64,000 bases of DNA from Saitoella complicata NRRL Y-17804 (taxonomy: Eukaryota > Ascomycota > Saitoellomycetes > Saitoellales > Saitoellaceae). Position 1 is the stretch's first letter. Each line of letters begins with the position of its first letter. Made by a program: the position numbers and the translations under genes. Below the pieces are notes generated by a model. It was not told the DNA's origin, did no database searches, and was given only the letters and a program-made list of their open reading frames with translations. Positions 1 to 64,000 of this stretch are shown here, in pieces. Where the stretch lies: the NCBI RefSeq assembly GCF_001661265.1, contig NW_017567021.1:1-64000 (forward strand). The letters run 5' to 3'.

Positions 1-128
1 AACCCTAACCCTAACCCTAACCCTAACCCTAACCCTAACCCTAACCCTAACCCTAACCCTAACCCTAACCCTAACCCTAACCCTAACCCTAACCCTAACC
101 CTAACCCTAACCCTAACCCTAACCCTAA
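1..128. repeat. telomere, (AACCCT)n
   Basis: Twenty-one perfect AACCCT units followed by AA, so the other strand ends in (TTAGGG)n, the common filamentous-fungal telomere repeat. It lies at the very start of the window and contains no variant units, which fits a true chromosome end. There is no subtelomeric spacer: the repeat joins coding sequence directly at about base 128. Confidence 0.98.
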
Positions 129-1396
129 GTCTCTTTAATCCTCGCAAACACTTCCATCTCCTCCTCCCCATCTCCCTGGATCCAACTCGTCCTCGCACTG
201 GGCCCTGACTCGAGATATGTGTATTTGTCAAAAACGAGCTCATGTGTACCGACTACGGGAATGCCCACGATGACGCTTGTAGCGATACTCGAACTGGCAC
301 GGTCGATCAGGTATTGGTTATGAGCGAACGCCGGAAAAAGAGCGGTAGCCCTCGAGGCAAAGGCCCAGTATTGATCGAAATCCAACTCCGGCACGATATG
401 GATAACATCTTGTAGATCTTCTGGGATGTCTGGTGGGGGTCCTGAGCCGAGAAGCTGAATCGAGGCGCCGTATTCGCGGATGAGGGAAAGGTGTTTGCGG
501 GTGTGTTCGAAAATCGTGTTGTAGTTTCGACGCCAGGGCTCGAATTTACCGGGGATGAGCGCGAATGGTTCCGGTGGAAGCTCGACGGCGCTCTTCTTGG
601 GAAAGAGAGGAGTAGGGTCGAAGACGGGAGGGAAGGCTGGGAGGAGACGAACGCTGCCCGGATGTCGTTCGGCAAGTGCGGGAGACGGGAAGTAGTCATT
701 CAACTTGATGGGCGAAGAAGTGACGTTCCAGGGTTCGTAAAAGTGTTCGGCAACGAATCGATGGACATGCTCCGACAGCACGACAAAGTTGACGCGTGAA
801 CGTTCTACCCAAGGCTGGAGAATCTTTCTCCAGGGCGACTCTGGATCCTCCCACTCCGGCGCTTCGTGAATGACGCAGACAATCTCGTGAGGAGAACTCG
901 GAGAGTCAGGGTTTGTGAACATGTCGCCCAAATCTTCGAGGTCGCGAGAGCAAGATGTCAGCACGGCGATGTCGGGCCTGTACATGAGCTCCGATGACCT
1001 CAACTCTTCCCACCGGCGCATGATGAGCTCCCCGGAAGCAGCTTGTTGAAGGAACGGTAACGCGTTCATTCGCTCCGCGGACGTATGGTTGACAAACAGC
1101 TCAAGCTGGGTGTGCGACGTATGCGAGAAAGCGTCAAGAAGAGGGATGACGACCTCGAAGTGGTATTTAGGCGTGTTGATGAGGGCGATGCGCATGTTCC
1201 TCTTCGACTTGCGAACAGCTGGAGCGTCCAAGTCGGTTGCAAACGGTGCTTCATAGCGAGAGACTGGTTCAAAGACGGAAGGCTTCCTTGTTGCAGCAAA
1301 CGACCATGAGGGCGAAAGCGTCAAGTAGATCAAGCACAGTAACGTCACTATGGTAGCGACGGTGAAGACACGGCGAGAATCCCTGCGAGCCAGCAT
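125..1396 (-). CDS. type II membrane GT-B-like glycosyltransferase, 3' end cut by the telomere
   Basis: A 423-residue frame with a short basic N-terminus, one hydrophobic anchor (about residues 11-29) and a long lumenal part. The segment near residues 350-395 (LFPAFAHNQYLIDRASSS, then GIPVVGTHELVFDKYTYL) resembles the C-terminal lobe of GT-B glycosyltransferases, so a Golgi glycosyltransferase is inferred; donor and acceptor are unknown. ATG at 1396 is chosen because it precedes the anchor. The gene has no native end: coding sequence reaches ...RIKE and the next codons use telomere bases, ACT then TAG, where TAG belongs to the first TTAGGG unit. Some residues of the original C-terminus were probably lost, and an mRNA would need to end inside the telomere. 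It is divergent from the gene at 1662. Function of the shortened protein is uncertain. Confidence 0.7.
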   Translation of the reverse strand: MLARRDSRRVFTVATIVTLLCLIYLTLSPSWSFAATRKPSVFEPVSRYEAPFATDLDAPAVRKSKRNMRIALINTPKYHFEVVIPLLDAFSHTSHTQLELFVNHTSAERMNALPFLQQAASGELIMRRWEELRSSELMYRPDIAVLTSCSRDLEDLGDMFTNPDSPSSPHEIVCVIHEAPEWEDPESPWRKILQPWVERSRVNFVVLSEHVHRFVAEHFYEPWNVTSSPIKLNDYFPSPALAERHPGSVRLLPAFPPVFDPTPLFPKKSAVELPPEPFALIPGKFEPWRRNYNTIFEHTRKHLSLIREYGASIQLLGSGPPPDIPEDLQDVIHIVPELDFDQYWAFASRATALFPAFAHNQYLIDRASSSIATSVIVGIPVVGTHELVFDKYTYLESGPSARTSWIQGDGEEEMEVFARIKET

Positions 1397-1661
1397 GGTC
1401 GTCGTTGCTGGTCTCCATCTTCATCACCATCTTCATCACTATATGGATTCTCTTAAATCGAATTGCGATAAATTGAGGAGGTTTTGGCTGCTGTCCCACC
1501 CGAGCCGTCCCACATTCTCGGTGCGTGCTAAGCTTTGACCCGCTCCCTAGTCAAGCCTCCCCTCAAAGAGGCTGTCTCCGTCGGCGAAGATGCTCAATCC
1601 TAGTAGTGCTGTTGATTGAAGAGAAAGGGAAAGAGACTCACTGCTCTATGGATCAGGGCAA

Positions 1662-2923
1662 ATGCTCCGTACCCGTCATCCTGTCTTCATCGTGGGTGCC
1701 ATCACCCTTCTCGGTTGGTTGGTGTTCCTATATCACGCCATTCCAGAGGTATGTTACTTCCCGTACTGCTGAATGATGCTTATTCTGGTGTAGCACGCCT
1801 TCAGTGCTTTGCAGAGTGTCGACACGTCAACTGCGGTGACTGATGATACCGCTGTGACCGACGAAACTGTCCACCTCCTCATCCCGGCCACAGAACCCAA
1901 CAATCAATTCTGCCGCGTCCTCTTCTCCGCCCTCATCAACGACTACCCCTCTCCTTACCTCGTCAATTATGGCAAAAAGTACGACGACCCTGCGATCGCT
2001 CGTGCACAGAAAATCGCCGGCTTGAACGAGTACCTCCTCAAGTCAACCGTCAGCCGAAACGATACCATCATCATTGCCGATGGCTTCGATGTGTGGTTTC
2101 AGCTGCCACTGGATGTCATGGTCTCCCGATATCGGCTTGCTCAACAAAATGATACATCCCGAACCATTTTTGGTGCAGACAAGAAATGTTGGCCGAATGA
2201 TCCGAACTCGCCCGCGTGCACTCGCGCTCCACTGAGCTCCCTTCCAGATGGAGTGTATGGACCGGACACGGACCAACTGACCATTTATCGCGACCAGAAG
2301 GCAAAATACGATAACTTCCGCCCGCGCTGGTTGAATTCTGGTACCGCCATCGGTCCTGCTAGTTCACTGCATGCTATCTATGAAGAAGCCTGGAGGAGGA
2401 TTGAAGATAAGCAAAGCACCGTCAAGAGCGACCAGCGGATCTTGGCCGACGTCTGGGAGACGGTCTGGTCGATTTTCTGGTCGTAGATCACAGAAGCGAA
2501 TTATTCCAGACTCTGGGGTTTGCGCAAGCTGATGTCGCTTGGATCGTCAATCCAGATCCCGAGACCAGAGCAACAACTGCCAGTAACGATGATACGGGTC
2601 AAATGAGGTTGGAACTGGCTTCTCTGGGTATGGACATGGAGGAGAGGAGAGAACGGAGTGTATGGAAGGGAAGGCCGCTTGCTTGGAACAGGATCAGCAA
2701 CGCGATACCCTCGGTGCTACACTTTAACGGAGATAAAAATTACATGGATAGATGGTGGCATAAGATGTGGTGGAATGCGAAGGGTGGGGAGATTGCGAGG
2801 ACCTTCTTGGAAAGACTGGAGAGTGGTGATACTGAACTACTGGCAGAGATGCGGGCGGGTGCTTGGACCGAGGAAGGATGGGTTGACTGGAACGAGCTTT
2901 GCAGGAATTTTTCCATATTATAG
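1662..2923 (+). pseudogene. PLOD/LH3-like glycosyltransferase, frameshifted
   Basis: Exon 1 (1662-1748) encodes a 29-residue signal anchor, MLRTRHPVFIVG then ITLLGWLVFLYHAIPE. A 45-bp GTATGT...TAG intron (1749-1793) follows and exon 2 opens in frame at HAFSALQSV. The lumenal part contains IIIADGFDVWFQLPLD, like the acidic donor-binding strand of procollagen-lysine glucosyltransferase-type domains, and RPRWLNSGTAIGPA, like the following acceptor-side motif. Near 2455-2470 the frame changes: the first frame stops at 2486, while the continuing homology-like sequence (VVDHRSELFQTLGF ... VLHFNGDK) runs in another frame to TAG at 2923. No intron of plausible size with GT-AG ends restores the frame, so a one-base loss or two-base gain is likeliest. 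It could also be a sequencing error. If intact it would be a Golgi transferase; substrate unknown. Confidence 0.65.
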
Positions 2924-3047
2924 TTTGCTTTACTATTGCTTCAACATCAGCATGCGTGGATTGCCGGCGAAGCTGCACTGCTGTCCAGGACTATATGTTC
3001 GCCAATAATTCCCGTATACATACGGCTGAAACACCTCTAGAAAGCTT

Positions 3048-3059
3048 AAGGGTTAGGGT
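3048..3059 (+). promoter_or_regulatory. interstitial telomere-like motif (telobox)
   Basis: AAGGGTTAGGGT lies about 90 bp before the ATG at 3146. It carries one and a half TTAGGG units, in the orientation opposite to the terminal AACCCT array. Such teloboxes bind Tbf1/TRF-like factors in fungi; a role here is inferred from position only. Confidence 0.35.
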
Positions 3060-3145
3060 CTCGGAAAACGCCCTCCCGTTGTTGTTATATCTGAGGAAGT
3101 TATGTTCGTAGTTGTTGAATCACCAGCTGACAGGAGGTGGTAACA

Positions 3146-4306
3146 ATGCAACATCTTCCGGTATACTACTTTACGAATCCTCGCGGTGTGCGCGTCCTTG
3201 CCTCCACCGTGGTCCTCGCATCAGTTTTCTGGATTTTCTACCAATGGTCCAGCACTGTCGATGGTGCTACCCGATTCTCCCGAGATGCTATTCACGACAT
3301 TCAGAACAAAACTCTCGGTTTCGGCGCCATTCTTCTCATATCTCTTGATTTCCGAACGGACAGGCGTGATGCGTTAACACTCATCACCTCCACCTCGGAC
3401 ATCGAAATCACCGAGGTCATCGATGGTGTTCGTGGCGAAAGCATACACGAGAAAGCCCACCCCACCGGTGAGTGGCCGGAGCGGGTGGATATGTCACATT
3501 TGGGCAGTTGGAGGAGCCACATGAATGCTCTCAAGTACATTATCGATAACCAAATCGAGACGGCATTGATAGTCGAGGACGACGTGGATTGGTGAGTGAA
3601 GCTCTTCCGTGCTTTCCGATAACTGACGATGGATGGTAGGGATGTTCACGTCAAGAGCCAGCTCAACTCCTTCGCCCACGGTCTGCGCAATTCCAATCTC
3701 AGGTCACTGTACACCCCTCAGGAGATCCAGTATGCACCGTACGGTCTGGATTGGGATACTCTACACCTTGGTACTTCACGTACTGGGATGGCCCCCGCAC
3801 CCTTAGACGATCTTTACGCGCTTTATCATGATCCATACCGTACTCCACCTGAGCTGATTGCTCACAAAGACGCATGCGGAGAGAAGGACTGGTACTGTTG
3901 GGCCGACATGATGACCCACACTTCATGCAATGATAACTCACGAGTCCTTTACCCGACGTACTCTAGTGTGGGGCTCGTTGCTTTTGCAGTGACTCTCCTA
4001 GGCGCCCAGAGGTTGCTCTACGAACTGAGTTGGGTCGGACTCAATACGAGCCTTGATTACTCTATCCGAGGACTTCATACGCGAGGAGCATTGCACGGGT
4101 GGACAGTCACACCTCCCATCATGTCGAGCTGGGTTACGGGTGACGGAGCGGACAGCGACTTGACCAACGACGGAAAGGGGCGGACGGGGGTGCCCAGGCA
4201 TGGCAACCTTGGCGGGGAAGGCAAAGGTTTAGGGTGGAGTGCAAGGAAGGCTTTAACGGGGAGACTGACACGGGAAGACTATTGGAAGGGTCCTCATGGG
4301 TGGTGA
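3146..4306 (+). CDS. GT25-family glycosyltransferase, type II membrane
   Basis: Two exons, 3146-3591 and 3640-4306, joined across a 48-bp GTGAGT...TAG intron; the protein is 370 residues. An N-terminal anchor (about residues 14-32) precedes FGAILLISLDFRTDRRDAL, the start typical of family 25 (LPS and collagen beta-galactosyltransferase type), and LIVEDDVDWD, the acidic metal/sugar-nucleotide motif, which is created across the splice junction. GSWRSHMNALKYII between them fits the family's conserved middle block. It probably transfers a sugar in the Golgi; donor and acceptor cannot be read from the sequence. ATG 3146 is the first real ATG of the frame and sits directly before the anchor. It lies between a PLOD-like transferase and a Zn2Cys6 regulator, all on the same strand, and appears intact. 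Confidence 0.82.
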
Positions 4307-4432
4307 TATTATCTGCCATTTGTGGTTAGCGTAACCGGGAAGACACCCGAGTGTTATCGATAGCCCTGCATTCCCCGCGTAACCTCCCTCTCTCCCCGTG
4401 TGACCCTTGTAAGAAAGGGGTAAACGACGACC

Positions 4433-6631
4433 ATGGCAGACTTGTTCGAGAACGACCTCAGCTACGCGCAAGCACAAGAACTGAAGCGGCGACGGCGGAT
4501 CCTGCCAGAAAAGCGCAAGAGAGTCGTCAAGGCCTGTCAGCGCTGCAGAGACCACAAGCTGCGCTGTCAGGGGACACGGCCTTGCGACAGGTGTGCTCGC
4601 TCAAATACGGACTGCATATACCCCGTGTTGAGTGGATCGAACAATTCAGACGCGTATGTCGCAAAGCTGGAGGAACGCCAAATCTACCTCGAATATATGC
4701 TGCAACGGCATATACCCGGCTTGACACTGGACACGCCAAGTTTACGCTCGCTAGCGGAAAGTTACAAGAAGGAAGAATTCGGCGACCACGCAAGTGCGTC
4801 AGTCGAGGGCCGAGTGCAGCAGAAGCTGCTCAATGAGGATGAAGGCGTTCGAGATGTGTTGGATGGAAGAGCGCGTCTCATTGTGGAAAAGCAGGGTCAA
4901 ACGCATTACCTCGGCGAATCCGCTGGTTGGAGTTTCATCGACAGTATACGCGAATCGATCACGACGACCCCAGGCGAACTCGATGTCAGTGCTAGATATA
5001 ACACGTTCCTCGAGGAGAATGCGGATGAGGTGTTTGAAGAGATCAATGTTTCAGACCCAGCAGCGCTCCTTCCGCCACGACCTACAATGGATTTCCTGAT
5101 CAATACTTTCTTCCGGCACTGCCAAACAATGCTGTTATACACCCACGAGACTATCTTCCGGAAGAAACTCGGGCATTTACTCCACTCCCTCGGTAGCGAC
5201 CAGGAGGACACGATCTTCCTCTGCGTGTTGCTGATGGTGCTAGCCGTCGGCAGTCAATTCGCTGAATTAGAAACTCAATCACCAACACCGGATGCCGGCT
5301 TCTCCTATTACAAAGCAGCGCGGATGCTGCTCCCTCACGTTATCACCGCGTGCAAGATGAGTAGCGTGCAAGCATGCTTGCTTATGACCAGTTACCTGCA
5401 ATGGACGCGCCAGAGAGATGTGTCGTACGCGTATATGGGTATGGCAGTACGAATGGCGGTATCCAACGGAATGCATCGCCGGTGCAATGTGGCGCTGGAT
5501 CCGCGAGTGGTGGAAATTCGGACGCGTTTATGGTGGTCTATCTACACAAAGGATCGCTTTATGAATATGTCCATGGGTCGGCCCATGCTCTTTTCCGACA
5601 ATGATTGCGATCTGGAGCTGCCGAGATACTTGCCAGAGCTCGACGGCCCGAATTCTTCACCTGGCATTGATGTCATGCGAGCTAATACAGAAATGGCACG
5701 AATTCTCGGCCATATCATGTCGAGAATCTACACGCTACCAAAGGATGGACAGAAGAGCTCTTCAGTCAGTCGAAGCGCAATTGTGGAGCTGAAGCAAGAA
5801 CTATCGGCATGGAAGACGCGTCTCCCTTCACGACTACGGCATCAGAAGCCCGATCCCAAGAGTCAATTCTTCCGGGCTGAAGTGCATCTTCACCTGGGCT
5901 ACTACCAGGCAATCATCCTCATCACCCGCCCTTTCCTCCTCCATCTCGTCCGAACTCGTGGACCAACAAAACAAGCCGCCCCGTCAGCTGCGCCAGATCA
6001 AAATGCCGCCCTCATCGAGCAACTCGCTCTCAACTGCGTCGACGCCGCCCACGAAGGTATCAAGTTGATACAGAACCTTCAGAAACACAACAAGATCTGT
6101 CGCTTCGATTTCTGGGATTACCATTACTGCTGCGCCTGTGCGTATGTCATATTACTGAGAAACGTCATTCACGGGGATGATCCACGGGACCCCAAGGCGA
6201 TTCAATGTGCAATGGACGTGATGGAGTATATCGCGAGTGGCAATGATTCGGCCAAGCTGGCATTGGACCTGATGAGAGAGTTGCACGTCATTGTTCGGAA
6301 GAGGAGGAGTGGTGCGAAGGGCAAGGCTACAAAGGACGAGGTACAAGGATGGAGCGTGGCACCGGCATTGGTCCCAGCGTCCGGCTCTTTCGACCCATCT
6401 TTAGTACCGCTTGGCAGTATCTCAGAGTTTTCGGGAAGCTCCATCTCGCCAGTGCCGATCAATGACTTGGAGACGTTCGTTCACGAGGATATCTTGCCTT
6501 ACCAGGATAACGCGTACGACTCCAATAACTTCTTTCGTGTCTTTGGTATTGAGAACGTTAGTTTTCCAGAGTTGGGTGGGGAGTTTGGGTTTGGAGGTCA
6601 AGATGGTGGGACGTTTGACTGGGGGATTTGA
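4433..6631 (+). CDS. Zn2Cys6 transcription factor with fungal-specific middle domain
   Basis: Intronless, 732 residues. The binuclear zinc cluster is perfect: cysteines at 35, 38, 45, 51, 54 and 61 (CX2CX6CX5CX2CX6C), preceded by basic KRRRRILPEKRKRV. A linker and probable dimerisation segment (YVAKLEERQIYLEYML) follow. The fungal-specific transcription factor domain covers roughly residues 210-480, with RTRLWWSIYTKDRFMNMSMGRP as its signature region (quoted in part: RLWWSIYTKDRF). The C-terminus is Ser/Gly-rich and acidic, like an activation region. It acts in the nucleus. Its position next to three membrane-anchored glycosyltransferases suggests, but does not prove, that it controls them. 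No truncation or frameshift is visible. Confidence 0.88.
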   Translation: MADLFENDLSYAQAQELKRRRRILPEKRKRVVKACQRCRDHKLRCQGTRPCDRCARSNTDCIYPVLSGSNNSDAYVAKLEERQIYLEYMLQRHIPGLTLDTPSLRSLAESYKKEEFGDHASASVEGRVQQKLLNEDEGVRDVLDGRARLIVEKQGQTHYLGESAGWSFIDSIRESITTTPGELDVSARYNTFLEENADEVFEEINVSDPAALLPPRPTMDFLINTFFRHCQTMLLYTHETIFRKKLGHLLHSLGSDQEDTIFLCVLLMVLAVGSQFAELETQSPTPDAGFSYYKAARMLLPHVITACKMSSVQACLLMTSYLQWTRQRDVSYAYMGMAVRMAVSNGMHRRCNVALDPRVVEIRTRLWWSIYTKDRFMNMSMGRPMLFSDNDCDLELPRYLPELDGPNSSPGIDVMRANTEMARILGHIMSRIYTLPKDGQKSSSVSRSAIVELKQELSAWKTRLPSRLRHQKPDPKSQFFRAEVHLHLGYYQAIILITRPFLLHLVRTRGPTKQAAPSAAPDQNAALIEQLALNCVDAAHEGIKLIQNLQKHNKICRFDFWDYHYCCACAYVILLRNVIHGDDPRDPKAIQCAMDVMEYIASGNDSAKLALDLMRELHVIVRKRRSGAKGKATKDEVQGWSVAPALVPASGSFDPSLVPLGSISEFSGSSISPVPINDLETFVHEDILPYQDNAYDSNNFFRVFGIENVSFPELGGEFGFGGQDGGTFDWGI

Positions 6632-7374
6632 TGAATAGGTGATGAGCAGAATATCCGGAATACCATATTAGTTGTAGATTTAATGATCAAGGGGAGTAGG
6701 GCTTTTCCGGAAAACGTGAGGTCGACTTCACACCATATGCATGACCATTCAATGTTGCAAGCAAGCTTGTGAGTCGCTTGTGCAATCGAACTCGTAGAAT
6801 CTTCTAGGTGTACAAGCCTGGTATAGTTGTCTGCTCCGTTCCCCTTTACCGCGAACAATTCCTGGTTCACCAGCATCAACGACTGGTGATACCCATGGCA
6901 CGCGTGTGGTCATGGCGAAGTACACATTTACTCGCAACCTCTATCACTACTCAAGCTGATAGTTTCTTCAATTTTGGCCTGGAAATTAGAGTGGCCGCGA
7001 CAAATGGTTTTTCATCGTCTACAGTATCATCACCGGATCGAGGTCGCTCCACATCGTGAATCCCAGCTCGAACGAAGTGTTTACATTGAATGTAAGGAAA
7101 ATTCAGACATACGCGCGGAAACTTCAGGAATAACCCTTAGTTGTCTCGAGCAATGTCCGTGAACCATCCAATAAACCATCCCTTCTGGCCTCAGCTTTCT
7201 AGAATCTCGTTCAGTTTTTGTTACACGTACCAAAATTCTAACCATGTGGCCTATTAAAACGATCTGCGGCTACACTATCACCCTGTGCATTGAGGATGAA
7301 GAACAGATCCCCGCAAATATCTCTGCAAATTTCCGGAGACCCTTAAGTGCCTACATGTATTCATGGGCAGCACA
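6632..7374. other. intergenic, no gene seen
   Basis: No supported coding region or RNA gene. The sequence becomes more A+T-rich moving away from the regulator gene and leads into the repeat cluster. Confidence 0.6.
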
Positions 7375-7402
7375 CCCTACGAAGTCAAAAGTTATGGATT
7401 AA
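7375..7402 (+). repeat. left arm of 28-bp inverted repeat
   Basis: It begins CCCTACGAAGTCAAAA and ends ATGGATTAA. It pairs with 10070-10097 on the other strand, with two transition differences. Confidence 0.75.
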
Positions 7403-9509
7403 ACACGAATTTCCTTGGGCGCGCGCGTAATCCATGTCAGAATCATGAATTATGCGGAATAAAATCATGGTTTGGGTTCCGAAATCCAGGATACGATCAC
7501 GGATTAAGCGGGATCTTGTATTCCATGACTCTCCCGACCCAAGGGACAGATCTAACAACACCAGGTATGATTGGAATTTCCGTGTACGTGGTTGAGCCTG
7601 TGCTAACATCTTGAAACATAGGACATGTTCACTACTATTATAGCTACCGTACTAGGATACTCATTGAAATCTCTTTTACCTGCTAATCTCGCGCTTTTGA
7701 CCCAATAATACTGTGAACTTTCCCAACACTCATTTGCATTTTTGCATAAGTTTTTTCTAGGATCAAGCCCAGTCTCACCATGGATTATCTTAGATTGTAT
7801 TGAGAATTATTGTGGATTATGCCACATAAGATCATGGATGAAATTGATTCAAGTCGTGGTTTGGGCCCCCTTAAGAATATGATCATGGATTGAACGGGAT
7901 CTAGCAATCCATGATTTTCGCGAGCATATAGAATTTTGGTATCACAGCCATGTCGAAATTCCATATTAAGCTGATCTCGAACTAAAGCCGACCTGAAAAC
8001 CGCAAGCATTCCTTTACCTCTTCGACAAGGACAAAGCATAATGGGTTCCACTCTACTCTACTCTATTCATAGGTTGGGGTCGTCCCCAGGACTTTCAAGA
8101 AGATTTGCTGACAAACACAACAGTGATAGGAGTGCATGTTCATAGCCTACAGCCTGGGATCATGTCCACTAACAGTTCGGCCTCAGGTGACGTTGTTGTC
8201 TTAAGGCATCTGGGAGATGGGTATTGTGATTGTCTTACGGCGTCTGACATATAGCTCGGTAATAAATCAGAACGGCAAGGCCTCCTTTGCACACGGAGTT
8301 GTTTAACTTTCAAAGTCCTCTACGTGTAGGCCGAGCAGACCAGTTTCATATCGTCTGCCAGATGCATATGCCTGGGTCATCCATGGTATTGTCGAGCGGT
8401 GGGTACACGATACTGTGGAGCATGAGGAGGAGGCCTAGGGGTGGACTATGCTTCAAATGGTCATGGAGGATCTCTAACGCTATTCTGGATGAAGCTTGAA
8501 GTACAGCGGAGCATTATCGAGGATTATGCTGAGCATCGACGCGATTTATACCGAATGCAAGCGTGGATTAGGCCCGATGTCGTATCATGGATCAAACAGA
8601 GGGCCACGGGCTTGGATTATCACGAGAGAATCATGGATTATCCACCAGGAATCATCGATTAAATCGAACTTTATTGTGGGTTATACGGAATAAAATCATG
8701 GATTATGCGGAATGATAGCATGGTTTGTTGAACGAGATTTTGTAATCCATGATTCCCGCGACGTAGGGCTGGAAAGAAACTTTCGTGGAGGTGATCTGAA
8801 AACCGGAATGGACACCTCGGAGGTTTCCAGCTGGGCAACCCTTACCCCCGGAAAAGCCTTACACTTCTGTCGAAGATATCGGGCTTGATCCTAAGTTCTG
8901 AGTAATGGGTATTAAGGCTTGCCCTACGTCCGCGAGAATTATGGTAGACTAGGGTGAGGTTAACCCATGCTTATTTTGCCGTGGTTAAAGCCCAAAGACA
9001 TTGCTCTGGATAATGTACCCATGATCCGGGCTGGCCTGATTCATGGCCATGATACGATTCAGTATAATCCAAGATCAATCCACAATCTGATTCTAAACAA
9101 TCCTGGAGAATATTAGATTTGATCTTCAAAAAAAACTGAGCCCAATCCCAAAAGAATCAATAAAGTACCCAAGATATCTGCAGCTGGGCAAACGAGCAGT
9201 AATGTTTCAAGTATTATGCCTTAAGCCACCCAGCCATTCATCCAAACTTATGAGAGAAGAAAGAGACACCAACGAAACTAAAAAGAAGACATAACAGATA
9301 GAGAATCAGAAGATCTAAAGCCGCACCCATTCGGTTACGGCAGGTCAATTACTACTCTAATCAGAAGTGAGCTAAGGAGTAGCGAAGCAAAGTAGAAGAA
9401 GAGAATAAGTAGAGAAAATAATGTAAGGGAAGCGAAGAGATTTAGTAAACAAGGAAGGTCAAGGTATGTCAAGACAGCCAGATTATAGGTGAAAATATTG
9501 CAGCATGAG

Positions 9510-9551
9510 TATTTGAATAGTTATTGTGGCTATTTGAATAGTTATTGTGGC
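9510..9551. repeat. perfect 2 x 21-bp tandem duplication
   Basis: Two exact adjacent copies (9510-9530 and 9531-9551) of a 21-bp unit that starts TATTTGAATAG and ends TTATTGTGGC. It sits in the gene-free island; exact identity suggests a recent duplication. Confidence 0.9.
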
Positions 9552-10069
9552 AGCACTTATGGTTTTGTAATGAGGGATGTTTTCAGCGCTGCGTGCTCAA
9601 TTGTATGGATGCCCCATTCATACTTGGCCTTGACCTGAGCCTGCTGATTGATACGCGTGCACGGAGGGACTTGATAGCTCCAGAAATCTCTCGGACAGGA
9701 CCTCTGGATGATATATATTATCTGGCAGTGGTTCATGATCTTATTTGGGATTGTAATCCATGATAATGTCAAGGATCGTAATCCACGAATTTGTCTGGGA
9801 TTTCTGCCAGGATGGTAATCCACAATGATCTGCGTAATCCACAGTTTTCACTTCTGCAGTATTGTCCAAAGCATGGATAATCACCATATACATGAGTATC
9901 ATCACTGCCGGCCAACAACCAGCCCCTGGAGTATGATGATCACAAATGTCTAAACCTAACTCTAGTGGTGCACGCAAAAACCACAACAATATCATGGATT
10001 CAACTGGAATTTGTCCAGGACCATGCATTCCATTATGGATTACCATCCTTGATATCATAATGAAATGGC

Positions 10070-10097
10070 TTAATCCATGATTTTTGACTTCGTAGGG
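10070..10097 (-). repeat. right arm of 28-bp inverted repeat
   Basis: Reverse complement of 7375-7402 apart from two transitions. It starts TTAATCCATGATT and ends CTTCGTAGGG. Confidence 0.75.
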
Positions 10098-11446
10098 TAG
10101 CCATGACAATGCCATGAACAACAATCCCAGATATCATCATGAATTATGGCCGATAGATTGCATCAGTGGTTTAAAGATGATATTTTGAGATTTATGACGG
10201 ATCCTATCAAGGATTCAGCAACATTTTCTGCAAAGGATGCGTGTTTTCATGGCAAAATTGCCGTGACGACAACAAAACCATGCATCAAATTTCACCTGAT
10301 CCATGATTCTCACACACCTAGTGCAAATACTGCTACATACATATATATCTATCTTAAGCTCAGGAATCTGTGAAGCGGACCCACGAAGCGCGAACATATT
10401 GATATCCGGAAGTGATATCAAGATCATTACCATCATGATCAATGCCTTCAGACTCTGAGAATCTCTGATGATCTTGAGAAATTCACCAAGATTGCACATC
10501 CTGAAGAATCCTTTCTCCTGTTGTTCCAAACTATTCTGTATTTTACACGAAAGTGCCTGGGTTTACTGAATAATCCAGAATTTGGGAACGTGCGGGAAAC
10601 ATGCTGGGGATTGCAGATATGCATATACCAGGATGTGGTTGGCAATCCTTAGGATTTTTCAACATTTTTGGGACTATAACATCTTCAAAGAAGTGGCACC
10701 TGTTGATGCGATACTGCGATAGCTGGCCGCTTAAGCAAAAGGTTGCAAGTTTTGACAAACCTTTGCTGCTCAGTGCTGAACACGTTATCGTCAGAGCAAA
10801 GATTCAAATAGTGTGAGGAGTTGTTACAACAGAGTTCAATTACAACAAAAACCGACTTATGCATATCCAAAGCACAAAACACAAACGCCTGTCTATTGAA
10901 TCACAGAAAGAATAATCTTGGTCCTTGGTACCCCACTTCATAATTTTCCGCCTGTACTCAAAAACTGTCATACTCAGCAGCAGCTTGCTCGCAAAGCTCA
11001 CCAAGCTTGGTCATCCATCCACGGCCAAGCTCAGAATACTCCTTAATGAGATCTTTGGGAATTACCATCAACTTGTCCGTCAATGTGGGCTGACTCTGCT
11101 TCACCCCATCGACTTCATCCAGCTGAGCAGAATCAACTGATTTCCAAACGGCGCTGCGATTCAATATCATCTACAGCCATACGTGTATTGAGTGGAGTGG
11201 ATGAGTTAGCCGACCTTGAAATAGTTGAGCGCACAGAGCAGACACTTCCATGCACATTGAGGGCGGGAGCGTAATTGGCGGCAAGTTTGCAGGACACGAG
11301 CCCTTCTGTACCATGATGGGGAATTGTTGAGCTGGATTAGGCATTGCTGGACTTGACGGGTGCAGTTGCCTTGCCGTTCATTGCAACACACTTAGTCAGG
11401 TAACTTGGAGATGCCGTCTGATAGAATCGCCTGAGTTTTGACTGCC
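10098..11446. other. intergenic, no supported gene
   Basis: Only short frames with no recognisable domain. A small minus-strand stretch near 10958-11170 (KLMVIPKDLIKEYSELGRGW) has protein-like composition, but no start, splice pattern or family could be supported. Confidence 0.4.
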
Positions 11447-12043
11447 CTACACGAAGATCCTTGGAGGGGCCTGTGTTGGCCTCCCAATCCTGATGACGGT
11501 AAAGCCACTTTCTGCCTGGCCTGTGTTGAGCAGCTCTTTTGCATTGGCCTCAGCCATCTCAATAATCCAGTTCTGGTACACCTTTCGGTATTCCGGATCA
11601 TATGTGATGTGGAGGACTTGTTGCTGGGACAGCCAATCCCAGTCGGCGAGGTCAGGAACCGCAACCTCATCTCTATACTGGTCCTCCCTAGCCTTAGCAG
11701 CTTTCGCATCTTTGAATGTGTTGTTGGGGCATTTTGGTCCCTTTGAGTCAGCCAATGTTTCAATGGATGTATATGTCCTGAGGACTGGCTTGTAAGGTGC
11801 TGCTGACACAAGAGCTAGTTCAAGACCAAAAATCTCTTGAGCAGTGGGGCTGCGAGTGTGAGTCTTGCTCGTTGAAAAGATCAGATAGGGGAGTTGTTGG
11901 TTGAGGAGGATCGACAAGGTGGGCAGGGACAGCACTCTTACCATACCAGGGTATAGGTTCGCTGGACCTGTTTGCCACCTGACGTCCGATCGATCACGAG
12001 GACTACGGAGTTGATGTAGTGTGTTCGACGTCATGACTGGCAA
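11447..12043 (-). CDS. unrecognised reading frame, possible gene remnant
   Basis: An open frame of just under 200 codons whose second half has normal protein-like composition (for example DEVAVPDLADWDWLSQQQVL and VYQNWIIEMAEANAKELLN). No family is recognised. The first ATG is about nine bases inside the frame at 12034. Downstream on the same strand the other frames are interrupted by stops, and no clear splice sites extend it. It may be a remnant of a larger gene, an orphan gene, or chance. It is isolated in the repeat-rich island. Confidence 0.25.
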   Translation of the reverse strand: MPVMTSNTLHQLRSPRDRSDVRWQTGPANLYPGMVRVLSLPTLSILLNQQLPYLIFSTSKTHTRSPTAQEIFGLELALVSAAPYKPVLRTYTSIETLADSKGPKCPNNTFKDAKAAKAREDQYRDEVAVPDLADWDWLSQQQVLHITYDPEYRKVYQNWIIEMAEANAKELLNTGQAESGFTVIRIGRPTQAPPRIFV

Positions 12044-13845
12044 GCTGTAGCTACTATAGCAACGTAGCGGTGAGAATGCCGCATCCGGTCTTAGCGTCGT
12101 GCGCTGCTACATGGTATCAGCACCGTTTCGCGTCACTCTGGTGATGGTGAAGGTAAAGTCTCACCTTCGAAGCAGACCTCAGTAATAGTCCCAGGTGGAT
12201 TTATTGGGGATTATGCCAGAGGAATTAATCCCAGATAATCTGATCAAAGGCGCCCCACGCCGTAGTGCTACGAAGTTTACTGCGTTGCGCATGCGGCGCA
12301 CGACACCATGACCACAACTGCAAAGAAGAAGCCTAGGTTTATGATCATAAGGCGACGGGTAATCTTTGGGGCGTTTCAGTACTACTACCTATCCACTGCA
12401 ATCGAGGTCGTCATTGACACTCTTTGCTAGCGATTGAATATCTAGCGGTGAGTAATAATAAATATTTCCATAACCGTTGCCGTGGGACACAATGCTCCAC
12501 AAGGATTCCTATATGAAGGACCATGAAAAGCGAAAGTACCGAGACGGACTGGGAGGACGACGCTTTGTATAGTGGCTCAAGTTTTGCAACGTGACCCACT
12601 GTAATCCAATCCGTTTGCGTTGAGACGTGGGGAAAGTCGATGAAGTTTGTTCAAGTGGACACTGTTGTCAACATGGTTTCTCGAGTCTGTAAGTACCTAG
12701 CGTTTCTCGCCCCGAGACAGCTGTTTGTTATGAACGGACTAATACGTAAGCTAAAAGGGCCTGCCCATTCCGACGTTCTTCCACAGCTACTAAGTTGAGT
12801 CTCACTACCCAGCCTTAGACTGTCCAAGATAGGTAGCTTGTCACGTAGATCGAAGGTAGACCAGTGAAGGTGGACGGCTCCAACGGCTTAAAGCAATTCG
12901 CTTCCAGCAATGACTAGGGTACTCCAAGTGCTCAAAAATTCAGGGAAAATACTCGGCAACTACCATCTACAACCTTTTCGCTCTCGCTCTACGATTTAGT
13001 GCTCAAAGCTGATATTCGACAAACGACCTGAGATACCTATTAGGGCCTTACAAGCATGCGAACTTCGTCTTCGCTTCGGTTTATGAATACTGGGAGACAG
13101 AACCGAAAGTTATGAGATCGTGCGCCTTTCCCATTCCCGTGAGAACATCGAAAGGTGTATGCCAGCCCTTGTCGTTCATGCTCGAAGTTAAGAGCACAAG
13201 CATATCGACATGCCAGTTTCTCACTTACAGTGTCAGACTTCCCGGTTGAATTAAGCGAACATGATAATGCCGAGTATTCAACGTCAAATTTTGTCCCCAG
13301 CATCTACCATCTGGACAAAAAACGGTAAAGCTTAACGTGCACACAAGTGGCATAGGTATGGATGCAAAGTTCGTCTACAGCAGAGCGAGCATCTGTTTCC
13401 AGCTTTACTTCATAGAGGAGAAAGGCCTTAGACGTGATCCGGTATCATCCTCTGAAATTAGAACGTTGCATGGCGTAGAGGTCCTTCTCATGAGTCCCAC
13501 GCTACTGGGCAATCGGGAGGTCACTTGCACAGGTCGAGCCCGGGCCAACAACCACAACCCCGCAACGCATGGACTTGCCGTATACTTACCGTCTGAGTTC
13601 TCCGCAAGCATGAGCTCGTCGGAAGACTCTTTCCTGGCAATAAAGATATCATTAAAGGATGCATCTTCGGCGCACGCCTTAATCGAAGAGAGAGCTCGAT
13701 GGATACAGGATGGCTGCATCCGTACGTCATATGACTGACGGCTGACCGCCCAACTTCTCCGCTCTTAAATGAACAGCAACACCAACATGGGGTACCATAA
13801 CAATGACTCCAGCAGCTTTGGTATGCCGCATACAACCGACTTACC
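12044..13845. other. intergenic, no supported gene
   Basis: No convincing coding frame, RNA gene or organised repeat. One more ATTATGCC-type relative of the repeat motif occurs near 12210. The last few hundred bases presumably hold the promoter of the acyl-CoA synthetase. Confidence 0.5.
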
Positions 13846-15585
13846 ATGGCCCATTATCAATCACCGACCTTGACTCGCCCTGAGCGGTTCAATTTTGCTA
13901 CAGACGTCGTTGACTATTGGGCAGCCCAGACTCCCGTCCCTCGCGCTTTATTCTGGACCAGTCGCGATGGAAAGCAGCAGCGCGACTTGTCTTACAAACA
14001 CTTCAGCACACAGTCACATCGGATTGCGACCCTGCTCGACAGCTTGGGCGTTCGGAGGGGCGATCGTCTTGTGATCATCTTGCCAAGGATCCCGGAGTGG
14101 TGGGAGATAGTGACGGGATGCTTGCGTGCAGGAATCGTCGTTTGTCCGAGCACGACCTTGCTCGTTGCTCATGACATCGAGTATCGCGTCAATGCATCAC
14201 AGGCGACCGTATTTGTGGGTGACGACGTTAGTTGTCAGAAATTTGCGGCTGTGCGTGATAAATGCCCACAAGTCAAGGTGGTGTTGAAAGTGAACGGAAG
14301 CAGTGGAGCCGCGCAATCGGGCGTCGTGGACCTTTTCTCTGCGCTTTCGAAGGTTCCGTCAGACGCGACGTTTGCCGCCGGTTCCATCCGCGTCGAAGAC
14401 CCCGCGATTATCTACTTCACATCCGGAACTACTGGTCTCGCCAAGATGGTCTTGCATAACCAAATTTCTTACCCACTCGCGCATACAATCACCGGAAAGC
14501 ACTGGTTGAGGTTGAAGCCAGGCGACTTGTACTGGAATCTCTCTGAGCAGGGATGGGCGAAGGCGGCGTGGTCATTCTTTGGGACATGGAACTGCGGAGC
14601 ATCATTGTTCATTCAGGATGATCGTAGTGCATTTGATCCATTCCATCTCATCGATACCCTAAACAAGTTCCCAATCACGACCATGTGCGCTCCACCGACC
14701 GCTTATCGTCAACTGGTGCTAGATAAGTGTCGGAAGTATTTCGCTGCGAATCCGCCGAAAGCACTTAACCACGTCACCGGCGCTGGTGAACCTCTGAACG
14801 CCGAGGTGATCAAGATCTTCAAGGATATGTCCGGCGGCTTGCAAATTTGCGACGGATATGGACAGACGGAAACAATCATGGTATGCGGAAACTTTGCCGG
14901 AAACCCCATTAAACCAGGATCAATGGGTAAGCCCTCGCCGGGGGTGCCCCTTGCAGTCATCACTGAAGAAGGCATTGAAGCACCACATCACACCGAGGGC
15001 GATATGGCCATCAGAGTTAGCAAAGAGTCGACTACTGATGGCCCGAGCGAGTTCTTTGGTATCTTTGATGGCTACATTCTCAACGGCAAAGCTGAACGTC
15101 GTACACGCATGGCCAAGGACGGCAAGACCGTGTGGTATCTGACTGGCGATCGTGCAACACGAGACGAAGACGGATACTTTTGGTTCGTTGGACGTGCAGA
15201 CGATGTCATCAACTCTGCCGGGTACCGTATTGGCCCGTTCGAGGTGGAATCAGTTCTGAAGCAGCATCCCGGAATTGTCGAGTCTGCTGTCGTCGCTTCG
15301 CCTGATCCTGAACGCGTGGAAGTTGTGAAGGCCTTCATCGTCCTCACCGACACTTATGCGGAGAAGAACGAAGAGGAATTGAAGCAAGCGATCCAAGAGT
15401 TTTGCAAGACAAATGCGGCGCCTTACAAGTACCCGAGGAAGATACAGTTCGTGCCTGCTTCGTTCTTGCCGAAGACTATCAGTGGGAAGATTCAGCGGAA
15501 TCAGTTGAGGAAGATGGAGAAGGAGGCATACGAGGCTCGGAACGATGGCCCCAAGAGTGTAGCAGGCGTAGCGGCCAAGCTTTGA
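13846..15585 (+). CDS. acyl-CoA synthetase (medium-chain ACSM-like), probably peroxisomal
   Basis: Intronless, 579 residues, the usual size for the AMP-forming acyl-CoA synthetase family. It would activate a carboxylic acid to acyl-AMP and then acyl-CoA. Visible motifs: the P-loop YFTSGTTGLAK (the usual Pro is Ala), GYGQTE at the acyl-binding site, YLTGDRATRDEDGYFWFVGR with the hinge, and KTISGKIQR with the catalytic Lys near the C-terminus. Overall similarity in feel is to the medium-chain/butyryl group rather than acetyl-CoA synthetase. The last three residues are AKL, an accepted PTS1 variant, so peroxisomal import is likely. ATG 13846 is the first in the frame. It is the first intact gene after the gene-free island; substrate chain length is not readable. 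Confidence 0.85.
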   Translation: MAHYQSPTLTRPERFNFATDVVDYWAAQTPVPRALFWTSRDGKQQRDLSYKHFSTQSHRIATLLDSLGVRRGDRLVIILPRIPEWWEIVTGCLRAGIVVCPSTTLLVAHDIEYRVNASQATVFVGDDVSCQKFAAVRDKCPQVKVVLKVNGSSGAAQSGVVDLFSALSKVPSDATFAAGSIRVEDPAIIYFTSGTTGLAKMVLHNQISYPLAHTITGKHWLRLKPGDLYWNLSEQGWAKAAWSFFGTWNCGASLFIQDDRSAFDPFHLIDTLNKFPITTMCAPPTAYRQLVLDKCRKYFAANPPKALNHVTGAGEPLNAEVIKIFKDMSGGLQICDGYGQTETIMVCGNFAGNPIKPGSMGKPSPGVPLAVITEEGIEAPHHTEGDMAIRVSKESTTDGPSEFFGIFDGYILNGKAERRTRMAKDGKTVWYLTGDRATRDEDGYFWFVGRADDVINSAGYRIGPFEVESVLKQHPGIVESAVVASPDPERVEVVKAFIVLTDTYAEKNEEELKQAIQEFCKTNAAPYKYPRKIQFVPASFLPKTISGKIQRNQLRKMEKEAYEARNDGPKSVAGVAAKL

Positions 15586-15819
15586 TGGAGCACGTGATGC
15601 ACCTGCAGCTGTCCATTTAGGAATTCGCACGCAGAATGCAAGTCCGCTATTCCGTGACGCGCCTTCCGCGCTAGTCGAATGTGGAGGTGTAAATGAAAGT
15701 TCTTCGTCGTCCTTCGCACGGACCACCGTCATAATAAGATCACGAAAAATACAGGACTCGATGCTTTATAAGATGGGCACCGGCTGTAAATATGAAGGGC
15801 AACAGACAAGCAATTCAAG

Positions 15820-16669
15820 ATGCTCTCCAACATCTTCACCGTCGGTCTCGCCGCTATCCTCCTCGGTCTCCAAGGATCAGAGGCGGCCCATGCCACTTGC
15901 TACAACTTGACTATCCCGGTCACCATCTCCGCTAGCAACACCAACCTCTCCCTGCCTCTCCCGGTCAATCAGTCCCAGGTGATCGACTTTGCGACTGCTT
16001 CTGCCTCCATCGCGAACAACATCACCAACTACGTCGAGGGCAACTACACCCTCGACGCGACCTACAACATCTCCGCCAGGTTATGCTTGCCCACTTACGC
16101 TGCCAACAGCAACTCTTCCACCAACCGCAATGACACGGTTCAGTTCTTGATCCACGGAATCGGCTTCGACAAGTCTTACTGGGACTTGCCTTGCATCAAC
16201 GGAGTTAACTACTCCTACACCGAAGCTGCTCTTGCCGGGGGGTATGCTACCTTTGGCATTGACAGGTTGGGTGTTGGGCTCAGCAACCCCTCTCTAAGGG
16301 ATGATGCGACTATTGATCCCAAGAATGAGATCCAGACCCCTGCTCACATCGAGGTTGTTCACCAGCTCACTAACATGTCCGCAATGGCTCCATCCCTCCA
16401 TAAGCAACACGTCCTTCGAGAGCGTCATCCACGTCGGACACTCCTACGGATCCATCCTCTCCAACGGCTTGGTTGCGAAGCACCCCAACGCCTCGGATGG
16501 TTTGATCCTCCAGGGTTACTCCGCCAACGGCTCATGGGTCCCTCAGACAATCGCCGGTCTCCTCCCTACCATTGCCGCTCAGGACCAATCCTTCCGCTTC
16601 ATAAACGCCTCCACCGGTGTCGCCTTGAACTCTGGTTACCTCCTCTCCAACAACATGTTCCCTGTTTAA
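15820..16669 (+). pseudogene. secreted alpha/beta-hydrolase, frameshifted and short
   Basis: The frame begins with a clear signal peptide (MLSNIFTVGLAAILLGLQG then SEA) and a region rich in NxS/T sites. HGIGFDKSYWDLP fits the oxyanion loop and GIDRLGVGLSNPS the strand before the nucleophile of alpha/beta-hydrolases. The first frame loses sense near 16375-16400; the family-like sequence continues in the next frame as SVIHVGHSYGSIL, with the GHSYG nucleophile, and ends at 16669 with NNMFPV. No intron of reasonable size bridges the shift. The expected acid and His region after the nucleophile is missing or too short. The gene therefore looks dead in this strain. A TATA-like TTTATAA lies about 55 bp before the ATG. 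Confidence 0.65.
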
Positions 16670-17086
16670 GTAATGCTTTGCTTTCTCTTCAACCTCGATG
16701 AATGACGCCAGCATATATGCGGTTATTTCTCTCTCATGTCGTGGTTAAGTCACGACAACGGATTGCACGGTTTCGAACGACCTTAGTGCGCAGGACATCA
16801 CGCTGAACCTTGGTGTTGTAATGATCGTGAGTGGGATGTCGTGATGTATGCCGAAGGAAGGCAGATGAGATACCTGAACCACGAGGATATGACATAGAGA
16901 GACGTAGAACTCCATTGAATCATTGAAACAAATGCTAATAGAATCGTCCAAAATACTAAAAGATAGTTACTGTGATCTAGACGAATGTCCAGATCATACC
17001 AAACAATGTTCACCCAAAAATGCTCCGATGCTCACATAATGATGTCGTACACTCATATCCACAAGACGCCTATCCATTAAATTTCA
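16670..17086. other. intergenic between converging pseudogenes
   Basis: No gene or RNA seen. It separates the 3' ends of the broken hydrolase (plus) and the broken MFS permease (minus). Confidence 0.6.
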
Positions 17087-18921
17087 TCAAGCCATATTCT
17101 CACGTTTCGGCACGTTCTCGTTATCAGCTTCATCTTCCTTCAGCGTGTCACTCGTCCCTTCCGATGCATGCCTATCCAAAGTCGTCTTATGGATAGCATT
17201 CTCTTGCTCCTGAGGAACCTGCTCCGAACCGTCCTGACAACCTCCGTTTTCCTTCTTGTTGCTCTGTTCAGCTTGCTCACCCGTGTTTTTCTCCTTGTCT
17301 TTGTCTTTGTCTTTGTCATCGTCACTATCATGATCGTCGTCACCGGCTCCGCCGATAGTACTCTCACGCATGGCGGGAGAGCGTCTTCTGATCTCCGGAC
17401 CCTTCCAGATCAAAACAAAAGGAATAGCGCTAAGCGCAAGAGCGATGAAACCCAGAAGGGTTGAAGCCCACCTGAAGTTGAGCTTTTGGTAAAGGTTGTG
17501 CGATGCGAGGGGCAAGAAGGCACCGAACGAGTTACAGCCCAGAGAAGCAGAGGTCAAGACGGATGCGGCGTACCTTGCGTAGGAATCACTCAAATAGTTG
17601 ACAACAGCTAAGTAGATGGTGTAAATACCGATACCGACGAAAACAATACCGATGGTGGGGACGACTCAGTGTACGTCCGGGTAAGACAACCATCCGTAGA
17701 TGAAAAGACCAGCAGTGAAAACCAGCGAACCACCGCAAGACATGTAGAAATGTGCCTCCGGAAGTGGTTTCTTTCCCTTAGCATCCTTGTTTCTCTTCGC
17801 TGTTTGGAGATACGCGCGATCCTGAATCGGGTTCAAGACTGTATCAATAACGGCTCCGACAGACAAGGCCAACTGAATGAGGCCGGTGATGAGCGTAGAG
17901 AAACCACAGCTTGCCGAGAACGTTTGCGGCACCGAAGATTGGAAGAGGAAGAGGATACCCCAGGCGAAAGAGACCCATAGGGTGAAGAAGAACACGACGG
18001 ACTCCGTGAAAAGGAAAACGATCGGTCGAGTACAAGAAAGCTTGACGAGTTGAGTTAAGGACTCACGCTTCGCCTCAGCCTTAGCGTACACTCTCCGGCC
18101 AGTTTCCTTTCGCATCTTCTTTGCGATCTGACTGACGAGCACATCTCCGCGAGTTTCCAGGAGAATCAACCAGAAGATAGGTAGGAAACCGCCGTCAATA
18201 ATGAGCTGCATCCAGAAAATCCACCTCCAACCTTTTGGCTCCGCAATCAGGCCCCCGAACCATGGGCCGAGGGCAATACCGGCTACAGACGACAATCCGA
18301 AGATAGACATAGGCAAACTGCGATCGGCATCGGTAAGGAACAGGTCTGTAATGGTTCCTCCGATGATGTTGATGGCTGTCGATGAAGCACCTCCACCGAA
18401 GAACCTAGTCACAACAAGTGTCTGAAAGTTCTGTGCAACAGCAGAGGGAACGAGGAAGATCAGGAAGACAATATAACTCCCAAAGTAGATCGGGATGCGC
18501 CCAATGATTTCACTGGTGGAACCACGAAAAGTGGAAACACAGCAGCACCGACGTTCCAACTTGTCGTCGCAAAGTACAAGTATGTACTCTGTTCATGGCC
18601 GTGAATGTTGACGACGTCGCCAATCTGCGTGTTACCGGATCCGTATGACCCAGCTGGCAGACCGCAAAGAATACCAATCCAGCACACAGTGATGGTAATC
18701 AACCACTTGCGACATTTTGGCCACATGTAAGGATTTCTCTTGTCTCCAGGATCCCAATCGATGCTAGCAACGCAGATCAGCTACCATCCAGATCGTCCGA
18801 AGGGAATCACTCACTATTCCACCAGCTCCGTTTCCTCGCTCGCTAGGAAAGTTGGCGGGTTCGGCGTATCCTGCGTAGCCAGACGCAGTTCTTGCCCTTC
18901 CGTCTGCAAAGCATGCTCCAT
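17087..18921 (-). pseudogene. MFS drug/polyamine-type (DHA1) permease, broken
   Basis: Exon 1 (18921-18815) starts MEHALQTEGQELRLATQDTP. A 51-bp GTGAGT...TAG intron (18814-18764) joins it to YIDWDPGDKRNPYMWPKCRKW, the cytosolic entry typical of fungal DHA1 permeases. Transmembrane helices and family motifs follow, such as GRIPIYFGSYIVF, TRFFGGGASS and GPWFGGLIAEPKGWRW. Two lesions are visible: a frameshift near 18515 (between FPLFVVPP and SEIIGRIPIYFG) and a TGA at 17668-17666 where the family has Trp (YPDVH-stop-VVPTIG), a G-to-A change. The frame beyond is open to 17087 and ends in an acidic DDDKDKDKDKEK tail. In life it would have been a plasma-membrane 12-helix exporter. The lesions are few, so loss is recent or strain-specific. 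Confidence 0.72.
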
Positions 18922-19550
18922 GATGAGTACTCAACGCCCAAGGTTGCTTCGTCGCAAGGTGTGCCGCCTGAGCATACACGCTGATCTGGGAATATAGCAG
19001 AAAAGTATCATGGCACCTAAAGAAAGCTTCTATCAGAGTCCGTGTCGTACGGGCCGGCGACACCTGATCACCGCCGACGGAAGACTCGCGCATACCGGAG
19101 AATAGTGCGACCGTGGAATGTCATGGCCGCAGGGGTCGCGCGCGTACCGAAGCCAGCAAGCTTCCCTCCCAATTTGACCGAGACGGCTGGCGAGCCGTTT
19201 AGGAGATCTGGACCAGCTTGAAGCTGTCTACACGTGCGCCGCCTTCTTCATCCGTGACTCGGTATTACTTGGGGCTGCGTCTGACAGGTGCGAAATGGGG
19301 CCGAAACGCGCCAGCTGCGGGCTAGTCTGAGCGCCGACCGTACAAACACAAAACCCATCGAGGTTCGCACGGCCGCGGCCAGCAACAACATCCTGAATCG
19401 TAAATCATATTCACGAAAGAAGTAGAAGAAGTCCTCACGTGTGGTGATAAAATTTTGCTTGTAAAAAATCCGGTCACAGACCGGCAGGAAATCTATGCTA
19501 TGACGAAAACAATAATGCTATTATCCAAATATCCTTTTCCCTCGTTATAC
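18922..19550. other. intergenic, G+C-rich
   Basis: No supported gene. It contains the promoter side of the broken permease and the 3' side of the hexose transporter. Confidence 0.55.
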
Positions 19551-21272
19551 TCATACACTATCGACATCAGCATTGGGCCTGGAGCCACTGCCGCCCTCGC
19601 CGGACCTGTTCTCAACGTGCTGCGACCTAGGCGCAAGCCCGTACTTGGCCCTGTTAACCTTCTTCGCCTTTTGCGCCTTGGGGTCCTCATGACCGTGCTT
19701 GGGGTAGGGGTCCTGGTAGGTGTCCATCTCAGCGGCAGTCTCATCCTTGTCAGAGGCCTTGTCGTCGTTGCCGTCGGTGTCGAAGCCGTGCTCAGGCAAG
19801 AAGCCAACAGACTGCCACGGCTTGATGTCGGAAGCGTACAAGACATCGATCTGCTCGAGAGAAAGACCCTTGGTCTCCTTGGCGAAGAAGAATATGATGA
19901 CGGCGGAAGCGAAACAACAAGCAGCGAAAACGTAACCGTACTTGAAGCCGATAGCACCAGTGATGAAAGGAGTGAAGAAAGAAATCAAGAAGTTCCAGCC
20001 GAAGTTGCAAGCAGTAGCGAGACCAGCACACTTGGAACGAACCCTGAGAGGGTAGGACTCACCAACGATAACATAGGCAGCTGGAGCCCAAGTGGTAGCG
20101 AAGCCGAGAATGTAGAAACAGGCAAAGACAATCATGGCAATACCGGCACTCTTGTTGGGGTCGGTCTCGTTGGGTCCACCGTATAGCTTGTAGTTACCGA
20201 CGGAGGAGAAAATCAAGAAACATACGAACATCCACAAAGCACCGATGATGAGAGGAGTACGACGACCGAAGCGCTCCAAAACGTAAAGACCACCGAAAGT
20301 GCAAACGAAGTTAACGACACCGAGAATGATCTGAGCGACGAAAGGAGAATCGACGACCTGGATACCGGTGAAGATAGAGGTACCGTAGTAGAAGAAGTAG
20401 TTGGCACCGCAAAGCTGTTGGAAGGACATGACAGCCATTCCGAGGAAGGTCCTGTAACGGACACGCTTGCCGAAGACCTCAGCCCAGCTAGCGGTTCCAC
20501 CAGCCATCTCCTTCTCCAAGTTCCTAGCGATCTCCTGGTAGTCGGCTTCAACATTCTCATCGTCTTCGTTGGTGCCACGCATCTTGGCAAGAACGCGACG
20601 GCAGTCCTTCTCACGGCCAGCCTTCAGAAGGTAACGAGGAGACTCGGGCAAGAAGAGCATGCCGACACCAAGGATGATACCCCATAGGAAGTTGATACCG
20701 ATAGGAATCCTCCAGGAGCCAGTGTCCTGACGGCTCTCGGTTCCGTAATTGATACAGTATCCAACAAAGATACCGAGGGTGACGAACAATTGGTAAGTGG
20801 TGACGACAGTACCACGGACGGACTTGGGAGCAGTCTCAGACTGGTAAGAAGGAGTAACGACAGACAAAGCGCCAATACCGAGACCAGTGATGATACGCGC
20901 GACCATAACGTGCACCCAAGAGTTGGTAGCGGAGATCTGGAGAACAATACCAATGAGGTAGACGACACACCAGAACATGACAGAAATCTTCTTTCCGTAG
21001 CCATCGGCAATAGGAGAGGACAAAAGACATCCAATAAGAGTACCGATGTTGACCATACCGACGACGAGACCCTGACGAACGTTAGACATTCCAGTAACGA
21101 CACCGGTAGCGGCATCGCGGATGTCACCAAAGTGCTGCAAGTAGTTGTCCATGTTGATCAAACCAGCGATGGTTCCGGTATCAGCACCGAACATCCATCC
21201 TGACATGGAGGCGAAGATGAGAAAGATGACAATCGAGTTGTTTTGCTGCTTTCCATGGTCGGCGGCCGTCAT
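19551..21272 (-). CDS. hexose transporter, MFS sugar porter
   Basis: Intronless, 573 residues with 12 predicted helices. Sugar-porter signatures: MFGADTGTIAGL in helix 1, PESPRYLLKAGREKDCRRVL after helix 6, QQLCGANYFFYYG in helix 7, RFGRRTPLIIGALW between helices 8 and 9, and KETKGLSLEQIDVLYAS after helix 12. The C-terminal tail is long, charged and Gly-rich. The start is set at the ATG giving MTAADHGKQQ (21272) because it precedes helix 1 at the usual distance; the open frame further upstream has no transporter-like sequence. Codon use is strongly biased, suggesting high expression. It sits just downstream of galactokinase on the same strand, so galactose or glucose import is a reasonable guess; specificity cannot be read directly. 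Confidence 0.9.
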   Translation of the reverse strand: MTAADHGKQQNNSIVIFLIFASMSGWMFGADTGTIAGLINMDNYLQHFGDIRDAATGVVTGMSNVRQGLVVGMVNIGTLIGCLLSSPIADGYGKKISVMFWCVVYLIGIVLQISATNSWVHVMVARIITGLGIGALSVVTPSYQSETAPKSVRGTVVTTYQLFVTLGIFVGYCINYGTESRQDTGSWRIPIGINFLWGIILGVGMLFLPESPRYLLKAGREKDCRRVLAKMRGTNEDDENVEADYQEIARNLEKEMAGGTASWAEVFGKRVRYRTFLGMAVMSFQQLCGANYFFYYGTSIFTGIQVVDSPFVAQIILGVVNFVCTFGGLYVLERFGRRTPLIIGALWMFVCFLIFSSVGNYKLYGGPNETDPNKSAGIAMIVFACFYILGFATTWAPAAYVIVGESYPLRVRSKCAGLATACNFGWNFLISFFTPFITGAIGFKYGYVFAACCFASAVIIFFFAKETKGLSLEQIDVLYASDIKPWQSVGFLPEHGFDTDGNDDKASDKDETAAEMDTYQDPYPKHGHEDPKAQKAKKVNRAKYGLAPRSQHVENRSGEGGSGSRPNADVDSV

Positions 21273-22056
21273 CTTGATTGATTGTTGCTGCGGGGCTGCC
21301 TGTTGTCGAAGAACGAGACGCCTTTGGCGATGAGGATGGGGTAAAAAAAGACAAAGTGGGATGATCGACGACTTATTTATGGAGACCCTCCGGGCTCCAG
21401 CTGCGGCTGACGTGTCACGGGCGTCCCCGTCTATTCCCGACGAACATTTTTTGGAGAGTAGTAGACGTCGGTGGCAGAATGAAGGCTGTGAAGGCGTCTC
21501 GGGACATTTCGATCCGAAAGTGTTCCGACAGGGTCCACTGTAATTTAGAGCACCGGCGGTCTGACGGGTAGCGTGCATGGAATGAACCGAAGTTCCACCG
21601 AAGTAACATCGAAGATCGATCCAGCAACGAGGCAATGAGTGTAATAGGAGGGAGTTGAAGGAGCAAGACGAATGTAATCAAGGCCACTCATTGGACTCGT
21701 CAGTCCCGTCAGATCAGTCGCACACAGTCCCCTCCTCTCTCTACGCCGTTAAACGCCGGGTTGCCCACATGCACCGAACACAGACATGCGCCACCCGCGA
21801 TCCGGCAGCCGGAGATGGTACCGTAGCGCGCGGGAGCCAAACATGGAAAAACGTAAACCCGACGCCGAACTATCCCCGAACGAGCAACCCTTCCTCCGTT
21901 CAACTCTCTATAGTGTCACCCTCCTGACAACGGGATCAGTCCGTTCCGTCTCCTATACACCTCCGCTTCCAGGGATCATTCCCTCCGCATCCGTTCCCCC
22001 CAGTTCCCCAACACCTGGACTACTGAGGAGTAGCTATGGAACTGGAGAAATGACGA
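21273..22056. other. intergenic: hexose transporter leader/promoter and galactokinase 3' side
   Basis: No separate gene. Frames through this stretch are extensions of the transporter frame without conserved sequence. A TATA-like CATAAATAAG lies about 100 bp before the transporter ATG. Confidence 0.5.
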
Positions 22057-23685
22057 TTATGGGTAGTACAGCACTGCCCCACTCGCAGGTTCCGTGGCGA
22101 AGCATGCTTCGTCGACCTCGGCCTGACGATCATCAAATCTGCCCTTTCTGTAGTACCCAGCGTTGACCTTTTCAAGTAACTCATCGACACGACTCTTCCT
22201 TACAAGAAAAACACAGCATCCGCCCCACCCGGCTCCTGTCAGTCGCGCACCATCGGCACCCGAAGCGAGTGCCAACTGACAAATCTCGTCAATCTCAGGT
22301 ACCGAACAGTTGTAGAGATCTCTACACGATGCTTGCGAGGCGTTCATAATACCACCCAACTTCGTAAAGAAATCATCCGTGGAGATCGCCTCCGTCGACT
22401 GAATTGCCGACTGAAATTGGAGAACTCGCGCGGCCTCTGAGTAGACATGTAGCGCACGATCGCGGAGTTGGAAGCGCTCGGCTTCGACTACCCCATAAAG
22501 TTAGTATGACACTGCTAAGCAAACACAAGCAATTTCGAACCTGGAAAGCGTGTCATGTACTTTTCGACAAGCTCATTCTCCTCACATCCCATCATGCTCG
22601 CCAATTCCTGCCTTGTGTAGCCGTCGGGGTTGGGGAATTCTTCCTCCACGATTTGGAGCATCTCCACAAATTGATCCTCCATGGGGACGTCCTTGCCGCG
22701 GAACTGGCGGACCATGACGTCCCGCAAAGTCCCTCCGAACCCATCTCGAACATCCAATTCACCTAGTTGCAACTTCCTTCCCAAGATCTCCGCTGCAATC
22801 GTACACTCCACCACCCGCAAGTTGTAGTTTCTCGGAGCAGTAAGATGCTTCACCGACGTCACCAACGTATTCGCAATAACAAACGCAACGCCATCATCCA
22901 AATGCCTCGGAAACTGCAACGGCGTCGCATCCAACTTTGGCTTAAACTCCACGAACAACGCATTCCCCTCCATCCCAAACACCGACGCCATTTGATCCAT
23001 ACCACCGGAATTGACACCAACAGCACGTTCACTCACGACTGCCAACTGCGCCAATTCGTGCTTGCTAATGCCCTTCTCTCCATACGCAACTAAGCAGGCA
23101 AGAGCAGACGTACACACCATCGCAGCCGAACTGGACAACCCCGACGCAAGCGGAACAGTTCCGTCAACCACGACCTGCATCCCAATCTTCGGAAGCTCCT
23201 TTCCCGGGTATTTATTCTGCAGAAGCTCCAGTGTGCCGTGTAGTCCGACCTTGAAGTAATTGCTCCACTCCGGCTTACTGGCATCGATCTCCACGTCCTC
23301 TGGTGTCGCGGCGGCAGCGGCTTCACGCTCTGGGAACTTATCGGAAACGTTCGCAAGGGTAATCTTCGGCTCATAGCCCTCCGCATCCGGCTCAACAGCT
23401 CTAAAAGCAATCAACACATCTGCTGAAATGGACATAGGTAAAACCGCAAACTCCGAATAATCGATATGCTCCCCTGTACAAACTTGTCAGCCGACGTCAG
23501 AGGTTGCTCGACGACTCTGTACCGATCAAATTCACCCGTCCAGGACTCCTGGCAACCACAGTCGCATCCGCTCCAAACCTCTCCTTGAACGCACTCAACA
23601 ACTGATCCCACCTCTCACCCTGCGCCGGAATCGCAAGTGATCCGTACACATGCTTGATATCGTCGACAGTTGGTACAATGTTCAT
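22057..23685 (-). CDS. GAL1: galactokinase
   Basis: Three exons: 23685-23523, 23473-22541 and 22487-22057, with 49-bp and 53-bp introns; the second intron has a TACTAAC branch point. The protein is 508 residues, close to the usual length. GHMP-kinase motifs are all present: ARSPGRVNLIGEHIDYSEF (spliced across intron 1), PLASGLSSSAAM for ATP binding, and LTGAGWGGCCVFLV near the C-terminus. It phosphorylates galactose to galactose-1-phosphate in the cytosol, the first Leloir step. Start ATG 23685 gives MNIVPTVDDIKHVYG, a normal galactokinase beginning, and a TATATATA lies about 45 bp upstream. The hexose transporter follows on the same strand. No transferase or epimerase gene is visible in the window. 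Confidence 0.93.
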
Positions 23686-23729
23686 CCTCAGATCAATCGT
23701 AATGGTCGTCTGGCATCCAATTAAGGTGG

Positions 23730-23737
23730 TATATATA
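23730..23737 (-). promoter_or_regulatory. TATA box of galactokinase
   Basis: TATATATA, about 45 bp before the ATG at 23685. Confidence 0.5.
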
Positions 23738-24087
23738 TCAGCGGGTGCGCTTGGGCGGTCGGTTCTCCCCGCTCGGCCTGTTCTCCGCCGTCGCGCTACG
23801 ACGTCCTTGTGCATGAGTCTGATTTAGCCGGCGTATATGGGATCGAGTTATCGAGAAAGTGCGGAGGATAACTCGCACGTACGGTAGATCCCTCCGGTCC
23901 GAGTGCACGTAAGCGACGTAAGCGACATCTCGTATATAAACACCTCGCTCTTCCAATTGAGCTCATCACAGCGGATCAACCGACCAAAAACTGAGATTCT
24001 AAGAATACCGGCGACTGTTCACCAAACTCTGACATACCACCAAAAATACCACTATTACATAATGTCCAAAAGCGCCAATCCTACAGC

Positions 24088-25793
24088 TTATCCCAAAATC
24101 ACACTCACATCCACGTTATACGGCGCCTCGCCCCTATCCCACGCTCTCCTCACCACATCCTTCGCCTTGACAACATTCCCCATTCCCTGTACCCTACCAA
24201 CACGATCCAACACGACCATCGCCAACGCCCGATCAGATTGCGTGACACATTCACACGCCACCACGACAACAGGCCACAACAACGCCGCCATCCGTCCACC
24301 AAACGTACAAATCTTCGACAAGCAATTCAGCGCCGGCGTCACGCACCCCTGTACCGACATATGACACGCAGGCAAATTGTACAACCTCCGATACAGATAA
24401 ATCAACGCCGCATACCTCCACGCCTCAGCCGCCTGTACCACCGAATGCCACTCCGGATCCGCCGTATTACTCCCCGGCGCCTGCCAATTGAGGAAGTCTT
24501 GCTCCAACTGTTCCGCCTCAGACAACCAATACGCCCGACCCTGCGCCGCAGCAATCATCGGATCCTCCTCATGCTTCACCGTCGGTGATCCCCAATTTAT
24601 AGCTTGACCACTCGCAGCCGCCGCAACTCGACACAGTTTCGCAATAATCGGCCACAGCGAGCCAGACAAACCGAAAACATCATCCACCGCCTCACCCTTT
24701 GATACGAGTTGCGACGCAGTCTGCGCATACATAGCATCAGACAACGGACATGTCCCCATACACAACGCCGCAACAATATCAAAATACCAAAATATCTTCT
24801 TCAAAAACCTCCAATTCCCAAAACTCGGCGGCGAATTCCGGATAATCGAAAACGCACCCTTCAGATGCGCAAGTGTCGCCGCTCCACCGCCTCCGTCTGC
24901 GATCTCCGTATACACCAACAACAAGATCGTACTCAGGGTTCGTTCTTCTGATGTTCCGCCCACACCTGCTTGTCTGATCTCCTCCATCAACCCTTCGACG
25001 GCCTTGGTTTGCCAGGTCAACCACCCCGCACCTTCCTCATGCGCCAAGGCCAGCTCGGGCAGCAATTGTTGGCGGTGCTTGGAGGCGAACGCATATAATG
25101 CTCTCTCCATCGCACCTTCATGATGTGACGAAAACAACATTGGAAGAAAGTACTTGTGGAAGGGGTTGTCGCTTCCAGAACTGAATGCCAAGAGCGTGCT
25201 TGCGCTATTGAGAAAGTACTGGATAAGAGATTGCGAGGAGACGGAGTTAAGGTGTGCGCCAGGCACCGATGGCAGCGCTGAGTATGAAAGCATATTGTAA
25301 AATGGTTGGGCCATCGGGTTTATCGGCGAACTGGTTGGAAATGTGTTGTGCGCTACCAGCGCTGCACAAGGTTGTTCGGCAGCTGCTGGAACACCGCCAA
25401 CAAAAGCGGACGCAAGACCGTCAACTGATTGCCTTCGTGGGGTCAGCGGATCACATGGAGTGTTTTCTGTAGAATACGTCAGAATGATTCCGGTGGTAAG
25501 TCGCAGTCGTAGACGCACCTCTCGTCGGCCCGTCCTTCTGCACAGGATATTCACACGTCCATCCTCGCTCCGCACAACTCGTACATGACGGCTTTACCTG
25601 ATCGCACTTCTTCCTTCTCTGACGACTGTATACTCGTTAGAATTTACATTGAGAATAGCAACAGAGCACGCACCATTGAAAGCAACCTATAACCACGCGT
25701 TAGCAACTGCGCATTCACCCGCACAAGAAGCAACCTACCAGTCCTGGTCCTCTTCAAAAACGGCTTCCGCCTCTTCATCTTTCCCTCATCCAT
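24088..25793 (-). CDS. Zn2Cys6 transcription factor with a 13-nt microexon
   Basis: Four exons: 25793-25739 (55 nt), 25686-25674 (13 nt), 25625-25519 (107 nt) and 25466-24088. Introns are 52, 48 and 52 bp, with GT-AG ends and CTAAC branch points in the first two. The 517-residue product starts with basic MDEGKMKRRKPFLKRTRT, then a perfect zinc cluster with Cys at 20, 23, 30, 37, 40 and 47 (CX2CX6CX6CX2CX6C). The first Cys and the first base of the second Cys codon's splice lie in the microexon. The C-terminal part (MERALYAFASKHR, STILLLVYTEIADGGG, YWLSEAEQLEQDF) resembles the second type of fungal-specific regulator domain. Nuclear; target unknown. It is upstream of galactokinase on the same strand, so a role in sugar use is possible but unproven. 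Confidence 0.85.
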
Positions 25794-25822
25794 GTCGTTT
25801 AGCTAGCTATAGCGATAGAACA

Positions 25823-25851
25823 GTCGTCGTTGTCGTCGTCGTCGTCGTCGT
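25823..25851. repeat. imperfect GTC/CGT trinucleotide repeat
   Basis: About nine GTC-type triplets with one interruption, roughly 30 bp before the ATG of the Zn2Cys6 gene, so it lies in that gene's leader or promoter. Confidence 0.8.
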
Positions 25852-26431
25852 TACACGTCGCCCCGTCAATGACTGTTTTTCTGGGGGAGAGTGCCACCCC
25901 CGCCTGTATGGGGCTAGTTCCGTCAGCTGCTACCGAGGCATCGCCTTTAGCCTACAAACTCTAACATGAACCCGACGAGCTGAGAGTACCATGAGTAAGT
26001 CAAAGGAAGATCCCCCATGAATGGTAGCTCTATGGGTTGGTGAAGTTTCCAGAGTTTCCGAGGATGTTGGCTCGCGTCGGCTTGCTGTGTTTGTTCGGCG
26101 GTGCTCCGAAGGGCTGTATGCAGGGGCGTAGGATGACTTGATCCGTCACTCCGAACCACATGTAAGGGAACCTCCTTCTCATTGAACAGTCCATTTGACT
26201 TCGACTAGAATAAGGTAACACGATTCGCAAATGAAAATGAAATACCAGATAACCCCAAGAAAACACAAGAAAAACACATCCCAGATATACCCAATGTCAA
26301 CGCAAACCAAAACAACTCGTTCAACATATCACCGTCATCAACATAGAAATATCGTTGATTTTTTGAACTCCTCCCAGTACCAATCGATGCTCATCATCAT
26401 CCCTGACTCATCACAACACAGCACGACCCGC
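25852..26431. other. intergenic: regulator promoter and ILV2 3' side
   Basis: No supported gene or RNA. The long plus-strand frame that begins here at about 26231 is antisense to ILV2 and is not accepted as a gene. Confidence 0.55.
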
Positions 26432-28420
26432 TTACTTCTTCTCCTTCAAGGAAGAGTGGGCAGTGAACTCATGGAGAGCCTTACCGGCGGGAACCATGGG
26501 GTAAACGTGCTCACCCTTAGTAACAACAGCCTCCATCAACACAGGACCCTCATGGTCCAAGAACTCCTTCATCTTAGCGGGCAACTCCTCCAAGGTAGTA
26601 CACCTGATACCCTTAACGTGCATAGCCTCAGCCAAGGCAACGAAGTTAGGGTTGTGCTGGATGGTGTGAGCGTAACGCTGGTCGTAGAACAAATCCTGCC
26701 ATTGCTGGACCATACCCTGGAACTCGTTGTTCAAGACCAAGATCTTGACACCGATGTTGTACTGGGCGGCGGTGGCCAACTCCATAGCAGTCATGGAGAA
26801 GGAGGCATCACCGTCAATGTCGACGACAATGCAGTCAGGACGAGCGACCTTGGCACCGATAGCGGCGGGAACACCGAAACCCATGGTACCGAGACCACCA
26901 GAGGTGACCATAGTACGGGGAGACCTCCACCTGAAGTGCTGAGCAGCCCACATCTGGTGCTGTCCGACACCGGTAGCGATGATAACCTTCTCCTTGCGAC
27001 CCTCAGTCTGCTTGCTCAACTCCTCAATCACGGATTGGGGCTTGACGAGCTCTCCAGGCTTCTCGGGGGTGTAGGTGAAGGGAAACCTCTTCTTCCAGTC
27101 GTTGATCTGGGTGAACCACTCGTTACGGTCCTGGACAGTCTCAACCTTGTTCAACAAGAGCCTCAGGTTCTCAACAACATCACCCTCAACAGCCTCGTCA
27201 GCCTGGATGACCTTGTTGATGTTCTTGGGCATGATCTCGAAGTGAACAATACCACCACGCTTCTGCAAAGCAGCGGCACGGGCAGCGGGAGCGAACTTGG
27301 GGATGTTACCAGTGACACGATCATCAAAACGGGCACCGAGAGCCAAGATCAAATCGGCCTCCTGGATGGCCATGTTGGCGTAACCGGAACCGTGCATACC
27401 GAGCATGTGAAGGGACTTGGGGTCCAACTCGTCGAAAGCACCAAGAGCCTGGAGGGTGGTAGTAACGGGGATCTTGCACTTGTCGGCGAACTTCTTCAAG
27501 AGCTTAGGACCGTCCTCAGAGGAAAGAATACCCTGTCCAACGTAAAGGATGGGCTTCTTAGAGATCTTCAACAACTCGTTGACGCGGTCAAGGGCGTTGT
27601 CGGTAACCTCCTCGTTCAAGGCGGTCTGTGCGGAAGAAATGAGGGTGGCGCTGGGAAGAGTGGACTTAGTAGGGATGGGGTGACGGAGGATAGCGGCAGT
27701 AACATCCTTAGGAAGGTCGACAAGGACAGGTCCGGGACGACCAGAGGTGGCGATCTCGAAAGCCTCGTTAATCCTGCGAGGAAGCTCGGCAATGTCCTTG
27801 ACCATGACGTTCCACTTGGTACAAGCACGGGAGATACCGAGGACATCGGCCTCCTGGAAAGCGTCGGTACCAATAGCAGTAGTAGGCACCTGACCACAGA
27901 ATACAACCAAGGGAGTACCATCAGACATGGCATCCTGAATAGGAGTAATAACATTGGTCGCACCAGGACCAGAAGTAACGAGAACAACACCAGGCTTGCC
28001 ACTCACACGAGCGTATCCCTCGGCCATGTGACCAGCACCTTGCTCGTGGCGGGGGAGGATGAAGTCGAAGTGAGGCGAGTTGTAGATGGCGTCGAACACG
28101 GGAAGAATGGCACCTCCAGGGTATCCGAACACATGCTTGACACCCTGACGGAGCATCATCTCGTGGAAGATCTGCCCACCGGACATACCGACGAAGGTAT
28201 CGTCCATCTCCTCAACCTTCTGCTTCATGGGGTGCAGAGGCTTGTGGGTCTTGGCGGTGTTGAAAGCCGGTGCTGGCACAGGACGAGAAGCTGGTGCTGC
28301 TTGGCCATTCTTAGGGGTATTTGATGAGATGAAACGTGCTGCTGATGAAGGAGCAGACGAACGCAGAGCCCGCGCTGCTGAACGGGCAGCGGCGAGGCGA
28401 GTAGGGAAATTTCGAATCAT
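26432..28420 (-). CDS. ILV2: acetolactate synthase catalytic subunit, mitochondrial
   Basis: Intronless, 662 residues. The N-terminus (MIRNFPTRLAAARSAARALR) is Arg/Ala-rich with no acids, a mitochondrial presequence. It condenses pyruvate to acetolactate, the first common step of valine and leucine synthesis. Motifs: GYPGGAILPVFDA, LPRHEQGAGHMAEGYAR with the catalytic Glu, GPGATNVITPIQDA, and the ThDP motif DIDGDASFSMT ... NNEF. Residues where changes give sulfonylurea resistance are wild type: Pro in GQVPTTAIG and Trp in VQQWQDLF. Start ATG 28420 is the first before the presequence. Codon use is extremely biased, so the opposite strand is open for most of the gene. The regulatory subunit is not in this window. 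Confidence 0.96.
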   Translation of the reverse strand: MIRNFPTRLAAARSAARALRSSAPSSAARFISSNTPKNGQAAPASRPVPAPAFNTAKTHKPLHPMKQKVEEMDDTFVGMSGGQIFHEMMLRQGVKHVFGYPGGAILPVFDAIYNSPHFDFILPRHEQGAGHMAEGYARVSGKPGVVLVTSGPGATNVITPIQDAMSDGTPLVVFCGQVPTTAIGTDAFQEADVLGISRACTKWNVMVKDIAELPRRINEAFEIATSGRPGPVLVDLPKDVTAAILRHPIPTKSTLPSATLISSAQTALNEEVTDNALDRVNELLKISKKPILYVGQGILSSEDGPKLLKKFADKCKIPVTTTLQALGAFDELDPKSLHMLGMHGSGYANMAIQEADLILALGARFDDRVTGNIPKFAPAARAAALQKRGGIVHFEIMPKNINKVIQADEAVEGDVVENLRLLLNKVETVQDRNEWFTQINDWKKRFPFTYTPEKPGELVKPQSVIEELSKQTEGRKEKVIIATGVGQHQMWAAQHFRWRSPRTMVTSGGLGTMGFGVPAAIGAKVARPDCIVVDIDGDASFSMTAMELATAAQYNIGVKILVLNNEFQGMVQQWQDLFYDQRYAHTIQHNPNFVALAEAMHVKGIRCTTLEELPAKMKEFLDHEGPVLMEAVVTKGEHVYPMVPAGKALHEFTAHSSLKEKK

Positions 28421-28852
28421 CGTCGGGGTGTTATGAATGCGAGGAGGGACGGCGGATGGAGAACGGAGAAGGCTGCTACAGACGAGATGTAGGATCGATA
28501 CAGACAGAGATCGAAATGCCTTTTGTAAATCGCCCGACGAATGAGAAGGATGGCAACTTTGACTCACTCAGCAGCTGGGATGTATGCGGGGCAAATCAAA
28601 ATTTGGCAAGGGCACGGCGCGCCTTGGGAATCGAAGGCCTCGGCAAACAACCGGCGCCGGCGCCCATCGGACCAGTGGGAAGAGACCCATGCACAAACCT
28701 GTCCGCAAGATTCCGATACAGACAAAACACAGAAAATATCTTGGTATTTATATATTGTAAAGAGACTACGTTACAACGAAACCTTGCAGGAAATCCAGCT
28801 GCAATTCGTCAACAACTCAACTCCTATTCGTACTCTTCCTATCGTAAGCTTC
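28421..28852. other. intergenic: ILV2 promoter and THI5 3' side
   Basis: No gene. A TATATAAATA (28744-28753, minus sense) could serve ILV2 with a long leader; this is an inference from sequence only. Confidence 0.5.
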
Positions 28853-29951
28853 TTAAGCATCGACGACCTGGTTCTCAAAACGGGCAGCGTTTCCGGAGAA
28901 GACACCTCCCTTCTCGGCGACATCCTTCTGAATCCTGTAAATGCACTGCTGCTTAGCATTGCCATCCTCGGACTCGTCGTCCAACTTCCAGGACAAGAAC
29001 TCGTTGGTGTAGTTGGGCTGGAACTCCTGGTCGACAATGCCGAGACGGCGGGAGTAGTTCGTAACCTTGGTCCAGTCACGCTTGACGTTAGCCAAGTCGT
29101 GAGAGAAGTAAGCGAAAGTACGCTCGAACATCTTGCGGTTGACGTCGGTGGCCATGATGGGCTTGACGTCAACGTACTCCTCGTAAGCCTTCTTGGGCTC
29201 AGCGAGAACGTAGTCGTTGGCGCGCTTGACAGCCTTCATGAAAGCCTTGATCTTCTCGGGGTTCTCCTCGATGAACTTCTCGTTACCGATGAAGAGGATA
29301 GAGCAGAAACAGCAGCATCCAAGCTCAGCGAGCTCGTCAATGCGGAGCATCTGGACGTCAGAGCGGGGACGGCCCTGGGAAGCGAGCCACTCCTCGAGCT
29401 CAACCATCTGGATGTTCTCCAATCCAATACCAGCGTCAATCTCACCCTTGATGATGGCCTTGGAGACGTTCATACCGCAACGGACGGCGGTGTAGTCCTC
29501 GGGGGACATACCGAAGTGACGGGTAAGCTCGTCGATCTGGATCTTTCCGAACTCTCCGACGTAACCGATCTTCTTGCCCTTGAGGGACTGGAAGTCAGTG
29601 GTGATGCCAGATCCCTTAAGGTAGATGACACCAGTGAAGGGCTCGTCCAAGAGGGAACCGAAAGCCTTAATGGGGAAACCACGGGCCTTACCGGCGATGG
29701 TGTGGATCATAGCCTTGCAACCAATGTCAACCTTGCCAGAACCGATGATCTCGGTGACATCAGAAGGGTCATTGGGCTCAATGATGGCGACCTTGACACC
29801 CTCCTCCGCGAAATAGCCCTTGGCCTGGGCGAGGAAGATGGGGATGTGGTAGGGGGTAGCGTGCCTTTGATATTGATCAGCAATTGCAATTGATCTGCTT
29901 AATCATATTTACTCACCAGTTCAACAAGCAGGTAACCTTATCAGTCGACAT
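28853..29951 (-). CDS. THI5: HMP-phosphate synthase (thiamine pyrimidine synthase)
   Basis: Two exons, 29951-29917 and 29864-28853, with a 52-bp GTGAGT...AAAG intron; 348 residues, normal for THI5/NMT1. The enzyme makes the thiamine pyrimidine (HMP-P) from PLP and its own active-site His in a single-turnover, iron-dependent reaction. His66 ([12 protein letters not shown]), the suicidal His of the yeast enzyme, is present, as is the CCCFC iron-binding motif ([15 protein letters not shown]). The first exon encodes [12 protein letters not shown], and the Trp codon is split by the intron. The intron carries a palindrome-like core (AATTGCAATT flanked by GATC). I searched the 5' side by eye for the conserved thiamine-pyrophosphate riboswitch core and did not find one, so regulation here may differ from other moulds. 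Confidence 0.95.
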
Positions 29952-31009
29952 ATTGAATTGTGTATGGGTATGGGCGGTGTATGGGTATGTGGATGGAAGA
30001 AGAAAAGGATGGGAACTGGCGAAGGTGGGCGTTTCTCTAACCTTCTGACGTGGCCCGTGAGAACCCCCTAACGCTCAATCTCGGTGCCCAACTGCCGGCT
30101 GCTCATTCCGAACTTCACGATCAGGATCATTCGTTGGGTCCGGTGAGTGTTTTACCGCATCACCAGCCCCGGATTATTTGATGGTGGTGAGGCAGAGTTA
30201 CTCCACACCCGCCGTTTATCCTTATCGGCACTAAGCGCGGGAAAATGGGTATTCCATGACGACGTTCATCTCGAGTCGTTGCGAAGTGAGCTGGACATGA
30301 AGACAGCAGTCAATGGCGAGCCTGTCAACCCTCGATCGACGAAGGACCATGACAGTGACCCTTGTCGAGATGGAGCAGCCCTTTGGAGGTTAATTTTCAC
30401 GCACGGACTTTCTCCCCCGGATAATCGCCTAAGCCCGGTCGATCCCAATTTATCCAGACCAGTAGGTACCCGCGGCTGTGCGGCTGTGCATGCGCGCGTG
30501 AACCAGTGAGGAGGAGCAAGAGGAAGAGGGAGTGAAGGAGAGCTTCCAACTGAGTGCGGTCTTGTAGTTGAAGCAATCGTACAGCATCAATTGAGCATGC
30601 CACGACCAGTTGACCTCGAGAACAACAACGGGCCGTCTGCATAGCCTCTCCAAACCGCACGGGATTGTGTGTAGCCTACGGGGACTCGAGGTACATGCCT
30701 CTGGGCGTCATGGCAGCATTTGTAATCTCGCAACGGTTAAAGTGTAGACTATTCCGAGCCATGGGGGCTTAGGCGGTAAAACTGGTGCACGTCTGATTAT
30801 GTGTAGTCGTGCATAGAACTGCCGAGACTCCATACATATATACGGTAGCAGCTGGGCCGCATACATAACGGCTCAATGAAACCCGGACCTGTAGATTGGA
30901 GAGAATAGTTTTGTATGTTCTCATGCTCAGTAAATGAAGGTAACTGCACCGAAACGCCTGACAATCTCGTAAAACTAAAGCTATCATCCTCCTCTCCATC
31001 TCCACCCAC
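29952..31009. other. intergenic: THI5 promoter and ETF-QO 3' side
   Basis: About 1 kb with no supported gene, RNA or riboswitch. Only short frames, plus a small GCGGCTGTG duplication near 30472-30489. Confidence 0.55.
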
Positions 31010-32827
31010 CTACGTCAAGGTGTACTGAGGACCCTCACCTCCCTGAGGAACCTGCCAGTTGATATCCTGCGTGGGAACCTTGATATCACAAGTTTTGCAG
31101 TGAATACAGTTCTGCGCATTGATCTGGAACCTCTTGCCCACAGCACTCTTCTCATCATCGATGTACTCGTAAACACCAGCAGGACAGAACCTGTTCTCGA
31201 TACCCTTGTAGTCGGGGTAGGCAGCCTCGGCGTGCTTGACCCAGTCCTCGACTTGCAAGTGGACGGGCTGATCTTCCTCGTGGTTGGTACCCGTTCGTGC
31301 GACGTTGGTCAAGAGATCGAAAGACAACTCGCCATCGGGCTTGGGGTACTCAATGGGCTCGCACTCGGAAGCCTTCTTGGTAGCAGCCGCATCAGTCGAA
31401 GGGTGCTTGAAAGTCCATGGTGCCTTACCACGGAGGATAAGAGTGTCGATACCAGAGTAGAGCAATCCACCGTAAACACCAAGCTTAGTGTGGAACGAAG
31501 GACGAACGTTACGAACCTCGTAAAGCTCCTTCATGACATACGAATCCTTAATGGAGGTCTCGTAGTCGTAAAGCTGAATAGCTCCAGGAGCATCGCTCGC
31601 CAAAGCCTTAACCGCAGCCTCAGCCGCGAGCATACCAGACTTCATCGCAGCATGCGTGCCCTTAATCTTCGGCACGTTCAAGAAACCAGCAGTATCACCA
31701 ATGAGCACACCACCAGGGAACGTCAGTCTAGGAACAGACTGGTATCCACCCTCATTCAACGTCCTCGCTCCGTACGAGATACACTTACCGCCCTTCAAGA
31801 CATCCGCGTACATAGGGTGGTGCTTCATCCTCTGGAACTCCATATAGGGGTTCAAGTAAGGATTAGGGTAATCCAGACCAATAACCAACCCAACACTAAC
31901 CAGGTTCTCTCCGAAATGGTACATCCATCCACCACCGTAGGTATCCTTCTTCAAAGGCCATCCAAGGGAATGACTCACATGACCCTCCTTCCAGTTCTCA
32001 GCCGGCACCTCCCAGACCTCCTTCAATCCAAGACCGTACGTCTGAGGGTCAATTCCCTTCCTCAAGTTGAACTTCTTGACAATCTGCTTCGTCAACGATC
32101 CGTGACATCCCTCGGCGAAGAAAGTAAGCTTGGCGTGGAACTCCATTCCGCGCTCATATGTCGACTTTGGCTTTCCGTCCCTTCCGAGCCCAACATCGTT
32201 GGTGGCGACACCCTTGACGGATCCATCCTCATTGTACAAAACCTCACTCGCCGCAAATCCAGGGTAGACCTCAACACCCAACTCTTCAGCCTTCTCCGCA
32301 AGCCACTTGACGACATGGTTAAGAGAAACAATGTAGTTTCCCTCATTGTGCATCTGTGGTGGCAGCGGCAAAGGGAAAGACCCCTTCTCCGTCAAGAACT
32401 TGACCGCATCATCCTTTACCGGAGTAAGCGGCGACGGCGGGTTATCTCTCCACTCTGGGAAAAGCTCATTCAGCGCCCTAGGCTCAATAACCGCTCCCGA
32501 AAGTGTATGTGCTCCCATCTCTCCCGCCTTCTCCAACACCAACACACGGATGTCACGTCCCTCATCCTCGGCCAACTGCTTAATCCTAATAGCAGCTGAC
32601 AAACCAGCAGGTCCACCTCCGATGATACACACATCAACCTCATCCGACTCGCGCTCGATAGTAGCGGGGTCGAAAGTCTCATGTTGGAACAAGGGACGAG
32701 TAGAATGTAAAGAACGGCAAGAAACACCGACTTGACGAGCGAAAGCACGACGGACAGCTAGCTGAACCTTAGGAAGTGCCTGGCGAAGGGCGGCGCCGGT
32801 GAGGACTGTAACTCTTCGTACGGACAT
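31010..32827 (-). CDS. electron transfer flavoprotein-ubiquinone oxidoreductase, mitochondrial
   Basis: Intronless, 605 residues. It passes electrons from ETF to ubiquinone in the inner mitochondrial membrane during fatty-acid and amino-acid oxidation (yeast homologue Cir2). The N-terminus is a basic mitochondrial presequence (MSVRRVTVLTGAALRQALPK). CIIGGGPAGLSAAIRIKQL is the FAD-binding fold, GVLIGDTAGFLNVPKIKGTH the second flavin block, and the C-terminus holds the 4Fe-4S ligands: one Cys in NRFCPAGVYEY and three in QNCIHCKTCDIKVP. All parts of the family are present and the length is standard. A TATATA box is about 50 bp upstream. It stands apart from ILV2 and THI5 in function but shares their biased codon use. 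Confidence 0.95.
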   Translation of the reverse strand: MSVRRVTVLTGAALRQALPKVQLAVRRAFARQVGVSCRSLHSTRPLFQHETFDPATIERESDEVDVCIIGGGPAGLSAAIRIKQLAEDEGRDIRVLVLEKAGEMGAHTLSGAVIEPRALNELFPEWRDNPPSPLTPVKDDAVKFLTEKGSFPLPLPPQMHNEGNYIVSLNHVVKWLAEKAEELGVEVYPGFAASEVLYNEDGSVKGVATNDVGLGRDGKPKSTYERGMEFHAKLTFFAEGCHGSLTKQIVKKFNLRKGIDPQTYGLGLKEVWEVPAENWKEGHVSHSLGWPLKKDTYGGGWMYHFGENLVSVGLVIGLDYPNPYLNPYMEFQRMKHHPMYADVLKGGKCISYGARTLNEGGYQSVPRLTFPGGVLIGDTAGFLNVPKIKGTHAAMKSGMLAAEAAVKALASDAPGAIQLYDYETSIKDSYVMKELYEVRNVRPSFHTKLGVYGGLLYSGIDTLILRGKAPWTFKHPSTDAAATKKASECEPIEYPKPDGELSFDLLTNVARTGTNHEEDQPVHLQVEDWVKHAEAAYPDYKGIENRFCPAGVYEYIDDEKSAVGKRFQINAQNCIHCKTCDIKVPTQDINWQVPQGGEGPQYTLT

Positions 32828-32873
32828 GATGGTGACCGATAAACGTCGAGGGCGGTACAGGCAGGTAATGGAG

Positions 32874-32880
32874 TGGTATA
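32874..32880 (-). promoter_or_regulatory. TATA box of ETF-QO
   Basis: CTATATA-type sequence about 50 bp before the ATG at 32827. Confidence 0.45.
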
Positions 32881-33321
32881 TAGGGTCGCAGACAAACAGC
32901 TATACCCCTCTTAAACGGCTGATCGACCCGATGGACGCGTTCAATTTCGGGCGGGCAACTTCGGGGCAACTCCAAAAAAAGGTTCGGGCTTATGCGGGGT
33001 ATGGCGAATCAAGCGCGAATCACATGTCGAGGATTACAAGACGGCCATTTGGACGATGAAGGCAAAAAAGTTCCAGGGGTTTTCTATATTTTTTCCTTCG
33101 TAATAGACTAAGCAGAGACGAAAGCAAGTGTTAACCTCGAGAAAGGAGAGTGAGAGAAGGGTATACGGCCAGCGCCATCATAATCGCTGCCAGCAACAAG
33201 CATGTCCAAAATGTATCTCCGACCACCATGTCGTTATCGTTTCATCCACCCGATATCGTTTTCCAAAAAGTACGCCGCCTTCCGGGCGTAAATGTATCTT
33301 TATCGTACCATCCGCTGCTCC
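32881..33321. other. intergenic, no gene seen
   Basis: ETF-QO promoter side and 3' side of the winged-helix gene; no supported frame. Confidence 0.55.
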
Positions 33322-34425
33322 TTAGAACCAGTTGTCCAACTCCCCAACACCAATATCTTCTGGGCTGCGTACAGCATCCATCTGAGAATCCTCACTCCAC
33401 GACTTCATACTCGTATCATCCAACCCGGTCAAAGTAAGCTTCTCAACGTTGTCCCCGCCAACGATGCCATTCTCCATGCCTTCCCCAGACTCCTCCTCGT
33501 TCTGGCTGACAGCAGGCAACAGGCGACGACAGGGTGACTCAATACCGCCCATCTCCAAACGGCCAACCTTCCTGGCAACCAACTGCTCCAACTCCTCATC
33601 CTCGGTCTTGCCGAAGCGTCTACTTCCATCACGGCTGCTCTCCCTCGGCGGCGTCAAAGCCTGAAACGTCCAGCGTTGGCTCGAGGGAGCTCCGAGGTCA
33701 GTCTCGGGGAAGAAAGGATCAGGACTGGGACTGAGAGCACGGTATCCAACGTTCTTGGACGAGAACGGACCCTGAAGGTGGGAGGGCGTAGTATCATCCT
33801 CATCCTGAGACGAACCCTCGTCATCAGAGGCTTCGTGCATAGAGTTGTCGGAGTTGTCGTCTCCAATGTCACTGACATCGTCAATAATAACGAGTTCCTC
33901 ATTGTCGTGCTCCGCGGCCGGGGTAGGCAAGCCTCCGTTGAATGCACCATTCAAAAGGTAGAAGAACGTCCGTCTTGGGAATCCCGCCTCAGAGTATCTT
34001 CCCAGCACCGTCTCACCAGTTCCACGCTCCTGCTTGCGCATATACCCAGCAACCTTCGTGCTGACAATGTTCGAGTTCATGTTCAACCCACGCTTCAACA
34101 TAGCATCACACAAATCCTTCGCACACATCGGCTTGTTGCCGTTGGCCTTCAACGTAGCCAAGACCTCACGAATGACAGGGTCCTGGTTGGCGATAGGTGC
34201 ATCAGTCGCAGGGCCGCTGAAGGGTGGTGAGGTTGGAGGGGTGTTCATCTCGCTAGGAGCGAACGAAAGCGGCGAAGAACGCTTCAAGCGCTTCCGTGGG
34301 GGTTCATTGCTGGTGGACAAAGGTGTAGAAACAGAGCCGGAATCTCTTCGAGGAATTGGTGATGAGGAAACGGAGTGCGACGTCGGGTCGAAGGAGAGAG
34401 ACTTGTGGCGAGTGTGCATAACCAT
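33322..34425 (-). CDS. GDS1-like winged-helix nuclear protein
   Basis: Intronless, 367 residues. A low-complexity N-terminus with a likely nuclear signal (PPRKRLKRSS, about residues 43-52) leads to a folded region of about 70 residues (roughly 84-157: DPVIREVLATLKANGNKP ... FPRRTFFYLLNG) that resembles the GDS1/HARE-type winged helix of fungal nuclear proteins. The rest is acidic and Ser-rich (IIDDVSDIGDDNSDN; SSQDEDDTT) and probably disordered. DNA or chromatin binding is inferred from the domain. The first of two nearby ATGs (MVMHTRH) is used; a TATATAAA-type box is 36 bp upstream. The assignment rests on one short domain, so another winged-helix family is possible. Confidence 0.6.
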   Translation of the reverse strand: MVMHTRHKSLSFDPTSHSVSSSPIPRRDSGSVSTPLSTSNEPPRKRLKRSSPLSFAPSEMNTPPTSPPFSGPATDAPIANQDPVIREVLATLKANGNKPMCAKDLCDAMLKRGLNMNSNIVSTKVAGYMRKQERGTGETVLGRYSEAGFPRRTFFYLLNGAFNGGLPTPAAEHDNEELVIIDDVSDIGDDNSDNSMHEASDDEGSSQDEDDTTPSHLQGPFSSKNVGYRALSPSPDPFFPETDLGAPSSQRWTFQALTPPRESSRDGSRRFGKTEDEELEQLVARKVGRLEMGGIESPCRRLLPAVSQNEEESGEGMENGIVGGDNVEKLTLTGLDDTSMKSWSEDSQMDAVRSPEDIGVGELDNWF

Positions 34426-34460
34426 ATCGTAGCTCTTCTGTCTGCGGTCCTCTTTACGCG

Positions 34461-34468
34461 TATATAAA
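34461..34468 (-). promoter_or_regulatory. TATA box of the winged-helix gene
   Basis: TATATAAA on the plus strand, read TTTATATA on the minus strand, about 36 bp before the ATG at 34425. Confidence 0.4.
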
Positions 34469-35047
34469 GCCCTGTATGCCGCGTTTTTCGGGGTTGAATG
34501 CAGCCCTTTCTTTCTTCTCTCGGAATGACTCGACGGTTGGGGTGGCGAAACGCGTCTGGTGCGCTCAGGCCAGCAAAAGGATAAACTTGGTACGAGGAAG
34601 GAGGTTTTCTCTAGTACTGGCTATGCCCTGTGTCTCCCAAAAAAGGAATTCAAAAATGAAGCGGTCGTGTTTGTGTCGGATGTTATCCTTTCTCCTTTTA
34701 CCCTGCCTGGCCTTTCTTTTCCGCCTCCCTAAGCTTGGGTTGCGAAATTTGAGAGCGCGTCAACAATGGCGCCTACGTAGCCGTGATGGAATCAAGGGGC
34801 CCTCGCATAGAACTGGAAAAGAACACGAAAATTAGTAACAGCCAATCACATCCTCCATTTTGACCACCATGAACGACAAGGAAAGTTGTGATGGATGATC
34901 CTGATAAAAGCCGTCTATGATCACGGTGAATACGACGAGCAGCGTTCAATTGATTAGACAGTACTACATAAGAATCCCAAGTCCATAACCCCTCCCCTTA
35001 TCCCTAAACAAATTTAGAAGCAAGTTCACCATTCCCCTTTGATCCAC
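34469..35047. other. intergenic, no gene seen
   Basis: Promoter side of the winged-helix gene and 3' side of NDC80. Short frames only. Confidence 0.55.
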
Positions 35048-37084
35048 TTACTCCAACTTCGCACTCTCCATCTTTGCCGTCATCTCAGCCTCCTGCTCCT
35101 CGAGAACCTCCGTCTCGAGCGTCTCAAGTCCAGACTGCACGTACAACTTGAACTTGATGACCTCATCCAACACCTTGATCACCTGAGTATACATTTCCTC
35201 CCTCCGCTCATTTGCCTCCTGGGCAAGAGTGTCATACTCAATAGCGACAGCCTGAGCACGCTGCTCGATAGCCAGCACACCAGCCTGAGCATTCAGTCTC
35301 ACATGCTGCAACTCGCGCTCCAACCTCTCCGCCTCGGCGTTGGAGCGGGTCGACTCGGCTGCAGATGTCTCCTTGAGGGACTCGCTCTGCTCAACTGTTG
35401 ACGCAATCCTTGCCTCCATGGTATCAAGCTCATCACGCTTATCTTGCAGACCTTCACAGACGCGGCCAAGAATATCGTCCAATCGTAGCGACTCGTTTTG
35501 CTGAGCATGTACCTTTCCTCCCATGTCAGCGCGGAGCTGCGTCAGCAACGGCCTAATCTCATGTCGCAGGTCTCGGTTGACCATCTTGTCTGGACGTGTG
35601 TTAACACTGCCATCCTCCTGCTCAGCCGTAAGATCCAATTCGAAACTGTGTCCGTTGGCATGTGGTGCAGTTTCCGGAATCACGCCGATACGGTATCCAA
35701 GGGTGTTGTAAGTGCTGATCAACTTCTCCACCACCTCGGCACGCTTCTGCGATGCAATTTCACGGTCGTAGAGTACCTTAGAAATCTCATCTGACTTGTT
35801 CTGGACAATGTCGAGGTCCTTGATAAGTTTCTCCCGTTCGGCGGTCATTCGGTCGACTTCGGCAGGTGATACGGGCTGAGCATCGACTTGGGCTTGAAGT
35901 TCGGATTTCTCGGCCGCCAGCTGCTTGATTTCTTGCTCTTTTGCAACAATCTCTTCCCTCATCCTAGCATTGTACTCCGTAAACTTCCTCTTCTTCCCCT
36001 CAACGTGCTCAATATACTTTTCAAACTTCTGCTTATCACTCGTCAACACCTGTCTCTCGTTGTCCAAAATGTCCAGCGGTGGCTGATCCACGTTCAACTT
36101 CTTCAGCGCAGCCTCCGTCTCAGCAACCTCTTTCTCCAACTTCTCAATCTCACCCAAGACCTCGCCGTTACGTCTGTCAAACTCGGCAGTGAGCTCAGCT
36201 TGTTGGGCATCGAACTCGTCAGCTCCAGCCAAGAAGTCTGCGTAAGCTTTGGTAAGATAGTCGAAGAAGAGCTTTTCCGATGCAGTGGAGTCCGCCGGGT
36301 CGATCTGGCTCTGAAGCTCACCAACGGCGATGTTTTCGGTAGCGGTGACGATATCGCACAGCCACCCGAGCATACCAAGGAGTGGTGGCCAGGTGTTCGA
36401 GTTACCAACCGCCTGAATCGCTGTTCTCGAAATATCCGCATAGAATGGGTACCTGATCCCCTTCAGACACTGAATAACCTCATCCTCCATCTTCTTCACA
36501 AACTGATAGTTGGGATCAAGCGCGTTGTACAACCATTTGAACACGTTGTTGAAGTCCTTGTTTGTCGGCTGCGCCAATCCCTTCGGATTGATATCGTGAG
36601 GAAAGTTCGATCGCGCAAGGTAATTCATAATATTCTCAATCGTCTGCTGCTGAAATGCGCGATCCTTCAACGGCCTTGGGTCCTTCGGCTTCATCGTCGC
36701 GTTCGCGGACCCAGACTGCGATAAAAACCCTCCACTCATCCCACCAGCAATCGACTGCCTCCCACCCGTAAAGACACTCGATCTCCTACCACCGCTCGCG
36801 GCCGGCGCGTAAGACTGGCGCATACCCATACTCTGCCTGAACGGGTCACCCTGCGAGCTGGATAACCTTCCGCCGGCCATACCCGCAAGATCACCACCAC
36901 TGCTACTACGACCAAATCGCGGAGGCGCGAGTGACATGCGCGCAGCTTGTGGTGCCATACTCGATCTGAGAGGATTCTGGTTACCGCTTTTGCGCATTGC
37001 CGAGGATGGTTGTGGGATCTGTGAGTTCTGCGAAAGCATACCGAGGGTGGACCGGCGGTGAAAGCCGCTGTCCTGCTGTGACAT
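35048..37084 (-). CDS. NDC80: kinetochore protein NDC80
   Basis: Intronless, 678 residues from the chosen ATG. The NDC80 complex couples kinetochores to spindle microtubules. The N-terminal tail (MSQQDSGFHRRSTLGMLSQN, then Ser/Arg/Gly-rich) is the basic, phosphorylatable microtubule-binding tail. The calponin-homology domain follows at about residues 130-270 (DRAFQQQTIENIMNYLARSN; FNNVFKWLYNALDPNYQF; WPPLLGMLGWLCDIV), and the remainder is long coiled coil ending at the C-terminus. The frame is open 51 codons further upstream (ATG 37237, MSVYATQLQK), but family members normally begin MSQ..., so the internal ATG is preferred. The upstream start cannot be excluded. Confidence 0.93.
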   Translation of the reverse strand: MSQQDSGFHRRSTLGMLSQNSQIPQPSSAMRKSGNQNPLRSSMAPQAARMSLAPPRFGRSSSGGDLAGMAGGRLSSSQGDPFRQSMGMRQSYAPAASGGRRSSVFTGGRQSIAGGMSGGFLSQSGSANATMKPKDPRPLKDRAFQQQTIENIMNYLARSNFPHDINPKGLAQPTNKDFNNVFKWLYNALDPNYQFVKKMEDEVIQCLKGIRYPFYADISRTAIQAVGNSNTWPPLLGMLGWLCDIVTATENIAVGELQSQIDPADSTASEKLFFDYLTKAYADFLAGADEFDAQQAELTAEFDRRNGEVLGEIEKLEKEVAETEAALKKLNVDQPPLDILDNERQVLTSDKQKFEKYIEHVEGKKRKFTEYNARMREEIVAKEQEIKQLAAEKSELQAQVDAQPVSPAEVDRMTAEREKLIKDLDIVQNKSDEISKVLYDREIASQKRAEVVEKLISTYNTLGYRIGVIPETAPHANGHSFELDLTAEQEDGSVNTRPDKMVNRDLRHEIRPLLTQLRADMGGKVHAQQNESLRLDDILGRVCEGLQDKRDELDTMEARIASTVEQSESLKETSAAESTRSNAEAERLERELQHVRLNAQAGVLAIEQRAQAVAIEYDTLAQEANERREEMYTQVIKVLDEVIKFKLYVQSGLETLETEVLEEQEAEMTAKMESAKLE

Positions 37085-37796
37085 TGTGGTAAGATTCTGT
37101 GAGAAGAGCGACGCGTATCCGGATGTAACGAACGGTTTGATGAACTGGTTGACGACTCCTTGACTTTTGATCTCGCTGCTCTTCGACGTTACAGTCTTTT
37201 GTTTTGATTTCTGCAGCTGGGTCGCGTAAACAGACATCGACCGCTAGTTAATGCGGTCAAATTGAGTCACATTTTGAAAACATTGATAACTGCTAAAAAA
37301 AAACATGTTCAATGTATTTGAGAAGAATTATGATTTATCTATGTTATGTTAACTTTATTCTTGGTCAGATTCAAGTGTCCCACTTTGAGGCCCTGGACGT
37401 GTCAGCCCGATCAACCCGTGAGATCAGCCGAGTACCTGATCCACTGACTCCATCAACATCGTCAATCCCTGATTCAATCGCAAACACACACGCTTACGGA
37501 CCGCAATGAAGTAACAGTAACAAACCCCGATAAAATTAAAACACTACAAGTGATCGCGTGTGCAGCCGCGCCGCCTATACGGTAGCTAAGCAGGCCTCAC
37601 ACCGTCTAACTTATCCCTATCACGATCATAAAACAAAAGAAAAACAGCGGAGCATCATCAAGTACGGAGACAATGACCTCCCCTCTCATCCACATTACGG
37701 CGTCAAATAAGCCCGGACTCTCCACCCATACCAAATAATCCTCATACTCGTACACACATAGTCATACATAGTAACAAGTCAGCGGAGGAGACAGGC
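37085..37796. other. intergenic: NDC80 promoter and opsin 3' side
   Basis: No supported gene or RNA; includes the optional N-terminal extension of NDC80 (to 37237). Confidence 0.55.
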
Positions 37797-38808
37797 TTAC
37801 ACGTTGGCGGCACCTTGCTGAACATGCCCAGTGCCAGCACCAGCCGGAGCTCCATAATCATCAACACCAGCACCACCCTCAATCCCACGCTGCCCGTGCC
37901 TCTTCTCCACGACCGTGTTTCCATTCGTCAACGCAATCTGTCCCATCCTAGGCTCGTTGTTCAACCCAAGCCTGGACAACTCGATCTTCGAATGCACCGC
38001 CAACGAGATGGCCGCGAACACAGGTTTAGCGAGAAGGTCGAGGACACCGTAGTAGACCATCTCTCCGACGACCGTGATGCGGTTTCCACCCTCGGCGAGA
38101 CCCCAGCAGATAGGGTAGTTGAGCCAGATGATCATCAACCAAACAGCAAGAAGAGTGTAAGACTTGCGGACGTCGGGACCGATGTTACCAGAGACCTTGA
38201 TACCCGTAAACACGTTCCAGAAAACCCAAAGCATAGCCACACACCCCATCGTGTAATACCCCCACTTGTAACGACTCACGACCAAGGCTCCAGCCAAGCC
38301 AGTGATAATCATAACCAAATCCGCAAAGATGGTGGAGATGATGATGTTTGTGGGGAGACCGGCGGTGAGGAGGAGTTCGGTGAGGAGGAGGGGGGTAGTG
38401 ACGAACCAGTCGATGTAGCGGACGTAAGCGATTTGACGCGTTCCCGGGCCACGGAACTCGACGGTGACGGGGGTGAGACCGAGGTCGGAGGCGAGGGAGA
38501 AGTAGGAGACGGAGGCGGTGGCCAGGATGGCGACGTTGAGCTGTGAGACGAAGCATTAGCGAGTGTTTCCCAGGGGTGTATGCTCGCCTCCTCGGGGACC
38601 TCGAGAAAGGAGGAGGACATACCAAGTAAAAGATCCTGTACCCCATCGGCTTGAACAAACTCAAAGCCGCAATGATGATACACGACAAAGCCATGACGCA
38701 GAAAACAGCCCACAACCACGAGGAGCCATTCTCGGTCAAAGCAAAAGTAGCGTTCGGGGGGTTTGTAGCAACGGCATCGTTACGACGTTGAAGCAGGAGA
38801 GAGTCCAT
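37797..38808 (-). CDS. microbial-type rhodopsin, probable light-driven proton pump
   Basis: Two exons, 38808-38623 and 38540-37797, with an 82-bp GTATGT...CAG intron; 309 residues and seven helices. The retinal-binding Lys is present in helix G (LDLLAKPVF, K234), with the counter-ion Asp four residues before it (D230). Helix C reads RYIDWFVTTPLLLTELLL: R103 and D106 match bacteriorhodopsin R82 and D85 (proton acceptor), and E117 sits at the D96 donor position. E212 and E222 fall at the spacing of bacteriorhodopsin E194 and E204 (release group). So it has a complete retinal site and pump-type residues, unlike opsin-related chaperones that lack Lys. Glu as donor resembles Neurospora NOP-1, so slow pumping or sensing are both possible. 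It is divergent from seipin and shares a 227-bp promoter; a TATAAATA box lies upstream. Confidence 0.92.
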
Positions 38809-38864
38809 CACAGTAGGTATTCAGAGTTGCAGTAGATGTAGCAAGTGAGAAGAGGGACGAGGTG

Positions 38865-38872
38865 TATTTATA
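38865..38872 (-). promoter_or_regulatory. TATA box of the opsin gene
   Basis: TATAAATA on the minus strand, 57 bp before the ATG at 38808, inside the short divergent promoter shared with seipin. Confidence 0.55.
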
Positions 38873-39035
38873 GTGATGAGTCAGAGGACGGAACAGGATC
38901 ACTCTTTCACGTGTGACGTCGTTGACTGGTTCCAACTCTACTGTCACACGACCCCGCCGTTACCAGTAGTAGCGTGTCTCAGATGACCTCAACCGCGCGT
39001 CGCAAGAAATCGCCGTCTGTCGTAATCTCGTGGTA

Positions 39036-40154
39036 ATGTCGAAGTGTCGCAATCCCGTGGGAATGCTACTCAACACACACGCTCAGAGAACGGCTCTGGC
39101 AAGCGTCGTCTTCGCCCTCACCGCCCTCGTTCTCCTGGCCGTCTCCGTCCTCTCCTACGCCGTCTTCTACTGGTCCTACGTCCCCGACTCGGCCGTCACC
39201 AAACACGTCTTCCTCCACTACGGGTTTGTCTTTCTCCTTCCTGTTCATCTCATTTCACGTTTTGACTCCATCTATCGCAGGCACGGCACGCCCCACGCAA
39301 CGCTCGACCTCCGCGACGTCTCCCCGTCCCTCTTCGCAGACCAACCCTACGATGTCGCCCTTTCCCTCCACGTCCCGCCCTCCTCCACAAACCTCGCCTT
39401 GGGGAACTTCATGGTAACACTCGAAATCCACGCCTACCCACTCCCACCACCTCCCTCCCCGCCAACAACCTCGGAAATCCTAAGCGACCCCTCCGCAATC
39501 CTCGCTCGGACCACAAAACCAGGTCTGCTGCAATATAAATCACACATCGAACGGACTCTCTCCGACCTCATCAAATCACCCCTCTATTTAACGGGTTTGA
39601 GCCACCAGGTGGAACACGTCCGCATCCCCCTCCTCGACTCCTGGTCCTTCCCCGGTGGCCTCTTCGCCTCCACCCCCGCCGCCGCGCGCCTCGAGATTTC
39701 AACTCCCTCCCACCCCCACGGCGCTGCAGACCTCCAAATCGCATCCGCCCATCTGACTTTCTCGACCCATTACCGTGGCCTGCGCTGGTTTTTGCACAAC
39801 CACCGTCTCATCTCCTTTCTCCTCTTCGTCTCCATATTCTGGGGTGCTGGTTGCCTTTTCGCTGGGGTCATGTATTGGTTTGTCGCGGCCCAGATTAGCA
39901 ACGGTACCCGTACTGGTCGGAGGGAGGAAAGTAGGGATTTGGGCGAGAGTGATGCGGATGACTACGAGTTTGTCACCGGTAACTTTGGGTCGTCGCCGGT
40001 TGCTTCTACGTTGCGATCGAGGACGAGAGGGAGTAGTGTCGGTACCAGCGCCAGGGAAGGCGGATTCGAGTGGGAGAGCGTGGTCAGTGGTTCCACACGC
40101 GCAACCTCCGTCGGCGCACCCACGAGTGACAAGACGAAGCCAGGAAGGAGATAG
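39036..40154 (+). CDS. seipin, lipid-droplet biogenesis protein
   Basis: The protein is 353 residues once a 57-bp in-frame intron (39224-39280, GTTTGT...CGCAG) is removed; the intron has no stop, so the gene also reads through. Seipin works in the ER at lipid-droplet assembly sites. It has an N-terminal membrane helix (about residues 21-45), the conserved lumenal start YDVALSLHVPPSSTNLALGN then FMVTLEI, a long lumenal beta-rich domain and a second membrane helix (about 245-275: LISFLLFVSIFWGAGCLFAG). The cytosolic tail is charged and Ser/Arg-rich. ATG 39036 is the first real ATG of the frame. Removing the intron gives VFLHYG-HGTPHATLDL, closer to the family than the hydrophobic insert it would otherwise have. 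Confidence 0.82.
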   Translation: MSKCRNPVGMLLNTHAQRTALASVVFALTALVLLAVSVLSYAVFYWSYVPDSAVTKHVFLHYGFVFLLPVHLISRFDSIYRRHGTPHATLDLRDVSPSLFADQPYDVALSLHVPPSSTNLALGNFMVTLEIHAYPLPPPPSPPTTSEILSDPSAILARTTKPGLLQYKSHIERTLSDLIKSPLYLTGLSHQVEHVRIPLLDSWSFPGGLFASTPAAARLEISTPSHPHGAADLQIASAHLTFSTHYRGLRWFLHNHRLISFLLFVSIFWGAGCLFAGVMYWFVAAQISNGTRTGRREESRDLGESDADDYEFVTGNFGSSPVASTLRSRTRGSSVGTSAREGGFEWESVVSGSTRATSVGAPTSDKTKPGRR

Positions 40155-40183
40155 GTAGATCTAGCATACACAATCCTTCATTC

Positions 40184-41244
40184 TTAGGCAGTAACCTCCT
40201 CCGCCGCATCCTTCGCATCCTCGACCGTGGTCTTCTTGTACTCATCTTGCCCCTTGGCGTCAGCTTTCTCCGAGGCGGCGAGTTGCCATGCTGGGATTCC
40301 TGATCTCGATGCGCGGTCGAGGAAGGACGATTTTTCGGAGGAGGGGGACATGGCCTGTACGAACGCGTTCGAACCTGCATCCCCAACAGCCCCAGCTCCA
40401 GCAGCAGCCGGTGACTTGGGCGCCGACGACACCGAATTGCTCTGATTCAACCACGGCACAGGACTATGCCCAACCCCACCCGTACCCAACCGTTCCCCGG
40501 TAGCACCAACTCTACTCTGCAACAGACTCTTCAAACTCCTCAGTTCCCCTGCCAACTCCTCCAAACTTCTCTCACTCCTCTCCCTCACCTTCTCAACAGC
40601 CTTCGGCACCAACCCCCTAATCCCCTCAATCTCCTCCCGCATCCGCCTAACCTCTCCATCCCTCTTCTCGTTCGCTTCTCGTGTCTCTGCGATCACGGTC
40701 TCCACTTTTGCGAGTGCGGCGGTTATCTGGGATTGTTGCTCGGAGGAGGCGGAGAGGAGGGTTGCGGTTTCGGATTGGAGTTGGGTTAGGAGGGAGGATG
40801 TTGCTTCGAGGGTTGCGGTGAGGTCGGATTTGTCTTGTTCGAGGGCGGCGGGGGTTGGGGGTTGGATTAGGGGGAGGACGTAGCGCTGTAGTTCGAAACT
40901 TATCGTTAGCCGTGTAGACAGACGGTGGTAGGCAGAACTACCTTCGCAAGGGTGTAAAGCCCGTATGACACACCAGCAGTCGTAACCGCCATCACGAAAT
41001 AATCCCGCCAGTCCCGTCCTGGCAAGGGTGGTGGTCCACTCTGCCATCCCGGAATCGCCGGTGCAACTCCATTTCCTATCGTGGTAGCTGGATGTCCATT
41101 CTGCGAACGCTTGATAGCCTCATTTATCTCCTCCTGCGTCAATTCCTTCGACTCCAAGAACGCAATCCGTTTCGTGAGGGGTGAGGATTGGACAGTGGGG
41201 TCAGAGAGGAAGGTCACGGCGCTGGCGATGAGCTCTTCCCTCAT
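40184..41244 (-). CDS. PEX14: peroxisomal docking protein peroxin-14
   Basis: Two exons, 41244-40942 and 40885-40184, with a 56-bp intron; 334 residues. Pex14 docks the Pex5 import receptor at the peroxisome membrane. The N-terminal domain (residues 1-50: MREELIASAVTFLSDPTV; KRIAFLESKELTQEEINEAI) is the conserved Pex5-binding helical bundle. A Pro-rich stretch (IPGWQSGPPPLPGRDW) precedes a hydrophobic segment (FVMAVTTAGVSYGLYTLA), then a coiled coil (about 115-210) and a low-complexity tail. Without splicing the frame ends shortly after the hydrophobic segment. It converges on seipin, with stop codons 29 bp apart. Confidence 0.9.
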
Positions 41245-41423
41245 TGTGGACAGGACAGGGGCTTGAGGGTTATGGTCGTTGTCAGTGAAGGGGTGTGCTT
41301 GAGACGCGTTTCGGCGTCGGGTTCAGAGCGCGGAGGTGGGGAAGCGAGTTGCAGCGTGGTGCAGGGGAGTTAACAATTAATAGTCACACACAAATCGATC
41401 CACTAAAGTGGAGATCCTAAAAG

Positions 41424-43784
41424 CTACTCCGCATTACGCACTTCATCCTCTTCAGCGATACTCTCCCCTCTCGCTCCGTGATGAACTTCCCATCCGCTCG
41501 GCTTTCGATCACCCAGCTTAGGCCGTGTAAGACCCGCATCTCTAGCTATACTCTTGAATCGCACCGTCTCCGTAGCACCTCCAATTCCCACCACGCTCGT
41601 TCTGTCCATGATCAAAGGCGCCGACGTACTCGCGCTCATCCGCGTCCTCATCGCATCGATGTACTTGTCCGTCTTGCCGCCAGGTATAATAATCTCGATA
41701 TCTTGGAAACCGTTCGTCAAGTCATCCTCAAGTGTTGACGCCCGTGAATGAGAAGCATTTATCAGTGATGGGGTATCACTCGGAACAGGCCAGCGCTCGA
41801 CGAAACAGGTATCACACGCTCGTGCAGCACGATACACTTGTTCTGCTCCATCCTCCTTGCGATTCTTGTCATATAACTGACTTGGAATGAGAAATTGCTT
41901 CGTCGAACATCCGTAGCATATGCATTTACCGCAGAGACGACAGTGGTGCCTTCGTCGGAACATGGTGAAGGGCTGATTGCAGAGTTGACACTCGGGTGCT
42001 CTGTCATCCGGAACCCAGACTGGTGCGGAGTAGTTGCGAACAACCGGACGGTCAGACGCGCAAGTGGATTCGGTGGATGGTTGTAGCTTGCGACGATCAA
42101 CAACTCGAAGTGTCATCCGTGCTCTGAGATGATCTTCCTTCGCCCTCGAGATCGCCTCCATCCACTCTTCCTTCTCCTTTGCCGTTGCACTATATACGAC
42201 AAAGCTCTTCAGGCAACTGACCATCGTCCAGGAGTTCTTCAGCTTGGCAATGCGATCGTCATTTTCGGCGTCCGCTGAAGTCTCACTCTCAACCTGTATG
42301 CCAACACCGTCGTCCTCGAGCTTAAGCTCATCCAGCATGATGCGTCTATTGAAGTAGTAGAACGTGCCTTCAGCCAGATTCAGGGGTAACGTGGGTGTTG
42401 CGTATATCAAACAGTCCGAAAAGAGGAGAAATTCTCTTCTCTGGTGGTTGCGACGTCCTACCTTATACAACAAGCCCCGCTTGATGAATTTTCGGCTTGG
42501 AACGGACAGGAGAGGCTGATCCAGACCGAACAGCGATCTCTGGATCTGCAGCATTGCGAGCCAATTCTCATATTGACGAATCGTATCGTCAATGAGCGAC
42601 GCGACTACAACACGTCAGCAGGTAAACATGGACATGCGGGCTTGAATGACCTACCTTGCTCGACCAGCCTGAAAGCCTCCAATAGCTTCTCATGATCAGG
42701 ATGTTCTTCATCGGTATATCGAAGCAGATCATGGAGCAAGAGCTTATATCTGTTAATCCTTTCGTTAGCAAGGACATCATACGGTCTAAGAGAAGACCGA
42801 CCTTGGTACTCGTTGCACAGGCAGCAATAAATAACTCCCAAGATCCAAACCCCTCAAAACCTTTTTCCTCTCCGCATCCCCAAGGAACGTCCTAAATGCG
42901 GCATTCTCCCTCGTCTCGTGCTCCATAGCTCCGACCGCACTCGAGAAGTTCCGGCAGTACAGCGCATACATCTTGAGGAAATGACCAACGCCCTCGCTGG
43001 AGAAGATATCACCAAGATGTGAGATTTCGGGATCCCAGCTGCCCAGCATGACATGACCAGTGCAAAGCGGGTCCAGACGGGTAGTTAGGGAGGTCAAGAG
43101 ATGTGTTGATAGGGAGAGAATGTCGGCAAAGTTCTGAAAGATGTCATTCAGACGAGCGCGACTTAGGATAGGTTGAGGCATAGAGAGCGAGTCAATGAGA
43201 GGTTCGACAAAGTACTGTGAGTAATTGTTAGCGCATATGACAATCATTCTCCTTGAATAACGTACCTCCTGTATCACCCACAGACTCTCCACATAACTCC
43301 TCTCAGTCGTCAAGATCTCCTGAGCAACATCCAACCTCTTCTTCATCTTTCTCGACAACGACGTTCTTGTCGCGCCTGAAGCAGTAGTCTCCTCCAACTC
43401 TGGCAACTCATCGACGGTGAACGCCGAGTCACGTCTATCCACACCCCCTTCCTGCACCTCAAATATGCTCCTGGGACTTTGACACTGCTCCTCCCCAACA
43501 CTCGAAGAACCAGCAGATGCCATACTCAGACGAGACGCAGTCGACATAGAACGCGCTGGAGTGCTAGGCCTATTCGCATCTGTGGGTGTCGATGGTTGTC
43601 TCCTAAAAGAGACCATGGTCTGTCGCTTGACATTGACATACGACGGCCGAGATTGGTGTTGGTGAAAGGACCGTCTTTTCGGAACCGGCGTAGTTTCCAC
43701 ATCCTCTGGACCAAACGCCCCTAATGGCGGCACAGGCTCATCTGTCTCTGGCGAGGCCGGCGGTGTAACATAACTGTCTGCCAT
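41424..43784 (-). CDS. FGD-type Rho guanine nucleotide exchange factor (DH-PH-FYVE)
   Basis: Four exons: 43784-43266, 43214-42802, 42749-42655 and 42604-41424; introns are 51, 52 and 50 bp. The protein is 735 residues. The N-terminus is Ser/Thr/Pro-rich and disordered. The DH (RhoGEF) domain runs about residues 155-350, from RLDVAQEILTTERSYVESLW to LLLPVQRVPRYKLLLHDLL, a motif assembled across intron 2. A PH domain follows (about 380-500: FIKRGLLYKVGRRNHQRREF; LFSDCLIYATP), then a FYVE zinc finger (WVPDDRAPECQLC, FRRRHHCRLCGKCICYGCS) that should bind PI3P on endosomes. The likely role is activating a Rho/Cdc42-type GTPase at endosomal membranes. Start is the ATG giving MADSYVTPPASPETD; the open frame upstream is not conserved-looking. 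Confidence 0.9.
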
Positions 43785-44297
43785 GGCTGTGCTCGTCCTT
43801 GACACTGACAATGCTATCTTGTTGAAACACAGAAGTGATGGAGTCAAAGAGAAGAAGACGAACGGTAGAGCAAAGAAAAAAGGAAGCAAGGGCTGAAAGC
43901 GGCTGACGTAGCGGGCGGTTACGTTCCAAATTGATGAAGCGGTACAAACAACGCCGAGCTGTGAATATATCGCGGGGGGGGACACAGGATCCGTGCACGA
44001 TGCAGGACGGAGATAGCGATTGGCTGACAGCACGCGATTCTTACATACGTGGTTTAATCAAAGTTCATTCTAATAATGTCCATGGCCATAAAAACGCCGG
44101 TTTGTGGTCCGTTGCATGAGTCATCGATGTCCGTTCCGTTTCCCACCCGCTCTCCACCACCTCGGCAAGTAACAGCCATCTCCGCATTCATACTCAAGCC
44201 GTTTCTTAAAGTAACTTCCTAGCTCCTCTTCCCTTCACCCTCATACCAGAGATATGCTTTGTAATCCGTGTACTTATCAAGAAACTAGTCCCCACCG
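43785..44297. other. intergenic, no gene seen
   Basis: Promoter side of the FGD-like gene; contains a run of nine G at about 43973-43981 and no supported frame. Confidence 0.55.
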
Positions 44298-45261
44298 TTA
44301 GTTGCTCTCTTCACACGCTCTGACGGGTCTGCACACCTCGCGATTCTTGCACCCCTCAAAAGTCATTCGATCAAGCCACTCATCCTCCTGAGGCTTTTTC
44401 TTGACGACAAGAGTCATTGGAAATAAGTTCAATCCCGGGATGGAGTGCATCCTCCCGTAGTCCTGAGCACAAAGGTCCGGGATCATCCGCATAAACAGGA
44501 TGTCGTACTTGTAGTCATCATTTGGATTTGGCATCTGTGAATCCATGATCAGTCACGGCGGGTTTGCTGCGTTGATATGGGTTCACCATGACGTTCTCGA
44601 CAAGCTTTGGTATGTACGGCAATTCTGGACTTCCACTACTCTCTCTGTCGTCCCTCAACCATGTCACAACCTTCTCCGCTAGCCCTACATCAGGTTCAGT
44701 GTTTTCCGGCGTGAGATTGGGTCGGACAGTCCGCTCTAAAGTTTCCGTCGGTGAAAGGGTTTTGCCTTTCTTCGATATGGTATGGGGAGCCTGGCCAGCT
44801 GATCCTGATGGCTCCTGTGTGCGGAGCGTTAGTCATAACTTGCGTGTGTAAATCACCGCTCAGCTGACACATACCTGCACCGGATGGTCTTCATCCAACG
44901 TCTTCTCGACTTCTTCTTTCTTTGCACTACCTGCTTTATCAGAGGGTGGGTCAGGAGGCGTAATCGGAGGTGACACAAGTGAGGATGAAGGTTCAGCGCT
45001 CTTTTTCTCCTCTGCAATGAGTCCGAGGGTTCCGAGATGTCTTGGACTGGCCTTGTTGGAATTTATCTCCTGCAATTCACTCGGAGGCTTTGGCGTCAAT
45101 GACCGCCTTCCAGCCGGCTGAACAGGTGTTATAGACGTAGCATTTGCCACCGGGATACTCTCGTTCCTCGTCTTCCTTCTTGGTACAGGACGCGGCGAGG
45201 ATCGATGAGCATTCAACGGGGCCCGTGTAAGCTTCGACCCAGGAAGTTTCGTGCGAGGCAT
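44298..45261 (-). CDS. hypothetical three-exon protein
   Basis: Three exons, all phase 0: 45261-44875, 44814-44587 and 44534-44298; introns are 60 and 52 bp with GT-AG ends and CTAAC or CTGAT branch points. The product is 283 residues. The N-terminal half is basic, Ser/Pro-rich and probably disordered (TPKPPSELQEINSNK; LVSPPITPPDPPSDK). The C-terminal part looks folded: TLERTVRPNLTPENTEPDVG, DDYKYDILFMRMIPDLCAQ, then MTFEGCKNREVCRPVRAC. No family is recognised. The clean splice pattern and the conserved-looking C-terminus support a real gene. The first true ATG (45261) is used. Function is unknown; a short protein-interaction module is a guess. Confidence 0.6.
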
Positions 45262-45712
45262 AGGCAATATGAATTAGCAGACAGTCAGGTCAAAGAATGA
45301 GCAATGAATAATGAATAGCAGAAGAAGAGCTCAGAGCATTGCCAAGACTGGTGAAGTTGTTGGGTTGTATGCGCTGGGGTTCATTGAGGTCATGAGGGTG
45401 AGTCGGGAGCGCGAGGTGCATGAATCGAAATCGAATACGCGGCGGGTCACACGCTTGAATCTCGCTTGTAGCGACCATTGACTCGGTATGAGCAAGTGCC
45501 GTTGACGGCCTTTGAAAGTCTATCTCATCCGGATAAATGCTACCAAAATTTTGGTATATGCCTAGGAGCGCTATGCTGACTCTCCTGTATCGTACAACGT
45601 TGCATCCCCACCATCCTCCCCAAAGAGACACGGGCCCTCGCAGCTGCGCTCTGCAGCTGCTGGTTATTTGCTTCTACAATTACTTTTGATAAACCTTGCC
45701 AATTATCATACT
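45262..45712. other. intergenic, no gene seen
   Basis: Promoter of the hypothetical gene and 3' side of acylphosphatase; only a low-quality frame of just over 100 codons on the minus strand. Confidence 0.5.
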
Positions 45713-46048
45713 TCAATGACGAAGCGTTGACTTCTGGACAAATCCAGTTTCTCCGGACACCTGCTGAATTTCCTTCTGCTTCACATCATCCACCCGCCCA
45801 GGACCCTCATACAACCCCTTAACGAAATCCTTAAGAATGGCCGGATTGGTCGACTGTGCTTCGCCCTGTACAGTATCATTGCCTAATCCCAGGATTAGCA
45901 ACCATCGTGGGAGGGGATAGAGAATGATCATACTCGTGTTACGACAGTACCCGGTAATCCCACCGATTGACTTGGCGAGATCGATAGTGAATTGACGGAA
46001 ACCGACGCCTTGGACGTTTCCGAAGACTTCGAAAGCGACCCGTGACAT
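45713..46048 (-). CDS. acylphosphatase
   Basis: Two exons, 46048-45934 and 45882-45713, with a 51-bp in-frame intron (GTATGA...TTAG); 94 residues spliced, the usual length. It hydrolyses carboxyl-phosphate bonds such as in 1,3-bisphosphoglycerate. The phosphate loop VFGNVQGVGFRQF contains the catalytic Arg, and GITGYCRNTSNDTVQGEAQ, which forms only after splicing, contains the catalytic Asn. Because the intron length is a multiple of three and has no stop, an unspliced call would insert 17 foreign residues next to the active-site Asn. The ATG gives MSRVAFEVFG. It follows a broken amidohydrolase on the same strand. Confidence 0.9.
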   Translation of the reverse strand: MSRVAFEVFGNVQGVGFRQFTIDLAKSIGGITGYCRNTSMIILYPLPRWLLILGLGNDTVQGEAQSTNPAILKDFVKGLYEGPGRVDDVKQKEIQQVSGETGFVQKSTLRH

Positions 46049-46147
46049 GATTTTGATGGCTAACTGAGATTGGGGTTCGGTGGAGGTAAACCTCGGAATT
46101 CACAGGTTAGCGATGACGTCACGGGACTTCGCGGTATCGATAAGGGT

Positions 46148-46960
46148 TCAGTCAGCGTCTGGAAGGAGGGCTGCTGAACGAAGAAAGGCACTGGAATGTA
46201 TTGATGAGATGATACGACCTCTTTCAGGCTTGTTCTTGAGCGCTTCCTTCATCTGCCCCCTCGTCACGCCATTGGGGTTCGGTACCCACGGCTCCCTGCC
46301 TAATCCGAGTAGCCTACCGGTGAGCGATGGTAAGGCACCTCCAGCATGCGAGAAACCCACTGAGTATTCGGAGAACGGGCGGTGGTGTTAGCGTAGAGCA
46401 TATCCACGATCGTCCTTGCAGTCTCAAATGCTACTTCGAGAAGAGGAGCTGGGCGCCCAAGATCTGAGGGTGCATAAGCATCCGGATGCGCAAAGACAGT
46501 TGCTCCAAGCTCATTCAACTTGGTCCGCAAAGAATCAAAACTCGAATCGGACAAGTAGACTCCGTTGTATCGACATGTGACTGCGTAACCATCCGCCTTG
46601 ATCCTCTCAACGCCCTTCTCCCACCTCTCCACCTCCTCTAAGGCAGCATCAACGTTATCCGTAGGTAATGTCGCAAGGAAGCCAAAACTCATGGGATAAT
46701 CCCTAACTAACGAAAAGCAGCATACTCATTACTGGCCTTCATTGCATCCAATCCTTTCGGAATGTTCGAGAGTAAGAGCATCTGTCTCCCGGCTTTATCC
46801 ATATAAGCCAACGTCGCTTCCGGCGACCATTGAGGTGGCTCCGGATCATGAAATTCTCGTTCTTCATGGCTTCCCATTTGGCTACACGTTCCTCCTCGGT
46901 CATTGGTGGGTAGAAGTGGCCATGGATATCGATCTAGTTGTTCGGTTTGATCAAGGGCAT
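46148..46960 (-). pseudogene. amidohydrolase-2 (ACMSD-like), broken
   Basis: Fragments in successive frames give the order of a metal-dependent amidohydrolase/decarboxylase. ATG 46960 gives MPLIKPNN, then TAG in frame, then IDIHGHFYPP with the metal-binding HxH. PEPPQWSPEATLAYMDKAG and IPKGLDAMKASNEYAA follow in a second frame. RDYPMSFGFLATLPTDN and ATVFAHPDAYAPSDLGRPAP (HP motif) come in a third, and FSHAGGALPSLTGRLLGLG in a fourth. After GVTRGQMKEALKN the sequence loses family character, so the metal-binding C-terminus is missing. At least one nonsense codon and about three frameshifts are visible, with none explained by GT-AG introns. An intact relative would act on an aromatic or cyclic carboxylate in the cytosol. 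It is an isolated dead gene within a housekeeping block. Confidence 0.7.
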
Positions 46961-47520
46961 ACTTTTAGAGCGGGTGGACAGAGATTGCTGCGTAGGTGCT
47001 TGTTGATGGAGGACTTAGCTGAACTATGGTACAGAGCTTACAGCTGCTGAACCGTTAGTTCACCTCAGTAACGAGCTGCAATATCTGCTTGACGTCAGTT
47101 GATGCAGGGTGCGGCAATCGTTGCCGACGCATTGTTTTCGTCCGAAAACTGAAGTCATTCAAATAATGGGAAGGAAAACTGTAACGCTCGATCGATCTGA
47201 AAAGTAACATAGAAGAGGCAGCCCCTGGCCACAATTCTATGATGCGGTCCTCTGTCTCAAGCTCTCTTCGCGGAGATTTACGCTAGCTCATGGTTCCGAA
47301 TTGCCGCTTCGGGAAGTTGGAGTACGACGCTAAGGGCTCCCGGCCTCCCCAAAGAAGACTGACGTAGACGGCTCTTGATGGTTCTTGTTAGGGTAGCTGC
47401 TCCTCCCTGGTATCACATAAGTAGCAAGCTTCTGCCTTCCCCGAATACTCCCTCCAACTTCCACTCGCCCACTTCTTCCTCTTACCAAACCCACAAACAA
47501 CCACTCTCCACTCATCAAAA
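46961..47520. other. intergenic, no gene seen
   Basis: No supported frame or RNA; it leads into the promoter of the Ser-rich hypothetical gene. Confidence 0.55.
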
Positions 47521-48441
47521 ATGCTGTCGAACACTTCCATCGCCACCAGCACGGCCTCCAGTATGTCCGTGTCTGCCGTACCTCGTCAGGTCCGCTTCTA
47601 CACACACCTCAACACCCATATCTCCCTCATCCCCAACACATCTGCAAGGTCCAGTATCGAGATCACAGCCAACGCCTACGATGACCCCAACTACGAAGTT
47701 CCTTCTTGTTCCCCAAAGCGCGTCACAATTGTTGCAGACGTGCGCTCACCCAGCAGATCCCGCGAGCACCACAGGAGACAGGCCCTCCTCCGACATGCTG
47801 AACGCGGAGAAGCCTCCCTCGTCCGCGCGAAGCAAGAGGGCCTCATCACGACTCTCCGCAAGAAATGGTTTACAAATGATCCCAAGAAACCTCGTCTCGG
47901 TGAACTTGATCTGTTGAAACTCGCTGTGTACCCGTACACGGGTGGTATCATCGAACGGCCTTCATCCGAGTCCTCCTGTGTGGATGATTCGAGTATTGCG
48001 AGTGTTCCGATTATCTGGATTCCGCCGCCTCCGATCGAGCTTGCGGACGTTATTGGTCCGTGTCCGGGTACCAGGAAATCTGCGCCTGAGTCGAAGCTCA
48101 GCCAGATCGTGAAGAAGAGCAAGAACCTTTTCTCGATCTCGCCTAAGAAGACCAAACAGAACGGACCTAAGAGGTTCCGCACTTCGCTCCCGGCAATGCC
48201 CAGCAGATTCACTGAAAATTTCGAAGATATTGAACCCCTCCCGAGCCTCTCAAGTCTTCGTGATGACTCTGGCCCGAGATTGTCGGATTGTAGCGGGGAT
48301 CTTCTTGCACAAGTCAGTTCTCTGGGCAGCGTGCGTTCATCCGTCGAATCGACCTCCTTGAGGTCTCCGCTTGAGGACTTTCACTCAGCCGTGTCGCACA
48401 CGGAGAAAGAAGAGAGGGACTCCGACTCTGCGTTCGCGTGA
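47521..48441 (+). CDS. hypothetical Ser-rich protein
   Basis: Intronless, 306 residues, no family recognised. The N-terminal third is Ser/Thr-rich. A basic helical stretch near residues 78-115 (SRSREHHRRQALLRHAERGE) and a compact segment at about 120-180 (ITTLRKKWFTNDPKKPRLGE; IWIPPPPIELADVIGPCPG) look like the conserved part. The tail has repeated SS-D/E patches (SLSSLRDDSGPRLSD; SVSHTEKEERDSDS-like) and may be phosphorylated. Charged, Ser-rich composition without signal or membrane segment suggests a cytosolic or nuclear protein. The coding bias and long open frame support a real gene. Confidence 0.65.
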   Translation: MLSNTSIATSTASSMSVSAVPRQVRFYTHLNTHISLIPNTSARSSIEITANAYDDPNYEVPSCSPKRVTIVADVRSPSRSREHHRRQALLRHAERGEASLVRAKQEGLITTLRKKWFTNDPKKPRLGELDLLKLAVYPYTGGIIERPSSESSCVDDSSIASVPIIWIPPPPIELADVIGPCPGTRKSAPESKLSQIVKKSKNLFSISPKKTKQNGPKRFRTSLPAMPSRFTENFEDIEPLPSLSSLRDDSGPRLSDCSGDLLAQVSSLGSVRSSVESTSLRSPLEDFHSAVSHTEKEERDSDSAFA

Positions 48442-48726
48442 ATTCGAAGAGCGCTTGAATGTGGGAATTTCATCGGGTTTGTATAGGTTATGAAGTAGAT
48501 ATTTGGGTTTATAAGAGCCCATTTGTTGGAGAGCTGTAAAGTCAGATATGATTGAAAATGCTTTTAGGCGACCATGATGCTCTCTCTCACGTTCTGCTGA
48601 ACCGTCGAGCTCCTCCTCACCAATGCACGGGCCTGCAACCTGACGTCGAACGTCCGACCCGCAATAAATACGTCGGTGAGCTCGATGACAATGTCGACCT
48701 CCATATTGAACCATCGATCCATTACC

Positions 48727-49134
48727 ATGTCTACTCAAGCTGCTACAAAGATCCGAACATCCGTCATGGTCTTCCATCACATCTACTCTTCCAAGAAGCG
48801 CCGTGCCATGAAAGAATGGGCACAAGACGCAAACCTCGGCGCACTCTGCAAAGTCGGAAATGCGGGGATCCTCGTCGTCGAAGGACCAGACGAGATAGTG
48901 CAAGACTACGTATCTAAAGTCAAGCAAATGCGCTGGCAAAGCTGTCACCTCCGCTCGGAACGTATCCGCGAAGACGATCCTCCGGCCCGTTCTAAGGGGA
49001 AGGGGAAGAAAGAGGAGCCTCAGCCTAGACTGAAAGATTGCGCCGGTTATGTGGAGTATGAGAAGGTGTCGGAACTTAACAGCCAAATGGATAAATTCGG
49101 TCTTCAAGGGATGATCAAAGAAGCGCTCTTCTAA
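48727..49134 (+). CDS. small RWDD2/Prp3-C-terminal-like (DUF1115) protein
   Basis: Intronless, 135 residues. The core (VFHHIYSSKKRRAMKEWAQD; GNAGILVVEGPDEIVQDYV; MRWQSCHLRSER) matches the DUF1115 domain found at the C-termini of Prp3 and RWDD2 proteins. Usual RWDD2 proteins have an N-terminal RWD domain that is not visible upstream, so this is a stand-alone version or its 5' exon was missed. The ATG giving MSTQAATKIRTS is chosen; the open frame starts 17 codons earlier (48676) with low-complexity residues. Role unknown; RNA-processing or ubiquitin-related roles are only suggested by the family. Confidence 0.7.
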   Translation: MSTQAATKIRTSVMVFHHIYSSKKRRAMKEWAQDANLGALCKVGNAGILVVEGPDEIVQDYVSKVKQMRWQSCHLRSERIREDDPPARSKGKGKKEEPQPRLKDCAGYVEYEKVSELNSQMDKFGLQGMIKEALF

Positions 49135-49566
49135 GTTGCGGAACCTGAACAAACGCGACCTCCAGCGGCACACATGGTGACAGTCAAGCAGGCGTAGCAT
49201 TGGCGGCCTCGAACCTCGCCAGTACTGCGACAGTTTATCAAAACACCACATTCATGATCGTCATCAATGAACGACGGGCAAGGCTCCTCGACCAGACTGC
49301 CATACTAGCAGAACAGAGGGCAACGCAAGTCGCGTGAAGCAGTATCCTCCCTGTTCGCCTTACTTTGACTTGGGTTTCTTCGTGCTTGAGACGCAGGCCG
49401 TGTCGCTTTAGTTCATCTAATACCTCATCCGTCGTGTCTGGTTGGGGCAACGACGAATAGAGGAGAGAGACGAGATCAGCGGTCCGACCTCGGTCAAGAT
49501 ATAAAAGCGCGTTAGTTAAATACTTGCAAATGCTGTACCAAAAAAACCAACGGTTACCACACTACC
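49131..49566 (-). other. coding-like stretch on minus strand, gene status uncertain
   Basis: Reading from about 49560, a stretch without ATG gives protein-like sequence (KYLTNALLYLDRGRTADLV; SSLPQPDTTDEVLDELKRHG; LRLKHEETQVK). A possible 51-bp GTAAGG...CTAG intron then leads to YGSLVEEPCPSFIDDDHECG and a Cys-containing end with TAG at 49131-49133, overlapping the stop of the converging DUF1115 gene. A TACAG acceptor lies near its start, so an upstream exon may be missing. No family is recognised. It could be a gene remnant or part of a small unannotated gene. Confidence 0.3.
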
Positions 49567-49579
49567 CTACTCAGAAACC

Positions 49580-51562
49580 TCACACGTTTGCAACCCTGTG
49601 CACTAAATCTTTCCAAGCTCCCCGACTCCTCCTATACCTCCCGGGGAACCCACCTACGTTCCTAACTACCGGCGCCTTCTTCGCAAACACAACCTGATCC
49701 GCTTGAGCGCTGATCACCTTATACCCTTGCTCCCTCAATGTGCGGTAATGGAACTGGTACATGGCCACATTATGGACGCGCCCAAGGAGAGAGACGACAT
49801 CTACATCAGGGTAGGGTTTGCGATCCTTGGTCTTGTGCTCGCCCAGTGCCATCTGGATGACACTGCCGTGGCGGGGGCTGTACGAGAGGAGTTGAAGATC
49901 CCACTTCGCGTGACGGAGAGGTTTAGCCTCCTCCTCGCCCTCTACGTCCGATATCCCAGCCTCGGCGTCCGGAGTGGCAGCATCCGTCGCAGTCGTCACA
50001 GCAGTCTTCGCAGCTGAGACTGCAGCCCTGCTGGGCCTCTTCACCTCCTCAAGACCTTTCGCAACCTCAGCCCTAACCTGCGCAACATTCTCCTGGATAT
50101 CAGCAGCAGTCCTGACGTCGACATCGGGCATTGTCCTACCCAAACCCCACGAACGCGCAGCTTCCTCAGCTCGTATTTTTTCTTCAATGTCGTGAAGACC
50201 GCCGGGACGTTTGAGAATGGCACGGACGCTCTCGGCGGTGGAGTTGAAGAAATCCTGTGGTGCCCAACGCGGGAGTTTCTGGGATAATTCAACAGGTTTG
50301 GGAGGAACGACAGATTGCGCAGCAGGCTCGTCCTTAGGCTTGGGAGACGAAGCTTGCTCTTGCTTCTTCTCCTTAACCACCGGCGCCTCCGCAACATCAG
50401 CAAGGACAGGATCGACTTGTACAGGATCATCCTTCTTCGCCTTCGCCATCTCGGCCGTAATTTCCTCCTCCAAAGATAACCCCGGGGTCATCGGTAACGC
50501 CTCCGGCATCCTCTGATCACTCTCCCCCTTCCTCTTCCACACCTTCATCTTCCAAATCTCCTTCGCTCCCTTCTTCCTCAGTTCCGACACTGCAGTCCTC
50601 AGATCAGACCTCAACGCCGGATCCGCAAAAACATCGGCCTCAAAGGCAGGGAGGAGGTAGTAATACCAGTGGCCTGCCTCACCCTGGGCGGTCACGCAGT
50701 AGTGCTTGGAGGACGTTCGTTGGGCGTGCGCGGGAATGGCAGAGGACATGGTTTTGATCCAGGCTTTTTGGGCTGATTTGGAGTTGTTGACTGTTGTCAT
50801 AGCTTCGGCGTCGGCCTCGTCCTTTGCCTGTGCGGCAACCTGCTCCTCCGGGACCTCCTCATTCTTCGCAGCTGCAGCTTTGCTGGGTTGAGCAGCAGCC
50901 GCTGGGGCTGCCTTCCGAGCACGCAGCCAGATAGTCTCCTGGTTCGGCCCAGTAATCTCAACGAGTTCGTCGCATCCATACTGTCTCTCGGCAAAACGCT
51001 GGTGAAGTAACAAAGCACAAGCAACCGTATACTCCATAGCTGCCGCCTTGCCCCCCCTCATGTCCTCCAACGAAAAACGCAATGGAATAGTCAATGGTAT
51101 TGCCTTGGGGTTTGCTGAATTTCCCCACACAAGCTCAACAGTCTGCGGAATGCCAGACTCCAAATGCTCGGCAAGTGCCTTTTTCGCCTCCTCCAACTCC
51201 TCCATCTGCTCAACATCAGGCAGACGGTACCTATGCCGACCTTGTTCCGCCACTTGCTCCTCAACAGGCTCTTGTGCATCCCAAGTATAAGGACGTGCAG
51301 ATCTCGCCCCCTGTGCCGTTCCACAGCGCTTCAACGTGATGGGATCAATGAAGTCCGCTTCCTCCTCCCCCTCACGCGGAAAATTCTTGCTCCTGCGAAC
51401 GGGGCCGGTTCCCGGGTCAGCTACAGAAGAGGCGGCGTCGAACTTGCGTTTGGTAGCAAAGAGAAATGTCCTGAATTGAAGAGAACGGTTGTAGGCGCAG
51501 TTGGATCCGGTCCTAAGTATCTGCACGCGGACACTACGTCCGACGAGCCCGAAGACGGTCAT
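49580..51562 (-). CDS. hypothetical protein, probably mitochondrial
   Basis: Intronless, 660 residues, no family recognised. The N-terminus (MTVFGLVGRSVRVQILRTGS; FLFATKRKF) is basic and amphipathic and could be a mitochondrial presequence. Folded-looking regions are residues about 115-225 (LPDVEQMEELEEAKKALAEH; QTVELVWGNSANPKAIPLTI; FAERQYGCDELVEITGPNQE) and the C-terminus (WDLQLLSYSPRHGSVIQMAL; VVSLLGRVHNVAMYQFHYR; GRYRRSRGAWKDLVHRVANV). Between them lie Ala/Lys/Glu-rich, low-complexity linkers. The Arg-rich end could bind RNA. A role in mitochondrial gene expression is a guess from architecture only. A (TA)n tract lies about 140 bp before the ATG. Confidence 0.6.
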   Translation of the reverse strand: MTVFGLVGRSVRVQILRTGSNCAYNRSLQFRTFLFATKRKFDAASSVADPGTGPVRRSKNFPREGEEEADFIDPITLKRCGTAQGARSARPYTWDAQEPVEEQVAEQGRHRYRLPDVEQMEELEEAKKALAEHLESGIPQTVELVWGNSANPKAIPLTIPLRFSLEDMRGGKAAAMEYTVACALLLHQRFAERQYGCDELVEITGPNQETIWLRARKAAPAAAAQPSKAAAAKNEEVPEEQVAAQAKDEADAEAMTTVNNSKSAQKAWIKTMSSAIPAHAQRTSSKHYCVTAQGEAGHWYYYLLPAFEADVFADPALRSDLRTAVSELRKKGAKEIWKMKVWKRKGESDQRMPEALPMTPGLSLEEEITAEMAKAKKDDPVQVDPVLADVAEAPVVKEKKQEQASSPKPKDEPAAQSVVPPKPVELSQKLPRWAPQDFFNSTAESVRAILKRPGGLHDIEEKIRAEEAARSWGLGRTMPDVDVRTAADIQENVAQVRAEVAKGLEEVKRPSRAAVSAAKTAVTTATDAATPDAEAGISDVEGEEEAKPLRHAKWDLQLLSYSPRHGSVIQMALGEHKTKDRKPYPDVDVVSLLGRVHNVAMYQFHYRTLREQGYKVISAQADQVVFAKKAPVVRNVGGFPGRYRRSRGAWKDLVHRVANV

Positions 51563-52093
51563 GGTGAACTGAGGTAGCTGAAGAAGACCAGTGGTCGATT
51601 GACAAGAGACAAAACCAATGGACCAGTCCCTCCCGACAATTGATCGTCGTCGTCCGCGTCAGCTAGGAGGACCCAGGCAATATACACATGCTGGGTGCTA
51701 TATATATATATATATGTATCTCATTGCCGGCGGGGTAGTCACGTCACATGCCCTTATCGCGGCCGGTGCCCTTTTTGCGTGCGCGCAGAATCCGCGTGAC
51801 GATGTGAAACCCCGTGGGAAAACCCGAAACATCGTGAGAAGAGAGAAAAGAGATGTTGGTTTGTGATGATCAGGTATATCCGTTGCCATTTGCATGGGAA
51901 GCAAAAGCAGAATAACAGCTGCAAACAAAACAACACATTGCCAACGGCCGTGGCATCAAATCCAAGCAAAACGAACAATATAACCAAGACAACGTGCACA
52001 AAAGCGAGACAAGACTCCAGAAACCCAACAGCAAGCACAAAAACGATCCCAAACAAAGCCAGACTATTACGCGTATATCTTGCATGAACCCAT
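51563..52093. other. intergenic, no gene seen
   Basis: Promoter side of the 660-residue gene (with the TA tract) and 3' side of the KIN4-like kinase. No supported frame. Confidence 0.55.
51699..51715. repeat. (TA)n microsatellite, 17 bp
   Basis: Uninterrupted TA dinucleotides about 140 bp before the ATG at 51562; may act as the TATA region of that gene. Confidence 0.85.
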
Positions 52094-54787
52094 CTAGAGC
52101 CCATTCTTCGCACGACTCCTCATCCTAAAGAAATCCATCACTCTCCTCGCCGCACCACTACTCCCACTCCTCTGCGCAGAAGCATCCGAGGTGAACTTCT
52201 TGTCCCCCCTCCCTTTCGCCACCTTCGAGTTCGGACTCGGGCTACCAACATTCTGGTTCCCATTCGTCGCCGAATCCTGCAACAAATTGTTCATCATCGC
52301 AGGCTGCGTCACACTCCTCGGGATTGCAGATCCACGAGGGGGAGTACCGGGGTTCCCCTTCGGAGACTCCCCATTCGCAAGCTTCGACATCCCCGAATTC
52401 TGGCTCGAACTCCTCATACCAAACGAAAAGGCCCCAATCGTACGCCTCTTCGTCTGGCTCGCCGGACTAGAGTTACTCGACTTCGCCAGCTTCGGACTCG
52501 CGTTCTTATTAACCGGGCTAGCCCGGGTCTGTACCGGGGTATTAAGCACAGCCGGCTGTGGCAGAACAGTCCCTTGCGCACGTTCTGGTCCAGGCGACGA
52601 AGCAGCTTTAATATGCATACTCTCCATCCTCAACTCCAAACTCGTCGTCGGAACAAGCGGACTCCCAATCGGTTGAGACACCGGCGTCGGCATCGGGCTC
52701 GACCCATTAACTTTCGGACTCGTCGGCGTACTTCCCCACCCAAACCTCCCAAACACCCTCTCAGCCCCAAGCGAAATCGACACCGCACCCTTCTTATGCC
52801 CCTTCGGAATCGTCGGTTTCGTCGGACTCCCGCCCGGGCTGGCCGCGACGGTGGGCAACTTAAAGAACTCCGCCTCGACATGCGCGACACTGGCTCTCGG
52901 CACAGCCGGTGTACGCTGCGTATACGAATTCATCCTGCCATACGCACTTCCCGGTCTCGACTGCCCCGCCCTACTCCCCGGTCGACTCGTCACGCTACCA
53001 TTCGCACTCGAAGTGGTGGCGAGTGCTTGCCCAGCAAACGCCAACGCCTCATCTAACTCATCGAACTCTGTAATCCCAATTCCCATGGGGATCTGCATAC
53101 TCGTGGGCCTAGGCTTCGCCGAAGGGACAGGGAGTCTACTCCCTCCCCTCACACTCCCCGAACTAGCACTATCCGGCCTGGCCTTCGCCGTGGACGCAGA
53201 CTCAGCCGGTGCAATGGAGGCTGGATTCGGCACACTCGTAGCCAACGGACTATGCGTCACCAACCCAGCATCCGTAACACTCCTCACCAACGCTGGCGCA
53301 GAAGGCAACGCCAGATTTGTCTTCCTCGGCGAATGGTGCGAATGTGCCACCGCTCCCTCAGGCTTATCGTACTCGACTTGCACTGTATGCCTCTTTGGCG
53401 CAGGCGGCGGCAACATCTGTCCCTTCGTCTCCTCACTCTCGCTACTTCCCGTCCCAACCCTTCTAGGCACAGCAGGCAACGCGACACTATTATGCCGCGC
53501 AGGCGAAGGAATAAGGAACTTTGTTTGAGGGTTCGCAGCGAGTGCAGACTGCGTATGCGGCACAGGGCCTCCACGATCCGATACACTCCGGTTCATAAAC
53601 GCACTATTCGGCGCAGCAACCTGAAGACTAGATCTCGGATTCAGGACTGGTTCGAGGGTTGCCTTCTGCTTCTCCAACCACTGATGCTCAGCAACCTGTC
53701 GAAGCGTGACCCTTTTCCTCGGATCCGGCACCAAGATCTTTCTCAGGAGATCACGGGCAACAGGGGTGACATACTCAGGGAACGTAAGCGGTGTCGACAC
53801 AATATACCGATAGAGAAGGTTGATGTTATCACCCTCCGGATTCGCCGGGTCATCGTCGAACGGCAGATACCCCGCAAGCATAGCGTACAAGATGACACCA
53901 CAACTCCATACATCGACCTTCCTTCCCGTGTATAGTCCATCACTGACCACGAGTTCAGGCGCCGCATAGCACGGACTTCCACAACTCGTAGCCATCAAAT
54001 CACCCCTTCCCTTAATCCCACATCGGGAGAGTTTGAGTTCATCCTCCTTGTCGTCAGAGACCTCCTCCACATTGAACGTATTCGCGAACCCAAAATCGGT
54101 AATAATGATATTCCGATTCCGATCCAACAACAGATTCTCCAACTTCAAATCACGGTGCACGATACCCTTTGAATGCAGATACCCAACACCCGAGATGAGC
54201 TGTGCGAACAGTCCGCAGGCAACGGCATCTTTGAGGTATCGTTGCTTGAGAATGTAATCGAAGAGTTCGCCACCGGATGCGTATTCGAGGACGATACCGA
54301 TGTATTTGCTTGTCTCGCGGACGTCGTGGAGGGTGACAATGTTAGGATGTCGCTTTACGCGGCTGAGAACATCGATCTCGCGCTGGACCTTGGCGGCACG
54401 AGCGGCTGTGGTCAGAGTATCACGCCTGATGAGTTTAATAGCGACCTATAATCAACACATCAGCACCGTCATAGACCAATACTGGAGGGTTAACCATACC
54501 TGCGCACCCTCAGGTAACCCAACCCTCCTCTCCGTATCAACCCCCTTCCACCACCCCAACTTCACCTTCCCGAACTCACCCTCCCCCAAGGTCTGTCCAA
54601 GCGCATACCCCTCAAACATCGTAGCCTTCCGCCTGCGGTAAGTACTGATATCCTTTGATGAAGATTGCGTTGCTGTATGTGCCGAAGTATTCGGTGAAGA
54701 GGAGGAAATGGTGGGTGTGCTCTGCAACGAACTACTCCTTTGCGGGGGAATGGGCTGGACTGCGTAAGTCATGGTCGAAGTAGCCAT
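52094..54787 (-). CDS. KIN4/FRK1-like Ser/Thr protein kinase
   Basis: Two exons, 54787-54500 and 54445-52094, with a 54-bp intron; 879 residues. The kinase domain covers about residues 55-355: glycine loop [16 protein letters not shown], the catalytic Lys in VAIKLIRR (the first codon after the splice), [23 protein letters not shown], and [20 protein letters not shown]. An insert rich in acidic residues after DFG ([20 protein letters not shown]) is typical of the fungal KIN4 group, which acts in the spindle-position checkpoint in yeast. The C-terminal 500 residues are Ser/Pro-rich and likely disordered, ending [16 protein letters not shown], a short basic motif that may bind membrane. The kinase family is clear; the KIN4 subgroup is a probable assignment. 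Confidence 0.85.
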
Positions 54788-55407
54788 GTGCACGCCCACT
54801 GTGCTGTCAAATAATGCTGCAGTGTGACTGCTGTCTCAATGCTTGTTGTGACGAGGATAACTGGATGTAGGTAGGTAAACGGCAGCCTTAACCCCTGAGA
54901 TATGGAGTGTATGGTATGTGTCAAACTGCAACGAAGAGAGGGACTTTTGGTATAGAGAATGACGGATGCTGAATGGGATTGCCCTACCCTGTCCTCTTCC
55001 GTCTATTTGGATGGGAAGAGGCCTTGTACTGGATGGAATGTATGCTGTATCAGAAGGGCAACGGCGGTGTTTATGAATGCTGGTGGCACCCCTGCGCCTG
55101 TCTCGGAATCGGCGTGCGTCTCCGCAATGGCCCGTGCAGCAACTCTATCTGTGATGAAGAAGGAGGAGAAGGAGAAGGTCAACGAAAAGGAGAGGAGAAT
55201 GACAATAGAGAAACGAGTTGATATCTATGATGAAGCAGAAAATCCCAAATCCGCAAACACCCACTATTGTACAGACTGAAATGCAGACAATAACTCCAAC
55301 AAACCAAGAAAGCAACATAACGAAACAACATCATCCACAGCTGTAGCAACCTACTCCTACTCTTTTCAATCATTCATTCATTCCATCAAACAGAACACGA
55401 AAACATT
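54788..55407. other. intergenic, no gene seen
   Basis: Promoter of the kinase and 3' side of NOT1; short low-quality frames only. Confidence 0.55.
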
Positions 55408-58400
55408 TTAGACCGCCTCGGGTTGCCCAATAACCCCCGGCGCAAACTGTCCAGGAGGCCCAGCAGTAGGCGCATTGATATGAGAATACAGCGAATTGAA
55501 CAACCGCTCAACCTCAGGCGCACTCTTGATAAACGGCAAAGCCCAGAAGTTGTAATGCGTATTCTTCAACAACTCCGTAAACGTAATCAACAACCCCCAG
55601 GGGTGTGGACGGTTGCAGATCAACCTCTCCAAAAGGATACGCGTTATCTGCTCTTTGCTCGAAACATCATCGTTCGCGTTGCTGAAGAGGGAAAGGAGGA
55701 CGCAGCTGTAGTAGTGAGTGTGGCTGCTGGGGAATCTCAACTGGTTCGCAATGGCACCGAGGAAGTAGTACCGACCCTCGGGGTTAAGTTCGTCAAAGAG
55801 CGTAGTCAAAAGCGCCATATGCGCAGACTTGGGCTGGAACGAAGGAGGTCCACCGTTCGACTTGGCATTCGCCTCCTTAATCGCGTCAATACCGACGTAC
55901 AACACAATAGCCCCAAGCAAGAACCGATCAACCTTGACATGCTCAGGGAAGTGAGAGTCGACGTCCATCGCATGAGGAGCTGCAAGAACCCTCGTCAACA
56001 GCAACTTCGGGAAATCCGAAGTCTGCTTCGCCTGATGGTTGGCAAGGTACGCATCCAAGCTAGGCTTGACTCCAGACTCCTCAATAATCTGAAGATAATC
56101 ATCAGAGATATCAGGGCTCTCCCTAATCTCCGGCAAACGGTCGACCTTCAACCCTTGCGTAAAAGGATCAGGCAACCTCATGTTCCTAGGGAACGCACTC
56201 AAGATCAAGTTCCTCAACTGCGTGCTGTTGGAGGCAATCGCATTCCCGAGCGCGAAATGGTACTCACACAAAAACTCAGGGAAATCGTGCAAGATAACTA
56301 ACAAGCACCTCAGCAGACCCTTATAGAGATGACGGACCGAATCCTTGATCTCCGCATCCTTAAGGTGAGGAGCCAAGAACTCAAGCTGGCAAACAAGCAA
56401 ACGGCTATACGGCTGCCATCCCTTCTTGTCCTCGAACAAGAGCATCTTCGGCAAGAAAAGCCTGTGCGAAAGCAACGACATCCATCCGAACGCAAATCCT
56501 GGGAAACACTTGGGCTGGATGACAATGAACGCATCACAGAGCGCAGTGTAAAGCTGAATCTGGATATCCTCAAGCGCATGCTCATACGTCTGAATCTCAC
56601 TCAAGATCGTCGAGAACAACCTAAAGAAAGGCTTCTGGTTGAATGCCTCACCAAAGATCTCGTGCGTATGAGCGAATATCATGTTGATAACAGCCAAGAC
56701 CTTCGCGAAATAGGTCTGCTTGGTAGGCGCCTCACCCCTAACCTGGTCAACCTCAGCATTGTAACGCACGAGAATAACAATCAACTTGGCAAGCGCATCG
56801 ATAGGGACGTAGCTGTTGATAGTAACAGTACCCTGCGCAGCCTGCTTCAAGTAATTCTCAACACTCAAATCCAACGCAACACGGAAGAAAAGAGCATGGA
56901 GTTGGTCATCCTCGAGGATACCCTGCTGCTGAAGCTGATAGATGAAAGCAAGGTAAACCTTGTCGTTCGAAGCCGGATGCTGGCAGATCCTGATCCACTC
57001 GGCGAAGATGAAAGCGAGCTGCTCCTTGTTCGCACGCTCATCCGTCATGTTCTTCTCGACGAGCTCATTGGCTTCGTCGACACCCTGCTGAAGGGCACGA
57101 AGAAGCTCGACAGGCGCTGACCATGACTCCTTGTCCTCAGCGACCATCTTTTCGAATGCATCGATACTCTTAGGGAAATCCATGCGAGATGCAACAGGGA
57201 CCGGTCCCATAGTCGCCTCGAAAATAATAGCTGCGGTGTAATCAATAGCAGCGGCATCTCTCTCCTCGAGCAGCGTAACCAACTGACCATCGTACTCAAG
57301 CGGGTTGATGAGGGCAGCGCGGATAAGGGTGGTAGTAACCGGCACAACATACTTGCGCTCATCGTCGACCTGAAGCAACCAAGCCGCAACATCCTTCGCA
57401 GTCTTCTCAGACAATTCGCACAGGCGGTCCAACAAGGTAACAAAGGTCTCGCGAGCAAGCAAAGAATCCGCGTTCGCATAAAGCACAGCGCAAGTCTTCT
57501 GAGCACACACCAAAACTGCGTCCTCTCTAGACAAAGTCTGACTGGCGATGATCGGAATTTGACGCAAGTAGTTGCGGATGTCGTGCTCCGGGGGAACGTT
57601 GACAAGCGGAACATCCTTTGGTGAATCCTGGATTACTCTCTCCAGCTCCGCAATACCGCCAAGAAGCTTCTCCAAGGCCTGGGATGCCGCAGCAGTGAGG
57701 GTAGGAGGGATGATTGCCGGCATTTTGGTAGGCGCTTCCGGAGCCTCACGAGCGGGTTGAGGGGCTGCTGGTGGAACAGGCGTGGCGGCAGTGAAGGATG
57801 GCGTGACACCAGGCTCGCCCAAGTTGCGAGCAGGAGCAGCGCCCTCACGACCTTCGTAGCCCTGCGGAACAGCACCAGCCTGGCTAGCAGTGCGGGGAAC
57901 ACGGTTGAACTCGTCGTAAACGGCAAGCTGCTGAGGCGTCAATCCAGATGACTTCAAGCGCAAAGGATCAGGCAAGCTGACGGCGTAGCGAGAAGCCGAA
58001 GGATCGAAGTATGGCTGTCCAGGACGCTCCTGGCGGTGCTGAGCACGAGCAAGGTAAGCAGGAGCAAGACCCTCATCAATCTCTGGAACAGCCTTGTCCA
58101 TGGCGGCCTTCTCGATGATAGAACAAGCAAGGTCAAGGTTGTCAGATACAGTCACCATGATGGCGTGCTCAGGAAGGTTGCTCTCGTTAACGCCGTTTTG
58201 CATGAGATAATTGCGGATGTGGTTAGTCATGCTGATACGCAAAGGCTCCTTGCAAGTAACAAGAGCCAAGCTTCCAGCAAGGTTCTGAACCATGATCCTA
58301 GCAGCTTTACGCATGGAATCAGCGTTGCCCTCGACGGCAAAGTCCTTGGTAATAAGCTCGCGAGTAGAGATACCCGCGATGGTAACCGATCGCTCGACCA

Positions 58401-61400
58401 CAGGAGCAATGATCTCGCGGATGGCTTTGTCAATGGCTAGCTGCAACACACGCTTCAATCCCGGCTGATGTATCATGAATGATACATTGGGGTTGATGAC
58501 GATGTGCTGAGCCAAGCTGGGCATGATCGCATCGACGTTGCTCATCGCTGGAGATTCGACGCCGTTACCAATGCCCGCAATATCGCCAGCAACATCGGCA
58601 ACACCAGCCGCCTGCAAGCGCTGAATCTGCTGCAATTGCTGTTGACGTTGCTCAAGCTGCTGTTGCTGCAACAACACTTCATCCTCGTCGGTTCTCTTGG
58701 GTCTGTTGTCCAGCAAGTCACTAGGTTCAAGCTTCTTGATGTCCAAGCCGACGTGGATGCATAAACTCTCAAACCTGTAATCCAAAGCCTTCCGCACCTC
58801 CTTGTCGGAGGTCTTTTCCGTCACGATATAACGGATATACAACTCCTTCAGCAACTTGAAGATAGCCATGGTCCATGCGTTCGGTGGCTTGAAGATACGA
58901 GATCTGCTCACCTGTGTCAAGACATTGGCGGTGTAGTGAACGGCCAAAGCAAGACGACCGGAATCATGACCCTCTAGCAGGAGATCTTTGAAGGAAACAT
59001 TCTTGTGCTTGATTGGCTTGTCCCTAGCAAGGGTCATCTCACCGAGCCAAGAAGCGAGATGAAGCAGACGATCACGAGCGGGTCCCTTCTCCATCGACTC
59101 CTCCGAGTTCAACAAGCGGAGAGAAGCCTCCAAGGTTTCGTGCATTGTGTGTCGTAGTAGGACACGGTTCCCAAATGTTTCTAACAAACGGACGTACAAT
59201 TCATGATAGTTGGGCTCAATGGCAGCACGCTCCAACACGAGGTACTTAGCGAACCACTGGAAGTGTTTCTCAGGCAAGCAGTCCCGCAGCTCGTTGACCT
59301 TCTGCTCCAAGTTCGCAGAAGAAACGTTGTTGACTGCAAAGAGGACCTTGTCCTGAACTTGCTCGCCAGGGTCTTCGAAGGCGACCATCTGGATCCCGAA
59401 GCCCTCAGACCTGATAGAAGAGAATGGCGGCTTCGTGGGAGAAGGCATACTTCTGCGCATGGCCTCGTCAGCATCGACGCGGATCTGCGCCATAAGCTCA
59501 GGCTGCGCTCTTTCCAAGGCCGGTAAGCCGAACAAGTGCTGACAATACTGCGGCCACTCGTGAACTCTACCCTGAAACTGCATCAACGCCTGCACACCGA
59601 ATTTGAACATGTTGCTGGGGGCAGCACCTTCAGGCTGGTTCTCTCCTTCCTTGAGCGATTCCAGAACATATCGAAGAGCAATGCCCAACGGGATGTGAGA
59701 AACCAAGCCAAAGTGAATCAAACTACCGAAGAGTACAGCGGTGATAGCAAGAGCATTTGCAGGGTAGTCCGCAAAGAACCGATACTCGTCAAACAAAGAG
59801 TGCAACATACAGGCGAACACGTCCTGATCACGAGGCTCGTCACTCTCCTTGAGACGCTGCAACATGACGATGACATCGCTAATTGGCAATCGTTCCTCAT
59901 ACATGCGCTGATAGTATGTTTCGACCTCCTTCTCAACATCTCTGGCGAACGTGTTGCCATGGTCAGCCTCATTGGCAAGAATACCGGCATCGTGGCCCTG
60001 ACCAATATTCATCAACCTGGGGTAAACCTGCAAGCAACTGCTCTGTACGGTGCGGAAAATTTCAGCATTCGCCGAGTTCATGGGGTTGTTCATCAAAACT
60101 CTCAAAAACACGGCGACGGTCTCGACACGGAGGTTGACAGTGGTGGGCATAGCAGGTTCAACGCCAGGCTCACCCTGAGCCGCCAATTGCGCAGCCTGCT
60201 GAAGAGCAATCTCGGCAGCTGCCTTACCATTCAAGAACTCCAGGCAAACTCTGACGAAATCATCCGAAAGCTCCGCAATGCGGTCTGTCAGCCATTTCTC
60301 GAGGTTCAAATAGTCCATGCGTCCACCGAGAGCAGCCAAATCAATAGCAAATGTCCAAGCCTCACGGCTTTCGTCATTTCTGCCCTGAGCCATCAGGTTA
60401 CCCAAGAAGTCCTCCACGGCGCGCCCATCCTGCACTACATCCAAGATTCGAGGAACGTTCATCTTGTTCTTACGCCAATACTCCCAGAGGTACTTCTCCA
60501 CGATGGACTTGTTGACCTGCCACAACCTAGCAAAGACAAGTTGATGACTTGGGTGCCCAATGAAGAACGCACTAAAGCCTCTCTCTACCAACTGCTGATG
60601 ACCCTCAGACCACGGCTGAGGCCCTTGAGCAGCACCCAAGAAAACCAATTCCGGAGTCAACTTGGCTGCTTTGTCAAGGAGCATCCTAGCGTCATCGGAG
60701 ACATCGTTGCAGGCGTCTCCGGAAGAAGTGACGAGCCTAAGTGCAGTGAGAACGAGGTCGAGAACGTTCCAAGTCTGATTCTCCAGCAATGCAGCCAGAG
60801 CTTGGACACCTGAAGCCGTATGAGCGACATCCTGCGCGGTGAGCACTTTCCTGACACGTGGAACAGACAGAACGTCCCACTTGTCCTGAGGACAGGCGAT
60901 AATGGCCCTGAGAATACTGATTTGGGCAAGGGGGAAATCCCAGTCCTTCCATAATTCATCAATGGGGAATTCGCCGTTCTCCGAAATAACAGTGAGAACT
61001 TCGACAAGAACGAGCAAACCGGTGAAATCAGAAACGCGGGTCGCCTCATGGTCGAGACTCTTCAAAATAGCCCGAGCATCAGCGCGAACTTCCCAGCCTC
61101 CAGGCCCGATAACACTGGCCATGATCTCCCCGTTCCATCCAGTAGTTCCAATCATATACTGCAAGCATTCGCTCAGAGCATCCGGAGTAAGAAGGCGCTG
61201 GGCGCTGCTCTTGTCGGTAACTGCCTTCCTCGCGAACACGGTCAAAACGGCTTCTCTGCTGGTCGTGGCCTCAGGCCCAATCTCGGCAAAAATCTCAGCA
61301 AGAGAACGAGTGGCATCAGCGGTAATAGCACGACGCTGTTCGACGGGAGTGATGACTGCTGCAACGGGGGCAGGCATTTGACGTCCGTAGCGCGCACGAA

Positions 61401-62240
61401 CCGCTTGAGTGACATTTTCAGCCCTGGTCTCATTGCGATTGAGCCATTCGAGATAGGCGGACACGAATGTAGCAAGCTTCTCCGGAGTGAGCTCATCCTT
61501 TCTCTTAGACGGATCCCTCAAAAGCATCATTAGCTCCTCGTGGCTCTCATTCAAAATCTCGGCAGCCTTCTCGAAAAGTTCCTTCGTTATACTCCTCGGC
61601 AAAATGAACTGCAAGCAAAGAATGACGGTGCCCAATACGTCAAAACCAAAGTGTCGCAAGAATCCTCGAAGATCAAAATCTCTCCACACTGGGTCAGAGT
61701 TTCCTTCCACATGGATCGCATCGTGAAGTCTGCAGGAGCGGATTTGTTCGACCTTGGCTAGGTTGGAAAGCTCTTCCTTGAGGAGACGGTATGTGGCAGG
61801 GTTGGGAGGTGACGATTGCTGAGTTGTAGGGAGGTGAGGAAAAATCTGAGCTGCGTTGGACTGAATGAGTCTGCGAAGGAGGTGACTGTACACTTCAGGT
61901 CCGTTCTGCTCGGAAAGCTATGCATACATGTTAGTTATTTTTGGCCCAAGCATACCTTCGCTAGATGTCTTGGCTGCCGCGTATGCCGTAAAGTCAAACT
62001 GACTTGGCTGCGCAGCCTGGCTCGAAGACGCTCCTCGGATCAACATACCTGTCGCAATTGATTGACAGTCAAATCCCATTTGTCCTCCGTAAGCGTGCTG
62101 AGTAGGAAGAACACCTGCGCCCTGACAATGTTCAACAAGCTTGTGCCCTTCGCAGTTGCCGGTGCAACGGCCGGAATTCCATTGCCGCCCGAATCATTGA
62201 CTGCGGGAGAAGAGCGTCGCGATGGATTCTGCTGGCTCAT
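55408..62240 (-). CDS. NOT1: CCR4-NOT complex scaffold subunit NOT1
   Basis: Two exons, 62240-62049 and 61917-55408, with a 131-bp intron; about 2233 residues, normal for NOT1. It is the scaffold of the CCR4-NOT deadenylase. The N-terminal exon gives MSQQNPSRRSSPAVNDSGGN, then FFLLSTLTEDKWDLTVNQLR. The HEAT-repeat N-terminal half, the MIF4G-like CAF1-binding region (about residues 850-1090), the CAF40-binding DUF3819 region (about 1200-1360: LAQHIVINPNVSFMIHQPGL) and the C-terminal Not1 superfamily domain (SRLLVCQLEFLAPHLKDAEI; LILSAFPRNMRLPDPFTQGL; LFDELNPEGRYYFLGAIANQ) are all recognisable in order. The intron is longer than most here, and its frame is partly open, so the N-terminal splice is the least certain part. 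Confidence 0.95.
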
Positions 62241-62692
62241 TCTTCAACAGCAACGACCACGTGTAAAAAGTTCCGAAACCGTAAGGTTCCGTCGAGGTTG
62301 TTGTGATGCAGAACACACGGAGTCGCAAGAAACGCAATTGACGTTGGATTGAATGTGCGAAACCGGTAATCTGCCCTTAGCAATCCGATATTCTCGGTGA
62401 ATTGGTCTGTCCTGGGCCCGGTGAATGTTCGTCGTTAACAGGTGACCTTTGCTATGCGATCCTCGACGCTCGTCCGTCGACGTGTGTAGCGCGGAGCCTT
62501 CAGCTGCACTAAGAAATGAAGATACTAGCGGACTCCTCAGTACTCTTCGAATATTTTCTTCAAGTACTTATGAAAACTATCATTTGCTTTTTATGGGGGT
62601 TAATGCATATGGAATTGTATGTGTCAACGTTACCGTTGTGGGAACCTGTTCTCGGACTGCATGCCTTCCGCGGATCCGAATCACTGCCAGCA
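62241..62692. other. intergenic between divergent genes
   Basis: Shared 5' region of NOT1 (minus) and the Arg/Ser-rich gene (plus). The plus frame is open back to about 62516 but carries no conserved sequence. Confidence 0.5.
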
Positions 62693-63628
62693 ATGACTGG
62701 AACGCCAAGATTACCCAATTCACGATCGGATTCGAAGTTGAGAAGTACCCGGAATCGAAGTCGGCCAAGACATAGATCACGGTCTCTTTCTGACTCCAAG
62801 CGTCACCGGTCTAGTAGGACATCCCAACATCATTCACAGCATCACAGAGATCACAGTCCTCATGGCCATCATCGTCGGCATCGATCTCGCTCACGTTCTC
62901 CATCATTGCCCTTTTCTACTTGTCATATTTCGTGTTCCAGGAATTTCACTACCCATGATATAGTATTTCGACTCTGGTTACATGAACACCGCAACGTCAA
63001 CGCGGATGCACTCTCACCCTCAGATGCAGAGGATTACTTCAGGAGCTTTGCAAGGAGATGGAATGGGCGAAGACTATCCTCCAGATGGTATGATCCAGCC
63101 TTGAACAAAATCAGCCCCGATCCTCTTACACAACAAAGTGTCACGGCGTTGTCCCAACCATCACACCTCCGCCCTCTCCGTCCCGGACCAACACTGCCAA
63201 GTACAGCAAATCTCGATGAGATACGGGACGGTCGTCTTCAGCACGCAACATCAACCTCTCGTGCCAGTAAACGAGCAGCAAGCGAACTTCACGCCGCGCA
63301 TCTTGACGAACTCGCTCCACGGCCTGAACCCGGCTCGAAATCTGCTCAACTAGAGAAGAAACGCGAGAAGGCATTCTCCAATCGGCAGTTTGCCGCGGCT
63401 CGCGAAAGTGGAGGGATGGCTGAAGTGTCAGACGCTGTTCTTGGACTGGACGATGGAAATGCAGAGCTTGCCGCTTTGAAGCGGCGACAGGCTATGCGAG
63501 ATGAGAGGAGTAAGGAGAGACAAAGAGAGAGAGATGCAGAAGTCGAGGAGAAGATAAGGAAGGCAAAGACCAAGGAGGATGAGGTTATGAAGGGGTTGAT
63601 GGCTATGGCGAAGGAGAGATTTGGGTGA
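62693..63628 (+). CDS. Arg/Ser-rich SCI1/HEL117-like nuclear protein
   Basis: About 311 residues from ATG 62693 (MTGTPRLPNSRSDSKLRS). The N-terminal 80 residues are an Arg/Ser/His-rich tract (RSRPRHRSRSLSDSKRHRSS; HGHHRRHRSRSRSPS) of splicing-factor type. The following segment (VFRLWLHEHRNVNADALSPS; AEDYFRSFARRWNGRRLSSR) resembles the short domain of plant SCI1 and fungal HEL117-like proteins. The C-terminus is a long charged coiled coil (LKRRQAMRDERSKERQRERD; KAKTKEDEVMKGLMAMAKER). A nuclear role linked to RNA processing is inferred. The join between the Arg/Ser tract and the domain may contain a short unrecognised intron near 62900, since the usual DYFLK-type residues are missing. Confidence 0.6.
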   Translation: MTGTPRLPNSRSDSKLRSTRNRSRPRHRSRSLSDSKRHRSSRTSQHHSQHHRDHSPHGHHRRHRSRSRSPSLPFSTCHISCSRNFTTHDIVFRLWLHEHRNVNADALSPSDAEDYFRSFARRWNGRRLSSRWYDPALNKISPDPLTQQSVTALSQPSHLRPLRPGPTLPSTANLDEIRDGRLQHATSTSRASKRAASELHAAHLDELAPRPEPGSKSAQLEKKREKAFSNRQFAAARESGGMAEVSDAVLGLDDGNAELAALKRRQAMRDERSKERQRERDAEVEEKIRKAKTKEDEVMKGLMAMAKERFG

Positions 63629-64000
63629 ACCTTGACGAGGAGACATGGATAACGTACTGTGGTCCTTCGCAGTCATGCCGATCAAGATCAAGATGATTAT
63701 TTCTCTACCCCTCAAGAACCTTTCAAACTATGACGTTACATTCAAGTCTCCCATAGACTGTTGTTTCGTCGTGCGTGCTGCCGAGATTTTCCCACGGTCC
63801 GCCCCGTCCCAGACAGTACTGGATGCCGTTTTTAGTGACGGATTCGAACCCATTGAGACGTATGGATAGATTGCGGGTACGACAAACGTGGTATATACAG
63901 AAGGGTTAAACTCGTATTGAGTTCTGTGAACCTGTCATCTCACTTGTTATAATAAAAATTGGCTATCGGTATCGTTGATCAGTTTGTCTTCTGAAATAAT
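63629..64000. other. intergenic, runs to window edge
   Basis: No supported gene or RNA. A GGTTCGAATCC sequence on the minus strand near 63845 looks like a tRNA B box, but no cloverleaf can be drawn around it. Confidence 0.5.

Follow-up and report, generated by a model that had tools for sequence, protein, structure and literature searches.

A terminal telomere array joined directly to an apparently truncated gene in Saitoella complicata, with similar junctions at other chromosome ends

Introduction

Breaks healed within Plasmodium genes have been on record since the late 1980s, and the Magnaporthe gene AVR-Pita is situated tens of bases away from a telomere. In the sections of the Plasmodium falciparum study drawn on here, five of the 28 reference ends were healed, four of them within var genes, and healing displayed a fixed start, with GGGTT as the first bases added in 9/9 events (PMC5550746). 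In the excerpted part of a Magnaporthe oryzae study, TTAGGG de novo telomeres were found at truncated rDNA and at MoTeR elements; a short seed was present in 17 of the 23 truncated MoTeRs, and C was the final base in five of the six seedless ones (PMC7367193). AVR-Pita itself was described, in the excerpt of another paper, as closely adjoined by a telomere (PMC3145791). In Zymoseptoria tritici lacking Kmt1, breaks were capped with TTAGGG repeats, and 13 of 28 analysed breakpoints of duplicated regions, not all of them capped, were located in genes (excerpts of PMC6510446). In Saccharomyces cerevisiae, telomerase acted at internal breaks in the so-called SiRTAs, hotspots for the de novo formation of telomeres, 78% of 728 such sites overlapping coding regions, and a telomere-supplied stop codon was not described in the excerpts used of that preprint (PMC10055226).

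The present analysis dealt with the left end of contig C30 (244,959 bp; accession number NW_017567021.1) of Saitoella complicata NRRL Y-17804, the genome of which comprised 14.12 Mb in 34 contigs. The stretch analysed, positions 1 to 64,000 of this contig (64,000 nucleotides), is referred to below as the window, and the letters L and R after a contig name denote its left and right ends.

Results

Junction between telomere array and coding frame at the left end of C30

The left end of C30 displayed the following features:

1..128, left end of C30: terminal telomere array, AACCCT x 21.3, 100% matches (TTAGGG on the minus strand)
125..1396, minus strand: single-exon ORF of 423 aa, apparently a 3'-truncated gene, from a family without a name and with two relatives on C10
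125..130, minus strand: final sense codon ACT (130-128) plus stop codon TAG (127-125), with the T of ACT and the whole TAG being telomere bases
128..129, minus strand: junction GAGAC/TTAGGG, in which C is the last unique base
1316..1378, minus strand: hydrophobic N-terminal helix, residues 7-27, likely membrane anchor, as judged from the sequence and a very-low-confidence model

The 423-aa ORF had the C-terminus ...RIKET followed by the stop codon, and the minus strand across the junction read ...GAG ACT TAG GGT TAG...; base 128, the T of ACT, was itself within the array, leaving zero bases between frame and array. The initial annotation of this DNA, made from the sequence alone, had described a minus-strand frame running unbroken into the telomere, the placement of its last codons in the first TTAGGG unit, and the absence of a subtelomeric spacer, all of which were borne out at the positions listed above. 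It had also pointed out that just one of the three frames of TTAGGG stops at once, and the three indeed gave Leu-Gly, stop, and Arg-Val; its further reading that the gene was capped, not extended, was true of the sequence, but the immediate stop was thus a one-in-three outcome, and the frame at another end (C20L) was extended (see below).

The chance of 430 codons staying open was ~1e-9 under uniform random codons. The codon score of the frame was 0.075 over its whole length and 0.184 for the 100 codons nearest the telomere, where it was strongest; presumed true frames (257 segments) scored 0.114 with an sd of 0.081, and wrong frames scored -0.135 with an sd of 0.121, these controls being somewhat optimistic because they were the 42 training ORFs themselves. 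Codon usage was coding right up to the junction.

The C30L array was terminal on the contig and correctly oriented, and its length of 128 bp fell within the range of 55-150 bp covered by the arrays of 38 other telomeric ends read; the right end of C30 was also telomeric (122 bp), and thus C30 looked like a whole chromosome. Array position, orientation, and length, as well as the telomeric opposite end, argued against an assembly or library artefact, by which telomere repeats would have been joined to an unrelated contig end. Such an artefact found some precedent elsewhere in the assembly: (i) midway along C5, a stretch of 66 N was immediately followed by a CCCTAA array (C5:414,837-415,041), which may stem from scaffolds joined at a telomere, from a misjoin, or from sequence that was withheld, and (ii) 14 foreign bases were present outside the array of C23L. 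For C30L, the artefact was considered barely credible.

Relatives of the capped gene

The own-genome search yielded two relatives of the capped gene, both located on C10 (designated C10a and C10b), and no close copy. The closer relative C10a (C10:455099-456127, 443 aa) was aligned with residues 68-420 of the 423 (28%, E 1e-36), and beyond the aligned part it had 49 more residues versus three in the capped protein. The direct match of C10b (C10:444171) to the capped gene was confined to residues 140-224 (E 3e-6); C10b was aligned with C10a over residues 313-434 of the latter (E 1e-6), which covered most of the C10a tail, and thus the tail absent from the capped gene was common to both relatives. 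In a three-way alignment, C10b harbored 51 residues past the site matching the junction, and the two relatives, both of them distant, had identities of 31 and 24%. The C10a tail had no other match in the genome by the own-genome search. Outside the genome, no relatives were found in the viral contigs searched, and 38 pattern matches in bacterial and archaeal genome contigs included 0 confirmed relatives.

The case of homologues that all end at the same residue, which had been named in the initial annotation as one that would speak against its interpretation, was examined in these alignments: C10a continued past the junction and C10b had a tail of similar length, both being distant relatives. 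They bear equally on the explanation that the gene has a natural end here, having always stopped nearby with the telomere merely adjoining it. The 423 codons were intact without an internal stop, as in a working gene, and the distance of the relatives prevented an exact placement of the original end, both of which would suit a natural end; against it, the closest relative was longer by its 49-residue tail, this tail was aligned with that of the second relative, and the stop codon consisted of telomere repeat with the native stop gone. A natural end was therefore regarded as highly improbable. The capped gene appears to have been cut short, the distance of the relatives allowing their C-termini to differ from the original one.

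Capped protein and neighbouring genes

The earlier description of the capped protein as glycosyltransferase-like was not confirmed: the search against Pfam gave 0 families at E <= 1, and in the PDB neither the sequence nor a three-row profile had a credible match. The AlphaFold single-sequence model (mean pLDDT 35) was too poor and was left unused for fold search; its N-terminal helix had pLDDT values of 52, 78, and 68 for blocks of 10 from residue 1, and the rest was of very low confidence.

The two adjoining inward genes matched glycosyltransferase families, namely, GT_PLOD (PF25342, 3.6e-10) and GT25 (PF01755, 1.2e-5). A duplication of the neighbouring genes was considered and rejected, as the GT25-like exon had no other copy. 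The GT_PLOD-like gene beside the capped gene was composed of two plus-strand frames (window 1809-2486 and 2603-2923, with a stop at ~2484), and this split may be due to gene decay, to an error in the sequence, or to an intron that was not recognised. Further observations in the window were a presumed Zn2Cys6-like regulator at 4433-6631 (presumed from its motif), apparent short introns recognised by eye, and an internal AAGGGTTAGGG followed by TCTC at 3047-3061, amounting to ~1.8 telomere units, which may be due to chance. The presumed regulator and the introns, like the TTAGGG repeats and the rDNA ITS at C17L, are indicative of a fungal genome.

Coding-like frames crossing the boundary at other chromosome ends

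The 68 contig ends were represented by 45 that were read (34 left and 11 right), 39 of which, including C30L, were telomeric; since 23 of the 45 were read over 299-600 bases only, the counts of cut frames are lower limits. At least five of the 39 telomeric ends (C30L, C18L, C20L, C10L, and C31L) harbored long coding-like frames across the boundary, two of these frames (C10L and C31L) being transposon-like. The four ends other than C30L displayed different situations: (i) the C18L telomere cut a phosphatidylserine decarboxylase gene with loss of its front (PF02666, E 6.9e-31), the match beginning at position 61 of the 198-position profile and 5 residues from the telomere, and a paralog (79%) was located at C5:24805; (ii) the 489-codon frame of C20L continued as Leu-Gly to the chromosome end and had no relative in the genome by the own-genome search, the evidence for its truncation being the open frame and a codon score of 0.06; and (iii) C10L and C31L each had a cut frame of a repeated, transposon-like gene, with a weak DUF4218 match (18.8 bits versus a cutoff of 27) for C10L and no Pfam match for C31L, with 10 and 14 further genome matches, respectively, and with relatives whose open frames were longer when compared by total length.

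Two more frames are possible cut genes only: (i) C29L contained an 89-codon ATG frame (137 open codons) that continued as Leu-Gly, with a weak gag-like match (DUF4939, 20.1 bits versus a cutoff of 29), a codon score of -0.03 lying between the true- and wrong-frame controls, and relatives matching only within the first 53 residues; and (ii) the plus-strand frame of C12L (345 codons) had a coding codon score but was of low complexity. The antisense frame of C18L and the frames at C11L, C12L (minus strand), C24L, C28L, C2L, and C9L were discarded for non-coding codon scores. At five right ends (C2R, C4R, C5R, C6R, and C9R), frames were open through the whole 400 bases read.

Shared subtelomeric elements, internal arrays, and rDNA

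The comparison of chromosome ends identified three sets of sequences that look like truncations, their longer forms persisting in the same genome: (i) C6L began exactly at the junction within an element extending further out at C5L and C13L; (ii) C14L began at the junction with 119 bp found ~300 bp inside the C6L junction; and (iii) one and the same sequence was present at C21L and C23L, with caps at sites differing by 7 bases. Subtelomeric elements of ~100-360 bp were common to some ends (C3L, C5L, C6L, C13L, and C14L; C1L/C16L), and other ends joined sequence absent from the ends compared.

At C4 ~324,960-325,010, interstitial head-to-head telomere repeats (GGGGTTAGGGTAACCCTAACCC...) were observed, with adjoining sequence resembling the C23L subtelomere by eye, and this arrangement looks like an old end-to-end chromosome fusion. 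The C17 left end started with an apparent 3' end of 18S rDNA plus ITS, as seen by eye, and an rDNA array may be present at this chromosome end.

Start register and preceding base at the junctions

After two internal matches (C4:324984, after C; C5:415017, after T) were subtracted from 24 matches with a TTAGGG start, 22 terminal arrays, including that of C30L, started exactly at TTAGGG, with the preceding base being C in 17/22, T in 5/22, and A in 0/22 (P 6e-5 for C and 2e-4 for A, relative to base composition). The TTAGGG register was found in 18/39 junctions read (P 2e-5 versus an even spread over six registers). As a post hoc lead only, A preceded the GTTAGGG starts in 5/5 and stood two bases before TTAGGG in 14/23. 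Three to five additional matching bases were present at 15 ends, compared with ~0.6 expected. Not every register can be explained by a fixed start alone, and the excess of matches is as expected if short seeds also prime; a T or TT seed may follow the C, indistinguishable from added bases without the pre-break sequence.

Among the 18 junctions in the TTAGGG register, GAGAC or GAGAT preceded four and GAGTC a fifth (C1L, C30L, C27L, C29L, and C18L), with different flanks beyond; this shared context might stem from base pairing to telomerase RNA next to its template. A pattern search combining the template with this context matched C1L, C18L, C27L, C29L, and C30L plus the internal sites C18:218760 and C27:211710; telomerase RNA was not identified by this genome pattern search, and the two internal matches were left as candidates.

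These biases also bear on telomere capture, in which the broken end would have entered a TTAGGG tract on a different chromosome and been extended from it by break-induced replication, without telomerase. Capture would yield a similar-looking product where the invading end encountered the array directly, and TTAGGG arrays were present at 39/45 ends read. When C30L was compared with 20 other left ends (E <= 1e-10), the sole common stretch was 101 bp at window 9741-9841, and thus no captured subtelomere was present at C30L; no sequence of the other subtelomeres read was located between the gene and its array. In addition, the bias in start register and preceding base across ends is explained more easily by telomerase priming than by capture. 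Capture was accordingly considered a distinctly unlikely origin of the C30L end.

Discussion

De novo telomere addition at a break within a gene, as proposed in the initial annotation, is very probably the best explanation for the left end of C30. This mechanism predicts relatives that continue past the junction, a direct join without captured subtelomere, and like events at other ends, and the interpretation was supported since each of these was found. The mechanism is well established; C30L is a further case of a known process and is not novel in kind.

The proposed course of events is as follows: (i) the C30 left arm would have come to end in the 3' part of the gene, either through a double-strand break or because an older end was lost and the DNA eroded from there; (ii) telomerase would then have extended the 3' end ...GAGAC directly with TTAGGG repeats, with no donor sequence in between; (iii) all distal DNA would have been lost, including ~50 codons with their original stop codon and the sequence flanking the gene on its 3' side; and (iv) by chance of frame, the first repeat would give TAG, ending the protein after ...RIKET. 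Most likely, the capped gene either is a decaying relic or would encode a C-terminally shortened protein. A bolder proposal, which we hold to be unlikely as a whole, is that the capped gene might be expressed, its mRNA ending in telomere repeats that would serve as stop and transcript end of a working shortened protein, and that intragenic healing primed on ...C (often AC or AG) might be regular in this lineage.

C30L would be a clean natural example of healing in which the telomere was added within a gene, and such healing is one route by which genes near chromosome ends get lost or reshaped. The interest lies mainly in one genome having several healed-end cases together with a junction bias; with its compact ends and many chromosomes, the start site of telomerase on broken ends is testable from sequence. 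A limited literature search found no report of truncated genes directly at fungal telomeres.

Compared to the known healing systems, as far as the excerpts of the papers cited in the Introduction go, C30L displayed both likenesses and differences. It shared with P. falciparum the same arrangement, a telomere placed within a gene; for P. falciparum, which is a protozoan, some events are documented by the sequence before and after healing, while the Saitoella end provided the end state alone. The start register differed as well, with GGGTT in P. falciparum versus, as the commonest start in this fungus-like genome, TTAGGG after C. The S. cerevisiae SiRTAs are TG-rich stretches, while the C30 junction (GAGAC) had no TG-rich stretch. 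The Z. tritici events came from a mutant strain in an evolution experiment and involved large rearrangements, whereas one genome was analysed here. The seedless MoTeRs of M. oryzae had C before the repeats, as did most junctions of the TTAGGG register here; the M. oryzae cases were cut rDNA and telomeric retrotransposons, some of them arising in culture, whereas in S. complicata, known from the end state only, ordinary genes were cut too.
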